A stretch of 64,000 nt of DNA from Phytoactinopolyspora limicola (GTDB lineage: Bacteria; Actinomycetota; Actinomycetes; Jiangellales; Jiangellaceae): contig NZ_JAAOEN010000012.1 of NCBI RefSeq assembly GCF_011320225.1, forward strand, positions 62,001-126,000. The letters are read 5' to 3'. The notes under the pieces were generated by a model, which saw nothing but the letters and a program-made list of their open reading frames with translations, was not told the DNA's origin and searched no databases. Both the position numbers and the translations under genes were made by a program. Shown piece by piece: positions 1-64,000 of this stretch (position 1 is the first letter of the stretch; every line of letters begins with the position of its first letter).

Positions 1-331
1 GTGAATGCGCGGCGATCAGATGCGTGAACGGGGTCTATCAGTGGGTTGGTGCATCTGATCGTCAACATCCTTAACGTCGATCCGCGTCGCGCGACCAAAC
101 CCCATGGCACACCCATGCCCCCCTTTTTCCAGACTGCCTAGGGGCGAGGTGGTGGACCCATCGGACGATCAGATGCACTACACGGCTTAAACGGCTTGTC
201 CGTGCATCTGATCGCCGCGCGTCCACATCTCGGGATGCGATCAGATGCACTCATCGGGCGGTCACGCGTCGTCGGCGCATCTGATTGCCCCCATGAAAAA
301 GATCAGGCGTCAAAACGGAGATCAGGTGCAC
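1..331. repeat. Dispersed hairpin element, copy A (cut by window edge)
   Basis: This 381-base stretch before the rpe stop carries no convincing gene. It holds three hairpin units whose arms are GATCAGATGC and GCATCTGATC: 14-60, 167-213 and 239-286 (last arm ends in T instead of C). They are 47, 47 and 48 nt long. The right end (about 277-331), read on the minus strand, matches the left end of copy C at 37079 and copy D at 45380. It includes GTGCACCTGATCTCCGTTTT followed by GACGCCTGATC. The 25-nt linker at 214-238 is nearly the reverse complement of the linker at 45485-45509 in copy D. The left end lies outside the window. Confidence 0.8.
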
Positions 332-381
332 GCGGAGGGGAGGGGGCGGGTGGCATGGTTCTCCGTGACGGGCCGTGGTCG

Positions 382-1044
382 CTACTGCTGGGCCGCGGCC
401 GCCAGGTGGCGTAGCTGGTCCACCGCGGTTGCGGCGTCGTCGGCGCCGTAGACGGCCGACCCCGCCACGAAGACGTCGGCGCCAGCGTCCGCGCAGCGTT
501 CGATGGTCTCTTTGGAGACGCCGCCGTCCACCTGGATCCAGACGTCGAGGCCCGACCGGCTGACCATCTCCCGGGTCCGGCGGATCTTCGGCAGACACAT
601 GTCGAGAAACGCCTGCCCACCAAAACCCGGCTCGACCGTCATGATAAGCAGCATGTCGATCTCACCCAAGAGGTCCTCGAATGGTTCCACCGGCGTTGCC
701 GGCTTCAACCCGACGCCGGTGCGGGCTCCCTGGTGCCGGATCTCCCGCGCAAGCCGGACCGGCGCCTTGGCGGCCTCAGCGTGGAAGGTGACGCTGTGTG
801 CACCGGCCTCGGCGTAGGCCGGTGCCCAACGATCCGGGTCGTCGATCATCAAGTGGCAGTCCACCGGGAGGGAGGTGCGCCGCAGGATGGCGTCCACAAC
901 CGGCAGGCCGAGGGTCAGATTCGGCACGAAGTGGTTGTCCATGACGTCGACATGGATGAGGTCGGCGTTGTGAATGCGGCCGATCTCCGCCTCGAGGTTG
1001 GCGAAGTCGGCGGACAGGATGCTCGGCGCGATCTGGATTCCCAC
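382..1044 (-). CDS. rpe: Ribulose-phosphate 3-epimerase
   Basis: Interconverts D-ribulose 5-phosphate and D-xylulose 5-phosphate in the cytosolic pentose phosphate pathway. The 220-residue length is typical of the family. The (beta/alpha)8 barrel signatures are visible: APSILSADF at the N terminus, [12 protein letters not shown] (about 31-42) with a metal-binding His/Asp pair, HLMI (about 64), [10 protein letters not shown] (about 139-148) and VDGGV (about 173). I start at the GTG at 1044, just before GIQIAPS; a GTG two codons earlier (1050) is equally possible and neither has a strong Shine-Dalgarno sequence. The other pentose-phosphate genes lie more than 55 kb away, so rpe is unlinked to them. 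It is followed by hairpin element A. Confidence 0.96.
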
Positions 1045-1214
1045 GCGCACCAGCGTAGACGGCGCTGGCCGGCGCCGCTCGACCGACTGGCAACAAGATT
1101 CTTGATCTTTGTTTACCGATGTTTTCCTTGGCTTGCCTATGTTTTCCTGTGGATAACCTAATTTCGATGCCGGTTGTCTGTCACGATGGTGCGACCAGCC
1201 CCCGTGGAGGCACA

Positions 1215-1769
1215 ATGACAGTTATGGCGGTGATGCCCCGTGCGTCGTATGACTGGACAGTCGACGACCTTCATCAGCTTCCCGACGACGGTTTGCAGTA
1301 TGAGCTGCTCGACGGGATGCTCCTGGTGACTCCGGCCCCTATCCCTCTCCATCAAGGAGTGCTCGGCGAGCTATACAAGACCATCGACCGTTCATGCCCG
1401 AGCCATCTGAAGACGTTTGTGGCCCCGCTCGACTGGCAGCCTGATCACCGCACGTCGCTACAGCCCGACGTGCTGGTGGTCGCCCGCGCCGACATCGGCC
1501 AGCGCAACATCACCGAGCCACTGGTTCTCGCGGTGGAGGTCCTCTCCCCCAGCACCCGGCGCAAGGACCGGGTCCTGAAGTTCTCCAAGTACGCCGACGC
1601 GGGTGTTACGTCGTACTGGATCGTCGACCCCACCGCACCGTCGGTTGATGCCTATCAGCTCGTCGGCGGCAAGTACGTCGACGCCGGGCACGCCACGGGC
1701 AGCGAACCACTCACCGTGCGGGAGCCGTTCCCCATCACCGTGGTACCGGCCGAGCTCGTGGATCTCTGA
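1215..1769 (+). CDS. Uma2 family (DUF820) putative restriction endonuclease
   Basis: A 184-residue protein of the Uma2/DUF820 family, predicted PD-(D/E)XK nucleases of unknown biological role. The nuclease core is visible as QPDVLVVAR (about 83-91) and [14 protein letters not shown] (about 103-116), followed by [18 protein letters not shown], the family hallmark. The ATG at 1215 has a GGAGG at 1206-1210. A longer reading from 1119 lacks this signal and overlaps the rpe upstream region. It stands alone and converges on rsmB with only 11 bases between the stops. Such genes are often multicopy and may be domesticated mobile nucleases; no partner gene is seen here. Confidence 0.85.
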
Positions 1770-1780
1770 CGGCCAGCTAC

Positions 1781-3223
1781 TCACGCCCGGCGCAGCAGCG
1801 CCAGGTACATCGCGTCCGTGCCGTGGACATGCGGCCACAGCTGCACGTCGGGCCCGTCACCGAGGTCCGGAACGCCAGGTAGATACGGTCGGGCGTCGAC
1901 GCGGTGGACGTCGTTGCGACGGGACAGTACGTCGTCGACCACGGTCACCGTCTCGGCCAGGTGTGGCGAACAGGTGATGTAGGCAATCACCCCGCCTGGG
2001 CGGACCGACCACACGGCGGACTCCAGCAGCGACACCTGCAACGAGCGCAGCTCGCCGACGTCCGAGGGCTGGCGCCGCCAGCGCGCCTCTGGGCGACGGC
2101 GCAACGCACCCAGTCCAGTGCAGGGCGCATCGAGCAGTACGCGGTCGAAATCGCCCTCCGGCCACGGCGGGGCCGTGGCGTCGGCCACCAGAACCTCGTG
2201 TTCACCGGGGTCGCCACGCAGCACCTGTTCGACCAGCCTGGCACGGTGCTCATGCCGGTCGGCCGCCAACAGCCGCGCCCCGCGGCCTGTAGCGAGTCCG
2301 GCCAGCAGCGCCGCCTTGCCCCCCGGGCCGGCGCACATGTCCAACCAGCGGTCGTCCGGGCCGTCCAGCTCCACCTCAGCCAGGGCCAACGCAACCAGCT
2401 GGCTACCTTCGTCCTGCACCCCGGCCCGCCCGCTGCGGACCGCCGGCAGCCGACCCGGATCACCCGAGGTGAGGACCGCGCCATAGGGCGACCAGCGGGC
2501 TGGGCTGGCCCCAGCTGCTACCAACTCGGTCACCTCGCCGCGGCCGGGGCGGACCGCGAGTGTGACCGGTGCGGGCTCGTTGTCGGCGACCAACGCCGCC
2601 TCGACCGCCGCCAGATCGCCACCGAGTGCATCGTTGAACGCGCGCACGATCCATCCCGGGTGGCCATGCCGGAAGGCCAGATGACCGACCGGGTCGGTAT
2701 CGCGGTCGGGGGCGAGTTCCCGCACCCAGCCGTCCATGTCCTGCCGGCCAACCTTCCGCAGAACGGCGTTCACCAGGCGCGCCGCCCCCTCATGTGTATG
2801 TTCGCGCACCAGATCGACCGTGGTGGACACGGCGGCATGCGGCGGAACCCGGGTGGCCAACAGCTGATGGATGCCGATCCGGAGGCCGTCGAGCACCGCG
2901 GGATCGAGATCGGTCGGTTCCCGGCCCGAGCTGGCCCGCACGATGTCGTCGTAGGTGCCGAGGGCACGCAACGTGCCATAGGTGAGCTCGGTGGCGAAGC
3001 CCGCGTCACGGGCGTCGACCCGCCAGGCCCGCAGCCGATCGGCCAAGGTGAGGTTGGCGTACGCGTCGTCGCTGCTCACCGCGCGCAACGTCTCATACGC
3101 GACGGAGCGGGCGGCGTCGGCGGCACCGTGAAATCCACTGCTGCGCTGGCCGGATCGGCCACGCGGCCGACCCCGGCCCCCCGGCCGTCCCGATGCCGCC
3201 CCTGATCCGCGCCGCTCGCTCAT
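1781..3223 (-). CDS. rsmB: 16S rRNA (cytosine-C5) methyltransferase RsmB
   Basis: SAM-dependent m5C methyltransferase of the Fmu/RsmB family, expected to modify C967 (E. coli numbering) of 16S rRNA. The first 35 residues are a Gly/Arg/Ser-rich basic tail. A NusB-like RNA-binding domain follows (about 40-165), then the Rossmann catalytic domain with SAM motif DMCAGPGGK (295-303), the catalytic motif DAPCTGLG (C368) and the second cysteine in TCSPH (C418). The two-cysteine arrangement is what RNA m5C enzymes use. The ATG overlaps the fmt stop by 4 bases (ATGA), so fmt-rsmB form an operon, an arrangement common in bacteria. Confidence 0.95.
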
Positions 3224-4149
3224 AAGCCGAGCCGCTCCCCTGGCTCCGGACGGATACCTCGGGCCCAGTCCACCGCTGGCATCGCCCGTTTCCCGTGCGG
3301 CTGCACCTCGCCGAGCACCACCGGATGGCTACCTGTGCCGACCCGCACACCCGACTTCTCCACGACCAGCTCACCGGGCGGGTTTGCGGATCGCCCACGC
3401 TCCATGACGACCGGCCGGATCTTGAGCCGCTCACCTCGGAACGTCGTCCATGCACCCGGGGCCGGGGTGCAGGCCCGGACCAGCCGGTCCACCCGCAACG
3501 CGGGTGCGGTCCAGTCGATCTGGCCGTCGGCGACGGTGATCTTCGGTGCGTGCGATACGCCGTCGACGGGCTGCGGCTCTGCCCGCAGCGTGCCGTCGTC
3601 GATCCCGTCGAGGGTGCGGACCAGCAGCTCAGCACCCGACCTGGACAGCCGCTCGAGCAGGTCACCACTGGTGTCGGTGGACCGGATCTCCTCGGTGACC
3701 AGCCCGTACACCGGCCCGGTGTCGAGGCCCTCCTCGAGTTGGAAGGTGCACGCGCCGGTGACGTCGTCGCCGTTGAGTACGGCGTGCTGAACCGGCGCCG
3801 CCCCCCGCCACGCCGGCAGCAGCGAGAAGTGTAGGTTCACCCATCCGTGGTGGGGAACGTCCAACGCGGCCCGCGGGATCAACCCGCCGTAGGCGACCAC
3901 CGGTGCACAATCGGGCGCCAGCTGGGTCAGCCGCTCCAGGAACTCCGGGTCACGCGGTTTGGCGGGTTTGAGCACCTCGATGCCGGCCTCGGCGGCCAGC
4001 TGCGCCACCGGGCTGGGGTGCAGCTTGCGCCCCCGCCCAGCCGGCGCGTCAGGGCGGGTCAACACGGCGACGACCTCATGCCGCGATGCCAGCAGGGCCC
4101 GCAACGGCGGGACGGCGACGTCGGGCGTACCGGCGAACAACACACGCAC
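3220..4149 (-). CDS. fmt: Methionyl-tRNA formyltransferase
   Basis: Transfers a formyl group from 10-formyl-tetrahydrofolate to initiator Met-tRNA. It is 309 residues long, as usual. Visible landmarks are [13 protein letters not shown] at the start, VVAYGGLIP, and the catalytic region [19 protein letters not shown] with the Asn/His dyad, followed by GxD in EEGLDTGP; the C-terminal anticodon-side domain follows. I start at GTG 4149 because an AGGAGG sits 9 bases upstream. The upstream GTG at 4167 would contain that Shine-Dalgarno sequence within its own codons. The usual partner def is not adjacent here; it lies at 37.6 kb. Confidence 0.96.
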
Positions 4150-4324
4150 GGCGGGCGACCTCCTCACGATCTCAGCGAGTCAGCCCTGACTCTTTCACAG
4201 TCCGCCTGCACAAACCCACACCGGCCCACCGCGTCCGCACACCCCACCCCCGGTTTGCCACCTGTCAGCCCGGACAACTAGCTGACCAGGGCGAATGCTC
4301 GCGCCCGCCCTGACAGCGGTGGCT

Positions 4325-4386
4325 GGTGAGACCCGCGGGGCGAGACTCGCGGGGTGAGACTCACCGGTGAGACCCGCGGGGTGAGG
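4325..4386. repeat. Short direct repeat with a small palindrome
   Basis: In the 247-base gap between fmt and the barbiturase stop, GGTGAGACCCGCGGGG occurs exactly at 4325-4340 and 4366-4381. Between them lies the palindrome GGTGAG-A-CTCACC at 4353-4365. The block sits just past the barbiturase stop and could form a transcript 3' structure. No gene is seen in the gap. Confidence 0.6.
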
Positions 4387-4396
4387 CTGGCGAGCG

Positions 4397-5530
4397 TCAG
4401 GCGCCGCGGTTTCCCGTTGGTTCGGGACCAAGGTCGACGATCGCCGCCACCGGGCCGCCACCCTCCGGGCCCTGGTGAGCCGCGGACACGGACACGAACA
4501 CCGCGGGGTCGCCGGTGACCGCAGCGGACACACCACCAACGGCGGCCTTGATCTGGCGGTGCCAGTGCACGTCGGAGTCATCCAGCATGGCGTTGCGCCG
4601 CCCCCGGACGGTGCCGTCCTGGCTGGCTTCACATTTGAGGAAGACGTTGACCAGTCGGCCGTCGAGGTCACTCGGGTGCGGCCGCTCCGGCAGCTCCAGC
4701 CCGGCGTCGCGAATGGAGTCCCAGATGCCGTCGGCGTCGAGAGCGTCGCGCATCACCGCATGCCCGATCCGGTAGCGACCCCCGACGCCTCTCGCGTTGC
4801 CGACCACCACGACCTGCGCCTGGTCCAGCTCAACACCCGACGAACACGACGCGACCGCCGAGTAGAGCTCGCGGCTGTGCATGACGTCGGCGTCGTCCGG
4901 CATCTCGATCTCGCCCAGGGCGACCGCCACCCCGAGCGCGGTGCAGCCGTTGGACAGGTCCATCGACTCATGAGTGTGTTCGGTCCAGACCGTTTTGCCG
5001 CGGGCCTTGGCGTCGCGGATGGTGTGGATGGTCAGCAGCGGAGTTTTGGTCTGCACGTAGTGCACGTCGGCGGGGTCGGTGATCCCGGCCCGTTTCATGG
5101 CTACCTCGACGGCGGCGGCGACCTTTTCGACCATGCCGCGCCGGCCGATCTCTTCGGGAAGCAGAGTGTCGCTCATCGCGAATCCCACCGTCAGCCGCGG
5201 CTCGTCGGTTGGTTCGGCGCGGTCGGCCGGAATGGTGGCGAAGATCGTGGCATGTGGGCTGATCACGCCGTCGGTGCCACCCGACCAGACGATGGGTACC
5301 TGCTTCACTTCGTCGGGGGTACGGGTGCCTTTCTCGACGAGCACGTCGCGGAATGCGCGATCGGCGATGATCCTGGTGTAGTCGTTGACACCGCCGTTGC
5401 CTTCGGTTTTGCCGACCACGGCTATGACGCGGTCGGCCTCCAGGACACCGGTGTCGATGAGCTCGGCCAGCCCGGAGGCGTCGCTGACGTGCTTGATGGC
5501 AACCTTGCGGACTTCGATCGGCTCAGGCAT
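4397..5530 (-). CDS. Cyanuric acid amidohydrolase / barbiturase family ring-opening enzyme
   Basis: A 377-residue member of the AtzD/TrzD/barbiturase family, which opens cyanuric acid (to carboxybiuret) or barbiturate (to ureidomalonate). The threefold repeat with three Lys/Ser pairs is visible: K41 in VVGKTEGNG with S83 in SGGTDG; K162 in TKTPLLT with S230/S231 in [10 protein letters not shown]; and K299 in [10 protein letters not shown] with a serine near 347-349 before [11 protein letters not shown]. These closely track the lysines and serines known in AtzD. The ATG at 5530 precedes PEPIEVRKV; the upstream frame extension has no family similarity. Carbamate kinase lies 55 bases upstream on the same strand. 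I cannot tell barbiturase from cyanurate hydrolase by eye. The pyrimidine-like permease and FdrA set elsewhere in the window favour barbiturase. Confidence 0.9.
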
Positions 5531-5585
5531 TCCCGGCCACCTTTCGTACTCGATATCTGTCGGCCGGTGTCTCCGGCCTTCGCGG

Positions 5586-6518
5586 CTACGCGACGACGGT
5601 GGTGCCAGCTTCGGCCCGCACCCCGTCGGCGATGCGATCCAGGGAGGTGATGACGGCCTTGTGCCCACCTTGCTCGATGAATCGGCAACACGCCTCTACC
5701 TTGGGTCCCATGCTGCCGCCGGCGAACTCACCAGCGGCGGCGTGGGTGCGCAGGGTGGCGACGTCGACCCGGCCCAACGCGGCGGCGTCGGCCGTGCCGA
5801 AGCCGAGCACGGCGGCCTCGACGTCGGTGGCGATCACCAACACGTCGATGCTCAGGGTGCGGGCCAGCAGGGCGGCACCCAAGTCTTTGTCGATGACGGC
5901 CTCCACACCCTCGATGCTGCCGTCGGGTCTCCGCACGACGGGGATCCCGCCGCCACCGTTGGCGACCACCACGAACCCCGCACCCAGCAGGGCCGACACG
6001 GCTGGGGCGTCGAGGATCTCTACCGGCTCCGGGCTGGCCACCACTCGTCGCCAGCCACGCTCACCGCGGTCTTCCCACACCTGACCGTGGTCGATCAGAA
6101 CGCGGGCGTCGGCGGCCGGGAGGTAGCGGCCAATCGGTTTGGTGGGGGTGGACAGGCCCGGGTCTTGAGCATCGACCCGGGTGCGGGTGACCATGGCGGC
6201 CACCCGGCGCCGCGCACCACGCTCGGCTAGTGCCCGTTCGAGAGCGTTGACGACGATATAGCCGATGGTGCCCTGGGTCTGCGCGCCGCACCAGTCGAGG
6301 GTGACCGGCGGCACCACCGACGCTGCCAGCTCGTTCTTGACCAGGAGGTTGCCGACCTGCGGGCCGTTGCCGTGGGTGAGGACCACTTCGTAACCGTCCG
6401 CGACGAGGTCGGCCACCGGCTGCATGGCGACGGCGACCGCCTTGATCTGAGCGTCCGGGCGGGCGCTGCCGTCGGGCGCGGTCATGGCATTGCCGCCCAG
6501 AGCGATGAGCGCGCGCAT
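5586..6518 (-). CDS. arcC: Carbamate kinase
   Basis: Catalyses carbamoyl phosphate + ADP to ATP + carbamate, which decays to ammonia and CO2. It is 310 residues long, normal for the family. Amino-acid-kinase signatures are clear: IALGGNAM at the N terminus, [32 protein letters not shown] and the C-terminal GSMGPKVEA. The ATG has AGGAGGAGG just upstream. No arginine deiminase or ornithine carbamoyltransferase is nearby, so a fermentative arginine role is unlikely. Its neighbour is the barbiturase/cyanurate hydrolase, and the FdrA/DUF1116/DUF2877 set at 28-31 kb could supply the carbamoyl phosphate. A perfect 20-bp inverted repeat (6540-6589) lies 21 bases upstream of its start. Confidence 0.95.
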
Positions 6519-6539
6519 ACCACCACCTCCTCCTACCGG

Positions 6540-6589
6540 TGATCATGAACACTTTGCCGTGCGATAGCGCGGCAAAGTGTTCATGATCA
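6540..6589. repeat. Perfect 20-bp inverted repeat upstream of carbamate kinase
   Basis: Arms 6540-6559 and 6570-6589 are exact reverse complements around a 10-base loop. The outer end reads TGATCATGAACAC. It lies in the 279-base gap between the divergent arcC and M48 peptidase genes, only 21 bases from the arcC start. It therefore cannot end transcription of either gene and could be a 5' UTR structure or an operator. No other gene is seen in the gap. Confidence 0.85.
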
Positions 6590-6797
6590 TGGGCCGAACG
6601 CGTACGTCGAGCCTAAAGACCGGGCACGGCCAGGAACGATGGTGAGGTTCGCCTAAACAACGGCCCGGTTTCGGCAGCAATCGACGATCGCCCGGCTGCG
6701 TCACGTCCACACCCGCCCGGCCGCTGCCGCGGCCTCGTTACAATCAGTCACCTCACCTGCACGGCTGGGCGATCGTGAGCGGACGAAAAGGGGACAC

Positions 6798-7937
6798 GTG
6801 CCCGATCCACCTCTCCACGCTAGCCCCGTGCACACGTTCCGGATCGTTCGCGCTTGGCTCATCCTGCTGTTGGTGAGCCTCGGCTACGGCCTGCTGTTTG
6901 CCGGGCTCCTCCACCTCGTCTTCGGGTTGCCGTGGTGGTTCGGCTTGGTTCTGCCGGTGATCGCGGCCGTCCTGCTCTACCGAAGTGGCGTGCTCGAAAC
7001 GCTGCCCAGCGAGCTCGGCATCACCTCACCCGAGCGCAGCGACGAGCCCCGGCTACATGTCATCGTCGATCGGCTCTGCGCCCTGGCCAACCTGCCCAAA
7101 CCGAAACTCAAGGTCATCGATACCGCGTTGCCCAACGCTTTTACCTTCCGGTTGCCCGGGCGACGTCCCACTGTCGCCGTCACCCGTGGCCTGCTCGATA
7201 TCACCGACGACGCGCAACTCGATGCGGTTCTGGCGCACGAGCTGGCCCACGTGACCCACCGGGACGCCGAGGTGATGACCGCTGCCACCTATGCCATGAC
7301 CGCGATGGCCGCTCCGTCGACACTCGTCGTTGATCTTCTTTCGCGAGCCGAGTGGCGTATCTGCTGGATCGCCCGGAAGTGCGGATGGACCTGGTATCCG
7401 CGGTTTGCCAGGAATCGCGAGCTACCACAGCACATCAACCGCCCGCCCAGGCTCAATGTGCTACTCGGGCTCACGGTCATTCCGGCGCTCGTGGTGACCC
7501 GATGGTTCGTCCAGCTCGGTATCACCGTCGCGGGCATCGCCACCATTGGGTTCGTGCTCTTCCTCATCCCGGCCGGCTATGCGACGAGGGGCCTCGGGCA
7601 CCACCGAGACTTGGCCGCTGACCGGTCAGCCGCCATCATCACCGGCCAGCCCGCTACGCTCGCGGCGACGATCCGCACACTCGCCGCCGCGGAGGCGGAT
7701 GTCTTCCCGTCGGAACTACGCGACCTCAGCTCAGTGAAACCGCTGGCCTTTCTGCCGATCCCAACGCCGTCTGGGCCGGTCAGTGCCGTGACGCGAGCTG
7801 GACATCGGTTGTCGCGCGAAGACCGGGAACCGGCGGTCAGCGCCTACCGCGACGGCAAGCACCCGGACCATGCGCCGCTGGAGACGCGCCTGGACCACCT
7901 CGCCGAACTATCACGTCTTCTCGGCGGAAATAGCTGA
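6798..7937 (+). CDS. M48 family (Ste24/HtpX-like) membrane metallopeptidase
   Basis: A 379-residue predicted zinc endopeptidase of the membrane. Two hydrophobic segments span about 17-62, and two more lie near 220-260. The zinc motif HELAH is at 147-151. In most M48 enzymes a downstream glutamate in an REYxAD-type motif is the third ligand; here the equivalent stretch reads HHRDLAADRSAA, so Asp271 occupies that place. The GTG start at 6798 is preceded by AAAGGGGA. The gene is oriented against the surrounding cluster and its TGA directly abuts the stop of the next, convergent gene. A role in membrane protein quality control is usual for the family; a link to the catabolic genes is not evident. 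Confidence 0.88.
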   Translation: MPDPPLHASPVHTFRIVRAWLILLLVSLGYGLLFAGLLHLVFGLPWWFGLVLPVIAAVLLYRSGVLETLPSELGITSPERSDEPRLHVIVDRLCALANLPKPKLKVIDTALPNAFTFRLPGRRPTVAVTRGLLDITDDAQLDAVLAHELAHVTHRDAEVMTAATYAMTAMAAPSTLVVDLLSRAEWRICWIARKCGWTWYPRFARNRELPQHINRPPRLNVLLGLTVIPALVVTRWFVQLGITVAGIATIGFVLFLIPAGYATRGLGHHRDLAADRSAAIITGQPATLAATIRTLAAAEADVFPSELRDLSSVKPLAFLPIPTPSGPVSAVTRAGHRLSREDREPAVSAYRDGKHPDHAPLETRLDHLAELSRLLGGNS

Positions 7938-9443
7938 TCACCGGGTTCCGAGGTGGCGGTAGCGGCGCAGCCGAGCCGCGTGCCGCTCGTCCGGAGGCGC
8001 CTCCAGCAGGCGGGTGAGTTCGTACTGCAGGACCTGACCGACGCGGCGGCAGAAGTCGTCGGGTTCGTCGGCGGCGTCGTCGTGTTCGGCGATGATCCGG
8101 TCGACGATGCCGTTACGCAGGAGGTCCAGCGAGCGCACACCTTGAGCTCGGGCGACGTCGGCGGCATGTTCGGTGGTGCGATACATGATGGCGCTCGCCC
8201 CTTCGGGCGGCAGCGGTGACAGCCACGCATGTTGGGCGGCGATGACCCGGTCGGCCGGAACCAGCGCCAACGCGCCACCGCCGGTGCCCTCGCCCAGCAG
8301 AAGACACAGGGTCGACGCGTCGAGAGTGACCAGATCGGCTAGCGACCGGGCGATCTCACCGGCCATCCCGCCCTCTTCGGCGGCTTTCGACAACGCTGCG
8401 CCCGGGGTGTCGACGACGGTGACCAGCGGCAGCCCCAACTCGGCGGCCAGCCGCATCCCGCGGCGAGCCTCCCGCAACGCACCCGGCCCCATGGGCTCGG
8501 GACCGCGGGCCTGCCCGCGTCGGTCCTGGCCCAGCACCACACACGGCGCGCCGCCGAACCGAGCCAGCGCCAACAACAGGCCGGGGTCCCGTTCGCCTTC
8601 ACCGGTGCCGTTGAGCGTGACGATGTCGGTGGCCGCCACGCGTAGCAGCCGCCGCACACCTGGCCGCCCGGGCCGGCGGGACCGGGTGACCGACTCCCAC
8701 GCGGGGATGTCGGCCAGCGGCTCCTTGGGTAGCTCCGGCACCGGTGGCAGCCCGTCGCGAGGTGCCATCACAACACTCAGCGCGCGGTGGGCGATCTCGG
8801 CGAGGTGCTCGGGTGCCAGCACGGCGTCGAGCAGCCCGTGGGCGTACAGGTTCTCGGCCACCTGGACACCCTGCGGGAACTCTCGCTGGTACAGCGCCTG
8901 GTACACGCGTGGCCCGAGGAACCCGATCAGCGCACCGGGTTCTCCCACGGTGACGTGTCCGAGCGAGCCCCACGACGCCAGCACCCCGCCGGTGGTGGGA
9001 TGGCGCAGGTACACCAGGAACGGCAGGCCGGCCGCCCGGTGCGCGGTGACCGCCGCGGTGATCTTGACCATCTGGACGAAGGCGAGGGTGCCTTCCTGCA
9101 TTCGGGTTCCACCGGAGACGGGTGCCGCCAGTAGCGGCAACCCCTCCGCTGTGGCCCGCTCGATGCTGGTGGTCAACTGCTCGGCCGCCGCGACGCCGAT
9201 GGACCCGCCCAGGAAGGCGAACTCACCGGCCGCTACCGCCACCCGGCGCCCACGCAGCCGCCCCTCCCCCGTGACTACCGCTTCGTCGAGGCCGGTCTGT
9301 TCCCGAGCTGCCCTCAGCTCGGCCGCGTACGTCTCGGTGGCGGGGACGTCCACCGCAGCGGTATCCCATTGGATGAACGACGCGTCGTCGAGCACCAGGT
9401 CGACGAGTTCCAGTGCCCCCAACCGGCGCGGCACCGCAGACAC
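7938..9443 (-). CDS. Fused acyl-CoA carboxyltransferase (acetyl-CoA carboxylase beta/alpha-like)
   Basis: A 501-residue protein with two crotonase-like carboxyltransferase halves. The first half contains GEFAFLGGSIGVAAAEQL, PVSGGTRMQEG and the oxyanion region around SWGSLGHVTVGEPGALIGF, as in AccD/MdcD. The second half has GLPLVTVVDTPGAAL and LLGEGTGGGALAL, as in AccA/MdcE. I place the start at GTG 9443, four bases after the CoA-transferase stop. No zinc-finger cysteines are seen at the N terminus. The same fold serves acetyl-CoA carboxylase and malonate decarboxylase. With no biotin carboxylase or biotin carrier gene nearby, acting on a malonyl-type thioester is plausible, but this is inference. 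Translationally coupled to the CaiB-type gene. Confidence 0.82.
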   Translation of the reverse strand: MSAVPRRLGALELVDLVLDDASFIQWDTAAVDVPATETYAAELRAAREQTGLDEAVVTGEGRLRGRRVAVAAGEFAFLGGSIGVAAAEQLTTSIERATAEGLPLLAAPVSGGTRMQEGTLAFVQMVKITAAVTAHRAAGLPFLVYLRHPTTGGVLASWGSLGHVTVGEPGALIGFLGPRVYQALYQREFPQGVQVAENLYAHGLLDAVLAPEHLAEIAHRALSVVMAPRDGLPPVPELPKEPLADIPAWESVTRSRRPGRPGVRRLLRVAATDIVTLNGTGEGERDPGLLLALARFGGAPCVVLGQDRRGQARGPEPMGPGALREARRGMRLAAELGLPLVTVVDTPGAALSKAAEEGGMAGEIARSLADLVTLDASTLCLLLGEGTGGGALALVPADRVIAAQHAWLSPLPPEGASAIMYRTTEHAADVARAQGVRSLDLLRNGIVDRIIAEHDDAADEPDDFCRRVGQVLQYELTRLLEAPPDERHAARLRRYRHLGTR

Positions 9444-9447
9444 CCCG

Positions 9448-10650
9448 CTACCGGCGTTCGGCAACGCGGTCGAGCCCGTCAAGCTCGTCGAGCCATTCGC
9501 GCACCGTCTGGTTGTGCTCCCCGAGCAGGGGTGGTGCCGCGTGGTCTCGCGCCGGCGCCCCGTCGAACCGCAACGGCGGACCGGGCAGCTGGAACGAGCC
9601 GAGCTCGGGATGCTCCACGTCCACCAGGAGTCCTTGCGAACGGGTCTGCTCCCACTCGTAGACCTGGTCGAGGGTGCGCACTTTCCCGCAGGCGATCCCG
9701 GCCTGCTCCAGCCGGCCCAACCAGTGGTCACACGGTGCGGTGGCGAAGACCCGCTCGATCTCGTCGATCAGCTCTTGGCGATGGTGCACCCGTTCGGCGT
9801 TGGTGGTGAATCGTGGATCGTCCGGGGTAAGTCCGACGGCCTCGACGAACGACCGCCATTGTGCCTCGCTGCCCACCGCCACCTGCAGGGCGCCGTCGGC
9901 GGCTCGGAACAGCCCGTACGGCGCGATCGCCGCGTGGTGGTTGCCGGTGGGTTCCGGCACGTCGCCGGCGACGGTCCACCGGGTGCCCTGGAAGGCGTGG
10001 ACACCGACGACGGAGGCCAGCAGGGAGGTGCGCACCACCTGCCCCCGGCCGGTGCGTTCCCGGTCCAGCAACGCCGCCAGCACCCCCGAAGCGCCGTACA
10101 TACCGGCCAAGAGGTCCGCGATGGGGACACCAACCTTGGTCGGGGTGCCCGGCTCGCCGGTGATACTCATCAGTCCGGCTTCCCCCTGCGCGATCTGGTC
10201 ATAGCCAGCCCGTCCGGCCGCCGGACCGTCGTGGCCGAATCCGGTGATCGAGAGGATGACCAGACGTGGGTTGATCTCATGCAGCCGGTCGAAGCCGAAG
10301 CCGAGTCGATCGAGCACCCCGGTGCGGAAGTTCTCGACGAGGATGTCGGCATGGCGAACCAGGCGGGTGAGTAGCTCGCGACCCTCGTCGCTCTTGAGAT
10401 CGGCGGTGACCGACTCCTTGTTCCGGTTGCAGGACAGGAAGTAGGTGGAGACCTGCTCAGCGGCTTCGCCGACGAACGGCGGGCCCCACCCGCGGGACTC
10501 ATCGCCATGGCCGGGCGCCTCGACTTTGATCACCCGGGCACCGAGATCACCCAACATCATCCCGGCGTGGGGTCCGGCCAGCGCCCGGGAAAGATCGACG
10601 ACGACGTACCCGGACAGCGGGCCCTGCGAGGACGCCTGCACGTGGTCCAC
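9448..10650 (-). CDS. CaiB/BaiF family (class III) CoA-transferase
   Basis: A 400-residue class III CoA-transferase. Visible landmarks are VVDLSRALAGPHAGMMLGDL near the N terminus, IKVEAPGHGDESR, and ENFRTGVLDRLG. The catalytic aspartate is probably that of AGYDQIAQGEAGLM (about 160), where family members carry the acyl-accepting Asp. The GTG at 10650 has a perfect GGAGG 6 bases upstream; the longer reading to 11037 overlaps hyuB and is not real. The enzyme would move CoA between carboxylic acids. Its pairing with the carboxyltransferase suggests activation of an acid (for example malonate) followed by carboxyl removal or transfer. The substrate is not determined by the sequence. Confidence 0.88.
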   Translation of the reverse strand: MDHVQASSQGPLSGYVVVDLSRALAGPHAGMMLGDLGARVIKVEAPGHGDESRGWGPPFVGEAAEQVSTYFLSCNRNKESVTADLKSDEGRELLTRLVRHADILVENFRTGVLDRLGFGFDRLHEINPRLVILSITGFGHDGPAAGRAGYDQIAQGEAGLMSITGEPGTPTKVGVPIADLLAGMYGASGVLAALLDRERTGRGQVVRTSLLASVVGVHAFQGTRWTVAGDVPEPTGNHHAAIAPYGLFRAADGALQVAVGSEAQWRSFVEAVGLTPDDPRFTTNAERVHHRQELIDEIERVFATAPCDHWLGRLEQAGIACGKVRTLDQVYEWEQTRSQGLLVDVEHPELGSFQLPGPPLRFDGAPARDHAAPPLLGEHNQTVREWLDELDGLDRVAERR

Positions 10651-10774
10651 GGTTACCTCCGAAGCGGGACGGATATGGCAATACCTGGCAACATACGACG
10701 CCGTTCCCGGCCGTTTCGATAGCACACTATGCCAAAGCCGGCCGTACTCATCGGTCGATCGTGTGTGACAACGT

Positions 10775-12673
10775 TCACGCGAGCCAGTCGACGCCGGCTG
10801 CCGGGGCTCCCCCGGACAGCCGGCTGTAGCCCGGTCCACGATCGAAGAACGGCTCGTCCCCGGCACGGCCGGCCCGTCGTTCGGCCCGCAGTTCGTCACT
10901 CGCGGCCGGGTCGAGGACGGGATCGTCGCAGGTGCCGCTGGCCACCACGCCGTAGTCGGATCGGGCACCACCGAACGACACTTTGCGCCACCGGATGTCC
11001 CGGAGGACGTCGTCGTACGGGCGCTCCAGCGGGTCACCCCATCCCCCGCCGCCGGTGGTGCGGATCCGGATGACCTCCCCGGCGGCCACTGGCTCGGCGT
11101 CGGCTAGTGCGTCCACCTCACGTTCATTGGGCCCGCCGGGGTCGACGGTGACGCTGAATGGCTGGCCGGCCCGCCCCCCGCGCACCCCCCAGCAGGACAG
11201 GATCGAGCGGTCGGCGATCGACATGAAGTGGGCATCACGCAACATCCGGATGTGTTTCTCGTACCCCAGCCCACCCCGGAATCGCCCTGGCCCCCCGGAA
11301 TCGATGGCTAGGCCCAGCCGCTCGACGACGAACGGGAACCGGGACTCGCTGAACTCGCTCGGCAGGTTCCGGGAGTCGGGGACGACGTGGATGGTGTCTT
11401 CCCCGTCGGCGTAGTACCGGCCACCGGACCCGCCGCCCAGCACCTCTCGCATCAGGTACGGCCGGCCATTGGTGTCCGTGCCGTAGACGCCGGTGTAACG
11501 GATGGTCTCCTGGTCGGCGGGCATGTGACCGTCGACGGCTTTGGCCACGGCCCCGGCCAGCACACCCAACATCCGCAGGATGACGAAGGTGCGGGCGTTG
11601 GTCGGCGCTGGGAACACTGGGGTGAGCAGCGTGCCCGGCGGCGGGAATCGCATGTGGATGAGCGGCACGATGCCCTCGTTGACGTCCAGCTCGGCCATCC
11701 GCTCCGGTGTGTCGGCGAGATTGCGCAGGACCGGTGCCAGCCACTTCTTCAGGAACACCCCGTCGGCGTAGTCGCCGGCGTGGTTGATCGGCCCCTTCGC
11801 CTGCGGGCCGGTGCCGGTGAAGTCGATGGTGAGGGTGCCGCCGTCGGCGTCGGACTTGGTCAGCGTGATCCGCTGCCGGTGCAGCATGGGTTCGTCGACG
11901 CCGTCGTGTTCGGCGTAGTCCTCCCAGGTGTACGAGCCAGCCGGGATCTTCGACAGCACTTCGCGCCGGAACGTCTCGGTGGTCTGATCGAGGATGGCGT
12001 CGAAACACGCCTCCACCGTCGGCTGACCGTAGCGGCCGAAGAGTTCGGCCATGCGCCGGGCACCCATGAGGCACGCCGCGCACTCCGCGTCGAGATCGGC
12101 CGCCAGCGACTCCGGCATCCGGGAGTTCCTGGTCATGATCTTCAGCGCGGCCTCATTGGGCACTCCGGCGTCCCACAGCTTGATCGGCGGGACCATCAGG
12201 CCTTCCTCGAACACGCTGGTGGCGCGGGACGGCATCGAGCCAGGCACGGCCCCGCCGATGTCGTCGTGGTGACCGAACGCCTGCACGAATGCCACCACCG
12301 AGTCGGTGCCGTCGGCGCCGCGGTGAAACACCGGGGCGGTCACGCACAGATCCGGCAGATGCCCGATACCTCCCTCGGAGAGATAGACGTCGTTGTGGAA
12401 GTACACATCGCCCGGGCGCATGGTCTCGATCGGGTAATCCCGGGCCACCGGATGCACCAGCGCCGAATACGACCGGCCGGTCAGCTTGCGCAGATGGCGA
12501 TCATGGATGCCGGCCCGGTAGTCATGGGCGTCGCGGATCATCGGCGAGCGCGAGGTGCGGCCGATGGCGGTCTCGACCTCCTGCTCGACGCTGGCCAGGT
12601 AGCCCTGGACGATCTCCACCAGGACCGGGTCGGCGGCGACGCCGTCGGTGAGGTGGTAGCTGCTGTTGGTCAT
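10775..12673 (-). CDS. hyuB: Hydantoinase/oxoprolinase family protein, B subunit
   Basis: A 632-residue HyuB-type subunit. Family landmarks are the N-terminal DPVLVEIVQGYLASVEQE, the DAHDYRAGIHD region, GDVYFHNDVYLSEGGIGHLPDL, QAFGHHDDIGG and the late GGGSGGRYYADG. HyuA/HyuB pairs are ATP-dependent hydrolases or carboxylases acting on cyclic amides (hydantoin, 5-oxoproline) or ketones such as acetophenone. The ATG overlaps the hyuA stop by 4 bases (ATGA), so the pair is translationally coupled. The 124-base gap to the CaiB-type gene downstream suggests one transcript. The substrate cannot be read from the sequence; an N-heterocycle would fit the setting. Confidence 0.9.
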   Translation of the reverse strand: MTNSSYHLTDGVAADPVLVEIVQGYLASVEQEVETAIGRTSRSPMIRDAHDYRAGIHDRHLRKLTGRSYSALVHPVARDYPIETMRPGDVYFHNDVYLSEGGIGHLPDLCVTAPVFHRGADGTDSVVAFVQAFGHHDDIGGAVPGSMPSRATSVFEEGLMVPPIKLWDAGVPNEAALKIMTRNSRMPESLAADLDAECAACLMGARRMAELFGRYGQPTVEACFDAILDQTTETFRREVLSKIPAGSYTWEDYAEHDGVDEPMLHRQRITLTKSDADGGTLTIDFTGTGPQAKGPINHAGDYADGVFLKKWLAPVLRNLADTPERMAELDVNEGIVPLIHMRFPPPGTLLTPVFPAPTNARTFVILRMLGVLAGAVAKAVDGHMPADQETIRYTGVYGTDTNGRPYLMREVLGGGSGGRYYADGEDTIHVVPDSRNLPSEFSESRFPFVVERLGLAIDSGGPGRFRGGLGYEKHIRMLRDAHFMSIADRSILSCWGVRGGRAGQPFSVTVDPGGPNEREVDALADAEPVAAGEVIRIRTTGGGGWGDPLERPYDDVLRDIRWRKVSFGGARSDYGVVASGTCDDPVLDPAASDELRAERRAGRAGDEPFFDRGPGYSRLSGGAPAAGVDWLA

Positions 12674-14760
12674 GCCGCGCCCTCCCGTCGCATCAGCAGG
12701 TTCCCGAACCGGTCGACCCGGACCTGGAACCCCGGGTGCACCGGCACGGTGGACCCGAACTCCTCGATGACGGCGGGGCCGGTCACCGTGTCACCGGCAC
12801 CCAGCGCCGACCTCTGGTAGACGTCGGCGTCGTGCCACTCGTCGAAGTACACCCGCCGCTGCGCAGCGGGGACGGCACCGGTACCCGGGGCGATCTCGAC
12901 CATCTCGGGGCGCCGGATCGGGCCGATCCCGGTGACCCGCAGGTTGACCCATTCGACCTCCTGGCGGGAGTCGTCCCGGAAGTCGTAGCCATACAGCGCT
13001 CGGTGCGCGTCGTGGAAGGCGTCGGCGACCGTCTGGGCCAGCTCCGGGGTGACCGGGCCGTCCGGAACGTCGACGCGGACCTCGAACGCTTGCCCGTAGT
13101 ACCGGAGGTCGGCGGTGCGCACGAAACGCCGCTGCGCTGGCTCGAACCCCTCTCGCCGCAGTGCCACGTCCGCCTCGGCGCGAAGATCGTCAAGGATCTT
13201 CGCGACGCTCGCGTGGTCCAGTTCGGCGTGCCGGGCGACGGCGGTGCGGACGTAGTCGTTGCGCACGTCGACGGTGAGCAGACCGTACGCGGAGAGGTTA
13301 CCGGGGTTCACCGGTACCAGGACCCCGTCGAGTCCGAGGACGTCCACCAGGCGACAGGCCAGCAGGGAACCTGAGCCGCCGAAGGTAACCAGGGTGAAGT
13401 CGCGGACGTCGAGGCCACGCTTCACGGTGATCTGGCGCAGGGCGTTGGCCTGGTTCCAGGCCGAGATCTCCAGCACGCCGGCGGCACACTGCTCGACGTC
13501 GAGGTTCAGCCGGGCGGCCAGGTCCGCGATGCCGCGGGCAGCCGCCGGCGCGTCGAGTGGGATTTCGCCGCCCAGCAGGTGGGGCGGGATCCGGCCGAGC
13601 ACGACGTGTGCGTCGGTGACGGTTGGCTCCGTGCCCCCTGTGCCGTAGCAGATCGGGCCCGGGTCGGCGCCGGCCGAATGCGGCCCGACCTTCAACGTTC
13701 CCTCGGGACTCAACCACCCGATCGAACCACCACCCGCACCGACGGTGACGACGTCGATCATGGGGATCTTGCTGGGGTAACGGCCCACGGACCCCTCGGT
13801 GGTCAACGCCGGGTGTCCGTCGACGACGACGGTGACGTCGGTGGACGTACCGCCGCCGTCGAGGGTGAGCACACTGGAGTAACCGGCCGTTCCGGCCACC
13901 ACCGCCGCGCCCAGTGCACCCGCCGCCGGTCCGGACAGCACGGTGGTGATCGGTTGCGAGGCGACCTCGTCGGCGGACAACACTCCACCGTTGGACTTCA
14001 TCACGTAGAACGGCAGAGCGTGGTCCTGCCCGTTGGCCCCCGACAGCTCGCTCAGGCGGGTACTGATGTTGGCGACATAACGGCGAATGTTCGGTTTGAC
14101 GGCGGCGTCGACCAGGGTGGTGACGCTGCGCTCGTACTCGCGGTATTCGCGGAGCACGTCCGAGGAGATCGACACCGTCGCCTCCGGGTGCTCACGGGCC
14201 AACACGTCGCGCATCAGCAGTTCGTGTTCGGGGTTGGCGTAGGCGTGCAGGAAACACACCCCGATGGTGGTGATGCCGCGATCACGGAAGAACCGGGCGG
14301 CCGCGACCGCGTCGTCCTCGTCGAACGGCCGGATGACGGTGCCGTCGACCGACAGCCGGCCCCGGACGGTACGCACCCGGTCGACCGGCACGATCCGGGG
14401 TGGCTTGACCCAGAAGTAGCTGTTGCCGTAGCCGTCCGGGACCGACTGGCGGGCGATCTCGAGCATGTGCTCGTACCCTTCGGTGGTGACGAACCCGAGG
14501 TCGTCGACCTTGCCTTCGAGGAGTTTGTTGGTGGCGACGGTGGTGCCGTGACACACCGCGGACACGGCGGATGGCACGGCACCAAGGTGGTCGAGGACCT
14601 TGTGCAGGCCGGTCATGAAGCCGTCGGCCGGATCGGCCGGGGTGGATGGCGTCTTGGTCGCGGCCAGCCGGCCGGTGCGCTCGTCGACGGCGACGACGTC
14701 GGTGAACGTACCGCCGGTGTCGATGCCGACGCGGATGCTGGAGGTGGGTGGCGATCCCAT
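12670..14760 (-). CDS. hyuA: Hydantoinase/oxoprolinase family protein, A subunit (ATPase)
   Basis: The 696-residue ATP-binding partner of HyuB, with an ASKHA fold. Visible motifs are VGIDTGGTFTDVV (phosphate 1, residues about 8-20), CHGTTVATNKLLEG, LTLDGGGTSTDVTVV (phosphate 2) and VGAGGGSIGWL, the normal order for the family. I begin at ATG 14760, immediately before GSPPTSSIRVG, since the upstream frame crosses a perfect hairpin. A 13-bp inverted repeat (14775-14809) lies 15 bases upstream and could be an operator or leader hairpin. hyuA appears to be the first gene of a four-gene unit, hyuA-hyuB-caiB-like-carboxyltransferase. Confidence 0.92.
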   Translation of the reverse strand: MGSPPTSSIRVGIDTGGTFTDVVAVDERTGRLAATKTPSTPADPADGFMTGLHKVLDHLGAVPSAVSAVCHGTTVATNKLLEGKVDDLGFVTTEGYEHMLEIARQSVPDGYGNSYFWVKPPRIVPVDRVRTVRGRLSVDGTVIRPFDEDDAVAAARFFRDRGITTIGVCFLHAYANPEHELLMRDVLAREHPEATVSISSDVLREYREYERSVTTLVDAAVKPNIRRYVANISTRLSELSGANGQDHALPFYVMKSNGGVLSADEVASQPITTVLSGPAAGALGAAVVAGTAGYSSVLTLDGGGTSTDVTVVVDGHPALTTEGSVGRYPSKIPMIDVVTVGAGGGSIGWLSPEGTLKVGPHSAGADPGPICYGTGGTEPTVTDAHVVLGRIPPHLLGGEIPLDAPAAARGIADLAARLNLDVEQCAAGVLEISAWNQANALRQITVKRGLDVRDFTLVTFGGSGSLLACRLVDVLGLDGVLVPVNPGNLSAYGLLTVDVRNDYVRTAVARHAELDHASVAKILDDLRAEADVALRREGFEPAQRRFVRTADLRYYGQAFEVRVDVPDGPVTPELAQTVADAFHDAHRALYGYDFRDDSRQEVEWVNLRVTGIGPIRRPEMVEIAPGTGAVPAAQRRVYFDEWHDADVYQRSALGAGDTVTGPAVIEEFGSTVPVHPGFQVRVDRFGNLLMRREGAA

Positions 14761-14774
14761 GCGGCGATTCAACC

Positions 14775-14809
14775 GGCAGAAGTTGCCTGACGCGTCGGCA
14801 ACTTCTGCC
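14775..14809. repeat. Perfect 13-bp inverted repeat between vapC-like gene and hyuA
   Basis: GGCAGAAGTTGCC at 14775-14787 is exactly repeated in reverse complement at 14797-14809 around a 9-base loop. It follows the toxin gene stop by 43 bases and precedes hyuA by 15 bases. There is no T-rich tail. It may end toxin-antitoxin transcription or serve as a site controlling the hyu operon. Confidence 0.8.
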
Positions 14810-14852
14810 AAGGCCGGACGTTCGGCTTGGTGACCGGTGCAGCCTTGAGCGC

Positions 14853-15230
14853 TCAGAGCTTGAAGGGCGCCCGGAGACCGGTGAACATCGGGAAGTGCCG
14901 GACGTTGAGTGTGGCGAGCCGCAGCCCCCGCACATCCGCGGTGGCGGCGATCATGTAGTCACCCAAGCCGATGCCGTCATGGCTACGCCGGTACTGCCGA
15001 GTAAACTCCCCCGCCCGGCGGGCCACCACCTCGGTCACCGGCTCCACCCGAAACGCGCCGAGCAACGACCAGACCTCGCGGCGCTCCCCGGACCGCATGC
15101 CTCCGGTCAGCTCAGCCACCGACACCACACTGATACTCAGCGGCCCCGCCTGACGGGCCTGGAGCAGCCATGCCCGGGCCGCATCCAGACCGCGAAGGTG
15201 CGCGATCAAAACATCGCTGTCGACCAGCAT
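14853..15230 (-). CDS. PIN-domain ribonuclease toxin (VapC-like)
   Basis: A 125-residue PIN-domain protein, the expected size for VapC toxins, which cleave tRNA or rRNA with Mg2+. The acidic active-site set is visible: D4/D6 in MLVDSDVLIAH, E40 in SVAELTGG, and D93 in GIGLGDYMIAATA; a polar position follows in LATLNVRHFPMF. Asn rather than Asp occupies the last site, which is common. The ATG overlaps the antitoxin stop by one base (TGATG). The gene lies directly downstream of its presumed antitoxin and is transcribed with it. Confidence 0.88.
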   Translation of the reverse strand: MLVDSDVLIAHLRGLDAARAWLLQARQAGPLSISVVSVAELTGGMRSGERREVWSLLGAFRVEPVTEVVARRAGEFTRQYRRSHDGIGLGDYMIAATADVRGLRLATLNVRHFPMFTGLRAPFKL

Positions 15231-15682
15231 CAGTCCTCGTCTGCTCGCACGCTGGCCAGATGACGCGCCCGCTCATCCACACCCCGGGGTGTGATCTCGA
15301 TGTCGGGGTACGCCCCGAACGACGCGTCGAGGGCAGCGAGATCCGCCGCCAGGTCATCACCGACCCCAGCGAGCGCCCGGCCGAGCAGCCGCCGCACCAC
15401 CTCATCCCGGGAAGCCCCCTCCGCGGCCGCCATCTGGTGCACCATCTGCGTGGCCTCGACCCCCAGGGCGTCGACCAGCTGTGCGCTCGTCTCGCCCGCA
15501 CCCGCCGACCCGTCACCAAGAACGTGCTCGACTCGGTCACTGACCGCCCGCACCACGAAGTCGGACACGCTCATCTCCACCTCTCGCGCGGCCCGCTCAA
15601 GCCGCGTTTTGAAATCCGGCGACACGCGCACGTGCAGCCGCTGACTCCGGCGCTCCTGCCACTGGGCATCGATACGAGGCAT
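15230..15682 (-). CDS. Ribbon-helix-helix antitoxin paired with the PIN toxin
   Basis: A 150-residue protein. The stretch RLHVRVSPDFKTRLERAA with MSVSDFVVRAVSDRV (about 15-52) looks like a ribbon-helix-helix DNA-binding domain of the DUF1778/CopG type. A second helix-rich segment, EGASRDEVVRRLLGRALA (about 88-105), also resembles the helical half of such a domain. The acidic C-terminal part would bind and neutralise the toxin. I start at ATG 15682 (PRIDAQWQERR); earlier in-frame starts at 15697-15727 lack better signals. Antitoxins of this kind usually repress their own promoter. At 150 residues it is longer than typical VapB. Confidence 0.72.
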   Translation of the reverse strand: MPRIDAQWQERRSQRLHVRVSPDFKTRLERAAREVEMSVSDFVVRAVSDRVEHVLGDGSAGAGETSAQLVDALGVEATQMVHQMAAAEGASRDEVVRRLLGRALAGVGDDLAADLAALDASFGAYPDIEITPRGVDERARHLASVRADED

Positions 15683-15751
15683 GACACCACCATCCATGTT
15701 CATTCTGTGCACCCAGTGTACGCACACTGCCTTCGGTCCACAACCCTGGCG

Positions 15752-15967
15752 TCACTCCTGCACGTAGACGACCCGATATCTGGGTTTGATCCGCTCGTTG
15801 ATGAAACGCCCCTTGCTCTCCGCCCGAAGAAGGCCCGCGACGTCGAACTCCGGCACGTCCAGGTACTGGTACACGTAGCCAGAGTGGAACGCCACCTCCA
15901 GTGTCCGGCTGGCCGCGTCGTACCCCACGGACTCGATCACCGACGAGGCGACCGGTCGTCTGCGCAT
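15752..15967 (-). CDS. KTSC domain protein
   Basis: A 71-residue single-domain KTSC protein. The family pattern is clear: VASSVIESVGYD, TLEVAFHSGYVYQYLDVP, ESKGRFINERIKPRY. The family is named for a conserved KTSC-like motif and has been linked to nucleic acid binding or to lysyl-tRNA synthetase fusions; its function is unproven. The ATG at 15967 is preceded by GGTGG and gives the standard family length. The longer reading from 16123 overlaps the divergent gene region and has no family similarity. It lies 69 bases downstream of the antitoxin start region, on the same strand, and may be independent of that pair. Confidence 0.82.
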   Translation of the reverse strand: MRRRPVASSVIESVGYDAASRTLEVAFHSGYVYQYLDVPEFDVAGLLRAESKGRFINERIKPRYRVVYVQE

Positions 15968-16144
15968 GTCCACCACCGTCCTCTTCCTGACGACGATCGT
16001 CACCCACGATGGGTACCCCCGCAACCACCCCCGTCGTCGCCGTTCGGCCGCATCAGCGCCAGCCGAAAGCCTCTGGCTGGCGGCACCGAACGACGACATG
16101 GTGGGAAGGGAAAAGAGGAACACCTGTCACATCCGGAGGACGCC

Positions 16145-16606
16145 ATGAGCCAGGAGATCACCGTCAAGACGGTGGAACCCGAGGTGCTCGTCGGAGTGCG
16201 GATCACCGCCAAGGCCGGCGAGCTGGGACACGAGGTGAGCAGCGCCTACCAACAGATCTACCACGCCATCGATCAAGCCGGGCTGGTTCCGGCGGGCCCA
16301 CCTCGGTTGGTCTACTACGACCTGCATGAAGACACGTGGACCGTCGAGGCCTGCGCGCCCTTGGTCCAGGCGACCGAGATGCCAGACGGCCTTGCCGTCC
16401 ACACTTCAGCCGGAGGGCGGGTCGCCGCCACTGTTCACACCGGGTCGTACGACGACATCCCCCAGGCGTACGCGGACCTCGAGAAATGGGTCAGCGAACA
16501 CGATCTCACCCTGACCGGTGAGCCGTACGACATCTATCTCAACTCCCCAGCCGATGTCAGCGACGACGCCGAGCTCCGCACCGAGATCCGCTGGCCTGTC
16601 ACGTAG
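16145..16606 (+). CDS. GyrI-like small-molecule-binding domain protein
   Basis: A 153-residue protein of the GyrI-like/AraC effector-binding superfamily. These are stand-alone ligand-binding domains that sense or sequester small hydrophobic compounds. Support comes from the two-repeat SHS2-like layout: VEPEVLVGVRITAKAGELG then YQQIYHAIDQAG, and later AATVHTGSYDDIPQAYADLEKW followed by the characteristic PYDIYLNSP and IRWPV ending. There is no DNA-binding domain. A GGAGG lies 6 bases upstream of ATG 16145. It sits alone between the divergent KTSC gene and the two-component system. Confidence 0.82.
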   Translation: MSQEITVKTVEPEVLVGVRITAKAGELGHEVSSAYQQIYHAIDQAGLVPAGPPRLVYYDLHEDTWTVEACAPLVQATEMPDGLAVHTSAGGRVAATVHTGSYDDIPQAYADLEKWVSEHDLTLTGEPYDIYLNSPADVSDDAELRTEIRWPVT

Positions 16607-16709
16607 CCGACCAACCCGTCCTTGCGGCTCCCGGCGTCTCCCGGCGTCGTCCTCCCGCCAGTTGTTGCTCATCCGGCGGGCACCACGGGTGCGCGTCGCC
16701 GGGCTCCGC

Positions 16710-16715
16710 TATGAT
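16710..16715 (+). promoter_or_regulatory. Candidate -10 box for the two-component operon
   Basis: TATGAT at 16710-16715 matches the sigma-70 type -10 consensus closely. It ends 11 bases before the ATG at 16727. A transcript would start about 6-8 bases downstream, making the mRNA nearly leaderless, which fits the lack of a Shine-Dalgarno sequence. No convincing -35 box is seen. Confidence 0.4.
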
Positions 16716-16726
16716 CTGGCCGCCGC

Positions 16727-17482
16727 ATGATGTTTGGGGTGGTTGGCCTGAATACGAACGACGAGCATGGACGTCCCGTCGTGCTGCTGGCCGACGACGA
16801 ACGAGCTATCACCGACAACCTCGGGCCGTTCCTCGAACGTTCCGGGTTCAGCGTCCACGTCGTCCACGACGGAGCCGCCGCTCTGGCCGCCGTCGCCGAC
16901 GTCGATCCAGACCTGTGTGTCCTCGACGTCATGATGCCCCGGCTCGACGGACGCGAGGTGCTCCGCCGCCTCCGGGGCGACGGCCGTCACACCCCGGTCG
17001 TCCTGCTGACCCAGGTCGGCGAGGCCGGCGAGCGGGCCATGGCGCTGGAAGAAGGCGCCGACGACTACCTCAACAAACCCTTCGACCCGCAGGAGCTGAT
17101 CGCCCGGATCCGGGCCGTACTCCGCCGGGCCCGCCCCGGGCGGCCACCGCTGGCCACCGAGGGTGTGCTGCGCAGTGGCCCACTCCGGTTCGACCGGGTA
17201 GCCCGCCGGGCCTGGCTCGGTGAACGCCAGCTCACCCTGACCCCGAAAGCGCTCACGCTGCTCGACTACCTGCTGACCCATCCGGATGAACTACTGACCA
17301 GGGAACGGTTGCTCGAAGTGTTGTGGGGGTTCGCCACCCCGGTCGGCACGCGCGCCGTCGACAACCGGGTCGCCGAACTACGCCGCCTCCTCGACGACGA
17401 TCCGTCGGCGCCCACCTGGATCGAGACGGTGCCCGGGCTCGGTTACCGCTTCTGCGGACGCATCGAACGGGGTGGCCAATGA
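16727..17482 (+). CDS. OmpR/PhoB-family response regulator
   Basis: A 251-residue response regulator. The receiver domain (about 17-130) has the acidic pair in LLADDE, the phospho-acceptor Asp in LCVLDVMMPRLDG (about 68), the Thr in VVLLTQ and the Lys in DDYLNKPF. The winged-helix DNA-binding domain (about 155-248) ends with TRAVDNRVAELRRLLDDD and TVPGLGYRF, as in OmpR-type regulators. The start is ATG 16727 or 16730, with no Shine-Dalgarno but a -10 box just upstream. The gene overlaps the histidine kinase by 4 bases (ATGA). The stimulus is unknown. Confidence 0.95.
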   Translation: MMFGVVGLNTNDEHGRPVVLLADDERAITDNLGPFLERSGFSVHVVHDGAAALAAVADVDPDLCVLDVMMPRLDGREVLRRLRGDGRHTPVVLLTQVGEAGERAMALEEGADDYLNKPFDPQELIARIRAVLRRARPGRPPLATEGVLRSGPLRFDRVARRAWLGERQLTLTPKALTLLDYLLTHPDELLTRERLLEVLWGFATPVGTRAVDNRVAELRRLLDDDPSAPTWIETVPGLGYRFCGRIERGGQ

Positions 17483-18459
17483 GCGACGTGGTGCGCACCG
17501 AGGCCGTCCACCCCGTGCGCAGCGGGCCACGAACGATCCATGTGGTGCTGACGGCGGTGCCCGCCGTCGCCGGAATCGTCGCCGCGGCGGCCGTTTATGG
17601 CACCGATGCAGCCGCCCGGCTCACCGTGTGGGCCCACCTGTGGGCGGCGATCCTCGTCGCCGGCCTCCTGGCTACCGCCCTGGTGATGGTGCCCGTGCTG
17701 ATCCGCGCCCGGATGTCTCACGTCCGGGCGGAAGCGGCCGCCGCCGCTGAGCAGGTCGCGACGGCCAACCACCACCGGTTCATGCTGCGGCTCGACCACG
17801 AGCTCAAGAACCCGGTCACCGCCATGCAGGTGGGTATCGCCAACCTGTCCGGGGTGCTGGAGGAGAGCGCCGATCGCCGGGCCTCATCCGTCGTCGAAAG
17901 TGTGGCGACCCAGGCCCAGCGGATCGCCGACCTCGTGGCCGACCTGCGCAAGCTGGCCGAACTCGAGACCCGCCCGATCGAACAAGACTCAGTCGACCTG
18001 CCCGACCTCCTCGACGAGGTACGCGACGCGGCGAAAGAGCTGGACGGCGCCGAGCGGCGCAGCATCACGCTGACGGTGCCTCAGGCGCCGTGGCCGCTGT
18101 CTCCGGTCGCCGGTGACCGCGACTTGCTGTTCCTCGCCTTCTACAACCTCCTCGCGAACTCGGTGAAGTTCACCAGCGACGACGATCACATCGAACTACG
18201 CGCCCACGACGACCAGGCGTACGTCGTCGTCGAAGTCGCCGACACCGGTATCGGCATCCCCTTCGAGGAGGTCGGTCAGGTCTGGGACGAACTCGCCCGC
18301 GGTCAGGCCGCGCGTGGCACCCCCGGGATGGGCCTCGGCCTGGCGATGGTGCGAGCCGTGATCGTCCGGCACGGTGGCACGGTGGCCCTTCGCAGCCGGG
18401 ACGGCCACGGCACGGTCGTCACGGTGCGGCTCCCGGCGTCGGTGCCGTCCGCGCCATGA
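17479..18459 (+). CDS. Membrane sensor histidine kinase
   Basis: A 326-residue kinase partner of the preceding regulator. Two membrane segments lie at about 24-45 and 52-75 with almost no extracytoplasmic loop, so it probably senses through the membrane or through a partner. The H box is LRLDHELKNPVTAM, with the phospho-accepting His. It is followed by the N box NLLANSVKFTSD, G1 DTGIGIP and G2 GMGLGLAMV. There is no separate sensor domain. A strong 10-bp hairpin at 18482-18503 follows the stop and probably ends the transcript. Confidence 0.93.
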   Translation: MSDVVRTEAVHPVRSGPRTIHVVLTAVPAVAGIVAAAAVYGTDAAARLTVWAHLWAAILVAGLLATALVMVPVLIRARMSHVRAEAAAAAEQVATANHHRFMLRLDHELKNPVTAMQVGIANLSGVLEESADRRASSVVESVATQAQRIADLVADLRKLAELETRPIEQDSVDLPDLLDEVRDAAKELDGAERRSITLTVPQAPWPLSPVAGDRDLLFLAFYNLLANSVKFTSDDDHIELRAHDDQAYVVVEVADTGIGIPFEEVGQVWDELARGQAARGTPGMGLGLAMVRAVIVRHGGTVALRSRDGHGTVVTVRLPASVPSAP

Positions 18460-18481
18460 CTCGTGTATCCGGTCTGCTACC

Positions 18482-18503
18482 CGTGTCGCAGGGCTGCGAC
18501 ACG
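18482..18503 (+). terminator. Hairpin terminator after the two-component operon
   Basis: CGTGTCGCAG (18482-18491) pairs perfectly with CTGCGACACG (18494-18503) around a 2-base GG centre. It begins 22 bases after the kinase stop and precedes the next gene on the same strand. No U-tract follows, as is frequent for actinobacterial terminators. Confidence 0.55.
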
Positions 18504-18580
18504 ACGGCACTATCAGCGCGACAACCGGCCTCTACGGTCGATTTACCAGCTAGTTGACCGCTCTTGAGAGGACCGGATCA

Positions 18581-19897
18581 ATGCACCGAACACCCCGTAC
18601 CCGCCGGCCCGGACTCGTCGCCGCTGCCATTCTCTCCGCCGTGCTACTCGTGAGCGCCTGCGGCGCCGAGGTCAGCTCCGGCGACACCACCGCGCTGTCC
18701 AACGACACTCCGGATCCCACCCACGTCGTCACGCCAGACCCGCAACCGGATCCGGACGCCGACGGCGAGGGGTCCGACGACCATTCCGAGGATCCCGGCA
18801 CCGATTCCGGCACACCGGACAACGATGACTCCGATCCGCCCGCCCCGGAGAACCAGGAGGTCCGGGACGAGAGCGACAGCACCGCCATCATGCTCGTCAT
18901 GGACGCCTCCGGTTCGATGAACGAAGCCGACCTCGGTGACGGCGAAACCACCCGGCTCGCGGCCGCCAAGGATGCCTTGCGGGGGGTCGTCAACGGACTC
19001 GGCGACGGCACCAACGTCGGCCTCCGGGTCTTCGGCAGCACATCGGCCAGCGACGATCGCGAGGTGGGTTGCCGGGACACCGAGCTGATCCACCCCGTGG
19101 CACCACTCGACCGGGCCGCCATGCTCGACGCGATCGACGGCTTCCAGGCCGCCGGGTGGACACCCATCGGCCAGGCACTACGGGACGCCGGCAGCGACCT
19201 GCCACCCGAAGGCCCGAGGTCTATCATCCTCGTCTCCGACGGAGAAGACACCTGCGCTCCCCCGCCGCCCTGCGAGGTGGCCGCCGACCTGGCCGAGGAC
19301 GGCATCGACCTCACCATCCACACCGTGGGTTTCGCGCTGGAGGACAATGAGCAGGCTCGCGAAGAACTCGGTTGCATCGCCGACGTCGGCCATGGTGTTT
19401 TCTACGACGTCGACAGCGCCGATGAGCTAGCGAACACGCTGCGGCAGATCACCCAGCGTGAAGAGCGCCGGGTGGTGGCCGAAGGAATCCGCTTCGAAGG
19501 TGCCCCCATCCCGCAGCGGGCCAACACCGGTCAGCTCAACACCACCTACACCGACGTAGTGCTCCGAGAGGAAGAGAACTTCTACCGCTTCGAGATCACA
19601 CCAGGGACCACCCTTCAGGCCGACGTGTTAGTGGTCGGCAACGATTCCGTCGACGACGGCTGCGGACCGCTGCACCTCGGCATCCTGTTCACCAATGAGC
19701 AAGAAACCAGCAGCTACTTCACCCACCACTTCACTTCCACCCGCTACCCAACGGAGACGTTGGCCGCATCCACCCTGCCACGGGCGCTGGACACAGATGA
19801 GGTCTGGTTCAAGATCGAGACCAGGACGCCGTCCAACCAGCGATGTGACTCCCAGGGCCAGTTCGACGTCGAGTTCGTCGTGAAAACAGTCGACTGA
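18581..19897 (+). CDS. VWA-domain lipoprotein
   Basis: A 438-residue secreted lipoprotein. The N terminus has a twin-arginine-rich start (RTPRTRRP), a hydrophobic stretch and a lipobox LVSACG with the lipidated Cys near residue 28. An acidic Pro/Asp/Glu/Ser linker spans about 35-95. The von Willebrand A domain follows, with MIDAS motif MLVMDASGSMNE (about 105-116), WTPIGQAL and IILVSDGEDTC. Cysteines in the domain (CAPPPPC) may form a disulfide. The C-terminal 150 residues are beta-rich and unassigned. ATG 18581 is chosen because it gives a proper signal peptide and GAGAGGA precedes it. Probably a surface protein that binds partners through metal; function unknown. Confidence 0.85.
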   Translation: MHRTPRTRRPGLVAAAILSAVLLVSACGAEVSSGDTTALSNDTPDPTHVVTPDPQPDPDADGEGSDDHSEDPGTDSGTPDNDDSDPPAPENQEVRDESDSTAIMLVMDASGSMNEADLGDGETTRLAAAKDALRGVVNGLGDGTNVGLRVFGSTSASDDREVGCRDTELIHPVAPLDRAAMLDAIDGFQAAGWTPIGQALRDAGSDLPPEGPRSIILVSDGEDTCAPPPPCEVAADLAEDGIDLTIHTVGFALEDNEQAREELGCIADVGHGVFYDVDSADELANTLRQITQREERRVVAEGIRFEGAPIPQRANTGQLNTTYTDVVLREEENFYRFEITPGTTLQADVLVVGNDSVDDGCGPLHLGILFTNEQETSSYFTHHFTSTRYPTETLAASTLPRALDTDEVWFKIETRTPSNQRCDSQGQFDVEFVVKTVD

Positions 19898-19989
19898 CCG
19901 CCGGTCCAGCTGTCCAGATAACCGTTCTTTTCGCCGAGCCTTCTGGCGATCTGACGGATTGTGTAAACCACAGCAGCCGAATAACGTGA

Positions 19990-20058
19990 AGAAAGTGCTC
20001 CTCGCCCGCGGTGGATCGACTTATGAGGGTCCGATCGCCCGGCCGAGGAGCACCTTCT
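19990..20058. repeat. Imperfect inverted repeat between convergent genes
   Basis: AGAAAGTGCTCCTCG at 19990-20004 pairs with 20044-20058 with a single mismatch, leaving a 39-base loop. It lies in the 264-base gap between the VWA lipoprotein and the convergent nitrilase gene. It may serve as a two-way terminator. No gene is seen in this gap. Confidence 0.6.
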
Positions 20059-20161
20059 GCGCAGAACCTACACCGAATCCAGTGAAAGCGCGCGCCGAAA
20101 CGGCCCCGGTCCGGTATAAGGCGCACACCCGCCCGGAAGGTCGATCTTTCGTACTCGACAG

Positions 20162-21067
20162 TCAGGGGCGGGCATGCGGAAACGTCGTCGCCGCCTCCCG
20201 GGTGAGATCGTCGGCATGCCGGCGGATCATCTCCAGGTTGCGGTCGGCGAGGTGGTCGAAACCCTGACCGATGCTCGACGCCGGGGTGAGCGAACGCAAC
20301 GCTGCCTCCGGATCCAGGCGGGCCGAGATCCAGCATTCGTGGGTTGCGGCGCGGGCAACGACCTCGGCGACCGGCGTGACGATCATCGAGTTGCCGAAGT
20401 ACATCACCCCCGCCGGGTCGCTGCCGGTGCAGTTGGCGCCAATGACGTAGACGTGGTTGTCGTAGGCGCGGGCCCGGTTCGTCAACTCCCAGATGTCCGC
20501 GGAGCGCAGTAACGCCGACGGCCGGACGATCACCTCCGCACCCCGCACCGCGGCGATCCTCGACAACTCCGGGTAATCGCCGTCGAAGCAGATGATCATG
20601 CCGATACCGCCGAGTTCGGTGTCGACGACCGGAACGTCATGTCCCGGAGTGACCCATCCGCCGCGGGAGCGCAACTCGGTGCAGTAGGGATGCGTCTTGT
20701 GGTAGACACCGCGGATCGAGCCGTCCGGGCCGGCCAGCGCGGCGGCGTTGTAGACCACGCCACGGTCCTCGCCTCGCTGGTAAGCACCCCAGACCAGATA
20801 GATCCCCAACCGGTCGGCCACCTCTTGGAACGGCTCGGCGTGTCCGCCGGGGATGTCCGTGATCAGGTCCCAGAGCTGTTCCGGGCTACAGTCCGGGGTG
20901 AACCCGGTGGTCACCGACTCGGGCAACACCACGAGGTCGGCCCCGGTGTCGGCCACGCAGCGTTCGACGTACTCCACCGCGTGGTCGATGTTCGCCTTGA
21001 TCGACTCCGGGGTCAACTGCTCGGCTCGCGGCCTTACCTGGATCGCGGCCGCCGTAAATGCTCGCAT
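20162..21067 (-). CDS. Carbon-nitrogen hydrolase (nitrilase superfamily amidase)
   Basis: A 301-residue nitrilase-superfamily hydrolase, acting on an amide or N-carbamoyl compound. The catalytic Glu is in VVLPESVTTG (about 49), Lys in VYHKTHPYC (about 125) and Cys in MIICFDGDYPE (about 159). A second conserved Glu is not obvious by eye. The ATG has AGGAGGG upstream. It is transcribed in the same direction as the molybdenum hydroxylase genes, separated from coxG by hairpin element B. In the proposed pathway it could hydrolyse malonamate or ureidomalonate; the family is too diverse to assign a substrate from sequence alone. Confidence 0.88.
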   Translation of the reverse strand: MRAFTAAAIQVRPRAEQLTPESIKANIDHAVEYVERCVADTGADLVVLPESVTTGFTPDCSPEQLWDLITDIPGGHAEPFQEVADRLGIYLVWGAYQRGEDRGVVYNAAALAGPDGSIRGVYHKTHPYCTELRSRGGWVTPGHDVPVVDTELGGIGMIICFDGDYPELSRIAAVRGAEVIVRPSALLRSADIWELTNRARAYDNHVYVIGANCTGSDPAGVMYFGNSMIVTPVAEVVARAATHECWISARLDPEAALRSLTPASSIGQGFDHLADRNLEMIRRHADDLTREAATTFPHARP

Positions 21068-21092
21068 GCGACGTCCCTCCTACTCCCCACTG

Positions 21093-21397
21093 TGTCACCT
21101 GATCTCCGTTTCCGCTCCTGATCGTTTTCTGCGGAGCGATCAGATGCGCCGACGCCCGCGTCTACACCGGACACCCGCGCACTTCGTGCACCTGATCATC
21201 TCCACCATTCGGACGCCCGACGATCAGATGCATAACCCCGCGGGATTCTTCACCTTTGTCATCTGATCTTTTGCCATCCGCGTGGTGATGCCATCGTCAG
21301 AATCGATCAGACGACCAACACTCTGCGAAACACGTCGTCCGTGCACCTGATCGCTCCGCAGAAAACGATCAGGTGACAAAACGGAGATCAGGTGCAC
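21093..21397. repeat. Dispersed hairpin element, copy B, with about 48-bp terminal inverted repeats
   Basis: The 342-base gap between the nitrilase start and the coxG stop is filled by this element and holds no gene. Its ends are inverted copies: CACCTGATCTCCGTTT plus six variable bases plus a 26-base identical block (left, ending about 21143; right, 21347-21397 region). Inside are three hairpin units with arms of GATCAGATGC/GCACCTGATC type at 21138-21197 (60 nt), 21222-21268 (47 nt) and 21305-21352 (48 nt). The linker between the first two is 24 nt. There is no transposase. It resembles a non-autonomous element or a structured RNA. Confidence 0.85.
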
Positions 21398-21409
21398 AAC
21401 GGGGGGCGG

Positions 21410-22090
21410 TTACGAGCGGCGGCCGGCGATCCAGCCGCCTATCGCCACTCCGGCCAACGCGATCACCGCGCCTACCAGCATGCCCCGGCCGAACTCGCCA
21501 CCCAACACATCCGTACCACCACCTTGAGCACCCGGCGCCTCGTATACACCAGGCATGGCGGCACCAGGCTGCCCGGCAGATACGCCGGCAGCCCCCTCCG
21601 GTCCGGCGGCCACGCCGGGCACCCCGACGGTGGCCGCCGCCGCGGTTGGCACCTTTCCGGTCAGCACGTCGTCGACGGCGGTGAAGAACTCCCCGGCGGT
21701 CTTTTTGGCCACGCCGGTCAGCATGCGCTGGCCCACTCCGCCGATCATGCCGCCCACGATGGCGTCGGCGTCGTAGTCCAGCCGCGTCCCGTCGCCGTTT
21801 TCGCTGAGTGTCACCCGCACGTTGGCGCTCACCGTGCCGGGCGCACCGGCCCCGGATGCGACCATGACGAACGACCCCGGCTCCTGCTGATCCTGCAGAC
21901 GTACCTCGCCGGCGTAGGTGCCTTTGATCGACGCGACGCCGGCCGCGACGGTCATCCGGTACTGGTCCGGACCGATCGCTTCCAACCGCTGGCATCCGGG
22001 GATGGTCCGCACCAGCACGGCGGGGTCGTTCAGCGCCTCCCATACCCGTTCCCGGGGTGCGTGCAACACAGCGGAACCAGTGATCTTCAT
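21410..22090 (-). CDS. coxG: CoxG-like SRPBCC protein with membrane anchor
   Basis: A 226-residue protein. Residues 1-145 form a CoxG/SRPBCC lipid-binding fold (AVLHAPRERVWEALNDPAVL, IPGCQRLE, RLDYDADAIVGGMIGGVGQRML, ending in AGEFFTAVDDVL). A Gly/Ala/Pro-rich linker (about 150-195) leads to a C-terminal transmembrane helix (about 200-220) and a short basic tail GRRS. CoxG proteins are known to tether molybdenum hydroxylases to the membrane and assist electron transfer to quinone. The overlap with the large-subunit gene (ATGA, 4 bases) supports that role here. Electrons from the hydroxylase would then enter the respiratory chain. Confidence 0.87.
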   Translation of the reverse strand: MKITGSAVLHAPRERVWEALNDPAVLVRTIPGCQRLEAIGPDQYRMTVAAGVASIKGTYAGEVRLQDQQEPGSFVMVASGAGAPGTVSANVRVTLSENGDGTRLDYDADAIVGGMIGGVGQRMLTGVAKKTAGEFFTAVDDVLTGKVPTAAAATVGVPGVAAGPEGAAGVSAGQPGAAMPGVYEAPGAQGGGTDVLGGEFGRGMLVGAVIALAGVAIGGWIAGRRS

Positions 22091-24492
22091 GCTTCAAGAC
22101 CCTTCTCGGCGGACGACGCAAGCTCGTGCTGTACGCGCAGATGGTGCAGTTCGGAGGGCGAGATCGGCATCCGGGTGATCCGGAACCCTTCGGCGTCTTC
22201 GATGGCCGAGGCCAGCGCGGCGGATCCGGGGATCACTCCCGCCTCGCCGGCGCCTTTGATGCCGAGCGGGTTGAGCGGCGAAGGAGTCTCCAGATGGTCG
22301 GTCTCCACTGCCGGCACCTCGGTGGAGTACGGCATCAGAAAGTCCATGAACGACGCGTTGAGTAGTTGCCCGGCGTCGTCGTAGACCATCCGCTCGTACA
22401 AAGCGCCGCCCACCCCCTGGGCGACGCCACCGTGGATCTGGCCTTCGACGATACGCGGGTTGATCAACGTGCCGCAGTCATGCACCACGCAGTACCGCAG
22501 CACGGTGATCTCGGCGGTGTCCGGGTCGGTCTCGACGATGACGGCATGCATGCCGTTGGCGAAGGTGGACCGGGGCGGCGAGTAGTACCCCGTCCCTTCC
22601 AGCCCCGGGGAGTCTCCCTCGGCCACCGGTGGCCGGTCCGGGTCGGCCGGGCTGGCGAACTGAGTGGCCCGCTGCGTCTCCTCGTCGAACGCGTACCGCA
22701 ACGGGTTGGACAGCACGGCCACGGTGGCCAGCGGCACGCTGGAACCAGGGGCGCCTTTCACCTGCACGACACCGTCGACGATCTCCAGGTCACGCGGATC
22801 GGCCTCCAACGCCTCACCGGCCACCCGCAGCGCCTTCTCCCGGACCTGCCGGGCTGCCACGGCGATGGCGTTTCCGCTCATGACGGCCGCCCGGGACGCG
22901 AAGGTGCCAACGGCGTATTTGAAGCGGCGGGTGTCGCCCGTCGTCACCGTCACTTTGTCGATCGGCACCCCGAGCTCGTCGGCGACTACCTGCGCGAACG
23001 CGGTCTGGTGGCCCTGCCCTTGGGTGGTGAGCCCGGTGGCGACGACGACGCCGCCATCCGTCTCGACCTTGACGAACCCTCCTTCGTACGGGCCGACACC
23101 GGTGCCTTCCACGTAGCAGGCCAGGCCGATGCCGACCCGCCTCCCCTCGGCTCGCGCCGCCGTGCGGTACTGCTCGAACTCGTCCCACCCCACCAGCTTC
23201 TTCAGCTTCTCCAGCGACGCCGGATAGTCGCCGGAGTCGTAGATGAGCGGCCGGCCGTCCTGGAACGTCAGACCGTGGTCGAAGGGCATCTCGGCGGGCT
23301 GGATGAAGTTACGCTCTCGAACGACGGTGCGGTCCAGGCCGAGGTGCTGGGCGATGGCGTCCATGGTGCGTTCCATGGTGAAACAGCCCTGTGGCCGACC
23401 GGCTCCTCGATACGGCGTGACCGGGACGGTGTTGGTGTAGAGGCTGAAGAACTCCACCCGGTACGCCCCCGGCTTGTACGGGCCAAGGAGTTGGGTGGAG
23501 GTGATGATCGGCACGATGATCCCGTACGGCGTGTAGGCGCCGTTGTCGTGCCAGAAGGTGACGTCGAGCCCCAGCAGCCGGCCGTCGTCGTCGAAGCCGG
23601 CCCGCACCTTGTGCAGCTGACCGCGCTCGTGTGCGCTGGAGACGAAGTGCTCGCGGCGGTCTTCGGTCCATTTCACCGGCTGGCCGAGGGTGAGCGCGGC
23701 CCACGGGATGAGGATCTCCTCCGGCCACGGATGAACGATCTTCACGCCGAATCCGCCGCCGACGTCCGGCGCCACCACCTCTACCCGGTCGGCCTCGAGG
23801 CCGAGCTTGGCGGCGACGGCCGCTCGCACCGACGTCGACGCCTGAGTGGAGGTGTAGACGCGCAGGCTGCGGTCGTCGGAGTCCCAGCGGGCCCAGACGC
23901 CTTTACCCTCCATCGGCATAGACGCGCTGCGTTCGATGTCCAGGTCGAGTTCGACGACGTTCGGTGCCGCGTCGATGGCGGCCGCGGCGTCGCCCACTTC
24001 CTGCACGAGATGAGCGGCGACGTTGCCGGGGACGTCGTCATGCACCAGCTGGGCACCGTCGCGGGCATTCTCGATGCCGACGACGGGCGGGTCGAAGTCG
24101 AACGACACCCGGATCCGGTCACACGCGTCTTCGGCGAGATAACGGCTGGTGGCGACGACCATGACGATTGGCTCGCCGACGTGGTTGACCTCGTCTTTGG
24201 CCAGCGCACACGGAGTGCGGCCATGGGTGAGCGCAGGGTGTGGGATCAGCAGGGGCAGCGGCTCGCCAACCCGGCCGGGAAGGTCTTCGTGGGTGTAGAT
24301 GGCCACCAGGCCTTGGACGTCGAGTGCGTCGGTGACGTCGATGTCGACGATCCGGGCATGGGCGTGCGGGCTACGTACGAAGGCGACCTCGAGGGCACCG
24401 GCACCGATGTCGTCCACGTAGCGGCCCTGTCCGGCCAGCAGCCTCGGGTCTTCCCGCCGGGTGATGGGGGCGCCGAGCATTCTGGTGGTCAC
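22087..24492 (-). CDS. Molybdenum hydroxylase large subunit (xanthine dehydrogenase/CoxL family)
   Basis: An 801-residue molybdopterin-binding catalytic subunit. Family motifs are GAPITRREDPRLLAGQGRYV (about 7-26), PDVGGGFGVK (about 242-251) and the active-site loop TPYRGAGRPQG (about 359-369), plus the catalytic Glu in IKGAGEAG (about 745-752). The loop carries RGAGR and not the Cys-containing CSFR of true CO dehydrogenase, so this is not a form I CODH. Form II enzymes of this type hydroxylate N-heterocycles, aldehydes or nicotine-like rings. Start GTG 24492 overlaps the small-subunit stop (GTGA) with GGAGGTGG upstream. It is in an operon coxM-coxS-coxL-coxG. Confidence 0.93.
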   Translation of the reverse strand: MTTRMLGAPITRREDPRLLAGQGRYVDDIGAGALEVAFVRSPHAHARIVDIDVTDALDVQGLVAIYTHEDLPGRVGEPLPLLIPHPALTHGRTPCALAKDEVNHVGEPIVMVVATSRYLAEDACDRIRVSFDFDPPVVGIENARDGAQLVHDDVPGNVAAHLVQEVGDAAAAIDAAPNVVELDLDIERSASMPMEGKGVWARWDSDDRSLRVYTSTQASTSVRAAVAAKLGLEADRVEVVAPDVGGGFGVKIVHPWPEEILIPWAALTLGQPVKWTEDRREHFVSSAHERGQLHKVRAGFDDDGRLLGLDVTFWHDNGAYTPYGIIVPIITSTQLLGPYKPGAYRVEFFSLYTNTVPVTPYRGAGRPQGCFTMERTMDAIAQHLGLDRTVVRERNFIQPAEMPFDHGLTFQDGRPLIYDSGDYPASLEKLKKLVGWDEFEQYRTAARAEGRRVGIGLACYVEGTGVGPYEGGFVKVETDGGVVVATGLTTQGQGHQTAFAQVVADELGVPIDKVTVTTGDTRRFKYAVGTFASRAAVMSGNAIAVAARQVREKALRVAGEALEADPRDLEIVDGVVQVKGAPGSSVPLATVAVLSNPLRYAFDEETQRATQFASPADPDRPPVAEGDSPGLEGTGYYSPPRSTFANGMHAVIVETDPDTAEITVLRYCVVHDCGTLINPRIVEGQIHGGVAQGVGGALYERMVYDDAGQLLNASFMDFLMPYSTEVPAVETDHLETPSPLNPLGIKGAGEAGVIPGSAALASAIEDAEGFRITRMPISPSELHHLRVQHELASSAEKGLEA

Positions 24493-25004
24493 TGGGCCAC
24501 CTCCCCCGTCGAACCGCGCAGTTCGGCGGCGCGGAGCACCGAGGCGACGATGTTCTGATACCCCGTGCAACGGCAGAGGTTTCCGGCGATGGCCTCGCGG
24601 GCTTCGTCCTCGCTCGGCTGCGGGTTCTCATCCAGATACGCGGTGATCGTGGTGACGAATCCGGGGGTGCAGAACCCACACTGCAGGCCGTGGCAGTCCC
24701 GGAACGCCTGCTGCACCGGCCCCAGCCCGCCATCGCCGCTACTACACCCTTCAACCGTCGTGACCTGCGCGCCGTCGTGCATCACGGCGAACTGCAAACA
24801 CGATCGGATCGGCCGGCCGTCGACCAGCACCGTGCACGCACCGCAGACGCCGTGTTCACACCCGACGTGGGTGCCGGTCAGGCCGAGATCGTGGCGGAGG
24901 AAGTCGGACAGCAGCCGGCGCGCGGGCACGGCGGCGGCCCGGGGCACGCCGTTGACCACGACGGTCACCTCGTGCAGCGGCTCGTCTGCGGGGATGTCGG
25001 TCAC
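24489..25004 (-). CDS. Molybdenum hydroxylase small subunit (two [2Fe-2S] clusters)
   Basis: A 171-residue iron-sulfur electron-transfer subunit. The plant-ferredoxin-like cluster is held by C49, C54, C57 and C69 (GCEHGVCGACTVLVDG...SC). The second cluster is held by C109, C112, C144 and C146 (QCGFCTPG and NLCRCTGY). All eight ligands are present, so the subunit should be functional. GTG 25004 overlaps the stop of the FAD subunit gene (GTGA) and has GGAGGA upstream. It passes electrons from the molybdenum site to FAD. Confidence 0.95.
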   Translation of the reverse strand: MTDIPADEPLHEVTVVVNGVPRAAAVPARRLLSDFLRHDLGLTGTHVGCEHGVCGACTVLVDGRPIRSCLQFAVMHDGAQVTTVEGCSSGDGGLGPVQQAFRDCHGLQCGFCTPGFVTTITAYLDENPQPSEDEAREAIAGNLCRCTGYQNIVASVLRAAELRGSTGEVAQ

Positions 25005-25930
25005 GCGGTCTCCTCCGTCTCGCCGGTGTGGTGGTTGACGCCGCGCCCGCGTGCGTCCAGCGCGGCCGCGGTGAGCGCCCGGCCGGTAAGCACCGCTGCC
25101 AGATGACGGCGGTACTCCGCGGTGGCGTGGATGTCGGCGTCGGGACGTAGCGTGGAGGCGGCCAGCCGACCCGCGGCTGACCAATCGGCCGTGTCGGCCG
25201 GTCCGGTACCCACCGCGTCGAGGAGATCGAGCACCACCGGCGTGGTGTCGACCGAGATGTAGGCCGCCCGCGCTCCGACGACGCGGTGGTCGGCGTCGAC
25301 GGTGACCAGCGCGCCGACCCCGCAGACCGCGTAGTCTCCGTGCCGGCGCGCCACCTCCAGCCATGCCGTTCCGGTCTGGCCGGGCGGCACCGGGAACGTC
25401 GCCGAGACCGCCAGCTCACCGGGCTCGGCCGCCGATTCCAGGGGGCCGACGAAGAAATCGGCGGCGCCAACCCGGCGGCTACCGTTCGCCGAGCGCAGCT
25501 CGACCGACCCATCGAGCAGCGCCAGCACCGCCGTCATCTCGCCCGCCGGGTCGGCATGCACGATGCTGCCGACGGTGGTGCCGCGGTTGCGGATGGTGGG
25601 GTGAGCCACGTGTCGAAGCGCCCGGCGCAGCAATGGAAGGGCCTGGTGTGCCGCAGGGTCGCGTTCGACGTCGGCGTGCCGCGCCGCGGCGCCCACCACG
25701 ACGGCGGGCCCGGCACCATCCGGGCTGGTGCCGGTGGCACGGACGTAGTTCAACTCCTGGAGTTGGTTGATGTCGACCAGATGCGGCGGTGCGGCCAGCC
25801 GCATGTTCAGCAACGGCACCAGGCTCTGCCCGCCGGCCAGCACCTTCGCGTCGGTGCCCAGCTCAGTCAGCAGCCCTACCGCGGCCTCGGTGGTGCCGGG
25901 CCGGTGGTAGGTGAACGGCGATGGCTTCAC
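25001..25930 (-). CDS. Molybdenum hydroxylase medium subunit (FAD-binding)
   Basis: A 309-residue CoxM-type flavoprotein. FAD-binding motifs are VLAGGQSLVPLLNMRLA (about 30-46) and TIRNRGTTVGSIVHADPAGE (about 112-131), as in the vanillyl-alcohol-oxidase fold. The C-terminal CO-dehydrogenase-type domain follows. GTG 25930 is preceded by AGAGGA. It is the first gene of the hydroxylase operon, 147 bases from the end of pucR on the same strand, so read-through from pucR is possible. A PucR site could lie in that gap. Confidence 0.94.
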   Translation of the reverse strand: MKPSPFTYHRPGTTEAAVGLLTELGTDAKVLAGGQSLVPLLNMRLAAPPHLVDINQLQELNYVRATGTSPDGAGPAVVVGAAARHADVERDPAAHQALPLLRRALRHVAHPTIRNRGTTVGSIVHADPAGEMTAVLALLDGSVELRSANGSRRVGAADFFVGPLESAAEPGELAVSATFPVPPGQTGTAWLEVARRHGDYAVCGVGALVTVDADHRVVGARAAYISVDTTPVVLDLLDAVGTGPADTADWSAAGRLAASTLRPDADIHATAEYRRHLAAVLTGRALTAAALDARGRGVNHHTGETEETA

Positions 25931-26076
25931 GCGATCATCCTCTTCCCAGGAGACCTGATGCAGGAAACCTATGCAGTTCGAATCGACGGATCATGGGCAT
26001 CATCTGCCGACGCCGGCGGCAATCTGTCGGCAACCCATGCCCCGTGTGCGGCGCGGGACAGGGCACCGGGTACCCG

Positions 26077-27792
26077 TCAGTGGTCATGGTCGAGTGATCG
26101 CATCTGGAGCACCTTCAGCGCCAACGCCAGGTCCAGCCGGAGCTCCGGGTCCGTGGTGAACGCGCCCACCATACGTTCGAGTTTGCCGATCCGGTACCGC
26201 AACGTGTTGTAGTGGAAGTGCAACATCCGGGCTGCCTCCGCCACATTGAGGTTGGTGTCCAACAACACCTTCAAGGTATGCCGCAGATCGGCCATGTCCG
26301 GATCGGCCTCGGCGGCCAGGTCACGCAACGTCTCCTTGACGAAACCACGCAGCTCGTCCTGGTCCTCGATCAGGCTGATCAGCCGGAACGAACGCAGCGC
26401 GTCGAAGTGTGCCAGCGATCCTGGCCCGTTCATCTGCCGGCCCACGTGGACGGCCCGCCGGGCCTGCTCGTACCCGCCCGGCAGGCGGGTCACGTCGTCG
26501 AGCACTCGGCTGACACCGGTGGAAAACGAACGACGCCCGCCCCCGCCGTCACCGGTGACCCCGCGCACCACGTCGCGGATCAGAACGTCGACGTCGGCTC
26601 CCGACGGCACCGGCAGTAGAGCTACGACCTCCTGCGCGAAACCCACCACCGGCGCCTTGCCGTCGCGCCGGGCCACCACGGTCTGCCACGCCGTAGAGAA
26701 ACGCTCCTGGGCCGGGCGCAACTCCAGACCGGTGACCGGAGCCGGCCCCGGCCCCGGGTCGAGTTCGGCCACCACAACAACGAGGTCGCGGTCCACGTCC
26801 CAGCCGAGCACCTCGCAATGCGCCACGATCTGCTCGCGCTCGCCGGCCCGCCCAGCGAGCATGTCGCGTAGGAAGTCGCCGCGGTACTTACTCTCCACCG
26901 CCGTGACCGCCAGCTGTTTGTTGACCGCGAGCGCGGCCACGGTGGCGGTACGTTCCAACAGATTGACGTCGCTCTCGTCGAGGTCGCGGTCACGGGTGAA
27001 GGCGACGATCCGGCCGTGATCCACCCGCCCGGCCACCACCGGCACAACGGCGTGCCGGCCCGGCACGTCGGCGTGGTGGTGCACACCACCCGGTTCGTAT
27101 TCGGTGCGGAACCGGCCGGTCTCGTCGAAGCACGCCGTGTCGCGCCAGGCGTCCAGGTCGGTCGGCGCACCACCGGCGGCGAGTACCCGGCCGTCGGCGG
27201 TGGTAATGAACACCGACATGTCCAGGACCGACGCCGCCCGCTCGGCCAACTCGGCCAACTCGCCACCGGCCAGCACGACCGACAGCAGCGCGTGATGCAC
27301 CTCCCAGGACCGCTCGAGCTCCGCGCTCTGCCGGTTGAGCACGCCGGTGAGCACCTGGTTGAGGATGTCGTCGAAGCCCACGGCGTCGGGCAGCAGCAAC
27401 AACGGAAGGTCGAGGCGGTCGGCCTCGTCGACCATCTGGTCGGGCAGCCGGTCGAGGTACCGGTGGAGTTTGACCCCGAGTGCGGCGAGCCCGCGGTCGT
27501 TGAGGTCGGTGACCAGTGCCGGGAATCCTTGCGGGGTGTTGCGTAATGGGTACCCGGTGGTGAGCAGGAGTTCGTGGGGTTTCACCCAGGGCAGAATGTC
27601 GGGGACCTCCATGATGTTGGCCCGCCGCACCACCCGATCGAGCCCGCCGGCACCGGCCACCAGGCGTGCGCCGGCCAGCGCCGGCATCTCCATGGCTTTG
27701 CGGACCGTCAGCCCGGGTATCGCCGGCGCCCCGGCCTCGGGCGCTGGCAACTCCGGCGAAGCAAGGCCAGGATCGTTGGCAACATTTCCCAT
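26077..27792 (-). CDS. pucR: PucR-family transcriptional regulator
   Basis: A 571-residue regulator. The N-terminal PucR domain (about 27-150) contains VRKAMEMPALAGARLVAGAGG and VKPHELLLTTGYPL. A central GAF/GGDEF-like sensory region follows (about 165-440). The C-terminal helix-turn-helix has LKVLLDTNLNVAEAARMLHFHYNTLRYRIGKLE in pieces: the NVAEAARMLHFH and NTLRYRI segments are diagnostic. PucR proteins activate purine and other nitrogen-compound catabolism genes. It lies between the molybdenum hydroxylase operon and the divergent FdrA set, 80 bases from the latter, an ideal position to control both. Confidence 0.93.
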   Translation of the reverse strand: MGNVANDPGLASPELPAPEAGAPAIPGLTVRKAMEMPALAGARLVAGAGGLDRVVRRANIMEVPDILPWVKPHELLLTTGYPLRNTPQGFPALVTDLNDRGLAALGVKLHRYLDRLPDQMVDEADRLDLPLLLLPDAVGFDDILNQVLTGVLNRQSAELERSWEVHHALLSVVLAGGELAELAERAASVLDMSVFITTADGRVLAAGGAPTDLDAWRDTACFDETGRFRTEYEPGGVHHHADVPGRHAVVPVVAGRVDHGRIVAFTRDRDLDESDVNLLERTATVAALAVNKQLAVTAVESKYRGDFLRDMLAGRAGEREQIVAHCEVLGWDVDRDLVVVVAELDPGPGPAPVTGLELRPAQERFSTAWQTVVARRDGKAPVVGFAQEVVALLPVPSGADVDVLIRDVVRGVTGDGGGGRRSFSTGVSRVLDDVTRLPGGYEQARRAVHVGRQMNGPGSLAHFDALRSFRLISLIEDQDELRGFVKETLRDLAAEADPDMADLRHTLKVLLDTNLNVAEAARMLHFHYNTLRYRIGKLERMVGAFTTDPELRLDLALALKVLQMRSLDHDH

Positions 27793-27872
27793 GCAGGAGA
27801 CCGTAGCGCCCCAGTTACGTTCAAGACAGCGTTAACCCAGAGTCATCTCGTGGCCAACGTGAGGAGGTGACC

Positions 27873-28685
27873 ATGCCATCCCCCGCACTCGCCGCCGTCG
27901 GCACCGCGCTGCGGCCGGTTCTGCTCGGCCCGCGGCGCACCGGACAAATCGTCGCCAGCACCCGCAGCCTGGTGGCCGTGCACATTCCTGGTGGCCAGCC
28001 CGCATTGGCGGTCCTGGCTACTCGCGACGCCGTCCGGCTCCCCGGGGCCATGCTCCTGGCCGGACCATTGCCTGTCGTCAGCGCCGGCGCTCCCGCCGTG
28101 ATCGGCGACGGGTGGTTGCGGCTACCCACGGTGTCGGTCACCGTCGGCCGATGGCTACCTGACGCCCCACTGCGCATCTCCCACCCGGCACGCTGCGCTG
28201 CTCAGGCCACACGTTGCCCGGAGCCGACGCTCGACGCCGCGGTCCGGCAGGCAACCGAACGCTTCGCCGTAGCCCTGCGTGGCGGCCGGGATGAGCTCGA
28301 CGCCGCCGTGGGTGGGCTGCTCGGGCTCGGGCCCGGGCTCACCCCCGCTGGTGACGACGTGCTCGCCGGCGCCCTCGTCACCTTAAGCGCGGCCGGCGCC
28401 GGCCGGGCCACCGAACTGGCAGCGTCGGTGGATACCGCCGACCCGCTCACCCGCACCACCGCCGTGTCTGCGGGCCTGTTGGCGCATGCCGCCGACGCCT
28501 ACGGTGTTCCCCCGTTAACAGCACTGCTCGCCGCCCTCGACACTCCGGGCGCGGATCCGCTACCCGCCTATCGACGCCTTCTGGACGTGGGCCACACGTC
28601 CGGCGCGGCGCTGTACGCGGGGGTCCGATGTGCGCTGGAGGTCGCCGTCCACCCGTCACCCGTCGATCGGAGTGCCACACCTTGA
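27873..28685 (+). CDS. DUF2877 protein, AllH-like carbamoyltransferase subunit
   Basis: A 270-residue DUF2877 protein. The family signature GLGPGLTPAGDDVLAGAL lies at about 152-169. Its E. coli homologue YlbF (AllH) has been reported as a subunit of oxamate carbamoyltransferase together with FdrA (AllF) and YlbE (AllG). ATG 27873 is chosen because GAGGAGG sits 5 bases upstream; the GTG at 27867 overlaps that signal. It starts a three-gene operon with tight overlaps and is divergent from pucR. A carbamoyltransferase role here is inferred from synteny; the substrate may differ from oxalurate. Confidence 0.85.
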   Translation: MPSPALAAVGTALRPVLLGPRRTGQIVASTRSLVAVHIPGGQPALAVLATRDAVRLPGAMLLAGPLPVVSAGAPAVIGDGWLRLPTVSVTVGRWLPDAPLRISHPARCAAQATRCPEPTLDAAVRQATERFAVALRGGRDELDAAVGGLLGLGPGLTPAGDDVLAGALVTLSAAGAGRATELAASVDTADPLTRTTAVSAGLLAHAADAYGVPPLTALLAALDTPGADPLPAYRRLLDVGHTSGAALYAGVRCALEVAVHPSPVDRSATP

Positions 28686-30163
28686 CTCGTCATCTCGAAC
28701 TCCGGGCCGGGGTCTACCAAGATTCAGTGTCCTTGATGCAGGTCAGCCAGGCCGTCGGCAATGTCCCGGGGGTGCGGGCCGCGCTGGTGGCCATGGCTAC
28801 CGAACTCAACGTCGGCCTGCTGTCCGGCATGGGATTCGACGCTCCGGCCGAGGCACGCCCGACCGATCTGCTCGTGGCCGTCCACGCCGACGACGACGGG
28901 TCCCTTGGGCAGGCGCTAGCCGCCGTCGAGGCAGCCCTCGCCCAACGGGTCGCGGCGAGCCAGACCGGCTTCGGCGATGCGCCGTCACCACGGACGGTGG
29001 GCGCCGCGGTGCTCCGCCACGACGCCACCCTGGCGTTCGTCTCCACCCCCGGGCAGTACGCGTTCGCCGATGCCATGGACGCACTCAACCACGGCGTGTC
29101 GGTCATCGTGTTCTCCGACAACGTCCCGCTCCACCAGGAGATCCGGCTCAAACAGGCCGCCCGCGAACGCGACCTTCTGGTCATGGGCCCGGACTGCGGC
29201 ACCGCGGTGGTTGGTGGTGTCGGGTTTGGTTTCGCCAACGTGGTGCGGCCCGGACCAGTCGGTCTGGTGGCCGCATCCGGTACCGGTGCGCAGCAGGTGA
29301 TGAGCCTGGTCAGCACCGCCGGGGTTGGTATCAGCCACTGTCTTGGGGTTGGTGGGCGCGACCTCTCGGGCGCCGTCGGAGCATTGTCCACCCTCGCCGC
29401 ACTGGACATGCTCGCAGCGGACGACGCCACCGAGGTGATCACCGTGGTGAGCAAACCACCAGCACCCGAGGTGGCCGAGACGGTCCGCACCCATGCCGCC
29501 GGCTTGGGTAAGCCGGTCCTGTTCGCGCTGCTCGGTGAGGGACAACCAGACCTCACGGCAGCGGCCCGCGGCGTCGTAGAGGCCGCCGGGGGCACGTGGC
29601 CCCAACCACGCACCTGGCGGCCATCCACACCACCTACTCCCAGGCCGGGGTACATCCGTGGTTCGTTCGCCGGGGGCAGCCTCTGCGACGAAGCCATGAT
29701 CATCGCCAGCGCGGCGTTGGGCCCCATCCACTCGAACATTCCGCTGCGTCCCGACTGGGTGGTGGACGACGACCTTCGCGGAACCGGCCACGTGATGATC
29801 GACTTCGGTGACGACACCCTCACCCAAGGCCGGCCGCACCCCATGATCGACGGCTCGCTGCGGGTCGAGCGGCTGCTCGCCGATGCCGCGGACCCCGAGT
29901 GCGCCGTTGTGCTGCTCGACGTCGTGCTCGGGCACGGCGCCCATCCCGACCCGGCGGCCGAGTTGGCTCCGGCCATCGCCCGAGCCCGGGCTGGCGGCAA
30001 CGGATCCGGGCCGGCCGTCGTCGTCGGGTTGGTCGGAACCGACGACGACCCCCAGGGTCTGGACCGGCAGGCCACCGCCCTCGCCGAAGCCGGTGCGTCG
30101 GTCCATCTATCCAACGCCGCCGCCGCTCGCGAGGCGGTCCGTCTCGCCGGAGGGACACCGTGA
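28682..30163 (+). CDS. fdrA: FdrA-like carbamoyltransferase subunit (AllF homologue)
   Basis: A 493-residue FdrA-family protein with a succinyl-CoA-synthetase-like architecture. An N-terminal region holds YQDSVSLMQVSQAV. Then come VSVIVFSDNVPLHQEIRLK and LLVMGPDCGTAVVGGVGFGF, the Rossmann-like part, and VAASGTGAQQVMSLVSTAGVG. No ATG or GTG fits; the TTG at 28682 overlaps the preceding stop as TTGA, with GGAG 10 bases upstream, so I use it. Length is slightly below the 555 residues of E. coli FdrA. It is coupled to the DUF1116 gene by a GTGA overlap. With AllG and AllH homologues it would phosphorolyse an acylurea to carbamoyl phosphate. Confidence 0.88.
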   Translation: MTRHLELRAGVYQDSVSLMQVSQAVGNVPGVRAALVAMATELNVGLLSGMGFDAPAEARPTDLLVAVHADDDGSLGQALAAVEAALAQRVAASQTGFGDAPSPRTVGAAVLRHDATLAFVSTPGQYAFADAMDALNHGVSVIVFSDNVPLHQEIRLKQAARERDLLVMGPDCGTAVVGGVGFGFANVVRPGPVGLVAASGTGAQQVMSLVSTAGVGISHCLGVGGRDLSGAVGALSTLAALDMLAADDATEVITVVSKPPAPEVAETVRTHAAGLGKPVLFALLGEGQPDLTAAARGVVEAAGGTWPQPRTWRPSTPPTPRPGYIRGSFAGGSLCDEAMIIASAALGPIHSNIPLRPDWVVDDDLRGTGHVMIDFGDDTLTQGRPHPMIDGSLRVERLLADAADPECAVVLLDVVLGHGAHPDPAAELAPAIARARAGGNGSGPAVVVGLVGTDDDPQGLDRQATALAEAGASVHLSNAAAAREAVRLAGGTP

Positions 30164-31572
30164 CCCAACCGCACCCCCTGCTCAGCACCGAGCCACGGGT
30201 TGTCACCGCTGGTGTCGACCTGTTCACCGAGACCCTGCGGGCCCAAGCCGTCGAAGTTGGCCCGGTCGACTGGCGCCCTCCGCTGGATGCCACCGCCGAA
30301 CACGTCGCGGCTGTCCTCGCCGACCCTCGCCGCGACGCCGCCAACGCCGAAGCGGTCCAGCGGATGCTCGCCTCCACCGCCGAACTCGTCGATGTCCGGC
30401 CCGCGCGCGAGGTCCTTGGGTTGCAGCCCGGCCAGTTCCTCCATGCCGGACCACCCCTGACCTGGGATCACGCGTCGGGCCCGATGCGCGGCGCGTTGAT
30501 CGGTGCGATGCTCTTCGAGGGCCTGGCGGCAACACCCGAGGCAGCGGAGAAAGCACTGGCTGCGGGCACCGGCGTGTCCCTGGGGCCCTGCCACGATCGC
30601 GGCGCCGTTGGCCCGATGGCCGGTGTGGTGTCTGCGTCGATGTGGATGTTCGAGCTGCGGGACGAGGCCAACAACACCACCTCGTGGTGCTCGCTCAACG
30701 AGGGCCTGGGCAAGGTGCTGCGGTACGGCGCCTACTCCCCCGACGTCATCGAGCGGCTGCGGTGGATGCGCGACGTCCTCGGCCCGCTGCTACAAACCGC
30801 CGTGCGGCGCCGCGGCCGGATCGACGTCAAAGCGATCATCGCGCAGATGATCCAGATGGGCGACGAAGGCCACAACCGCAACCGCGCGGGCACGCTGATG
30901 CTGCTGCGCGAGCTGCTGCCGGATCTGATCGACAGCGGCGCGCCACCGGCCCAGGTAGCCGAGGTGGTGCGGTTCGTGTCCGGCAACGACCACTTCTTCC
31001 TCAACCTGGTGATGCCGGCCGGGAAACTCCAGACCTCCGCCGCGGCCGGTATCGACGGCTGTTCCCTAGTGACGACGATGGCCCGCAACGGCACCGACTT
31101 CGGTATCCAGGTGTCCGGCACCGGCAGCCAATGGTTCACCGCACCGGCCAACACCCCCGACGGGTTGTACCTCGGCTCGTTCGGGCCCGACGACGCCAAC
31201 CCCGATATCGGCGACTCCACCATCACCGAGACCATGGGCATCGGCGGCTTCGCCATGGCCGCGGCCCCGGCCATCGTCCGCTTCGTTGGCGGCACCGTTC
31301 CGGATGCGTTGCATACGTCGCAGCTCATGTACGAGATCACCGTCGCGGAGAATCCGGCGTACGCGTACCCGATCCTGGATTTCCGTGGTGCGCCCACCGG
31401 TATCGACATCACTCTCGTGGCCCGTACCGGCATCCTGCCGCAGATCAACACCGGTATGGCCGGCAAGGTCGCCGGCACCGGCCAGGTCGGCGCTGGCCTG
31501 GTCAAACCACCGGCGGAGTGTTTCGTCGCGGCCCTCGCCGAGCTGGCCAACCGCACCCCGCCCGCACGGTGA
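30160..31572 (+). CDS. DUF1116 protein, AllG-like carbamoyltransferase subunit
   Basis: A 470-residue DUF1116 (YlbE/AllG) protein. Recognisable stretches are WRPPLDATAEHVAAVLAD, DHASGPMRGALIGAMLFEG, NNTTSWCSLNEGLGKVLRYG, IIAQMIQMGDEGHNRNRAGT and FVSGNDHFFLNL, which are typical of the family. GTG 30160 has GGAGGG upstream and overlaps the fdrA stop (GTGA). It ends the three-gene unit and converges on the MobA-like gene 36 bases away. The three subunits together match the gene set reported for oxamate carbamoyltransferase, but no allantoin genes accompany them. Confidence 0.88.
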   Translation: MTQPHPLLSTEPRVVTAGVDLFTETLRAQAVEVGPVDWRPPLDATAEHVAAVLADPRRDAANAEAVQRMLASTAELVDVRPAREVLGLQPGQFLHAGPPLTWDHASGPMRGALIGAMLFEGLAATPEAAEKALAAGTGVSLGPCHDRGAVGPMAGVVSASMWMFELRDEANNTTSWCSLNEGLGKVLRYGAYSPDVIERLRWMRDVLGPLLQTAVRRRGRIDVKAIIAQMIQMGDEGHNRNRAGTLMLLRELLPDLIDSGAPPAQVAEVVRFVSGNDHFFLNLVMPAGKLQTSAAAGIDGCSLVTTMARNGTDFGIQVSGTGSQWFTAPANTPDGLYLGSFGPDDANPDIGDSTITETMGIGGFAMAAAPAIVRFVGGTVPDALHTSQLMYEITVAENPAYAYPILDFRGAPTGIDITLVARTGILPQINTGMAGKVAGTGQVGAGLVKPPAECFVAALAELANRTPPAR

Positions 31573-31608
31573 CGCCGCCGCTGTTGAGCTCATGATCAGC
31601 ACCAGCGC

Positions 31609-32175
31609 CTACGTGGGAGGCAGATCCGCGGGGTAGTCGACGTCGTCCGGGCGGCCGGTACCGTCGCATGGCACGGGGGTCACCAGCTCCGGGTGTGCTT
31701 TCATGAACGCCCGGGCTCCGACGTCGCCAACGGCGAGCGTCAGCACGTCGTCCCATACCTGACGTGCCAGCAGCACCGGGTTGCCCCGTTCACCGCCGTA
31801 GGTGGCCACCGCCAGGAACGCTCCCCCGGCGCAGGCCGCGCGCAACCGGTGTACCGCTTCCGCACCCAGCCAGGGCTGATCGACCAAGGTCACGACCACC
31901 GCGTTCACCGGCTCGTCGCGGACCGCCTCCAACCCCGCCCGCAGCGACGACGCCATCCCGGTGCGCCACTGCGGGTTGTGCACTGTCCGGGCGCCGGGCA
32001 CGTGCAGCGGAACCGCGCCGTCGACGACGATGATCGGCCAGCAGTCGCCGTCCACCAGAAGCCGCACCGCGTGGTCGACCATCCGCTTGCCGCCCACCTG
32101 CACCGTCGCCTTGGGGCCACCGAAACGTCGCCCCTCACCTGCCGCTAGCACCAGCCCCGCCGCCGCGATCGTCAT
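31609..32175 (-). CDS. MobA-like nucleotidyltransferase (molybdenum cofactor cytidylyltransferase type)
   Basis: A 188-residue NTP-transferase of the MobA/MocA type. The nucleotide-binding loop GLVLAAGEGRRFGGPKA lies at residues 7-23. TLVDQPWLG (about 95-103) is the metal/nucleotide site typical of MocA, and RGNPVLL follows. MocA attaches CMP to molybdopterin to form the cytosine dinucleotide cofactor used by hydroxylases of the CoxL type. Its place after xdhC in the maturation operon and beside the hydroxylase genes supports that role. Six bases separate it from xdhC. Confidence 0.88.
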   Translation of the reverse strand: MTIAAAGLVLAAGEGRRFGGPKATVQVGGKRMVDHAVRLLVDGDCWPIIVVDGAVPLHVPGARTVHNPQWRTGMASSLRAGLEAVRDEPVNAVVVTLVDQPWLGAEAVHRLRAACAGGAFLAVATYGGERGNPVLLARQVWDDVLTLAVGDVGARAFMKAHPELVTPVPCDGTGRPDDVDYPADLPPT

Positions 32176-32181
32176 GACACC

Positions 32182-33285
32182 TCACCGGTCATGGTGGATC
32201 GGGCCGGACAACTCGCTGAGCCGTCGCCCGGTGCCGCTCCACCGCGCCGCGACGATCTCGGCCGCGATGGACACCGCCGTCTCCTCCGGGGTTCGGGCCC
32301 CGATGTCCAACCCCACCGGCGACGCCATCCGAGCCAGCTCGTCTAGGGTGATTCCGGCCTCCAGGAGCCTGGCCACTCGGTCTTCGTGGGTGCGACGGGA
32401 CCCCATCGCCCCGATGTAGGCCGCCGGGGTGCGCAACGCGACCTCTAACAACGGCACGTCGAACTTGGGGTCGTGGGTCAACACGCAGATGACGGTCCGG
32501 GCGTCCACCGTCGTCTCCGCGAGGTAGTCATGCGGCCAGCGGACCACCACCTCGTCGGCGTCGGGGAACCGGCGCTCGGTGGCGAACACCGGCCGGGCGT
32601 CGCACACGGTGACGTGGTAGCCAAGGAACTTCCCGATGCGCACCACCGCGGCGGCGAAGTCGATGGCGCCGAACACCAACATCCGCGGTGGCGGCGCGAA
32701 CGACTGCACGAACACCTCCAGCTCGTCCATCCGCCGCTCGCCCTCAGCGCCGTAACGACGGACCCCGGTGCCGCCCTGATCCAGCATGCCGCGGGCGTCG
32801 TCGGCGACGGCGTCGTCGAGGCGCGCCCCGCCCAGACTGCCGGCCACCCGATCGGGCCAGACGACGAGGTGTGCACCCGGCGTGCCCGGGCCGGACACCA
32901 CCGTGGCCAGCGCTACCGGCTCGGACTCGGCGATACTCCGGGCCAACTCCCCCAACTGCGGGAAAGTGGCCGCATCGACCGGCTCGATGAAGACGTCGAT
33001 GATGCCGCCGCAGGTCAAACCCACCGCGAAGGCGTCGTCGTCGCTCACCCCGTACCGCTGTACCGACGGGGGTTCGCTGCCGTCGATCACCTCACGGGCC
33101 AGCTCGTACACCGCTCCTTCGATGCACCCGCCGGACACACTGCCGATCGCTTCACCGGCGTCGGTGACCACCATCGCCGTGCCGGCTGGCCGCGGAGCGG
33201 ATTTGAAGGTGCCGACGACGGTGACCAGCCCGGCCCGATGGCCCGAACGGACCGCCGCGACCAGGTCTTTCATGACCTCACGCAT
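32182..33285 (-). CDS. xdhC: XdhC/CoxI family molybdenum hydroxylase maturation factor
   Basis: A 367-residue XdhC-family protein. The N-terminal domain contains GLVTVVGTFKSAPRPAGTAMVV and the conserved SVSGGCIEGAV with its cysteine (about 54). GLTCGGIIDVFIEPV (about 88-102) follows. The C-terminal Rossmann part has MLVFGAIDFAAAVVRIG, DPKFDVPLLEVAL and YIGAMGSRRTHEDR. XdhC binds the cofactor, aids its sulfuration and inserts it into the apo-hydroxylase. It overlaps the CoxE gene by 8 bases and is followed closely by the MobA-like gene. Confidence 0.93.
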   Translation of the reverse strand: MREVMKDLVAAVRSGHRAGLVTVVGTFKSAPRPAGTAMVVTDAGEAIGSVSGGCIEGAVYELAREVIDGSEPPSVQRYGVSDDDAFAVGLTCGGIIDVFIEPVDAATFPQLGELARSIAESEPVALATVVSGPGTPGAHLVVWPDRVAGSLGGARLDDAVADDARGMLDQGGTGVRRYGAEGERRMDELEVFVQSFAPPPRMLVFGAIDFAAAVVRIGKFLGYHVTVCDARPVFATERRFPDADEVVVRWPHDYLAETTVDARTVICVLTHDPKFDVPLLEVALRTPAAYIGAMGSRRTHEDRVARLLEAGITLDELARMASPVGLDIGARTPEETAVSIAAEIVAARWSGTGRRLSELSGPIHHDR

Positions 33286-34429
33286 CGATGACCACCATTC
33301 CCGGCGGGGCCGTCCCGCTCGGCTCGTCTGTACCTAGTATCCGGGCCAGCTGTTCCAGAGCGGCCAGCGAGTGCCCCGCCACCAGATCGTCGAGATGTGG
33401 CAGCGCCGCCAGCATCCCGCCGGTGCGGGGAACGTAACCCGCCCGGCCACGATGCGGGTTGACCCACACGACCCGCCGGGCCAGCCGGCGTAACCGGGCC
33501 ATCTGGATCGCCAATGGCAACGGGTCGCCGCGTTCCCAGCCGTCGCTGGCGATGACGACGACGGCGCCGCGTGCGGTACCACGCTGCCCCCAGCGGTCGA
33601 GGAACTCCTTGAGTTCGGCCCCAAGCCGGGTGCCGCCACGCCAGTCCGGGATGATCGCCGACGCCGCGGCCAGCGCCGCCGACGGTTCTCGTGCACGCAG
33701 CTCCCGGGTCACTCGGGTCAGGCGGGTTCCGACGGTGAACACCTCGGTGCCGCCGCGGGCCCGGCAGGCCGCATGGGCGAAGCGCAACAACGTGTCGGCG
33801 TACGGTGCCATCGACCCGCTGACGTCGATGAGGAAGACCAGTTTGCGGTTTCGGCGCGCTCGTCGGTGCCAACGCAGTTCGGCCGGTTCGCCGCCGTGGC
33901 GCAGCATCGCCCGCACCGTGCGGCGCGGATCGACGGTCCCGCGCGCGGCCGGACGGATCCGGTGGGTCAGCCGCTGCGGACCCGAAGGCGCCAGGAGCCC
34001 GATGAACCGGTGCACTTCCGCGCGTTCAGCAGTGCTGAGATCGGCGACGTCGCGGTGCCGGAGGATCTCCTGCCGGCTGGCGGTGGCCACCTGCCGCGGC
34101 TGATCGTCTGGCTCCTCGTTCCCCGTCCCGTTGGGGTCGGCCGGGGTGGCGACCAGCTGGTACGACGGCTCAACCGTAATCCGGGTGCGGGGCCGCGGCG
34201 TCCGGCCGGCGAAGAAGTCGGCGAACACGCGGTCGTAGCGGTCGATGTCTTCCGGCGATGCACACAGGGTCAGCCGCCCGGCCCAGTAGACCGAACGTAG
34301 TGAGTCCGCGCCCAGCTCACCGAGCGCGTGAAGCATCGCGTGGACCCGGGTTGGTGGTATGGCGGCGCCGTCCTTGCGCAGCTGCCCGGCGAACGCCACC
34401 ACGGCGCTGACCGCGTCGCCGGTCTCCAT
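33278..34429 (-). CDS. coxE: CoxE-like VWA-domain protein
   Basis: A 383-residue protein. The VWA metal-binding motif is LVFLIDVSGSMAPY (about 198-211), followed by the threonine of DWRGGTRLG and the Asp of VIASDGWERGD. CoxE works with the MoxR-type ATPase CoxD in assembling the metal centre of CO-dehydrogenase-like enzymes. ATG 34429 is chosen because GAGGAGGAGG precedes it; the longer reading begins inside a 19-bp tandem repeat. It is transcribed after the CoxD gene. Confidence 0.9.
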   Translation of the reverse strand: METGDAVSAVVAFAGQLRKDGAAIPPTRVHAMLHALGELGADSLRSVYWAGRLTLCASPEDIDRYDRVFADFFAGRTPRPRTRITVEPSYQLVATPADPNGTGNEEPDDQPRQVATASRQEILRHRDVADLSTAERAEVHRFIGLLAPSGPQRLTHRIRPAARGTVDPRRTVRAMLRHGGEPAELRWHRRARRNRKLVFLIDVSGSMAPYADTLLRFAHAACRARGGTEVFTVGTRLTRVTRELRAREPSAALAAASAIIPDWRGGTRLGAELKEFLDRWGQRGTARGAVVVIASDGWERGDPLPLAIQMARLRRLARRVVWVNPHRGRAGYVPRTGGMLAALPHLDDLVAGHSLAALEQLARILGTDEPSGTAPPGMVVIDA

Positions 34430-34441
34430 GCCTGCCTCCTC

Positions 34442-34479
34442 CTCACGTGTTGGTGTCCTGCTCACGTGTTGGTGTCCTG
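34442..34479. repeat. Exact 19-bp tandem duplication between coxD and coxE
   Basis: CTCACGTGTTGGTGTCCTG occurs twice in direct contact at 34442-34460 and 34461-34479. It fills most of the 65-base gap between the coxD stop and the coxE start and lies just upstream of the coxE Shine-Dalgarno sequence. Probably a recent slippage duplication. Confidence 0.9.
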
Positions 34480-34494
34480 CCCGGCCCCTCCGTC

Positions 34495-35418
34495 CTATCC
34501 GCCGACGAGGTCGGCCACCTGGGTGCGGACACGTTCGGTGTCTTCCTGGTATTTGAGGACCGCACCCAGGGTCCGGGCCGCTACGTCGCCGTCCAGCTCG
34601 TGGGCGCCCAAGGCCGCCAGCGCCGCCACCCAGTCGATCGACTCGGCCAGTCCCGGCGGTTTGAGCAGGTCGGCGTCCCGAAGCCGGTGCACGGCGCGTG
34701 CGACGTCGCCGGCGAGGCGTTCGGACACCTCAGGAAGATGCCGCCGGATGACCGCGATCTCGCGTTCGACGGTGGGGTGGTCGAGCCAGTGGTATAGACA
34801 CCGTCTCTTCAGGGCGTCATGTACCTCACGGGTACGGTTGCTCGTGACGACCACCATCGGTGGGGTGTCCGCACGGACCGTGCCGACCTCCGGGATGGAG
34901 ATGGTGAAATCGGACAAAACCTCAAGCAGGAACGCCTCGAACTCGTCGTCGGCGCGGTCGATCTCGTCGATGAGGAGAACACACGGTGACTCTTCGAGCG
35001 CCCGGAGCAGCGGTCGAGCCAGCAGGAACCGCCGATCGTACAGCTCGTGCTCGAGCCGCTCCACGTCAGTGACGCCGGCTGCCTCGGCGGCCCGTAAGTG
35101 CAGAAGCTGGCGGGGAAAGTCCCAGTCATAGAGGGCTTGGGCCGCGTCGACGCCTTCGTAACACTGCAACCGGATCAGTGGCGCCTCGAGGACCGACGCC
35201 AACGCACGAGCCAGCGACGTCTTCCCCACCCCGGCCTCACCTTCGACGAACAACGGCCGCCCCATCCGCAGCGCCAGGAAAGCAGCCGTAGCAAGACCGT
35301 CGTCGGCGAGATAGCCACTGGCGTCGAGCCGGGCGGCCAGCTCACCAGGCCCGGCGATCTGACCGTTATAGGGCTCACGGGGATGGTCGCCGCGCTCGGT
35401 GTCCGCGGTATCCGTCAT
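34495..35418 (-). CDS. coxD: CoxD-like MoxR-family AAA+ ATPase
   Basis: A 307-residue AAA+ chaperone. Walker A is EGEAGVGKTSLA (about 58-69), Walker B is CVLLIDEIDRADDEF (about 141-155), sensor 1 is VVTSNRTRE and the arginine-finger region is ALKRRCLYHWLDHP. MoxR/CoxD ATPases couple ATP hydrolysis to maturation of the hydroxylase active site with CoxE. It is first in the coxD-coxE-xdhC-mobA-like operon and divergent from the NCS2 permease, with 204 bases between their starts. Confidence 0.92.
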   Translation of the reverse strand: MTDTADTERGDHPREPYNGQIAGPGELAARLDASGYLADDGLATAAFLALRMGRPLFVEGEAGVGKTSLARALASVLEAPLIRLQCYEGVDAAQALYDWDFPRQLLHLRAAEAAGVTDVERLEHELYDRRFLLARPLLRALEESPCVLLIDEIDRADDEFEAFLLEVLSDFTISIPEVGTVRADTPPMVVVTSNRTREVHDALKRRCLYHWLDHPTVEREIAVIRRHLPEVSERLAGDVARAVHRLRDADLLKPPGLAESIDWVAALAALGAHELDGDVAARTLGAVLKYQEDTERVRTQVADLVGG

Positions 35419-35622
35419 GCGACAACGCTACGCCACGTCAGGCCACGACGTCCGCCCGTCACTATGGCGAAATGTGCCAGGAGGACCAGCAGGAATGTCG
35501 TGAATGTCACCAGGTGACCAGCACCCCGCCCGACCGGTACGTTCCTTGTCCACGAGATATACCGCATGCCCATTACACGGCCCGGCATGGCCACGTGGCG
35601 AACGGGACTACAGGAGGGGCTC

Positions 35623-37065
35623 ATGAGCGGCACCCCAGCACGGCCGGTGGATCTGAACTACGGACTCGACGACGTTCCGAAGCCGCTAGCGAGCCTAGGG
35701 CTCGGCATCCAGCATGTGCTCACCATGTTCGGCGCCACCGTCGCGGTGCCGCTCATCCTCGGCCCCGCCATGAACCTCAGCGCGGAACAGATGGCCGTTT
35801 TGGTCAGCTCGGTGATGATCTGCTCCGGGATCGCCACCTTCATCCAGGTCCGTTTCGGCACCCGGCTGCCCATCATCCAGGGCGTGTCCTTCGCGTTCCT
35901 TGGCCCGTTCTTCGCCATCATCGCCGGAACGGTCGCGCAAGGCGGCGACGTCAGCATGCAATACATCGCCGGCGCCATCATCGCCGGCTCGGTGTTGCAG
36001 ATGGTGCTCGGATATACCGGCCTGTTCGGCCGGATCCGCCGCTACATCACCCCCGTCGTCATCGGTCCGGTGATCGCGCTCATCGGCCTGGCCCTGTTCC
36101 AGGCCGGCGCCCCCATGGCCGGCGGCAACTGGTGGTTCGGCGGGCTGACCATCGCAGCCGCGTTCACCTTCGCGTTGATCCTCGCCCCGAAGGTGCGGTT
36201 CTTCTCGCTGTTCCCCATTCTGCTCGCCGTACTGCTCGCCTACATGTCGGCCTGGTTCTTCAGCGCCATCGGCGTACTGAGCGAAGGCAACCCGGCCTAC
36301 GTCAGCTTCGACGGACTGGGCGACGCTCCGTGGATCCGCAACCTGAACTTCGGTGACGGCGGCATCTTCATGCCCTGGGGCTGGCCACAGTTCAGTCTGG
36401 GTTTCATCCTCGCCACCCTGGCCGGCTTCCTCGCCTCGATGATCGAGTCGTTCGGTGACTACCACGCGATCTCCCGCGCGGTGGGCAAGGATCACCCGAC
36501 GGAGAAGCAGATCAACCGCGGTATCGGCGCCGAGGGTGTTGGTTGTTTCGCCACCGGCATGTTCGGCGGGTTCGCCTCCACCAGCTACACCGAGAACATC
36601 GGCCTGGTGGCCATGACCAAGGTGGCTAGCCGCCGGGTGGTGTACGTCGCGGCCGGGCTGTTGATCGTGTTGGGGCTGATCGCCAAGTTCGGCGCCGTGA
36701 TCGCGACGATTCCACCACCCATCGTCGGCGGCCTCTACTGCACGTTGTTCGGCCTCATCGCCTCGATCGGCATCTCCAACGTCACCCGGGCCGACCTCAC
36801 CAGCCAGCGCAACCTGATGATCATCGGGTTCATCCTGTTCATGGGACTGTCGGTGCCGGCGTTCTTCGAGGACGTCCAGGTTCACATATCCTGGGCAGAG
36901 TGGCTCGGCGACGTGATCAACACCGTCGGCAGCACCGGCATGGCGGTGGCCGCGATACTCGGCCTGATCCTCGACAACGTCATCCCCGGTACCGACGAGG
37001 AACGCGGTATCACGCAGGCGGCCGCCACCCGTGGGCCCACCGGCGAACCCGTCGCCGACGACTAA
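35623..37065 (+). CDS. NCS2-family nucleobase permease
   Basis: A 480-residue polytopic membrane transporter of the NCS2 (nucleobase-ascorbate) family, proton symporters for uracil, xanthine or urate. Signs include QGVSFAFLGPF in TM3 (about 86-96), the TM8 motif MIESFGDYHA (E275), and the family signature TENIGLVAMTKVASR with E324 at the first position. Uracil carrier UraA also has Glu there, whereas typical xanthine/urate carriers have Gln, so a pyrimidine-type substrate is favoured. ATG 35623 has CAGGAGGGG upstream. It probably imports the substrate of the neighbouring molybdenum hydroxylase. Hairpin element C follows its stop. Confidence 0.9.
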   Translation: MSGTPARPVDLNYGLDDVPKPLASLGLGIQHVLTMFGATVAVPLILGPAMNLSAEQMAVLVSSVMICSGIATFIQVRFGTRLPIIQGVSFAFLGPFFAIIAGTVAQGGDVSMQYIAGAIIAGSVLQMVLGYTGLFGRIRRYITPVVIGPVIALIGLALFQAGAPMAGGNWWFGGLTIAAAFTFALILAPKVRFFSLFPILLAVLLAYMSAWFFSAIGVLSEGNPAYVSFDGLGDAPWIRNLNFGDGGIFMPWGWPQFSLGFILATLAGFLASMIESFGDYHAISRAVGKDHPTEKQINRGIGAEGVGCFATGMFGGFASTSYTENIGLVAMTKVASRRVVYVAAGLLIVLGLIAKFGAVIATIPPPIVGGLYCTLFGLIASIGISNVTRADLTSQRNLMIIGFILFMGLSVPAFFEDVQVHISWAEWLGDVINTVGSTGMAVAAILGLILDNVIPGTDEERGITQAAATRGPTGEPVADD

Positions 37066-37078
37066 ACCTCCCCCCTGT

Positions 37079-37530
37079 GTGCACCTGATCTCCGTTTTGA
37101 CGCCTGATCTTTTTCGAGGGGGCGATCAGATGCGGGCGACGACGTGTTGACGGCGGGCGACGACGCGGTTGGTGCATCTGATCTCTCCTGAGCGTGGGCC
37201 TGCTGGCTCAGAATTGCGGATAGACCGCGTCTGAGGTGGCCTATCCGCAATTCTGAGCCAGCAGGCCCATGCCCCGGCAACCTCACGCATGCACCCACGC
37301 ACCGATGGCCGCCACCACAACACATGACACCAACGGGCAACCACGCCGATCGATCAGATGCACGACAACCGCTTTCAGGAGCGCATCATGCATCTGATCG
37401 CCAACCGTCCGCATCACGAGGCGAGATCAGATGCAGCAAACCCCCGCGCTGACCAGCAGCGTCGCCATCACACCTACATCTGATCGTCGCCACACAAACG
37501 ATCAGGCGCACAAACGGAGATCAGGCGCAC
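37079..37530. repeat. Dispersed hairpin element, copy C, with a nested 29-bp inverted repeat
   Basis: This element fills most of the 580-base gap between the convergent permease and def genes; no gene is visible there. The left end (GTGCACCTGATCTCCGTTTT, then GACGCCTGATC) and the inverted right end (finishing at 37530) are related terminal repeats. Hairpin units with GATCAGATGC arms are at 37124-37183 (60 nt), 37352-37399 (48 nt) and 37425-37485 (61 nt). The linker between the last two is 25 nt. Between units one and two sits an unrelated perfect inverted repeat at 37195-37269. Confidence 0.85.
37195..37269. repeat. Perfect 29-bp inverted repeat inside element C
   Basis: Arms 37195-37223 and 37241-37269 are exact reverse complements around a 17-base loop. 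The arms begin TGGGCCTGCTGGCTCAG. It sits between two convergent genes and would make a very stable hairpin in either transcript, so a two-way terminator is plausible. It is inserted between hairpin units of the repeat element and is absent from the other copies. Confidence 0.9.
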
Positions 37531-37645
37531 AAACGGGGGGCGACTCTGCCGTGCTGATCGGCGCGCCGATGGCCGGCATAGATGCGCAGAACGGCAGCGC
37601 AAGACCCAACCACCGCCCCTATAGGGACAGTGGAAGGTAAACACA

Positions 37646-38191
37646 CTACGTGGCGCGGCCGAACATCTGGTGCGGCGACACCTTCACCTCCGGCGGTTCC
37701 TGACCGGCCCATTCAGCCTCGCGGATCGCCCTCATGGCAGCTTTGCGGGTCTCGCGGTCCAGGCGGTCGACGAACAATACGCCATCCAGGTGGTCGGTCT
37801 CGTGCTGGATAGCCCGCGCCAGGAGTTCGGTTCCCTCGATGGTGACGGGGTCGCCGTACTCGTTGAACCCTTTCGCCACAACGCCGTAGGCCCGCACGCA
37901 GTCATACTCCAGGCCCGGTATCGACAGGCACCCTTCGGGGCCGAACTGTTCCTCCTCGGACAGCTGCAGGTCCGGATTGATCAGATGCCCGACGATGCCG
38001 TCGACGTCGTAGGTGAACACCCGCAACGACACACCCAGCTGGGGTGCGGCCAGGCCGGCGCCACCAGCTTCGAGCATGGTGTCGGCGAGATCTTTGACCA
38101 GGCCACGTAGTTCTTTGTCGAAGGTGACCACCGGTTCGGCTTTGGTGCGCAAGACGGGATCGCCGAAAAGGCGAATCTCTCGGACCGCCAT
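37646..38191 (-). CDS. def: Peptide deformylase
   Basis: Removes the N-formyl group from nascent proteins. It is 181 residues long. All three metal motifs are present: GAGLAAPQ (44-51), EGCLSIPG with metal ligand C88, and HETDH (130-134). ATG 38191 is used; GGAGGAGAA lies about 11 bases upstream. The longer reading to 38272 runs through a 21-bp inverted repeat and the end of the HAD gene. It is downstream of the SUF operon and HAD gene and far from fmt. Confidence 0.95.
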   Translation of the reverse strand: MAVREIRLFGDPVLRTKAEPVVTFDKELRGLVKDLADTMLEAGGAGLAAPQLGVSLRVFTYDVDGIVGHLINPDLQLSEEEQFGPEGCLSIPGLEYDCVRAYGVVAKGFNEYGDPVTIEGTELLARAIQHETDHLDGVLFVDRLDRETRKAAMRAIREAEWAGQEPPEVKVSPHQMFGRAT

Positions 38192-38225
38192 GACGTTCTG
38201 TTCTCCTCCATGATGTCCTGCCCCG

Positions 38226-38279
38226 GTGATCGTTGCCGCTTTCGGGTCGCTATAGCGGCCCGAAAGCGGCAACGATCAC
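38226..38279 (-). terminator. Perfect 21-bp inverted repeat at the end of the HAD gene
   Basis: Arms 38226-38246 and 38259-38279 pair exactly around 12 bases that themselves contain the small palindrome CGCTATAGCG. The outer end reads GTGATCGTTGCC. The right arm overlaps the HAD stop codon (38276-38278). It lies 35 bases upstream of def on the same strand, so it may end SUF-HAD transcription or attenuate def. No U-tract is seen. Confidence 0.6.
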
Positions 38280-38887
38280 GGCAGGTTGAGCAGTAGGCCG
38301 GCGCTATTGAGGTCAACCCGCAGTTTGGCCGCCGAGGTGAAATGGACGGCGGTCATCCCGAGTTGTTCAGCCGCCTCGACGTTGGGCGGGTTGTCGTCGA
38401 TATACACCGCCGACGACAGCTGCACTCCGTACCGGTCGGTCAACAGGTGGAAGATCCGCGGATCCGGTTTGACCAGCTGTTCCTCGCCGGAAACGACGAT
38501 GCCCTGAAACCAGGACAGCCAGTGGAACCGCTCCCGCGCGATAGGGAACTTCTCCGCCGACCAGTTGGTCAACGCATACAGCTCAGCACCCGTGTTCCGC
38601 AGATCGGCCAGCACGTCCACCGTCTCCGCGACCGGCCCGCCGATCATCTCGTCCCAGCGGTGGTGATAGGCGGCGATCAGCTCGGCGTGATCGGGAAACT
38701 CAGCACTGAGAAGCTTGACGGCGGCGTCCCACGACCGGCCACGATCCTGCTCGGCGTTCCACTCGGGCGTGGTGACCTCGGCCAGGAACCGTTCGACCTC
38801 GTCATCGGTCGGCAGCAACTGCCGATACAGATACCGCGGATCCCAGTCGACCAGTACACCACCCAGGTCGAAGACAACCGTGTTCAT
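38276..38887 (-). CDS. HAD-family hydrolase (phosphatase/dehalogenase-like)
   Basis: A 203-residue HAD-superfamily hydrolase with a cap domain. Motif I is VVFDLGGVLVDWD (nucleophile D8), motif II is LYALTNWS, motif III has the Lys in LVKPDPRIF and motif IV is VYIDDNPPNVEAA. The DLGGVLVDWDPR start and the YALTNWSAEKF stretch resemble the epoxide-hydrolase-N/YihX-type HAD group, small phosphatases of sugar phosphates. The physiological substrate is unknown. ATG 38887 overlaps the sufT stop by 4 bases, so it is cotranscribed with the SUF operon. Confidence 0.9.
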   Translation of the reverse strand: MNTVVFDLGGVLVDWDPRYLYRQLLPTDDEVERFLAEVTTPEWNAEQDRGRSWDAAVKLLSAEFPDHAELIAAYHHRWDEMIGGPVAETVDVLADLRNTGAELYALTNWSAEKFPIARERFHWLSWFQGIVVSGEEQLVKPDPRIFHLLTDRYGVQLSSAVYIDDNPPNVEAAEQLGMTAVHFTSAAKLRVDLNSAGLLLNLP

Positions 38888-39210
38888 ACGTTGAAGCCCA
38901 GGGCACGCAGCTGTTCTTTGCCATCGTCGGTGATCTTGTCCGGCCCCCACGGCGGCATCCACACCCAATTGATCCGCAGGTCGGTCACCAGACCGTCGGT
39001 GACGGACTTCGCCTGCTCTTCGATGACGTCGGTCAGCGGACAGGCCGCACTGGTGAGGGTCATGTCGACGGTGGCCACGCCGTCGTCGTCGACGGACACG
39101 CCGTATATCAGGCCAAGGTCGACGACGTTGATACCCAGCTCCGGGTCAACGACGTCGCGCAACGCCTCTTTCAGGTCTTCGAGGTCAACGGTCGTCGTCA
39201 TATCATTCAT
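38884..39210 (-). CDS. sufT: SufT/MIP18-family (DUF59) Fe-S maturation protein
   Basis: A 108-residue DUF59 protein. The family core is visible: LKEALRDVVDPELGINVVDLGLIYGV (about 12-37 in pieces), the conserved cysteine in TLTSAACPLTDV (about 57) and WVWMPPWGPDKI near the end. SufT helps deliver Fe-S clusters to target proteins. It is the last dedicated gene of the SUF operon, 17 bases after sufU, as in mycobacteria. The start may be this ATG or the second Met three codons later. Confidence 0.92.
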   Translation of the reverse strand: MNDMTTTVDLEDLKEALRDVVDPELGINVVDLGLIYGVSVDDDGVATVDMTLTSAACPLTDVIEEQAKSVTDGLVTDLRINWVWMPPWGPDKITDDGKEQLRALGFNV

Positions 39211-39227
39211 TCTCCCTCACGCTCATG

Positions 39228-39671
39228 TCAGCCGACCTTCTCGGTCGACGCCCTGTGCACCGCGTCTTTCAACGCCATCCACGAGAGCAACGCACACTTG
39301 ACCCGGGCGGGGTACCGGGCAACTCCAGTGAACGCTATGCCATCACCCAGGATGTCCTCGTCCCCCTCGACTTTGCCTTTACCCTGCATCATCTCGGTGA
39401 ACGCGGTTCCGGCGACAGCCGAGTCGGTCAGGGTGTGACCGGTCAGCAGCTCGTGCAGCACACTGGCCGCCGCCTGGCTGATGGAGCAGCCTTGGCCGTC
39501 GTAGGAGACGTCGGCGAGGGTGTCGCCGTCCAGCCGGACCCGCACCGTGATCTCGTCGCCACAGGTGGGGTTGACGTGGTGGGCTTCTGCGTCGAACGGC
39601 TCCCGCAACCCGCGCCCACGCGGGTTCTTGTAGTGATCCAGGATGATCTCCTGGTACAGGGACTCGCTCAC
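39228..39671 (-). CDS. sufU: SufU Fe-S assembly protein
   Basis: A 147-residue SufU, which accepts sulfur from SufS as a zinc-dependent transfer partner. The three cysteines are conserved: C37 in NPTCGDE, C62 in GQGCSISQ and C126 in ARVKCALLSW, with the Asp in the first motif. LYQEIILDHYKNPRG opens the protein, as in the family. Its start overlaps the sufS stop by 4 bases. The extra 18-21 residue insert in GKGKVEGDEDILGDG separates SufU from IscU. Confidence 0.95.
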   Translation of the reverse strand: MSESLYQEIILDHYKNPRGRGLREPFDAEAHHVNPTCGDEITVRVRLDGDTLADVSYDGQGCSISQAAASVLHELLTGHTLTDSAVAGTAFTEMMQGKGKVEGDEDILGDGIAFTGVARYPARVKCALLSWMALKDAVHRASTEKVG

Positions 39672-40945
39672 CCGAAGAACCTCTTCACCTCGTCGATGCC
39701 GTCCACCAGCGCGTCGATCTCAGCGGTAGTGGTGTACAGGTAGAACGACGCTCGGGTGGTCGCAGGTATTCCATACCGGACACACACCGGGCGCGCGCAG
39801 TGGTGCCCCACCCGCACGGCGATCCCGTGCTCGTCGAGTACCTGCCCGACGTCGTGGGGGTGGATACCGTCGACGGTGAAGGACACGGTGCCGCCGCGGT
39901 CTACCGGCTCGGCCGGCCCGATCACCGTGACGCCGTCGACGCCGGCCAACCGGTCCAGCGCGTAGGCGGTGAGGACCTGTTCATGTTCGTGGATGGCGCC
40001 GAGGCCGAGTCCGGTCAAGTAGTCCACCGCGGCACCAAGCCCCACGACCTGCGCGATCGGCGGGGTTCCCGCCTCGAACTTGTGCGGGATGGGCGCGAAC
40101 GTCGACCCTTCCATCGCGACGGTCTCGATCATTTCCCCACCACCGAGGAACGGCGGCAGCGAGTTCAGCACCTCGCTGCGGCCCCACAAGACGCCGACCC
40201 CGGTGGGGGCACACATCTTGTGGCCGGTGAACGCCAGCAGGTCGACACCATGCTCGGCCAACGCGGTCACGTCGACCGGCATGTGCGGCACCGCCTGCGC
40301 GGCATCGACCAGGACCAGCGCGCCGACGTCGCGAGCCCGAGCGGCGATCCGCTCGACGGGGTTCACCGTCCCGAGAATGTTCGACTGATACACCATAGAA
40401 ACGATCTTGGTGCGGGTGTTGATCAGCTCGTCGAGATCGGTGAGGTCGAGTCGCCCGTCGTCGGTGAGCCCGAACCAGCGCAGCGTGGCTCCGGTGCGCC
40501 GGGCGACCAGCTGCCACGGCACGATGTTGGAGTGGTGCTCCATCTCGGTGATGACGATCTCATCCCCCGGACCGAGCCGGTAGCGTGGATCTTCCGCCAG
40601 CCCGCTCGCCAGCGTGTTCGCCACGAGGTTGAGCGCCTCGGAGGCGTTCTTGAGGAAGATGATCTCATCTCGGCTCGGCGCCGAGATCAACCCCGCGACC
40701 TTGTCGCGGGTGTCCTCGTAGGCCGCCGTAGCCTCCTCACCGAGCTGGTGCACCGCCCGGGCGACGTTCGCGTTGTGCCGCTCGTAATGCTCGGTGACGG
40801 CATCGATCACCGCCCGCGGCTTCTGCGAGGTGTTGGCCGAGTCCAGGTACACCAGCTGCCGGTCCCCAGCCAGGCGCCGCTCCAAGATCGGGAAGTCCTT
40901 GCGGATCCGATCCACGTCCAGCGGACTGGCCATCCGGTGCGCCAC
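39668..40945 (-). CDS. sufS: Cysteine desulfurase SufS
   Basis: A PLP-dependent class V aminotransferase-fold enzyme of 425 residues that takes sulfur from cysteine for cluster assembly. The PLP lysine is K243 in FTGHKMCAPTG. H137 in MEHHSN stacks on the cofactor, and the persulfide cysteine is C383 in VGHHCARPVC, typical of group II (SufS). GTG 40945 has GGGGAGG upstream. It overlaps sufU and follows sufC by 27 bases. Confidence 0.96.
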   Translation of the reverse strand: MAHRMASPLDVDRIRKDFPILERRLAGDRQLVYLDSANTSQKPRAVIDAVTEHYERHNANVARAVHQLGEEATAAYEDTRDKVAGLISAPSRDEIIFLKNASEALNLVANTLASGLAEDPRYRLGPGDEIVITEMEHHSNIVPWQLVARRTGATLRWFGLTDDGRLDLTDLDELINTRTKIVSMVYQSNILGTVNPVERIAARARDVGALVLVDAAQAVPHMPVDVTALAEHGVDLLAFTGHKMCAPTGVGVLWGRSEVLNSLPPFLGGGEMIETVAMEGSTFAPIPHKFEAGTPPIAQVVGLGAAVDYLTGLGLGAIHEHEQVLTAYALDRLAGVDGVTVIGPAEPVDRGGTVSFTVDGIHPHDVGQVLDEHGIAVRVGHHCARPVCVRYGIPATTRASFYLYTTTAEIDALVDGIDEVKRFFG

Positions 40946-40972
40946 GACTACCTCCCCTAGGTGAGCTGGATA

Positions 40973-41731
40973 TCAGGCGCTGGCGCCGACGTAGTCCACG
41001 TACCCCTGCTCCTCGAGCTTGTCGGCCAGCTCCGGGCCGCCCTCCTCGGCGATCGTGCCGGCGACGAACACGTGCACGAAGTCCGGCTTGATGTAGCGCA
41101 GGATCCGGGTGTAGTGGGTGATCAGCAGCACACCTTTGTCGCCGCCGGCGGTGAACCGGTTGACGCCGTCGGACACGATCCGCAGCGCGTCGATGTCCAG
41201 CCCGGAGTCGGTTTCGTCGAGAATGGCGAAACTCGGCTTCAACAGCTCCAGCTGCAGGATCTCGTGCCGCTTCTTCTCACCACCGGAGAAGCCGGTGTTC
41301 AGGTCCCGCTCGGCGAAGTCTGAGTCGATCCGCAGCTCGTCCATCGCACCCTTGACGTCTTTCACCCAGGTGCGCAGCTTCGGCGCCTCACCGTCGATGG
41401 CGGTCTTCGCGGTGCGCAGGAAGTTGGACACCGACACACCCGGCACCTCGACCGGGTACTGCATGGCCAGGAACAGTCCGGCCCGCGCCCGCTCGTCGAC
41501 GGACATCTCCAGCACGTCTTCGTCGTCCAGCTTCACGGTGCCGGAGGTGACGGTGTACTTCGGGTGCCCGGCCAGCGCGTACGCCAAGGTGGACTTCCCG
41601 GATCCGTTCGGTCCCATGATCGCGTGGATCTCGCCGGCGCGGACGGTGAGGTTGACGCCGTGCAGGATCTCCTTCGGACCGGTCTCGGTCTCGACCGAGA
41701 CGTGCAGGTCGTGGATCTCGAGAGTGCTCAT
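40973..41731 (-). CDS. sufC: SufC ATPase of the SufBCD scaffold
   Basis: A 252-residue ABC-type ATPase that energises the SufBCD complex. Walker A is GPNGSGKSTLAYAL (about 36-49), the signature region is FSGGEKKRHEILQ (about 148-160), and Walker B is AILDETDSGLDIDAL. These are the hallmarks of SufC and not of a transporter. It is cytoplasmic and has no membrane partner. It lies 44 bases after sufD. Confidence 0.96.
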   Translation of the reverse strand: MSTLEIHDLHVSVETETGPKEILHGVNLTVRAGEIHAIMGPNGSGKSTLAYALAGHPKYTVTSGTVKLDDEDVLEMSVDERARAGLFLAMQYPVEVPGVSVSNFLRTAKTAIDGEAPKLRTWVKDVKGAMDELRIDSDFAERDLNTGFSGGEKKRHEILQLELLKPSFAILDETDSGLDIDALRIVSDGVNRFTAGGDKGVLLITHYTRILRYIKPDFVHVFVAGTIAEEGGPELADKLEEQGYVDYVGASA

Positions 41732-41775
41732 CGGTAACTCGTGCCTCGTTTCGAAAATGATGTGGTGGTGGTCCG

Positions 41776-42990
41776 TCAGCTGGCCGACGAATCGGCGGCG
41801 AGCTCCTCGACAACGGCTAGTTCACGCTCGACCGTCGTCATCAGGCGTTCTTTGAGATCCGGCACGCCGATCCGGTTGATCAGCGACGCGAAGAACCCGC
41901 GAACGACGAGTTTGCGGGCCAGGTCCGCCGGGATCCCCCGAGCTTGCAGGTAGAACAGCTGCTCGTCGTCGAAGCGGCCGGTGGCGCTGGCGTGCCCGGC
42001 ACCCTCGATGTCGCCGGTCTCGATCTCCAGGTTGGGCACCGAGTCGGCGCGGGCGCCATCGGTCAGCACCAGATTGCGGTTGAGCTCATACGTGTTGATG
42101 CCGACGGCTTCCTTGCGGATCAGCACGTCGCCGACCCACACCGCATGGGCCTTCTTGCCCTGCAATGCACCCTTGTACTCGACGTCGCTGGTGGCGTTGG
42201 GGGTGTTGTGATCGACGACGAGCCGGTTCTCGACGTACTGACCGGCATCGACGTAGTACAACCCGAGCAGGGTGGCGTCGCCCCCGGGCCCGGCGTAGTT
42301 CACGGTGGTGCCGTTGCGCACGAGATCACCGCCGAAGGTGATCACCGCGTGCTTGACCGTGGCGTCGCGGCCAACGTGTACGTGGTGGTGAGACAGGTGG
42401 ACGGCATCGTCGGCCCAGTCCTGCAACGCCACGAACGTCAACTCCGCGCCATCTTCGACGACGATCTCGACGTTCTCGACGAGGGCCGCCGAACCGTCGT
42501 ACTCGACGACGACCACCGACTTGCTGTGCCGGCCCGCGGTCACCACGAGATGACCAGCCGCGCCACGCTCCGCCGAGGTGCCGGTCAGTTTGATGATCGC
42601 CGGCTTCTCGATGACGGTGTCGCGCGGGATGTCGACGGCGAACACCTTCTCCGCCGACCGCCATGCCCGTGCGCTGGGCCGATCGATCGGGACGTACGTC
42701 GACGTACCCTTCCGGGAGTCGTCGGCGCCCACCGTGGTGGCGGTGACCCGCGGGTCGACGTCGACGTCCACGGTGTAGTCACCGCCGTCCAGCGGCGCGT
42801 CGTCGTGCAGACCACGTAGGCGACTCATCGGGGTGAACCGCCACGCCTCCTCCCGGCCACGCGGGACCGGGTGCGCGGCGACGTCGAACGACGCGAAACG
42901 GTCGAGCGCGCCCGGTGCGCTCTCGGTGCCGGCGCCGTGTGAGTGGGCGGTGAGGCCATGCTGGGCCGGCGTCTCGGTGGCGGTGCTCAT
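41776..42990 (-). CDS. sufD: SufD scaffold subunit
   Basis: A 404-residue parallel beta-helix protein of the SufBCD scaffold. Landmarks are PRGREEAWRFTPMSRL near the N terminus, NYAGPGGDATLLGLYY, HNTPNATSDVEYKGAL and the C-terminal GHASATGRFDDEQLFYLQARG, which corresponds to the shared SufB/SufD core. The final ELAVVEELAADSSAS tail follows. It lies 78 bases downstream of sufB and precedes sufC. Confidence 0.95.
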   Translation of the reverse strand: MSTATETPAQHGLTAHSHGAGTESAPGALDRFASFDVAAHPVPRGREEAWRFTPMSRLRGLHDDAPLDGGDYTVDVDVDPRVTATTVGADDSRKGTSTYVPIDRPSARAWRSAEKVFAVDIPRDTVIEKPAIIKLTGTSAERGAAGHLVVTAGRHSKSVVVVEYDGSAALVENVEIVVEDGAELTFVALQDWADDAVHLSHHHVHVGRDATVKHAVITFGGDLVRNGTTVNYAGPGGDATLLGLYYVDAGQYVENRLVVDHNTPNATSDVEYKGALQGKKAHAVWVGDVLIRKEAVGINTYELNRNLVLTDGARADSVPNLEIETGDIEGAGHASATGRFDDEQLFYLQARGIPADLARKLVVRGFFASLINRIGVPDLKERLMTTVERELAVVEELAADSSAS

Positions 42991-43068
42991 CTGCTCCTCA
43001 GGTTCTACTCGTCAGCCAGGGCCGGATGGACCGGCCGGGCGGAATCTGCGGTGGGACTCGGAGGGCCG

Positions 43069-44481
43069 TCAGCCGACGGCGCCTTCCATCTGCAGCTCGA
43101 TCAGCCGGTTGAGCTCGAGTGCGTACTCCATGGGCAGCTCGCGGGCGATCGGCTCGATGAAGCCCCGCACGATCATGGCCATCGCCTCGTCTTCGGGCAC
43201 ACCCCGGCTCATCAGGTAGAACAGCTGGTCCTCGCTGACCTTCGAGACGGTGGCCTCGTGCCCCATCGAGACGTCGTCGTTGCGGATGTCGACGTAGGGA
43301 TACGTGTCCGACCGGGACACGGTGTCGACCAGCAGCGCGTCACACAGCACCGTGCTGGCGCTGGAGGTGGCGCGCGGCATGACCTGGACCAGCCCCCGGT
43401 ACGACGTGCGCCCGCCGCCCCGCGCCACCGACTTGGAGACGATGGAGCTGGAGGTGTGCGGCGCCAGGTGCACCATCTTGGCGCCGGAGTCTTGATGCTG
43501 GCCCTCGCCGGCGAACGCCAGCGACAACGTCTCACCCTTGGCGTGCTCCCCCATCAGGTAGATGGCCGGGTACTTCATGGTGATCTTGGAGCCGATGTTG
43601 CCATCGACCCACTCCATGGTGGCGCCCTCGGCGGCGGTGGCCCGCTTGGTCACGAGGTTGTACACGTTGTTGGACCAGTTCTGGATGGTGGTGTAGCGAG
43701 CCCGGGCGCCCTTCTTGACGACGATCTCGACGACGGCGCTGTGCAGCGAGTCCGACGAGTAGATCGGCGCGGTACAGCCCTCGACGTAGTGCACGTAGGC
43801 GTCTTCGTCGACGATGATCAGCGTGCGCTCGAACTGGCCCATGTTCTCGGTGTTGATCCGGAAGTAGGCCTGGAGCGGGATCTCCACGTGCACACCTTTC
43901 GGCACGTAGATGAAGCTCCCGCCGGACCAGACGGCCGTGTTCAGCGCCGAGAACTTGTTGTCGCCGGCCGGGATGACCGAGGCGAAGTACTCCTTGAACA
44001 GCTCCGGGTGCTCGCGCAGCGCGGTGTCGGTGTCGAGGAAGATGACACCCTGCTTCTCCAGGTCTTCCTGGATCTGGTGGTACACGACCTCGGACTCGTA
44101 CTGCGCCGCCACACCGGACACCAGACGCTGCTTTTCCGCCTCCGGGATGCCGAGCTTGTCGTAGGTGTTCTTGATGTCGGCCGGGAGATCCTCCCACGAC
44201 TCGGCCTGCTTCTCCGTCGACCGGACGAAGTACTTGATGTTGTCGAAGTCGATGGTGGAGAGATCGGCACCCCAGGTGGGCATCGGCTTCTTCTCGAACA
44301 GCCGCAGCGCCTTGAGCCGGATATCCAGCATCCACTGTGGTTCGTTCTTCAGAGCGGAAATCTCCCGGACGACGTCCTCACTCAGACCGCGCTTCGCGAT
44401 CGCTCCGGCGGCGTCCGAGTCGGCCCAGCCGTACTCATACCGGCCGAGGCCCTCCAGCTCTGGGTGAGCGGTGGTGGTCAT
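43069..44481 (-). CDS. sufB: SufB scaffold subunit
   Basis: A 470-residue SufB, the subunit on which the Fe-S cluster is built. Landmarks include [46 protein letters not shown], the cysteine in [12 protein letters not shown] (a candidate cluster ligand), [16 protein letters not shown] and [21 protein letters not shown]. No intein interrupts it, in contrast to some mycobacterial SufB proteins. ATG 44481 has GAGAGGA upstream and lies one base after the sufR stop. Confidence 0.96.
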
Positions 44482-44482
44482 A

Positions 44483-45220
44483 TCAAGAGATCCTCTCCGC
44501 AGGGTCTTCCGTATGCTGCCCCGTGACTTCGATGCCGCGAGGTACGTGCGTGGTGCAGACGCCGTCGCCGTGAGCGATCGTGGCGATGCGCTGAACATGG
44601 GTATTGAGCAGCCGGGCGAAGACCTCGGTTTCGGCCTCACACAGCTGCGGGAACTGCTCGGCGACGTGTGCCACCGGGCAGTGGTGCTGGCATAGCTGCT
44701 CACCGTCGGTGACCGGCGACTCCGCGGCGGACGCCGCGTATCCGTCGGCACTGAGCGCCGCGGCCAGCACGGCGGTGCGCTCCTCCGGCCGGGCAGCGTC
44801 GATCAGCGGACGATACCGGGACTCCAGATCGGCCACCCGATGCCGGGCGAACTCGGCGACCAGCCCTTCACCTCCGGTGTCGGCCAGAAAACGCAGGGCG
44901 TGAACCGCGAGGTCGTCATACGCCTGCTCGAATTCGTCCCGGCCAGCGTCGGTCAGCACGAACACCTTGGCCGGCCGGCCCCGTCCACGCTGCCCATAGA
45001 CACGTTCCTGCCGGCCCTCGATCATGCCGTCAGCCAGCAGAGCGTCCAGGTGCCGGCGCACCGCGGCCGGAGTGAGCCCGAGCTGCTCCCCCAGGGCCAC
45101 GGCCGTCGATGGGCCGTTCTCGAGAATGGCCCGCGCTACCCGTTCCCGGGTACGTTCGTGCGACTCCGCGGCCACGGGGCTAGGCTCCGCGGTCGCTAAC
45201 GCCGTACGAATGTTTTTCAC
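44483..45220 (-). CDS. sufR: SufR-like Fe-S-sensing transcriptional regulator
   Basis: A DNA-binding repressor of the SUF operon, about 245 residues from GTG 45220. The winged helix spans [20 protein letters not shown] and [15 protein letters not shown] with [16 protein letters not shown] as the wing. C-terminal cysteines [17 protein letters not shown] and GVCTTH would bind a cluster. An ATG at 45274 gives 263 residues. I prefer the GTG because the intervening DNA holds an 18-bp palindrome (45247-45264) that suits an operator and codes for residues unlike the family. It is first in the sufR-B-D-C-S-U-T operon. Confidence 0.88.
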
Positions 45221-45246
45221 AACACCATCGTGCTCTTTTTCCGAGC

Positions 45247-45264
45247 CCGACACAAATCTGTCGG
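45247..45264. promoter_or_regulatory. sufR: Candidate SufR operator
   Basis: CCGACA-CAAATC-TGTCGG is a perfect 6-bp inverted repeat with a 6-base spacer, 27 bases upstream of the GTG start of sufR. A dimeric winged-helix repressor such as SufR would bind a site of this form and control its own operon. This is a prediction by position and symmetry only. Confidence 0.45.
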
Positions 45265-45379
45265 CCTTCCCCATCCAGTGGCGTCAGTCACGCAGGCCAG
45301 CCTCACTTAACTTATCCACGAATAGCGACCGACCGCCCCCATGCGCACCGGCCGGGTTGAGCGCCCACCCTCCCCTGTT

Positions 45380-45556
45380 GTGCACCTGATCTCCGTTTTG
45401 ACACCTGATCGCTTTCACCGGGGTGATCAGGTGCGGGCGACGACGCGTTGTGGCAGGTGGCGGCACCGAGGTGTACATCTGATCGCGTCCCGAGATGTGG
45501 ACGCGCAATGATCAGATGCAGTATCGGCGCCTGCCAGTGCGTTGGCACATCTGATC
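45380..45556. repeat. Dispersed hairpin element, copy D
   Basis: The 734-base gap between sufR and the next gene holds no convincing gene; this element occupies part of it. The left end starts GTGCACCTGATCTCCGTTTT and continues GACACCTGATC, as in copies A and C. Hairpin units lie at 45425-45484 (60 nt) and 45510-45556 (47 nt). The 25-nt linker 45485-45509 is nearly identical to the one in copy A, and the first unit shares GCGGGCGACGACG with copy C. No right terminal repeat is seen; the sequence after 45556 instead resembles that after the first unit of copy A. Confidence 0.82.
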
Positions 45557-45580
45557 GTCGACATCCCGGTGTCGATCTGT

Positions 45581-45818
45581 ACCGTTCCCCGACGTTACGA
45601 CGTCGACTCGCACCGTTCCGCACCGTTCCCCGACGTTACGACGTCGACCTGTACCGTTCCGCCGTCGTTCCGCGTCGAACTTGGCCGAGCGTCCGTTGTA
45701 TGGCGCGACGCTGGCGCACTACCAGTGCACGTCGTGCGTTAGCGTCGCGCTTTCGCCGCCGTATGTCCGTTTCGGCGCAACGCTGGCGTACAACGACAGC
45801 TCATCGTGCGCCAGCGTT
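45581..45818. repeat. 27-bp direct repeats followed by two similar hairpins
   Basis: A 27-base sequence beginning ACCGTTCCCCGACGTTACG occurs at 45581-45607 and again at 45622-45648. Two hairpins with shared sequence follow. The first pairs 45703-45719 with 45734-45750 (17 bp, two mismatches). The second pairs 45779-45791 with 45806-45818 (13 bp, one mismatch). Both arms contain ACGCTGGCG. The remainder up to 45954 shows nothing recognisable apart from the upstream region of the next gene. Confidence 0.75.
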
Positions 45819-45954
45819 GCCCGACACGCCGACCGCACGGGTGCTTCACCCCGTATTCGGACCGCTAGACCCCGGGATGCCGGGCTAAATCGCCGAATCC
45901 GCGCGACCCTCGCGAATGTAGTCCCGGTGTAGCACCACCTGAAACACTGCCCAC

Positions 45955-46653
45955 ATGGAGAGCATTGTCGCCCTAGTTATCGTCGGGAGCTTGGTGATCG
46001 GACTGGCGATCTTTGCCATTCACCATCACAACGAAACAAAACGGCGAGAGGCTCTGCAGAACGCCGCCAACGCCCACGGCTGGCAATGGACCGATCGGGA
46101 CGACTCCTACGCCTCGAGATGGGACGGTCCGCCATTCCGCGGCCATAAGCGCCGGGCTCGGGCCCGCAACGTGCTGACCGGCACCCACGACGGGCGGGAC
46201 TTCGTCGCCTTCGAGTACTCGTACACCACAACCACCAGCACTGGGCAGACCACCAGCACCACCACCCATTACTACTCCACCTGGGTCATCTATCTGCCGG
46301 CCTCGGTGCCGTCCATCTCGCTGGGTGCGGAGGGAATCCTCGGCGGCCGGGTGGCGAAGGCCTTCGGCTTCAATCGCCTGGACATCGGCGACCCAGACTT
46401 CGACGGCCGGTTCAAGGTGACCTGCGACGTACCGGAGTTCGGCCGCCGCATCCTCAATCCAGCCTTGGTGGACCTGATGATGCGGGGCGAGGTGTGGGCG
46501 TGGCGGTTCGACGGCGACGTCATGATTTCCTACCGCAAGGGCCGCCTCGACCCCACCGACGTCATCCCCCGCCTCGACGCGATGAGCCGCGTCCTCGAAC
46601 ACGTACCGCACGAACTCTGGGACCAGTACGGCCGACCCGCCACCCAGCTTTGA
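45955..46653 (+). CDS. Membrane-anchored hypothetical protein
   Basis: A 232-residue protein I do not recognise by function. An N-terminal transmembrane helix (about 4-23, IVALVIVGSLVIGLAIFAI) is followed by a basic HHHNETKRRE segment, placing the rest probably in the cytoplasm. The soluble domain is beta-rich with a threonine-rich stretch (YSYTTTTSTGQTTSTTTHYY, about 89-108) and ends DVIPRLDAMSRVLEHVPHEL. Similar one-helix proteins with a DUF3137-like domain occur in actinobacteria. It precedes the ABC exporter by 43 bases on the same strand and may be cotranscribed. Confidence 0.7.
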   Translation: MESIVALVIVGSLVIGLAIFAIHHHNETKRREALQNAANAHGWQWTDRDDSYASRWDGPPFRGHKRRARARNVLTGTHDGRDFVAFEYSYTTTTSTGQTTSTTTHYYSTWVIYLPASVPSISLGAEGILGGRVAKAFGFNRLDIGDPDFDGRFKVTCDVPEFGRRILNPALVDLMMRGEVWAWRFDGDVMISYRKGRLDPTDVIPRLDAMSRVLEHVPHELWDQYGRPATQL

Positions 46654-46696
46654 CCCGCACTGCCGCCGCTCGTGCTCACATGTCAGACTCACTGGC

Positions 46697-47626
46697 GTGA
46701 GCTCCTCCCCCGCCGTCGAGATCCACGACCTGGTCAAACGTTACGGGCCGGCCACCGCCGTCGACGGGCTCACCCTCACCATCACCGCGGGCGCCATCAC
46801 CTCGGTACTCGGGCCGAACGGCGCCGGCAAAACCACCGCGGTGGAGTGCTGCGAGGGCCTGCGTATCCCCGACGCCGGCACGGTGCGGGTGCTCGGGTTG
46901 GATCCCCGGCGCGACGGCGGCCGGCTGCGGCCCCGCATCGGCGTCATGCTCCAGGAGGGCGCCGGGCTCTACCCCGGCGCCCGGCCCGTCGAGCTGATCG
47001 CCCACCTGGCTCAGCTGCACGCGCACCCGCTCGACCCCGACGTCCTAGCCGACCGGCTCGATTTGCACGAAACCGGCCGGACCCCGATCCGGCGGCTGTC
47101 CGGTGGCCAACGCCAGCGGGTCGCGCTCGCCGCCGCGCTGGTTGGCCGCCCGGAGCTGGTGTTCCTCGACGAACCCACCGCGGGGGTCGATCCACACATG
47201 CGCCGTTCGATCTGGGCACTCCTGGAGGAGCTACGCGCCGACGGTGTCACGATCGTGCTCACCACCCACCTGATCGACGAGGCCGAACGGCTGTCCGATC
47301 AGGTGGCGATCGTCGACGACGGGCGGCTGGTCGCCGCGGGCAGCCCGACGGAGCTCACCGCGGGGCAGGATTCCACCGTCCAGTTCACTGGTCCACCCCG
47401 GATGGATCTCACCGGTCTGCGCACGGCGTTGCCCTCCGACGCCCGGGTGGAAGAGACCGCACCTGGCCGCTACCGCGTCACAGCTACCGTCGATCCACAG
47501 CTGCTGGCCACCATCACCTCGTGGTGCGCCACCTACGACGTCATGCCGGACGGGCTGACCGTGGGCCGTGGTTCACTCGAAGACGTCTTCATCGACGTCA
47601 CCGGGCGGAAGCCGGTCACGTCATGA
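46697..47626 (+). CDS. ABC exporter ATP-binding protein
   Basis: A 309-residue ABC ATPase of the DrrA/CcmA type. Walker A is LGPNGAGKTTAVEC (about 38-51), the signature is RRLSGGQRQRVALA (about 133-146), Walker B is LVFLDEPTAGVDP (about 155-167) and the switch His is in LTTHLIDEAE. The C-terminal 80 residues form a regulatory extension. GTG 46697 starts the protein. It overlaps the permease gene by 4 bases. In actinobacteria this pair typically lies between the SUF regulator and ctaA, as here; its substrate is unknown. Confidence 0.93.
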   Translation: MSSSPAVEIHDLVKRYGPATAVDGLTLTITAGAITSVLGPNGAGKTTAVECCEGLRIPDAGTVRVLGLDPRRDGGRLRPRIGVMLQEGAGLYPGARPVELIAHLAQLHAHPLDPDVLADRLDLHETGRTPIRRLSGGQRQRVALAAALVGRPELVFLDEPTAGVDPHMRRSIWALLEELRADGVTIVLTTHLIDEAERLSDQVAIVDDGRLVAAGSPTELTAGQDSTVQFTGPPRMDLTGLRTALPSDARVEETAPGRYRVTATVDPQLLATITSWCATYDVMPDGLTVGRGSLEDVFIDVTGRKPVTS

Positions 47627-48444
47627 CCCGCGATCAGCCCCCCGCTTCGTCCCCGACCGGCGACCAGTCCTCCGCTTCGTCTCCGACCGGCTACCGTCCC
47701 GCGCCGGGCGCCGCCCCGCTGCCACACATGCTGGTCGCACAGGTGGCCTTCGAGGTCCGGCTGCTCCTGCGCAATGGTGAGCAGTTGCTGCTGACCGCCA
47801 TCATCCCGGTGGTGTTGCTGGCCCTGTTCGCCGGCATCGACGTCTTCGACACCGGTGGTTATGAGCGCATCGACTTCCTCGTGCCCGGGATCCTTGCCCT
47901 GGCGGTGATGTCCACGGCCTTCACCTCACTGGCCATCGCTACCGGATACGAACGCCGCTACGGAGTGCTGCGCCGGTTGGCCGTGTCGCCACTGCCCCGC
48001 TGGGCGCTCTTGCTGGCCAAGGCGTTGACCGTGCTGGCTGTCGAGATGGTGCAGGTGGTGCTGGTCGGCGGGTTGGGGGTGGCGCTGGGGTGGCGGCCCA
48101 GTGGGTCGGCGGTGGCGGCCGTCGTGATCATCATCGCCGGCACCTTCGCTTTCGCCGCCCTCGGCCTGCTGATGGCGGGCACGCTGCGCGCGGAGGTCAC
48201 ACTGGCTGCGGCCAACCTCGTCTACCTCCTGCTCCTGGTCTTGGGTGGCATCGTCATCCCACTCGACCAGTTCCCCGACACTCTGCAGCCGGTGCTGGCG
48301 GCTACCCCGGCCGGTGCACTCGCCGATGGTCTACGTACCGTCCTCGCCGACGGCGCCGCCTTGCCGTGGGACCGGGTGGGCGTCCTGGCCGCCTGGGCCG
48401 TCGCGGGTTTCGCCGCAGCCGCCCGCTGGTTCCGCTGGGACTAA
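47623..48444 (+). CDS. ABC-2 type exporter permease
   Basis: A 273-residue ABC-2 membrane protein with about six helices: LLLTAIIPVVLLALFAGI, FLVPGILALAVMSTAFTSLA, a segment near VVLVGGLGVALG, AAVVIIIAGTFAFAALGLLM, ANLVYLLLLVLGGIVIP and the last near VLAAWAVAGFAAAA. Charged RRYGVLRRLAVSPLPR matches the coupling region seen in the family. The first 25 residues are a Pro/Ser-rich extension encoded by two 30-bp tandem repeats (47631-47690). It overlaps the ATPase gene and is followed at once by a 60-bp palindrome. Confidence 0.92.
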   Translation: MTRDQPPASSPTGDQSSASSPTGYRPAPGAAPLPHMLVAQVAFEVRLLLRNGEQLLLTAIIPVVLLALFAGIDVFDTGGYERIDFLVPGILALAVMSTAFTSLAIATGYERRYGVLRRLAVSPLPRWALLLAKALTVLAVEMVQVVLVGGLGVALGWRPSGSAVAAVVIIIAGTFAFAALGLLMAGTLRAEVTLAAANLVYLLLLVLGGIVIPLDQFPDTLQPVLAATPAGALADGLRTVLADGAALPWDRVGVLAAWAVAGFAAAARWFRWD

Positions 48445-48504
48445 CCCGATGATCATTGGCACTTGACTACCGGATCCGGTAGTCAAGTGCCAATGATCAT
48501 CGGG
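48445..48504. terminator. 60-bp perfect palindrome after the ABC exporter
   Basis: Bases 48445-48474 are the exact reverse complement of 48475-48504, with no spacer; the centre is GGATCC. The outer arm begins CCCGATGATCATTGGCACTT. It starts on the base after the permease TAA and ends 20 bases before ctaA. It would fold into a very stable hairpin in RNA, or a cruciform in DNA. A terminator or attenuator before ctaA is likely; no U-tract follows. Confidence 0.7.
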
Positions 48505-48524
48505 GTGGGACGTACCATGACACG

Positions 48525-49496
48525 GTGACGACGACGCAGAACCGGTCGGCGCCGCCATCCAGCCGTGCTCGCGGCTTTGGCCGGCTGCCGCTCGTGTCCG
48601 AACCCACACTGCGCAAGCTGGCCTACGCCTCGCTGATCACCCAGGCTGGCATCATCGTCACCGGCGGCGCGGTACGCCTCACCGACTCCGGCCTTGGCTG
48701 CCCGGAGTGGCCGCGGTGCACCGACGAATCGTGGACCGCCACCCAGGAAATGGGGATCCACGGGGTCGTCGAATTCGGCAACCGACTGCTCACATTCGTC
48801 CTCGGCTTCGTCGCCCTCGCCATGCTCCTGGCCGTGGTCCGCACGCTCTCCTCCGGCCGGCCCCGGCGCGACCTGCTCGTCCCGTCGATCTTCCTGCTCT
48901 GCGTCATCCCCGCCCAAGCCGTCATCGGCGGGATCACCGTCTGGACCGGCCTCAACCCATGGGTGGTGATGTTCCACTTCCTGGTCTCGGCAGTGCTCGT
49001 GGGTGTCGCCACCGTGCTGGTCCGGCGGGCGCAACGGCCCGCGCTGTACGTGCCGGAGCGGATCGGGATTCCCTGGCTGGAGCGGCTAGCGCTCATCACA
49101 CTCGGGGCAACGGCCGTAGCCGTCTACATGGGCACTATCGTCACCGCCAGCGGCCCACACGCGGGTGACCCCGACGCCCCACGCACCGGATTCGACCTCG
49201 GCCTCGTCACCGGCTTCCACGCCCATGCCGCGGCGATCGTCCTTGGTCTGGCCATCGGACTGTACGCGGCGGCCCGCGTCGCCGGAGCGCCGGGCCGAAC
49301 CGCCCGAGCAGCAGCCGTGCTGCTGGCCGTGCTCTTCGCGCAGGGACTCATCGGCGCCGTGCAGTACCGGCTCGAACTCCCTGAACTGCTGGTCGGCCTG
49401 CACCTCGCCGGCGCCGCCGCGATGGTGTTCGCCGCCGTCGACGTCTGGTACTCGACCCGCTGGCGGCCAGCCAACGCCTCACACTCCCCGGCCTGA
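48525..49496 (+). CDS. ctaA: Heme A synthase CtaA
   Basis: A 323-residue integral membrane protein with eight predicted helices that oxidises heme O to heme A for cytochrome c oxidase. Helix 1 ends in GGAVRLTDSGLGCPEWPRC with the paired cysteines C59 and C65. The catalytic Glu (E83) lies in HGVVEFGNRLL. Conserved heme-ligating histidines follow in MFHFLVSA, GFHAHAAA and LVGLHLAG. GTG 48525 is the start. The partner ctaB lies 5 kb away on the other strand. Confidence 0.94.
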   Translation: MTTTQNRSAPPSSRARGFGRLPLVSEPTLRKLAYASLITQAGIIVTGGAVRLTDSGLGCPEWPRCTDESWTATQEMGIHGVVEFGNRLLTFVLGFVALAMLLAVVRTLSSGRPRRDLLVPSIFLLCVIPAQAVIGGITVWTGLNPWVVMFHFLVSAVLVGVATVLVRRAQRPALYVPERIGIPWLERLALITLGATAVAVYMGTIVTASGPHAGDPDAPRTGFDLGLVTGFHAHAAAIVLGLAIGLYAAARVAGAPGRTARAAAVLLAVLFAQGLIGAVQYRLELPELLVGLHLAGAAAMVFAAVDVWYSTRWRPANASHSPA

Positions 49497-49586
49497 CAGT
49501 TTCAGGCCAGCGCGCCTGGGTAGTAGGTGATCACAGGTTCCGTCGCCGGCGGAACGTGTGACATCCGACAGGACGGAGGCATCGAC

Positions 49587-49808
49587 ATGGGACTCGGCCT
49601 CGGCATTTTCCTCATTGCGGTCGGCCTGATCTTGTCCCTGGGCGTGCGCGATCAACTCGCCGACTTCGATCTCAGCGTCATCGGCTGGATCCTCACGGGC
49701 GTCGGTGCGCTCGGCGTCATCTTGACCATGATTCTCAGCGCGTCGAGGCGCCGGACTCGCCGGGAGGTCATCGATCGGCCCGACGACATCGACGACCCGC
49801 TGCGTTAG
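49587..49808 (+). CDS. Small two-helix membrane protein (DUF6458-like)
   Basis: A 73-residue protein with two transmembrane helices: GLGLGIFLIAVGLILSLGV (about 2-20) and VIGWILTGVGALGVILTMIL (about 31-50), then a basic-acidic tail RRRTRREVIDRPDDIDDP. This matches a widespread actinobacterial family (DUF6458) with no known function. ATG 49587 has GGAGG 8 bases upstream. It stands alone, 90 bases after ctaA. Confidence 0.85.
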   Translation: MGLGLGIFLIAVGLILSLGVRDQLADFDLSVIGWILTGVGALGVILTMILSASRRRTRREVIDRPDDIDDPLR

Positions 49809-49818
49809 AGTTCCGCCG

Positions 49819-50613
49819 CTAGTCGAACAGCCGTCCTTCGGCCACCCGGGCGACGGACGTGGGTGTACCGAGTTCGGTGCGGTCGGCCGGATGGTCGAGG
49901 TAATACCGCAGCACCTGATAAGCAACCACCGGGTCGAGCGCCAGTCGACGATCCGGCACGGCGAACGCGGTCGACCCGCGCAACCGGCGGGCCGTCCGCG
50001 CCGCCCCGGCGGACTCGGACGGCCGCAGCACCGCCGCCACGTCACGCACGTCGACGCTGAACCAGTTCTGCCACGGCCGGGGCATCAGTGGGTTTATCCC
50101 ATACCTGATGGTGTAGGTACGCAGCTCCGTGATCTCATCCCACGGCACCCCCAGCCGATCCAGGCCAGCGTCGAACACCACCCTCGACGGCGTGAGCCGC
50201 AACCCCGGCACGGCGTCCCGCCGCTGTTTCAACGTGGCCAGACCGCCGAGAACGAACACGGCACCGACACCGCCAAGAACGAGCAGGCCCACAATCCCCG
50301 CCCAGAGCCCGTCCACCACCGCCACTATGCCGATGACGACGGCCAGCGCGATGAACACCGCTCCCAGGGCCAGGAACCCGATACCCCGCCAGCGCGGCGT
50401 CGGGTGCATCGGCAACAGCAGCCCCGGCTCGCGATACGCGTCGATGTCGACGTCGACCACGCGGACCCCGGCGTGGCCGGCGGCCGCGTAGGCGCGGGCC
50501 CGACGATCCGTTCGCCGCCAACCGGTAGGCCACACCCAGGCGCCGCCCGACTCGCGCCGCAGGTTGGTCCGCGGGTCTGCCGCGTTGGACTCCTGGTCAT
50601 CCACGGCGCACAT
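49819..50613 (-). CDS. Two-helix membrane protein with PH-like domain
   Basis: A 264-residue protein of unknown function. Residues about 74-93 (IGFLALGAVFIALAVVIGIV) and 96-118 (VVDGLWAGIVGLLVLGGVGAVFVL) are two membrane helices. The C-terminal part, with GLRLTPSRVVFDAGLDRLGVPWDEI, has the pattern of bacterial PH-like domains that start with a strand-rich LTP/DRVV element and a W-D/E-I turn. It is convergent with the small membrane protein gene (10 bases apart). The 50632 gene follows in the same direction upstream, so both may be cotranscribed. Confidence 0.75.
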   Translation of the reverse strand: MCAVDDQESNAADPRTNLRRESGGAWVWPTGWRRTDRRARAYAAAGHAGVRVVDVDIDAYREPGLLLPMHPTPRWRGIGFLALGAVFIALAVVIGIVAVVDGLWAGIVGLLVLGGVGAVFVLGGLATLKQRRDAVPGLRLTPSRVVFDAGLDRLGVPWDEITELRTYTIRYGINPLMPRPWQNWFSVDVRDVAAVLRPSESAGAARTARRLRGSTAFAVPDRRLALDPVVAYQVLRYYLDHPADRTELGTPTSVARVAEGRLFD

Positions 50614-50631
50614 CGTCGCACATGCTGCTTG

Positions 50632-51087
50632 TCAGTCGACCACCACTCGGGTCGCCGTCGACGTGTACCCTCCACCTGGCCACACCCAGCCGCCGGCCAG
50701 CGTTGAGCCGTCGGCGCTGAACTCACCCCGGAAGTACGCCGGAGAGCCCTTCTCCCCTCCCCAGATGGTGAGGGTGTCACCGCTGAGTTCGTACACGTAG
50801 TCGAGGGTGTCGCCGGTGTTGCTGTAGAACCTGGAGCGGATCTCCGCCTCCGGTTCCTCAGCCCCGAACGGTTTGATCCGGCCGATCACCTCGATTCCTT
50901 TGACGTGAACCCCCACCTTCGGCTGCGCGATATCGACGTCCTGCACGAGAAAATAGCCTCCATCGAGCCAGGAGAAGCTGATCTCTCCCTGCGCCTCGCC
51001 GGACACCCGCCACGTGCCCACCAGCCGGTCCAACGCACGCAGCTCAGCGTCGGGTCCGGTCTTGCTGGTGCTGTGTTCGGTTGCCAT
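50632..51087 (-). CDS. DUF1579-like cytosolic protein
   Basis: A 151-residue protein. The pattern LDRLVGTWRVSGEAQGEISFSWLDGGYFLVQDVD followed (in pieces) by GRIKPFG, SRFYSNTGDTLDYVYELSGDTLTIW and YFRGEFSADGSTLAGGW is that of DUF1579-like lipocalin-type barrels. They may bind a small ligand; function is unknown. ATG 51087 has AGGAGGACGTC upstream. It lies between the PH-like gene and the sigma factor on the same strand. Confidence 0.8.
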   Translation of the reverse strand: MATEHSTSKTGPDAELRALDRLVGTWRVSGEAQGEISFSWLDGGYFLVQDVDIAQPKVGVHVKGIEVIGRIKPFGAEEPEAEIRSRFYSNTGDTLDYVYELSGDTLTIWGGEKGSPAYFRGEFSADGSTLAGGWVWPGGGYTSTATRVVVD

Positions 51088-51160
51088 GACGTCCTCCTCT
51101 ACTAGCCGGTTGGTATCTGTCTGACGCCAGCCGGCCGCGAAAGGAATCGGTCCGCCGTAG

Positions 51161-52270
51161 TTACTCGGCGGACGGGGCCGGGCCGGCCGGATCTTCGAGG
51201 ACGAGCGGCAACCCGAAGAGCCTGAAGCGGTGCGGCTCGAACGAAGTGATCGCCGCCACGGCTCCGCCCTCGATCCGCAACACGTCGATCACCTGCGCCC
51301 GATGGGCCCCCGGCAGGTCACGCGTCTCAGCAGCCACCGGGCGTTCGACGTAGTGCGCGACGGCCGGTTGGCAGTTCGCGGAGGTCACAACCGACCGCCA
51401 ACCCCCGAGATGGCCCGGCGTTCCTGGCGTGAAAACGTCCCGGGAGAACGAGACCAGGGCGTCGCGGCCGACAATCCACGCCGGATACGGCGGCATGGTC
51501 TGCACGACATCGTCCGCGAGCAACGACGCTAGTAGGTCCAGGTCGGCCCGCTCGTGCGCCTGGACATACCGCGCTACCAGTGCGTCCTCTTCAGGAGTCA
51601 ACGCCGAGGAGGTAGACCAGTCGTCGCGGCTCTTCGGCAGATGCTCGCGCATCGTCGCCCGAGCCCGCTGTAGCGCGCTCTTGACCGAGGCGACGCTGGT
51701 GTCCAGCAGCGCCGCTGTCTCCGCAGCAGACCACCCCAGCACGTCGCGGATGATCAGCGCGGCCCGCTGCCGGGGTGGCAGTTGTTGAATGGCGACGAGA
51801 AAGGCCAGCTCGACCGTCTCTCGTTCGACGGCTACCACGTCGGGCTCCACGTTGCTGGGGGCCCTCACGTCGAGCAGCCGATCCGGGTACGGCTGAAGCC
51901 AGGGTACGTGCACCGGTGGTTCCGCCACGGGCGCCCCGGCCAGCGGCGGTCCCTGGAATCGCCGCGGCCGACGGGACCGGGCGGTCAGGATGTCTAGGCA
52001 CGCGTTGGTAGCGATCCGGTATAACCACGCGCGGAAGGTGGACCGGCCGGCGTAGCTTCGCCGCCGCTTCCAGGCGCGTAGGAACGTCTCCTGCACGACG
52101 TCCTCGGCATCGTCGTACGACGCCAGCATCCGGTAACAGTGCACATGGAGTTCGCGCCGGTACCGCTCGACCAGGGTGGTGAACGCGGCTTCGTCGCCCG
52201 CCTGTGCGGCCGCGACCAGAGCCACCTCCCCTCCGACTGGCTCGGTGTTGTTGCGAACGTCGTCAGCCAT
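51161..52270 (-). CDS. ECF RNA polymerase sigma factor with SnoaL-like C-terminal domain
   Basis: A 369-residue sigma factor of the SigG/TIGR02960 type. Region 2 is LVERYRRELHVHCYRML with DDAEDVVQETFLRAWKRR; region 4 is LPPRQRAALIIRDVLGWSAAETA with VKSALQRARATMREHL. A SnoaL-like NTF2-fold domain (about 235-360) follows, which replaces an anti-sigma factor in this group by controlling activity itself. I start at ATG 52270 with GGAG upstream; GTG 52282 is possible. The DUF1579-like gene downstream may be in its regulon. Confidence 0.92.
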   Translation of the reverse strand: MADDVRNNTEPVGGEVALVAAAQAGDEAAFTTLVERYRRELHVHCYRMLASYDDAEDVVQETFLRAWKRRRSYAGRSTFRAWLYRIATNACLDILTARSRRPRRFQGPPLAGAPVAEPPVHVPWLQPYPDRLLDVRAPSNVEPDVVAVERETVELAFLVAIQQLPPRQRAALIIRDVLGWSAAETAALLDTSVASVKSALQRARATMREHLPKSRDDWSTSSALTPEEDALVARYVQAHERADLDLLASLLADDVVQTMPPYPAWIVGRDALVSFSRDVFTPGTPGHLGGWRSVVTSANCQPAVAHYVERPVAAETRDLPGAHRAQVIDVLRIEGGAVAAITSFEPHRFRLFGLPLVLEDPAGPAPSAE

Positions 52271-52376
52271 GATCGTCTCCACGCCTTGGTTCTCCCTCTA
52301 GTGTGTCGCGGCCCAGTGGTCCCCTGGTTATGACGGCGACACACAGCACAAGGAATCGGTGGCAGGTAACGGTCGT

Positions 52377-53513
52377 TCACGAACGAACCGGTGCGGCCAG
52401 CCGGGTAGCCGCCATGGGTACGGGAAACTCGACGGACTCGCCGAGGATCGCCCGGGCCAGCAGCCAGCCGGAATACGGCGCCAGCGTCAACCCCTGCGGC
52501 CCGAACCCGGTGGCCAACCACAAGCCTTCGACCCCTGGTGCGGGCCCAACGAGCGGCTCGCCGTCGCGGCTGGCCGGCCGCAGCCCGACCCTGACCTCCA
52601 GCCATTCCGCCTCGGATAGCCGCGGCACCACCCCGAACGCCTTGCGCAAGAGCATGTCGACGCCACCGGCGGTGACGCTGGCCGCATAACCGCTGTGGTC
52701 CTCGCGGGTGGCACCGATCACGATTCGATCGCCCGGGAACGAGAGCAGGTAGATACCTCCGAAAACGCTGACCACGGGAAGGTCGGATCCTCCGCCGGGC
52801 AGCCGCAGGTGCACGATCTGGCCCCGCTGAGGGTAGACCTGCGGGTCGAACCCCGTGGCACCGGCCAACGCACTCGACCACGCCCCCGCCGCCACCACCA
52901 CGTGGTCGGCCTCGAAGAGTCCGGCTGCGCAACGCACACCGGTCACCCGTGAATCGACAACGACCAGTTCACCCGTGGACTCGACGAAACGGGCGCCGCC
53001 GCGCCGTCCCAGAGTCACCAGGTGGTCCCGGACAACCCGTCCATCTACCCGCGCGACCTCCGGCAACCACACCGCGCCGAGTGCGGTCGACAAGAGTGGG
53101 AACCGACGACGCAGCTCAGAATGGTCGAGCAGTTCCGGTGAGCCGACCCCGGCCGTGCCATGTTCACGGATCAGCGACCCCGCCCGGTCCGTCACTTCGG
53201 CCAGCCGGCGTAGCTCGTCGTTGTCACGGGCGGCGATCAGCTCGCCGGTGGCGGCGTACGAATGTTCCGCCAGCCCACCCTCCACGAACTGCTCGACGAG
53301 CCGCACGTAGTGAGCGACGGCGGCGAACATCAACTCGCTCTTGGCCGCGCTGACCGGCTGGATGCCGACCGGGGTGATGATCCCGGCCCCGGCCGCCGTG
53401 GCCTGACCGGGCCGGGCATCATCCACCACCACGACGTCCGAGCCAGCTTTCGCCAGGTGATACGCAACACTAGCCCCGGCGATGCCGGATCCGATGACCA
53501 CTACTCTTGTCAC
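52377..53513 (-). CDS. FAD-dependent oxidoreductase (D-amino acid oxidase/glycine oxidase type)
   Basis: A 378-residue DAO-family flavoenzyme that oxidises an amine or amino acid. The FAD dinucleotide motif is VVVIGSGIAGASVAYHLA (residues 4-21), followed by DVVVVDDA. Later come DHVVVAAGAWSSALAG and the C-terminal GLWLATGFGPQGLTLAPYSG, typical of the family. No twin-arginine or secretion signal is present, so it is cytoplasmic. The substrate is unknown. It is divergent from the HdeD-like gene, with 205 bases between them. Confidence 0.88.
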   Translation of the reverse strand: MTRVVVIGSGIAGASVAYHLAKAGSDVVVVDDARPGQATAAGAGIITPVGIQPVSAAKSELMFAAVAHYVRLVEQFVEGGLAEHSYAATGELIAARDNDELRRLAEVTDRAGSLIREHGTAGVGSPELLDHSELRRRFPLLSTALGAVWLPEVARVDGRVVRDHLVTLGRRGGARFVESTGELVVVDSRVTGVRCAAGLFEADHVVVAAGAWSSALAGATGFDPQVYPQRGQIVHLRLPGGGSDLPVVSVFGGIYLLSFPGDRIVIGATREDHSGYAASVTAGGVDMLLRKAFGVVPRLSEAEWLEVRVGLRPASRDGEPLVGPAPGVEGLWLATGFGPQGLTLAPYSGWLLARAILGESVEFPVPMAATRLAAPVRS

Positions 53514-53718
53514 GTCTGCCCACCGTTCTCGTCGTCCTTACCCGTCGTCAGGCCCGTTCAAGTGTCGATCATTCACGAGCGGAGTGCGACTGCCACGCAC
53601 CGGGCCGGTCCTGGGTTCCCGATCCCGAAAAACCTCCAGACGGCGGCGTCGAACCGGCATAATCGACGGTCAGAGGTCACCGAATCCGCGAACCGGTGAG
53701 ATCGACGAGGTGGTCGAC

Positions 53719-54354
53719 ATGTCCGCTGACAATCCAATCAACGCCGGCGACACCACCGGCCGGCCGGCTGACCACACCTCCGCGTCAGGCTCCGCCGTCG
53801 GTCTGCTGCGGCGGTTCTTCGCCTTCAGCCTGCTCCGCGGCGCTGTCTACGTGGCGGTTGGTGTGCTCCTTCTCTTCGAGCCGACGTCCACCCTCACCTG
53901 GCTGATCTGGCTGTTCGCTATCGTCGTCGCGGTTCAGGGTGTCCTGCTCCTCATCGACGGATTACAACGCCGCGGCGACGGCACCGGGGTGTGGATCGTG
54001 TGGGTGACGGCCGGCGCGCTGAGCATCGTCGCTGGTGTAGTGGTGGCTGCCTGGCCCGACGCTACCGGGCTCGTGCTGCTGCGGTTGGTCGGTGTGTGGG
54101 CGCTCGTGGCCGGGATCATCGAGGTGGTTGGCGCACTCCGGCGGGGTGCTGAGCCCGGCCGGGAGTGGACGCTGTCGATCGGCCTACTCACGGCCGTCTT
54201 CGGGTTCGTTCTCCTGGTCAGATCCAACGAAGCCGTCGAGGTGATCAGTGTGTTGATCGCCCTCTACCTGCTGTTCACCGGGATCGTCATCATCATGTCC
54301 TCCCTGGCGGTACGCTCGGCCACCCAGCGGATCGCCGAAGGCTCCTCGACCTAG
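53719..54354 (+). CDS. HdeD-like (DUF308) membrane protein
   Basis: A 211-residue protein with six predicted helices in three hairpins, starting near FFAFSLLRGAVYVAVGVLLLF (about 31-51) and including LIWLFAIVVAVQGVLLLIDG, TAGALSIVAGVVVAAWP, RLVGVWALVAGIIEVVGAL and ISVLIALYLLFTGIVIIMSS. This is the DUF308 (HdeD) pattern; E. coli HdeD is linked to acid resistance but the molecular role is unknown. ATG 53719 has GAGGTGG upstream; the longer reading from 53482 overlaps the divergent gene. Confidence 0.85.
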   Translation: MSADNPINAGDTTGRPADHTSASGSAVGLLRRFFAFSLLRGAVYVAVGVLLLFEPTSTLTWLIWLFAIVVAVQGVLLLIDGLQRRGDGTGVWIVWVTAGALSIVAGVVVAAWPDATGLVLLRLVGVWALVAGIIEVVGALRRGAEPGREWTLSIGLLTAVFGFVLLVRSNEAVEVISVLIALYLLFTGIVIIMSSLAVRSATQRIAEGSST

Positions 54355-54391
54355 CTGCGCGCGCCCAACGCCCCTCGCCCTGCCCGTCACC

Positions 54392-54723
54392 ATGAGGAAG
54401 CTTGTGGTCAGCCGCGGCCGAACCACCGCAGTTGTCAGCGCAAGGGGGTTGGCCGATGGCCGCCCGCCCAGACGGACCGGCCGTGGCCACCACAAGGCGC
54501 CTTACTGCACCCTTCACGTCGGCACAAGGAGGCTTGTTGTCGCCCAGGCGACCATAAGGAGGCTTGTGGCGAGCCGGGATGCGCCACAAGGAGGCTTGTT
54601 GTTGCCCAGGTGGAGTTAGCGCACGGAGGGGAGCTAGTGCGTGATCGGAGTGACATCGGGGTCGCCAGAGCAACACCTTCGCCGCTCCGTCGTTGCACCA
54701 ACTCCACTCCGTGCACAAACTCC
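54392..54723. repeat. Mini-hairpin array and long imperfect inverted repeat
   Basis: The 421-base gap between the convergent HdeD-like and ctaB genes has no evident gene. ACAAGGAGGCTTGT, itself a 5-bp hairpin, occurs at 54524-54537 and 54586-54599, with a variant (ATAAGG...) at 54554-54567, about 30-32 bases apart. Weaker copies are at 54392-54405 and 54492-54505. Next, 54612-54640 pairs with 54695-54723 (24 of 29 positions). The long hairpin is a plausible two-way terminator; the role of the array is unknown. Confidence 0.75.
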
Positions 54724-54775
54724 GGCCCACGGGCAGCAGCCACAAAGAAGCCAACCGCCTACCGGAACGGTAGCG

Positions 54776-55723
54776 TCAGCCGAAGATCAACACGTCGGCC
54801 ATCACGGCGACGAACACCACCGTCAGGTAGGTGATGGAGCCGTGAAACACCCGCATGGCTTTGAGTCCGGCCAGGGTGTCGTCACGGCGAGCCAGCAGGT
54901 GCAGCCGGTGCGCCTCGACCAGGAACCACCCGGCGGCCAGCACCGCCCCGACGCCGTAGAGCCAGCTCAGACTAGCCACCGGCCACAGCAGCAACGACGT
55001 AACTACCATGGCCCAGGAGTACGCGAGAATCTGCAACGCCACCGTCCGCGCCGGCGCCACGACGGGCAGCATCGGCACCCCGGCCCGCTCGTAGTCTTCG
55101 CGGTAACGCATGGCCAATGGCCAGTAATGCGGTGGCGTCCAGAAGAACACGATCAGGAACAGCAACACAGGCGGCCAGTCGAGGCTGCCGGTCACGGCCG
55201 ACCAGCCGATCAGGGTGGGCAGGCAGCCGGCCACCCCGCCCCAGACGATGTTCTGCGTCGTGCGGCGCTTGAGCAGGACGGTGTAGACGAGGACGTAGAA
55301 CAGGTTGGCCGCTGCGGTCAGCCCCGCGGCGAGCGGGTTAACCCAGACCACCATCATCGTGACGGCCAGGGCCAGCAAGACGGAGGCGAACGCGAAACCG
55401 GCTTGAGGTGAGATCGCGGCCACGGCGACCGGACGGCGGCGGGTCCGGTGCATGACGGCGTCGATGTCGCGTTCGAGCACCTGGTTGAAGGCGTGTGCGC
55501 TGCCGGCGGCGAGGGTGCCACCCAGCAAGGTGACCGCTACGAGCCCGAGTGGTGGTAGCCCACGCTCGGCCAACACCATGGCCGGCACCGTGGTGATGAG
55601 CAGCAGCTCAACCACCCGGAGCTTCATCAACGACACATAGGCTCGGGCAGTGTCCTGCCAGGTCAACGGCCGATGCACGGCGCGCGCAGAGTCTACGCGT
55701 TGCTCGACGGCCGTCACGATCAT
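54776..55723 (-). CDS. ctaB: Protoheme IX farnesyltransferase (heme O synthase) CtaB
   Basis: A 315-residue polytopic membrane prenyltransferase of the UbiA type that makes heme O, the substrate of CtaA. The first Asp-rich motif is NQVLERDIDAVMHRTRRRP (about 80-98), and RYREDYERAGVPMLPVV (about 200-216) carries the second. About eight to nine hydrophobic helices surround them. ATG 55723 is used; a TTG two codons upstream is possible. It is divergent from tkt, the arrangement usual in actinobacteria. Confidence 0.94.
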   Translation of the reverse strand: MIVTAVEQRVDSARAVHRPLTWQDTARAYVSLMKLRVVELLLITTVPAMVLAERGLPPLGLVAVTLLGGTLAAGSAHAFNQVLERDIDAVMHRTRRRPVAVAAISPQAGFAFASVLLALAVTMMVVWVNPLAAGLTAAANLFYVLVYTVLLKRRTTQNIVWGGVAGCLPTLIGWSAVTGSLDWPPVLLFLIVFFWTPPHYWPLAMRYREDYERAGVPMLPVVAPARTVALQILAYSWAMVVTSLLLWPVASLSWLYGVGAVLAAGWFLVEAHRLHLLARRDDTLAGLKAMRVFHGSITYLTVVFVAVMADVLIFG

Positions 55724-55963
55724 CCTCAACTGTGGTCAGGGATACATACGGCGGGCGAAACATCCGCCGTAGTTGCTCGGTTGAGTCTACCGGGAGGCCG
55801 ATACAGACCGAGCGACCGGGGAAGGTGTGGTGACCGACACCTGCGACCTCTGTCGAGAATCCGCTACGTGGAGCACTAGGCTCGACGTCGAGACGCACGC
55901 CGGCACCGGGCGCCAGCCTTCCAACCGTCTGGTCGAAACCTGATCGAAAGGGGCAACCCCATA

Positions 55964-58060
55964 GTGAACACCACCATTGCCCATGACGCTAGTCCCCCGT
56001 GGTCCGACGTCGACGGCCACGCCGTGGACACAGTCAGGCTGCTCGCGATGGACGCGGTGGAGAAGGCCGGGCACGGCCATCCGGGGACGGCCATGAGCCT
56101 CGCGCCGGTCGCGTACACGTTGTACCAACGGGTCCTGCGCCACGACCCGTCCGATCCGGCGTGGCTGGGCCGCGACCGCTTCGTGTTGTCGGCCGGACAC
56201 AGCAGCCTCACCCAGTACATTCAGCTGTACCTCGCCGGCTACAACGTCACTCTCGACGACCTCAAGTCGTTCCGCACCTGGGGCTCGAACACGCCGGGCC
56301 ACCCCGAGTACGGCCACACCGATGGCGTGGAGGTCACCACGGGGCCGCTCGGGTCGGGGTTCGGCACCGCCGTGGGTATGGCTTTCGCCGCCCGGCGGGT
56401 GCGTGGCCTGTTGGATCCCGACGCCGCGCCGGGTGAGAGCGTCTTCGATCACCATGTCTACGTCATCGCCTCTGACGGCGACCTCCAGGAGGGGGTCTCC
56501 AGCGAGGCCAGCTCCCTGGCCGGCACCCAGGAGCTCGGCAACCTGGTGGTGCTGTGGGATGACAACAAGATCTCCATCGAGGACGACACCAGCATCGCCT
56601 TCACCGAAGACACCGTCGCCCGCTACGAGGCTTACGGCTGGCACACCCAGGTGGTCGACTTCACGGTCACCGGCGAGTACCGGGAAGACCCCCAGGCGAT
56701 TCTCGACGCGCTCGAGGCGGCGAAGGCGGTCACCGACCGGCCCTCGTTCATCGCGGTGCGCACGATCATCGGCTGGCCGGCGCCGAACAAGCAGAACACC
56801 GGAGCCATCCACGGCTCGGCGCTCGGCGCGGACGAGGTCGCGGCCACGAAGCAGATCTTGGGCGCCGACCCAAGCAAGAGCTTCGACGTGGCCGACGACG
56901 TCCTGGCGCACACCCGGCAGGCGATCGACCGGGGCAAGGCTCTCCGGGCCGCATGGGAGGAGCGGTATTCCGCATGGCGATCGGCCAACCCGGAGCGCGC
57001 CGAACTGTTGGACCGGCTGAGCAAACGTGAGCTGCCTGACGGATGGGCCGACGCCGTTCCGGAGTTCGCGGCCGACGCGAAGGGCATGGCCACCCGGGCC
57101 GCCTCAGGGAAGGTCATCAACGCGATCGCCCCGGTGCTGCCCGAGCTGTGGGGAGGTTCGGCCGACCTCGCCGGCTCGAACAACACGACCATCACCGGTG
57201 AGCCGAGCTTCCTGCCGGAGAAACGTTCCAGCCAGATGTTCCCCGGGCACCCGTACGGGCGCACGTTGCACTTCGGGGTACGCGAATTCGCCGCCGGCCT
57301 GGTCTCCAACGGGATCGCCCTCAACGGGCTGACTCGCCCCTACGCGGCCACCTTCCTGGTGTTCAGCGACTACCAGCGGGCGGCGGTCCGGTTGGCGGCG
57401 TTGCAGCAGATCCCGACGACGTTCGTCTGGACCCACGACTCCATCGGGCTCGGCGAGGACGGCCCCACCCACCAGCCGGTGGAGCACCTGTCGGCGTTGC
57501 GCGCCATGCCCGGTTTCGACGTGGTACGCCCGGCCGACGCGAACGAGACGGCCGTGGCGTGGCGGACCATCATGGAACGCAGCCACCGGCCCGCCGGGCT
57601 CGCGCTCACCCGACAGGGGGTGCCGATCTTCGACCGTTCGGTCTACGGCTCGGCTGAGGGTGTCGCGCGCGGGGCCTACGTGTTCGCCGAGGCCGAGGGT
57701 GGTACCCCAGCGGTGCTGATCATGGCGACCGGTTCGGAGCTTCAGCTCGCGGTCGAGGCACGCGAACAGTTGCAGGCCGAGGGGATCGCTACCCGTGTCG
57801 TCTCGTTCCCGTCGCACGAATGGTTCGACGAGCAAAGCGACGAGTACAAGGAGTCGGTGCTGCCGTCGGCTGTCCGCGCCCGGGTATCGGTCGAGGCCGG
57901 AGTGGCCATGAGCTGGCATCGTTTCCTCGGCGACGCCGGCCGTGCGGTGAGCCTCGAACACTTTGGTGCGTCGGCCGACTACAAGACGCTGTACCGCGAG
58001 TTCGGGTTGACCGCCGACGCGGTCGTCGCCGCCGCCAAGGGCTCCATCGCCGCCCTGTAG
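55964..58060 (+). CDS. tkt: Transketolase
   Basis: A 698-residue thiamine-diphosphate enzyme that moves two-carbon units in the pentose phosphate pathway. Landmarks are [14 protein letters not shown] (about 35-48), [29 protein letters not shown], the ThDP motif [18 protein letters not shown] and the Mg-binding WDDNKISI. Later come [17 protein letters not shown] and [23 protein letters not shown] 55964 is the start, preceded by AAAGGGG. It begins the operon tkt-tal-pgi-zwf-opcA-pgl. Confidence 0.97.
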
Positions 58061-58094
58061 ACCTACCTCTGAACCAGCAACGGAGCTGACCACC

Positions 58095-59213
58095 ATGACA
58101 GACACCACACCGGCCCCCCTGGCCCAGCTCTCCGCCGCCGGCGTCGCCGTTTGGCTGGACGATCTCTCGCGAGACCGGCTCACCACCGGCAACCTCCAGT
58201 GGCTGATCGACGAGCGCGACGTCGTCGGCGTGACCACCAATCCGTCCATCTTCCAGGCCGCCATCAGCAAGAGCAGCCTGTACGACGACGACCTCCGCGA
58301 GCAAGCCGCCGCCGGCGCCGATGCCGACGCCACCGTCCGGCAGCTGACCACCGACGACGTCCGCACCGCCGCCGACGTTCTGGCGCCCGTCGCCACCCGC
58401 ACCGGCGGCCAGGATGGTCGGGTCTCCATCGAGGTGGATCCCCGGCTGGCTCACGACACCGAGGGCACCGTCGCGCAAGCCCGTGAGCTGTGGGACATCG
58501 TCGACCGACCCAACGTCTTCATCAAGATCCCGGCCACCGAGGCTGGCTTGCCGGCCATCACGGCCACGATCGCGGCCGGCATCAGCGTCAACGTGACCCT
58601 GATCTTCTCGATCGAGCGCTACCGCGCGGTGATGGACGCCTACCAGGCTGGCCTCGAACAGCGGCTGGCGGCGGGTGAGTCGCTGGATGGCATCGCGTCG
58701 GTGGCGTCGTTCTTCATCAGCCGGGTCGACTCGGAGATCGACAAACGACTGGCCGCGATCGGCTCCGACGATGCGCAGCAGCTGAAGGGAAAGGCCGCGG
58801 TGGCCAACGCCCGACTCGCGTATGCGGCCTACGAAGAGGTGGTGGCGGCCGATCGGTGGCGGCGCCTCGAGTCCGCCGGGGCAGCCCGGCAGCGTCCGCT
58901 GTGGGCGTCGACGTCGACGAAGGATCCGGAGTACCCAGACACCCTCTACGTGACGGAGCTGGTGGCGCCCGACACGGTCAACACCATGCCTGAGGCGACC
59001 CTCGAGGCGACCGCTGATCACGGTGTCATCACTGGCGACACGGTTCGTCCGCACTACGACGACGCCCGCAGTGTACTGGAAGCCATCCAAGCCGCCGGCG
59101 TCGACCTGGATGATGCCACCCAGGTCCTCGAAGCCGAAGGTGTCGAGAAGTTCATCGACAGTTGGAATGATTTGTTGCAGTCGGTCAACGGGAAGTTGGA
59201 GGCGGCGAAGTGA
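58095..59213 (+). CDS. tal: Transaldolase
   Basis: A 372-residue transaldolase of the actinobacterial long type, transferring dihydroxyacetone units. Family motifs are [13 protein letters not shown] (about 47-59) and the Schiff-base lysine in [15 protein letters not shown] (about 142). Then come [14 protein letters not shown] and [17 protein letters not shown], and the C-terminal [17 protein letters not shown]. It starts 34 bases after tkt. Its last 17 bases form the start of a 42-bp sequence that is repeated just before pgi. Confidence 0.97.
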
Positions 59214-59333
59214 CGAGCGAGCGGAGTGGTCGCGACGAGGGACGAGGAGCGCCCGCGGAGCGAGCGAGGACCGGAGCGCCGACCATCGGACTGGAGGCGG
59301 CGAAGTGACGAGCGAGCGGAGTGGTCGCGACGA
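59197..59333 (+). repeat. 42-bp direct repeat at the tal-pgi junction
   Basis: An identical 42-base sequence occurs at 59197-59238 and 59292-59333. It begins TGGAGGCGGCGAAGTGACG. The first copy contains the tal stop codon. The second provides the GGAGG and GTG start of pgi and its first codons. The 53 bases in between are a related run of GACGAG/GAGCG motifs. Confidence 0.92.
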
Positions 59334-60927
59334 AGTGACGAGCGAGCTCGCGGTGGTCACCCACGGTCTGGACATCGGTGGCATCGTCGATGAGTTGATC
59401 GACGCCAAGATCGCTTCGCGGATCGCGGCGAAAGATGCCACCTTGTGGGGCGCCGACGCCGAGGCGGAGGCGCCGATCCGGCTGGGCTGGACCGATCTGC
59501 ATGAAACCTCGCGTCCGCTGCTCGCCGAGATCGAGGCGTTGCAGGCGGAGTTGCGCGCTGATGGGCTCGATCGGATCGTGTTGGCCGGCATGGGTGGGTC
59601 GTCGCTGGCCCCGGAGGTCATCACCGCCACGGCGGGGGTCGAGCTCACCATCCTCGATACCACCGACCCCGCGTCCGTGCGCCGGGCGCTGGACGACCGG
59701 ATCGAGCGCACTGTCCTGGTGGTGTCCAGCAAGTCGGGGTCGACGGTCGAGACCGACAGCCAACGCCGGGTGTTCGAGGCCGCTTTCACCGCGGCCGGCA
59801 TCGATGCCGCGTCGCGTATCGTCGCCGTCACCGATCCGGGTTCGGCGCTGGCCGAACACGCTAAGCAGGCCGGCTACCGGCGGCTGTTCTTGGCTGACTC
59901 CCTGGTCGGTGGCCGGTACTCCGCGTTGACCGCGTTCGGCCTGGTGCCGAGTGCACTTGCCGGGGCCGATGTCGCGGCGTTGCTGGACGAGGCGGCCGCC
60001 GCCGCGAACGCCTTACGCCAGGATGCTCTGGGCAATCCGGCGCTGGTGCTCGGCGCGGCGCTGGGCGGCGGGAAGGACGCGGGACGCGACAAGGTGGCTA
60101 TCGCCGACGCCGGTTCGGGCATCGTGGGTTTCGCCGACTGGGCGGAGCAGCTGATCGCGGAGTCGACGGGCAAGCTGGGTACGGGTGTGTTGCCGGTCGC
60201 GGCCGTCGCGGGTGACCCGGAGATCGCGCAGGCCCCGGCCGACGTGCTGCCCGCGCTGGTGGGCTCCCCGTCGAGTACGCCGGAGCGCAGCGTCGTCGTC
60301 AGTGGACCGTTGGGTGCGCAGTTCTTGCTGTGGGAGTACGCCACGGCGATCGCCGGGCGGCTTCTCGGGATCAACCCGTTCGACCAGCCCGACGTCGAGA
60401 GCGCCAAGGTGGCGGCCCGTGGCTTGCTGGACGCTACGCCGCAACCGGAGCCGCCCGCTTTCACCGACGGCGGCGTCGAGGTCCGTGGATCCGCGGGTCT
60501 GCTTGATGGTGTCAGTTCGCTCGACGGAGCGGTCGAAGCGCTCCTGAGTCAACTGGCCGAGGGCGGGTACCTCGCGGTGATGGCCTATCTGGACCGCGAA
60601 GGAGCGGACGCCGGACTCGCGGAGGTGCGGGTGCCGTTGGCGCGCCGCACCGGGCGTCCGACGACGTTCGGCTGGGGGCCACGGTTTTTGCATTCCACCG
60701 GCCAGTATCACAAGGGTGGACCACCGCAGGGGGTGTTCTTGCAGGTCACCGGCGCCAGCGTCGATGACGTCGAGATCCCGGACCGGCCGTTTACGTTCGG
60801 TGAGTTGATCACGGCGCAGGCCGCTGGTGACGCACAAGTGCTGGCTGATCACGGCCGGCCGGTGCTGCGGCTCCACCTCACCGACCGGGCTGCCGGGGTC
60901 GCCAGGCTGCGCGAGGTTCTGGCGTGA
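59305..60927 (+). CDS. pgi: Glucose-6-phosphate isomerase
   Basis: A 540-residue SIS-fold isomerase interconverting glucose 6-phosphate and fructose 6-phosphate, of the actinobacterial tal-linked type. Sugar-phosphate-binding motifs are VLAGMGGSSLAPEVI, VVSSKSGSTVETDSQ and VAVTDPGSAL. FLADSLVGGRYSALTAFGLV is the catalytic region and FLHSTGQYHKGGPPQGVF lies near the C terminus. GTG 59305 has GGAGG 7 bases upstream; both lie in the second copy of the 42-bp repeat. A second GTG at 59335 is possible. The zwf start overlaps its stop (GTGA). Confidence 0.95.
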   Translation: MTSERSGRDEVTSELAVVTHGLDIGGIVDELIDAKIASRIAAKDATLWGADAEAEAPIRLGWTDLHETSRPLLAEIEALQAELRADGLDRIVLAGMGGSSLAPEVITATAGVELTILDTTDPASVRRALDDRIERTVLVVSSKSGSTVETDSQRRVFEAAFTAAGIDAASRIVAVTDPGSALAEHAKQAGYRRLFLADSLVGGRYSALTAFGLVPSALAGADVAALLDEAAAAANALRQDALGNPALVLGAALGGGKDAGRDKVAIADAGSGIVGFADWAEQLIAESTGKLGTGVLPVAAVAGDPEIAQAPADVLPALVGSPSSTPERSVVVSGPLGAQFLLWEYATAIAGRLLGINPFDQPDVESAKVAARGLLDATPQPEPPAFTDGGVEVRGSAGLLDGVSSLDGAVEALLSQLAEGGYLAVMAYLDREGADAGLAEVRVPLARRTGRPTTFGWGPRFLHSTGQYHKGGPPQGVFLQVTGASVDDVEIPDRPFTFGELITAQAAGDAQVLADHGRPVLRLHLTDRAAGVARLREVLA

Positions 60928-62453
60928 CCTGGACGGCCAACCCTTTACGCGACAAGCGCGACAAACGGCTGCCGCGGATCGCCGGGCCGTCCAGCCTGGT
61001 CATCTTCGGTGTCACTGGTGATCTGGCCCGCAAGAAGCTCATGCCCGCGGTGTATGACCTCGCCAACCGCGGTCTGCTGCCGCCGGGGTTTTCGCTGGTG
61101 GGTTTCGCCCGCCGCGACTGGGCGCAGCAGGATTTCGGCAAACAGGTTCACGACGCGGTGCGTGAGCACGCGCGAACTCCGTTCAGCGAGGCCACCTGGA
61201 AACAGCTGTCCGAGGGGTTCCGGTTCGTGTCGGGTGACTTCTCCGACGACGACGCCTTCGACCAGCTCGAACGGACCATCCGCGAGCTCGACGAGGCGCA
61301 GGGTACGGGTGGCAACCACGCCTTCTACCTGTCGATCCCGCCGTCGTTCTTCGACGTGGTGTGCAAACAGTTGGCCCGATCCGGGCTAGCCGAGCCGGAG
61401 ACCGAGGATCAATGGCGCCGAGTGGTGATCGAGAAGCCGTTCGGGCATGACCTCACCAGCGCCCGGCAGCTGAACGCGGTGGTGGAGAGTATCTTCCCAC
61501 CCGACTCGATCTTCCGGATCGACCACTACCTGGGCAAAGAGACCGTCCAGAACATCATGGCGTTGCGGTTCGCCAACCAGCTGTTCGAGCCGATCTGGAA
61601 CGCCAACTACGTCGACCACGTGCAGATCACCATGGCCGAAGACGTCGGTATCGGCGGCCGGGCCGGTTACTACGACGGCATCGGCGCGGCCCGGGACGTC
61701 ATCCAGAACCACCTGTTGCAGCTGCTAGCTCTGGTGGCGATGGAGGAGCCGGTCTCCTTCGACGCCGGAGACCTCCGGGCGGAGAAGGAGAAGGTGCTCT
61801 CCGCGGTCCGGTTGCCCGCCGATCTGGCCGCGCATACCGCCCGGGGTCAGTACGCGGCCGGCTGGGCCGGCGGTGAACATGTGCCCGGGTACCTCGAGGA
61901 AGACGGGATCACTCCGGACTCGACGACCGAAACCTTCGCCGCCATCCGGTTGGACATCGACACCCGGCGCTGGGCCGGTGTGCCGTTCTATCTACGCACC
62001 GGCAAACGCCTTGGCCGGCGGGTGACCGAGGTCGCCATCGTGTTCAAACGGGCGCCACACCTGCCGTTCGAGTCGACCGCCACCGAGGAACTCGGACAGA
62101 ACGCCCTCGTCATCCGGGTACAGCCGGACGAAGGGGTGACGATCCGGTTCGGCTCGAAGGTTCCGGGTACCGCCATGGAGGTGCGCGACGTCACTATGGA
62201 CTTCGGGTACGGCTACTCGTTCACCGAGGAGAGCCCGGAGGCCTACGAGCGGCTCATCCTGGACGTACTGCTGGGTGATCCGCCGCTGTTCCCTCGCCAC
62301 GAAGAGGTCGAGTTGTCCTGGAAGATCCTCGACCCGATCGAGGAGTTCTGGGCGGCCAACGGCACCCCAGAGCCCTACCCTTCGGGTGGCTGGGGGCCGG
62401 CCTCGGCCGACGAGATGCTCGCCCGGGACGGTCGCAGCTGGAGGATGCCGTGA
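60924..62453 (+). CDS. zwf: Glucose-6-phosphate 1-dehydrogenase
   Basis: A 509-residue NADP-dependent enzyme, first step of the oxidative pentose phosphate pathway. The nucleotide-binding motif is LVIFGVTGDLARKKLMPA (about 25-42) and the active-site signature is RIDHYLGKETVQN with its catalytic His (about 195-207). EKPFGHD and PFYLRTGKRL are also present. GTG 60924 overlaps the pgi stop, and its own stop overlaps opcA. OpcA downstream probably assists its assembly. Confidence 0.97.
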   Translation: MTWTANPLRDKRDKRLPRIAGPSSLVIFGVTGDLARKKLMPAVYDLANRGLLPPGFSLVGFARRDWAQQDFGKQVHDAVREHARTPFSEATWKQLSEGFRFVSGDFSDDDAFDQLERTIRELDEAQGTGGNHAFYLSIPPSFFDVVCKQLARSGLAEPETEDQWRRVVIEKPFGHDLTSARQLNAVVESIFPPDSIFRIDHYLGKETVQNIMALRFANQLFEPIWNANYVDHVQITMAEDVGIGGRAGYYDGIGAARDVIQNHLLQLLALVAMEEPVSFDAGDLRAEKEKVLSAVRLPADLAAHTARGQYAAGWAGGEHVPGYLEEDGITPDSTTETFAAIRLDIDTRRWAGVPFYLRTGKRLGRRVTEVAIVFKRAPHLPFESTATEELGQNALVIRVQPDEGVTIRFGSKVPGTAMEVRDVTMDFGYGYSFTEESPEAYERLILDVLLGDPPLFPRHEEVELSWKILDPIEEFWAANGTPEPYPSGGWGPASADEMLARDGRSWRMP

Positions 62454-63400
62454 TCATCGACCTTCCGTCCACCACCTCGCCCGACGTCGGCAAACGCCTC
62501 GTCGAGCTCCGCACGCAACACGGTGCGGTGACACTCGGCCGGGTGTTGACGCTGGTGCTCGTCATCGACGAGGAACATGCCGAGAGCGCTATCGCCTCGG
62601 CCAACCATGCCAGCCACGAGCACCCGTGCCGGATCGTCGCCGTTATCCGTGGCACCTCACGGGGATCCACCCGGCTCGACGCGCAGATCCGAGTGGGCGG
62701 CGACGCCGGCGCCAGTGAGGTGGTGGTGCTGCGTACCTTCGGGCCGCTGACCGCGCACCCGGTGTCGGTGGTGGTCCCGCTGCTGCTGCCCGATGCTCCC
62801 ATCGTGGCGTGGTGGCCAGCCGAGGCGCCGCCCGTGCCCGCCGACGATCCGGTGGGGGCGCTGGCCCAGCGCCGGATCACCGACGCCACCGCCTGCAAAC
62901 GGCCCAGCGCCGCACTGAAGGACCTCGTCGACGGGTACCGGCCGGGCGACACCGACCTCGCGTGGACGAGGCTCACCTTGTGGCGTGCGCTTCTGGCCGC
63001 GGCCCTCGACCAGCCACCATACGAGCAGGTCACCAGTGCAAGAGTGGTGGCCGGTTCGGAGAACCCGAGTGCCGAGCTGCTCGCCGGCTGGTTGTCCATG
63101 ACCCTGCGCTGCCCGGTCACCCGCACCAAGGCCAGCGGAGTGGACGGGATGCTCAGCGTCCGCTTGGACCGCTCGTCGGGTGCCATCATGATCGAACGGC
63201 CGGATGACGACGTCGCCGTGCTGAGCACGCCGGGCCGGGCGGATCGCAAGGTCGCGCTGCCGCGGCGCACGGCCGGCGAATGCCTCGCCGAGGAGTTGCG
63301 CCGGCTCGATCCGGACGACGTCTACGGCGATGTCCTGTCCACCGGCCTGGAGCTCCAGCGGGAAACCGGCAAAACCACCCGGACCAAGGTGAAGCGATGA
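62450..63400 (+). CDS. opcA: OpcA, glucose-6-phosphate dehydrogenase assembly protein
   Basis: A 316-residue OpcA, an allosteric/assembly partner of glucose-6-phosphate dehydrogenase in actinobacteria and cyanobacteria. Landmarks are TLVLVIDEEHAESAI, HPCRIVAVIRG, the central PLLLPDAPIVAWWPAEAPP (about 103-121), DATACKRPSAALKDLVDGY and LTLWRALLAAALDQPP. It is coupled to zwf by a GTGA overlap and to pgl by an ATGA overlap. The DUF180-type C-terminal part ends in ELRRLDPDDVYGDVL. Confidence 0.94.
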   Translation: MIIDLPSTTSPDVGKRLVELRTQHGAVTLGRVLTLVLVIDEEHAESAIASANHASHEHPCRIVAVIRGTSRGSTRLDAQIRVGGDAGASEVVVLRTFGPLTAHPVSVVVPLLLPDAPIVAWWPAEAPPVPADDPVGALAQRRITDATACKRPSAALKDLVDGYRPGDTDLAWTRLTLWRALLAAALDQPPYEQVTSARVVAGSENPSAELLAGWLSMTLRCPVTRTKASGVDGMLSVRLDRSSGAIMIERPDDDVAVLSTPGRADRKVALPRRTAGECLAEELRRLDPDDVYGDVLSTGLELQRETGKTTRTKVKR

Positions 63401-64000
63401 ATTCTTCCGTAGTGATCCACCGCGACGCCGAGGTGCTCGCCGAAGCAGTGTCCGCCCGGCTGATCACCCGGCTTGCCGATGCGCAGGCTGCCCGCGGCCA
63501 GGCGTCGCTCGTCCTGACCGGTGGCCGGGTGGGTATCGCGACGCTGGCCGCGGTGCGCCGCTCCCCCGCCCACTCCGCCGTCGACTGGTCGGCGGTGGAC
63601 GTGTGGTGGGGTGACGAGCGCTTCCTACCGGCGGGGGACCCGGAACGCAACGAAACCCAGGCGCGTACGGCCCTGCTGGATCATCTTCCCTTCGACCCGG
63701 CCCGGGTACATCCGATGCCGGCCGACGGCGGCGAGTTCACCGGCAACCCGGAGCTGGCGGCGGAGGCGTACGCCACCGAACTTCATGCGGCCACCGCCGA
63801 TGGTGCGGACGCCGACGTACCCGAGTTCGACGTGCTGCTGCTGGGGGTCGGGCCGGACGGGCACGTCGCGTCGTTGTTCCCCGAGTTCCCGGCCCTGCAC
63901 GACGACCGCGCAGTGGTGGGTGTCCACGGCGCCCCCAAACCGCCCCCCACCCGGATCAGCCTCACCCTGCCGACCATTCGGGCCGCCGCCGAGGTGTGGC
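63397..64000 (+). CDS. pgl: 6-phosphogluconolactonase (truncated by window end)
   Basis: The first 201 residues of a DevB-type lactonase, which hydrolyses 6-phosphogluconolactone. Family features are SLVLTGGRVGIATLAAV (usually GG followed by S/T), VDVWWGDERFLPAGDPERNETQA and FDVLLLGVGPDGHVASLFPE with the catalytic His. The ATG overlaps the opcA stop. The reading frame runs off the window; about 50 more residues are expected. Confidence 0.95.
   Translation, partial: MNSSVVIHRDAEVLAEAVSARLITRLADAQAARGQASLVLTGGRVGIATLAAVRRSPAHSAVDWSAVDVWWGDERFLPAGDPERNETQARTALLDHLPFDPARVHPMPADGGEFTGNPELAAEAYATELHAATADGADADVPEFDVLLLGVGPDGHVASLFPEFPALHDDRAVVGVHGAPKPPPTRISLTLPTIRAAAEVW

What the first reader, a model, noticed from the sequence alone, without database searches (positions are those of the whole stretch)
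21093..21397. Modular intergenic hairpin element present in four copies
Copies end at 331 and span 21093-21397, 37079-37530 and 45380-45556. All share a terminal GTGCACCTGATCTCCGTTTT-like sequence and hairpins with GATCAGATGC-type arms. Unit lengths fall into two classes, 47-48 and 60-61 nt, and the usual linker is 24-25 nt. Copy B has about 48-bp terminal inverted repeats. Copies lie at gene ends and between genes in every orientation. There is no transposase. I do not recognise the family: it may be a non-autonomous element, a structured RNA or an array of protein sites.
Basis: seen in the sequence. Interest (0 to 1): 0.75.

Follow-up and report, generated by a model that had tools for sequence, protein, structure and literature searches.

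The report
Palindromes partnered with a bacterial endonuclease
The odd hairpin repeat is one of several palindrome families in an actinobacterial genome; the families counted have roughly 90 copies each and also bracket, or enclose, an endonuclease gene of their own, which hints at a way for small DNA repeats to spread that I did not find described.

Summary
The hairpin element is real, with about 90 copies in the genome (a Phytoactinopolyspora). Complete copies run 149-1472 bp, with inverted-repeat ends and regularly spaced CTGATC/GATCAG sites around a variable centre. Four same-genus genomes lack it at the orthologous places of copies C and D. "No transposase" holds for the window, but one copy elsewhere encloses a gene for an AbiEi-like protein with a DUF559 (Vsr-like) nuclease domain. 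In the family, 8 of 9 hairpin-rich genomes carry this gene clade and 0 of 13 others do. Other paralogs are bracketed by their own 50-60 bp palindromes. Left and right flanks of the gene match better than all 414 same-genome control intervals in 38 of 53 loci, inside and outside the family; against the stricter cross-locus control, 27 of 53. Two of those palindrome families have about 89 and 87 copies here, and three further window palindromes match three different paralogs. The genome has no detectable Y1 (RAYT-type) transposase. Best reading: a REP/RAYT-like system with a different kind of enzyme. The association is shown; mobilisation by the endonuclease is inferred. Ten searches of an open-access library found no description of it.

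The parts
1..331 (.). Copy A, right part of a 446 bp element that starts 115 bases before window base 1 (G000:C4:61886-62331)
21093..21397 (.). Copy B, 305 bp element, arms 59 nt 88% complementary, left end degenerate
37079..37530 (.). Copy C, 452 bp element; its centre holds another palindrome (37195-37269)
   Evidence: no element sites in the orthologous stretches of G001, G002, G003 and G004 (one single site at the edge of the G004 stretch)
45380..45556 (.). Copy D, left half only; no right end found
   Evidence: no element sites in the orthologous stretches of G001-G004
6540..6589 (.). Solo 50 bp palindrome of the family that brackets endonuclease paralog L090 (about 87 copies in the genome); it lies between divergent ORFs
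   Evidence: score 45 to L090 flank, next best 11.5
38226..38279 (.). Solo palindrome related to the one beside endonuclease paralog L095; arm not found in the orthologous stretches of G001-G004
   Evidence: (score 29 to L095 flank, next best 11)
48445..48504 (.). Solo perfect 60 bp palindrome of the family that brackets endonuclease paralog L089 (about 89 copies in the genome)
   Evidence: score 43.5 to L089 flank, next best 12.5
37195..37269 (.). Palindrome CCTGCTGGCTCAGAATTGCGGAT... inside copy C; other copies in the genome; no match to the flanks of the ten endonuclease loci of G000

Best explanation
The finding is one family within a larger set of dispersed palindromes, each tied to its own endonuclease. 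Each endonuclease has an AbiEi-antitoxin-like N-terminal half (a DNA-binding winged helix, inferred) and a DUF559 (Vsr-like, PD-(D/E)XK by recall) nuclease C-terminal half, and typically sits as a single gene between two copies of one palindrome. Shown: pairing of gene and palindrome, palindrome sequence that differs between gene clades, roughly 90 copies for three families in this genome, species-specific copy numbers, and absence of copies at orthologous sites. Inferred: the AbiEi half recognises the palindrome, the nuclease half nicks or cuts at it or at C-run/G-run targets, and repair (perhaps hairpin-primed, since no direct target repeats are seen and the flanks are copy-specific inverted repeats) leaves a new palindrome copy. 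The focal element is a compound version: arrays of the CTGATC dyad around a centre that can hold cargo, including the endonuclease gene itself.
For: (1) The element C7:70128-71595 encloses a 310-aa ORF, the longest inside it. Homologs lie inside or beside the same hairpins in G004, G010, G011, G013, G014, G015 and G018. (2) Matches to the hairpin pattern across 22 family genomes: 318, 115, 81, 58, 57, 29, 12, 11, 9, then 2 or fewer; reversed-pattern control 0 in all (overlapping site pairs count more than once). Genes of this clade (55-100% identity; cut set after seeing the data, next best 52%) occur in 8 of the 9 rich genomes and 0 of 13 others, Fisher p 2.8e-5. (3) Left and right 500-nt flanks of the gene score above 18.0, the maximum of 414 window control intervals, in 38 of 53 loci: 28 of 36 in the family, 10 of 17 outside. 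Outer flanks of the same loci: 0 of 53 above 18. Palindromes within 500 nt: left 32, right 28, both 20 of 53; outer boxes: 4, 2 and 0 of 53. (4) Palindrome similarity tracks protein similarity: Mantel 0.26, 0 of 2000 permutations, 37 loci; likeness is seen only among pairs of at least 60% protein identity. (5) Arms of two palindrome families occur 89+89 and 87+87 times in G000, control 0. (6) Three of four strong non-focal window palindromes match the flank of one paralog each, scores 29-45 against at most 12.5 for the next. (7) The pattern repeats in G001, where hits bracket C2:15146-16027, and in G002, where palindromes bracket C11:107797-108675. (8) No Y1 transposase in G000; 5 of 14 control genomes ring. 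(9) AbiEi: PADLOC E 8.9e-19 for L040 and 2.5e-27 for L089. DUF559: PDB 3hrl with the profile, E 8.1e-5; Pfam DUF559 above its cut-off in 1 of 10 proteins (L087), below it in 5.
Against: No movement, binding or cutting was observed. G021 has 57 hairpin matches and no clade gene at E 1e-20. 15 of 53 loci show no flank match above 18; against left/right flanks of different loci (99th percentile 26, maximum 91 because some loci share repeats) only 27 of 53 stand out. In the focal clade itself L148, L149 and L151 score only 12-12.5. L185 and L093 score high through repeats that are not palindromes. The clade gene lies beside sdhB or pcrA in 6 of 8 genomes, so its presence inside elements is partly one inherited locus and not many independent captures; the 22 genomes are not independent and two are under 82% complete. 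L040 itself has no Pfam or NCBIfam hit. One palindrome family in the window (37195-37269) has no endonuclease partner. Another, undetected recombinase could move the repeats; only PF01797 was tested.
Confidence: 0.66

Rival explanations
1. The palindromes are operators: the AbiEi-like half autoregulates its gene by binding inverted repeats, and dispersed copies are a regulon or titration sites, not mobile DNA.
For: An AbiEi antitoxin is said to autoregulate through inverted repeats (PMC7319586, search listing with abstract start). The core of the dyad is nearly invariant. The window copy at 6540 lies between divergent ORFs.
Against: Palindromes bracket the gene on both sides. By a GC-phase estimate of neighbour orientation, few copies lie between divergent genes: focal elements 14 convergent, 7 tandem, 0 divergent, 25 unclear of 46; the two palindrome families 14 convergent, 9 tandem, 1 divergent, 16 unclear of 40. 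Copy number differs between sister species and copies are absent at orthologous sites.
Confidence: 0.12
2. They are ordinary non-autonomous transposable elements (MITE or REP type) moved by an undetected conventional transposase, and the endonuclease is a passenger.
For: Inverted-repeat ends, about 90 copies, and other cargo: a CsbD gene in a G000 copy and a glyoxalase-superfamily gene in a G004 copy. G021 has the hairpins without the gene.
Against: No direct repeat of 3 or more bases next to any of 46 elements (two with approximate ends; one 2-base match) nor of 2 or more next to 40 solo palindromes. No Y1 transposase. A passenger would not explain clade-specific palindromes around many paralogs in several families of the class.
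Confidence: 0.14
3. The repeats are transcription terminators or mRNA-stabilising hairpins kept by selection at gene ends; the genes are bracketed by terminators like any others.
For: Some copies begin a few bases after a stop codon (read by eye) and many lie between convergent genes.
Against: Control intervals of the same genome show no matched flanking repeats (0 of 414 above 18); palindromes lie left and right of the endonuclease gene in 32 and 28 of 53 loci against 4 and 2 in outer boxes. No compensatory changes in the outer hairpin stem. Terminators do not amplify as one sequence in one species.
Confidence: 0.06

Closest known systems
REP sequences / BIMEs and RAYT (REP-associated tyrosine transposase) genes
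   Same: Dispersed short palindromes and mosaic arrays with regular linkers, often near gene ends; one gene bracketed by the same palindromes; the enzyme gene has few or no near copies while the repeats have many.
   Different: Enzyme is AbiEi plus DUF559 nuclease, not a Y1/HUH transposase; no PF01797 protein in the genome; no GTAG or CGTC tag at the ends by inspection; the compound element has paired ends and can hold cargo.
BOX, ERIC, Correia and similar composite or MITE-like bacterial repeats (recalled)
   Same: Modular make-up and inverted-repeat ends.
   Different: A candidate enzyme clade is identified here, inside some copies; no target site duplication seen.
AbiE type IV toxin-antitoxin (AbiEi antitoxin)
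   Same: N-terminal half matches AbiEi models.
   Different: A nuclease domain follows in the same protein; neighbours of L040 are ROK and PcrA; in L089 and L090 the palindromes leave little room for a second gene.
Mobile GC clusters and double-hairpin elements of fungal mitochondria, and Vsr-like free-standing homing endonucleases (recalled, not searched)
   Same: Small palindromic DNA that spreads, thought to use endonuclease breaks.
   Different: Bacterial chromosome, one palindrome family per endonuclease clade, different proteins.

Membership tests
REP/RAYT system | Y1 (HUH) transposase gene beside the repeats | tested here: not met
   PF01797: 0 matches in G000 (a draft of 99.45% completeness), 5 of 14 control genomes ring
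REP/RAYT system | Gene bracketed by the palindrome that is dispersed in the same genome | tested here: met
   for two families; 38 of 53 loci with matched flanks
REP/RAYT system | GTAG or CGTC tag at one end of each palindrome | tested here: not met
   by inspection of focal ends and of 40 solo palindromes; tags as named in passages of PMC3733652
MITE of a DDE transposon | Terminal inverted repeats | tested here: met
   46 complete elements with paired ends
MITE of a DDE transposon | Direct target site duplication | tested here: not met
   none of 3 bases or more in 46 elements, two of them with approximate ends; one 2-base match
MITE of a DDE transposon | Related autonomous copy with a DDE transposase | tested here: inconclusive
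   the largest of 46 complete elements carries the endonuclease gene instead; about 90 copies exist and not all were read
AbiE type IV toxin-antitoxin | AbiEi-type domain | tested here: met
   PADLOC AbiEi E 8.9e-19 (L040), 2.5e-27 (L089), 4.3e-19 (L090), 9.2e-11 (L157)
AbiE type IV toxin-antitoxin | Adjacent AbiEii nucleotidyltransferase toxin gene | tested here: inconclusive
   not met for L040, whose neighbours are ROK and PcrA; in L089 and L090 palindromes lie 30-151 bases from the matched region on both sides; neighbours of the other loci not tested
DUF559 / Vsr-like nuclease | DUF559 domain with acidic catalytic residues | tested here: met
   PDB 3hrl with the profile E 8.1e-5; Pfam DUF559 above cut-off only in L087 of 10 proteins, none in L040; invariant E208, D239, E250, H256, D265 in 24 sequences
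Rfam RNA family | Match at gathering score | tested here: not met
   0 matches in the window

The most novel reading that the evidence does not exclude
Actinomycetes hold a widespread class of dispersed palindromes driven by single-copy AbiEi-DUF559 endonucleases, a RAYT/REP-like system that arose independently with a restriction-fold nuclease. It may copy palindromes into C-run/G-run sites by hairpin-primed repair and leave inverted, not direct, target repeats. The large CTGATC elements are its compound, cargo-carrying form.
Probability: 0.5. Interest if true: 0.93.

Novelty: categorically new. Interest (0 to 1): 0.85.

Why it matters
If true, there is a second, unrelated enzyme family behind repeated palindromes in bacteria. 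It would give a role to a common orphan gene group: 67 of 118 sampled class genomes match the profile at E 1e-15. It would also make the origin of GC-rich hairpin repeats in actinobacteria testable. Each enzyme comes with its own candidate substrate, so binding and cutting specificity can be tested directly. At least eleven of the elements lie within 600 bases of a contig end in this draft, so they may also be a reason such genomes assemble badly.

Tried and rejected
Structured RNA: no Rfam hit in the window and no compensatory change in 54 distinct outer hairpins of G000. The 42-nt inner hairpin was judged on 14 sequences only, counted on both strands, which decides nothing.

RAYT as mover: no PF01797 match.

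Elements in viruses or plasmids: the terminal 20-mer is in 0 viral contigs. The L089 protein has no confirmed relative in viral contigs, none in plasmids and one weak phage record (33% identity).

Named genome scan for the two-site end pattern, exact matches only: one stretch, in Phytoactinopolyspora alkaliphila.

Target duplication: none. Whether the flanking inverted C-run/G-run was there before insertion stays open. At the L090-type copy in C2 the left C-run is also in the empty site of G002 and the right G-run is not, but the right flank has diverged too far to be sure. Copy-specific inverted flanks: own left/right match 0.80 against 0.50 across copies at outward positions 6-9 for the L089 family, 0.60 against 0.45 for the L090 family; the excess fades beyond position 13-17.

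Concerted arms: left and right arms of one element are more alike (median 0.81) than arms of different elements (0.53) in 41 elements.

Structure prediction was not tried, because its stated rule covers window proteins and loci of other tools than those that gave me the endonuclease loci.

Full report
The element. Reading the window shows four copies as described, with corrections in the observation check. The terminal motif occurs 88 + 91 times in the 6.59 Mb genome with up to two mismatches and never as the reversed control. I read 46 complete elements: 149 to 1472 bp, median 522. These are the ones whose two ends were both found in the loci fetched, two of them (L129, L130) with approximate ends; singles, contig-end copies and places beyond the capped list were left out. 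In 82 arms of the 41 elements longer than 400 bp, all have sites at offsets 0, 19 and 39; the next site is at 81-82 in 31 arms and at 91-94 in 37. The two sites at 0 and 19 are in direct orientation and the rest alternate. The same spacing is found in elements of G004, G011 and G014. The centre varies: another palindrome in copy C, a CsbD gene in L076, a glyoxalase-superfamily gene in L127 of G004, and in L040 a 310-aa ORF.

Host. The only named genome with an exact two-site end is Phytoactinopolyspora alkaliphila. Its contig has the same length as G004:C12, and G004 is in the genus of the window. The family is Jiangellaceae.

Mobility signs. Matches to the hairpin pattern in 22 family genomes run from 318 to 0. 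The orthologous stretches for copies C and D in G001-G004 hold no array of element sites; one single site lies at the edge of one stretch. For C the gap between flanking matches is 66 bases in G003 against 587 in G000. Of four more elements in one 19.6 kb stretch: the focal 149 bp copy is absent from the G001 and G004 stretches (G002 and G003 not fetched); an L089-type copy is absent in G001-G004; a second L089-type copy is absent in G001, G002 and G003 (G004 not fetched); an L090-type copy is present at the same stop codon in G001 with a different inner sequence, and not seen in G002, G003 (partly N) and G004. These are statements of presence and absence at diverged sites, not observed jumps.

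The partner. The 310-aa protein in L040 matches an AbiEi model over residues 40-183, and its family profile matches DUF559 structure 3hrl over the C-terminal part. By itself it has no Pfam or NCBIfam hit. Its paralogs in G000 are at most 44% identical to it. Three of them (L089, L090, L094) lie between two copies of a palindrome, and the palindrome differs for each. In other family genomes the same holds for L156, L157, L160-L163, L165, L166, L172, L174 and L182, and outside the family for L183, L184, L190 and L199. Others have matched repeats that are less perfectly palindromic, or in L093 and L185 not palindromic. As a test free of palindrome definitions I scored left against right 500-nt flanks. 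38 of 53 loci exceed the maximum of 414 control intervals taken from the window, and 0 of 53 outer flanks of the same loci do. The stricter threshold, the 99th percentile of left/right flanks of different loci, gives 27 of 53; that control itself reaches 91 because some loci share repeats. Left out before these counts were L152, L159 and L171 (fragments or contig ends), L175-L180 (repeats of loci in the set), and L181, L184, L192 and L196 (contig ends). The loci are the best matches of two capped searches, so they are not a random sample. Palindromes by a fixed score lie within 500 nt on the left in 32, on the right in 28 and on both sides in 20 of 53 loci; in boxes further out in 4, 2 and 0.

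Copies of the other families. Arms of the L089 palindrome occur 89 + 89 times in G000, 16 + 14 in G001, 1 + 3 in G004 and 0 in G002 and G003. The L090 arm occurs 87 + 87 times in G000, 1 + 2 in G002, 2 + 1 in G001 and 0 in G003 and G004 with two mismatches. G002 has at least 20 diverged L090-like places in the capped list, two of them bracketing its own endonuclease gene. Of 20 sampled copies of each family, picked from exact paired hits and so biased to intact ones, all have 50 bp cores; 17 and 7 are perfect palindromes. Outward flanks are C-runs and G-runs in all three families, a feature that ties the large element to the small palindromes.

Enzyme gene behaviour. The L040 clade gene is beside sdhB or pcrA, found by short peptide words, in 6 of 8 genomes; in G004 it is elsewhere and in G013 the contig ends. 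So the gene looks mostly vertically inherited while its repeats multiply. It is split in G014 (two pieces, one with a stop). G021 has 57 pattern matches and no clade gene at E 1e-20; these may be remnants after loss of the gene, or a gap in the draft.

Mechanism. Shown: pairing, likeness of palindromes among close proteins (Mantel 0.26, 0 of 2000), amplification, and absence of direct target repeats. Inferred: recognition by the AbiEi half, a cut by the nuclease half, and copying by repair. The within-element likeness of arms and the copy-specific inverted flanks suggest that one arm is used to rewrite the other, as in hairpin-primed synthesis or cruciform conversion, but gene conversion after insertion would look the same.

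Known relatives. RAYT/REP is the nearest analogue in organisation; passages of PMC3733652 were read. The enzyme class is different and the Y1 family is absent here. For print, ten searches were made, among them DUF559 with palindrome (2 papers, unrelated by title), DUF559 with AbiEi (0 papers) and DUF559 alone (14 papers, none about repeats by title). The library is open-access only, so absence there is weak evidence; the search on REPIN, RAYT and replicators returned 0 papers, which shows how incomplete it is.

Verdict. The element is best explained as the compound member of an endonuclease-associated palindrome system. I rate the association as strong and the mechanism as moderate.

Noticed in passing
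window 37195-37269; also G000 C12:175828, C12:312537, C37:58908, C26:36398, C3:159662: A 75 bp palindrome family (CCTGCTGGCTCAGAATTGCGGAT...) found inside some focal elements and at other places; no endonuclease partner identified.
   Followed up: partly
L047, L059 centres and L093 flanks: Repeat CAAGGAGG-TTACTG, seen in the centres of two large elements, also brackets endonuclease paralog L093 on both sides.
   Followed up: partly
L059 (G000:C23:88928-90256): 1333 bp element that looks nested, with extra internal arms of the same family.
   Followed up: no
G021: 57 hairpin pattern matches but no L040-clade gene; possible orphan repeats or assembly gap.
   Followed up: no
L206 and L278 (G001 stretches orthologous to copy C and to an L089-type copy): At both places G001 has a different inverted repeat (GTGATCG...CGATCAC type with CACAACC arms), as if the same intergenic spots attract different palindrome families.
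   Followed up: no
L153 (G009), L183, L186: Other endonuclease homologs are flanked by multi-hairpin arrays with different motifs, resembling the focal array.
   Followed up: partly
contig ends of G000 (C1, C2, C11, C12, C14, C16, C18, C19, C21, C26, C36): These contigs of the draft end within 600 bases of a focal element end, so the copy count is probably low.
   Followed up: no
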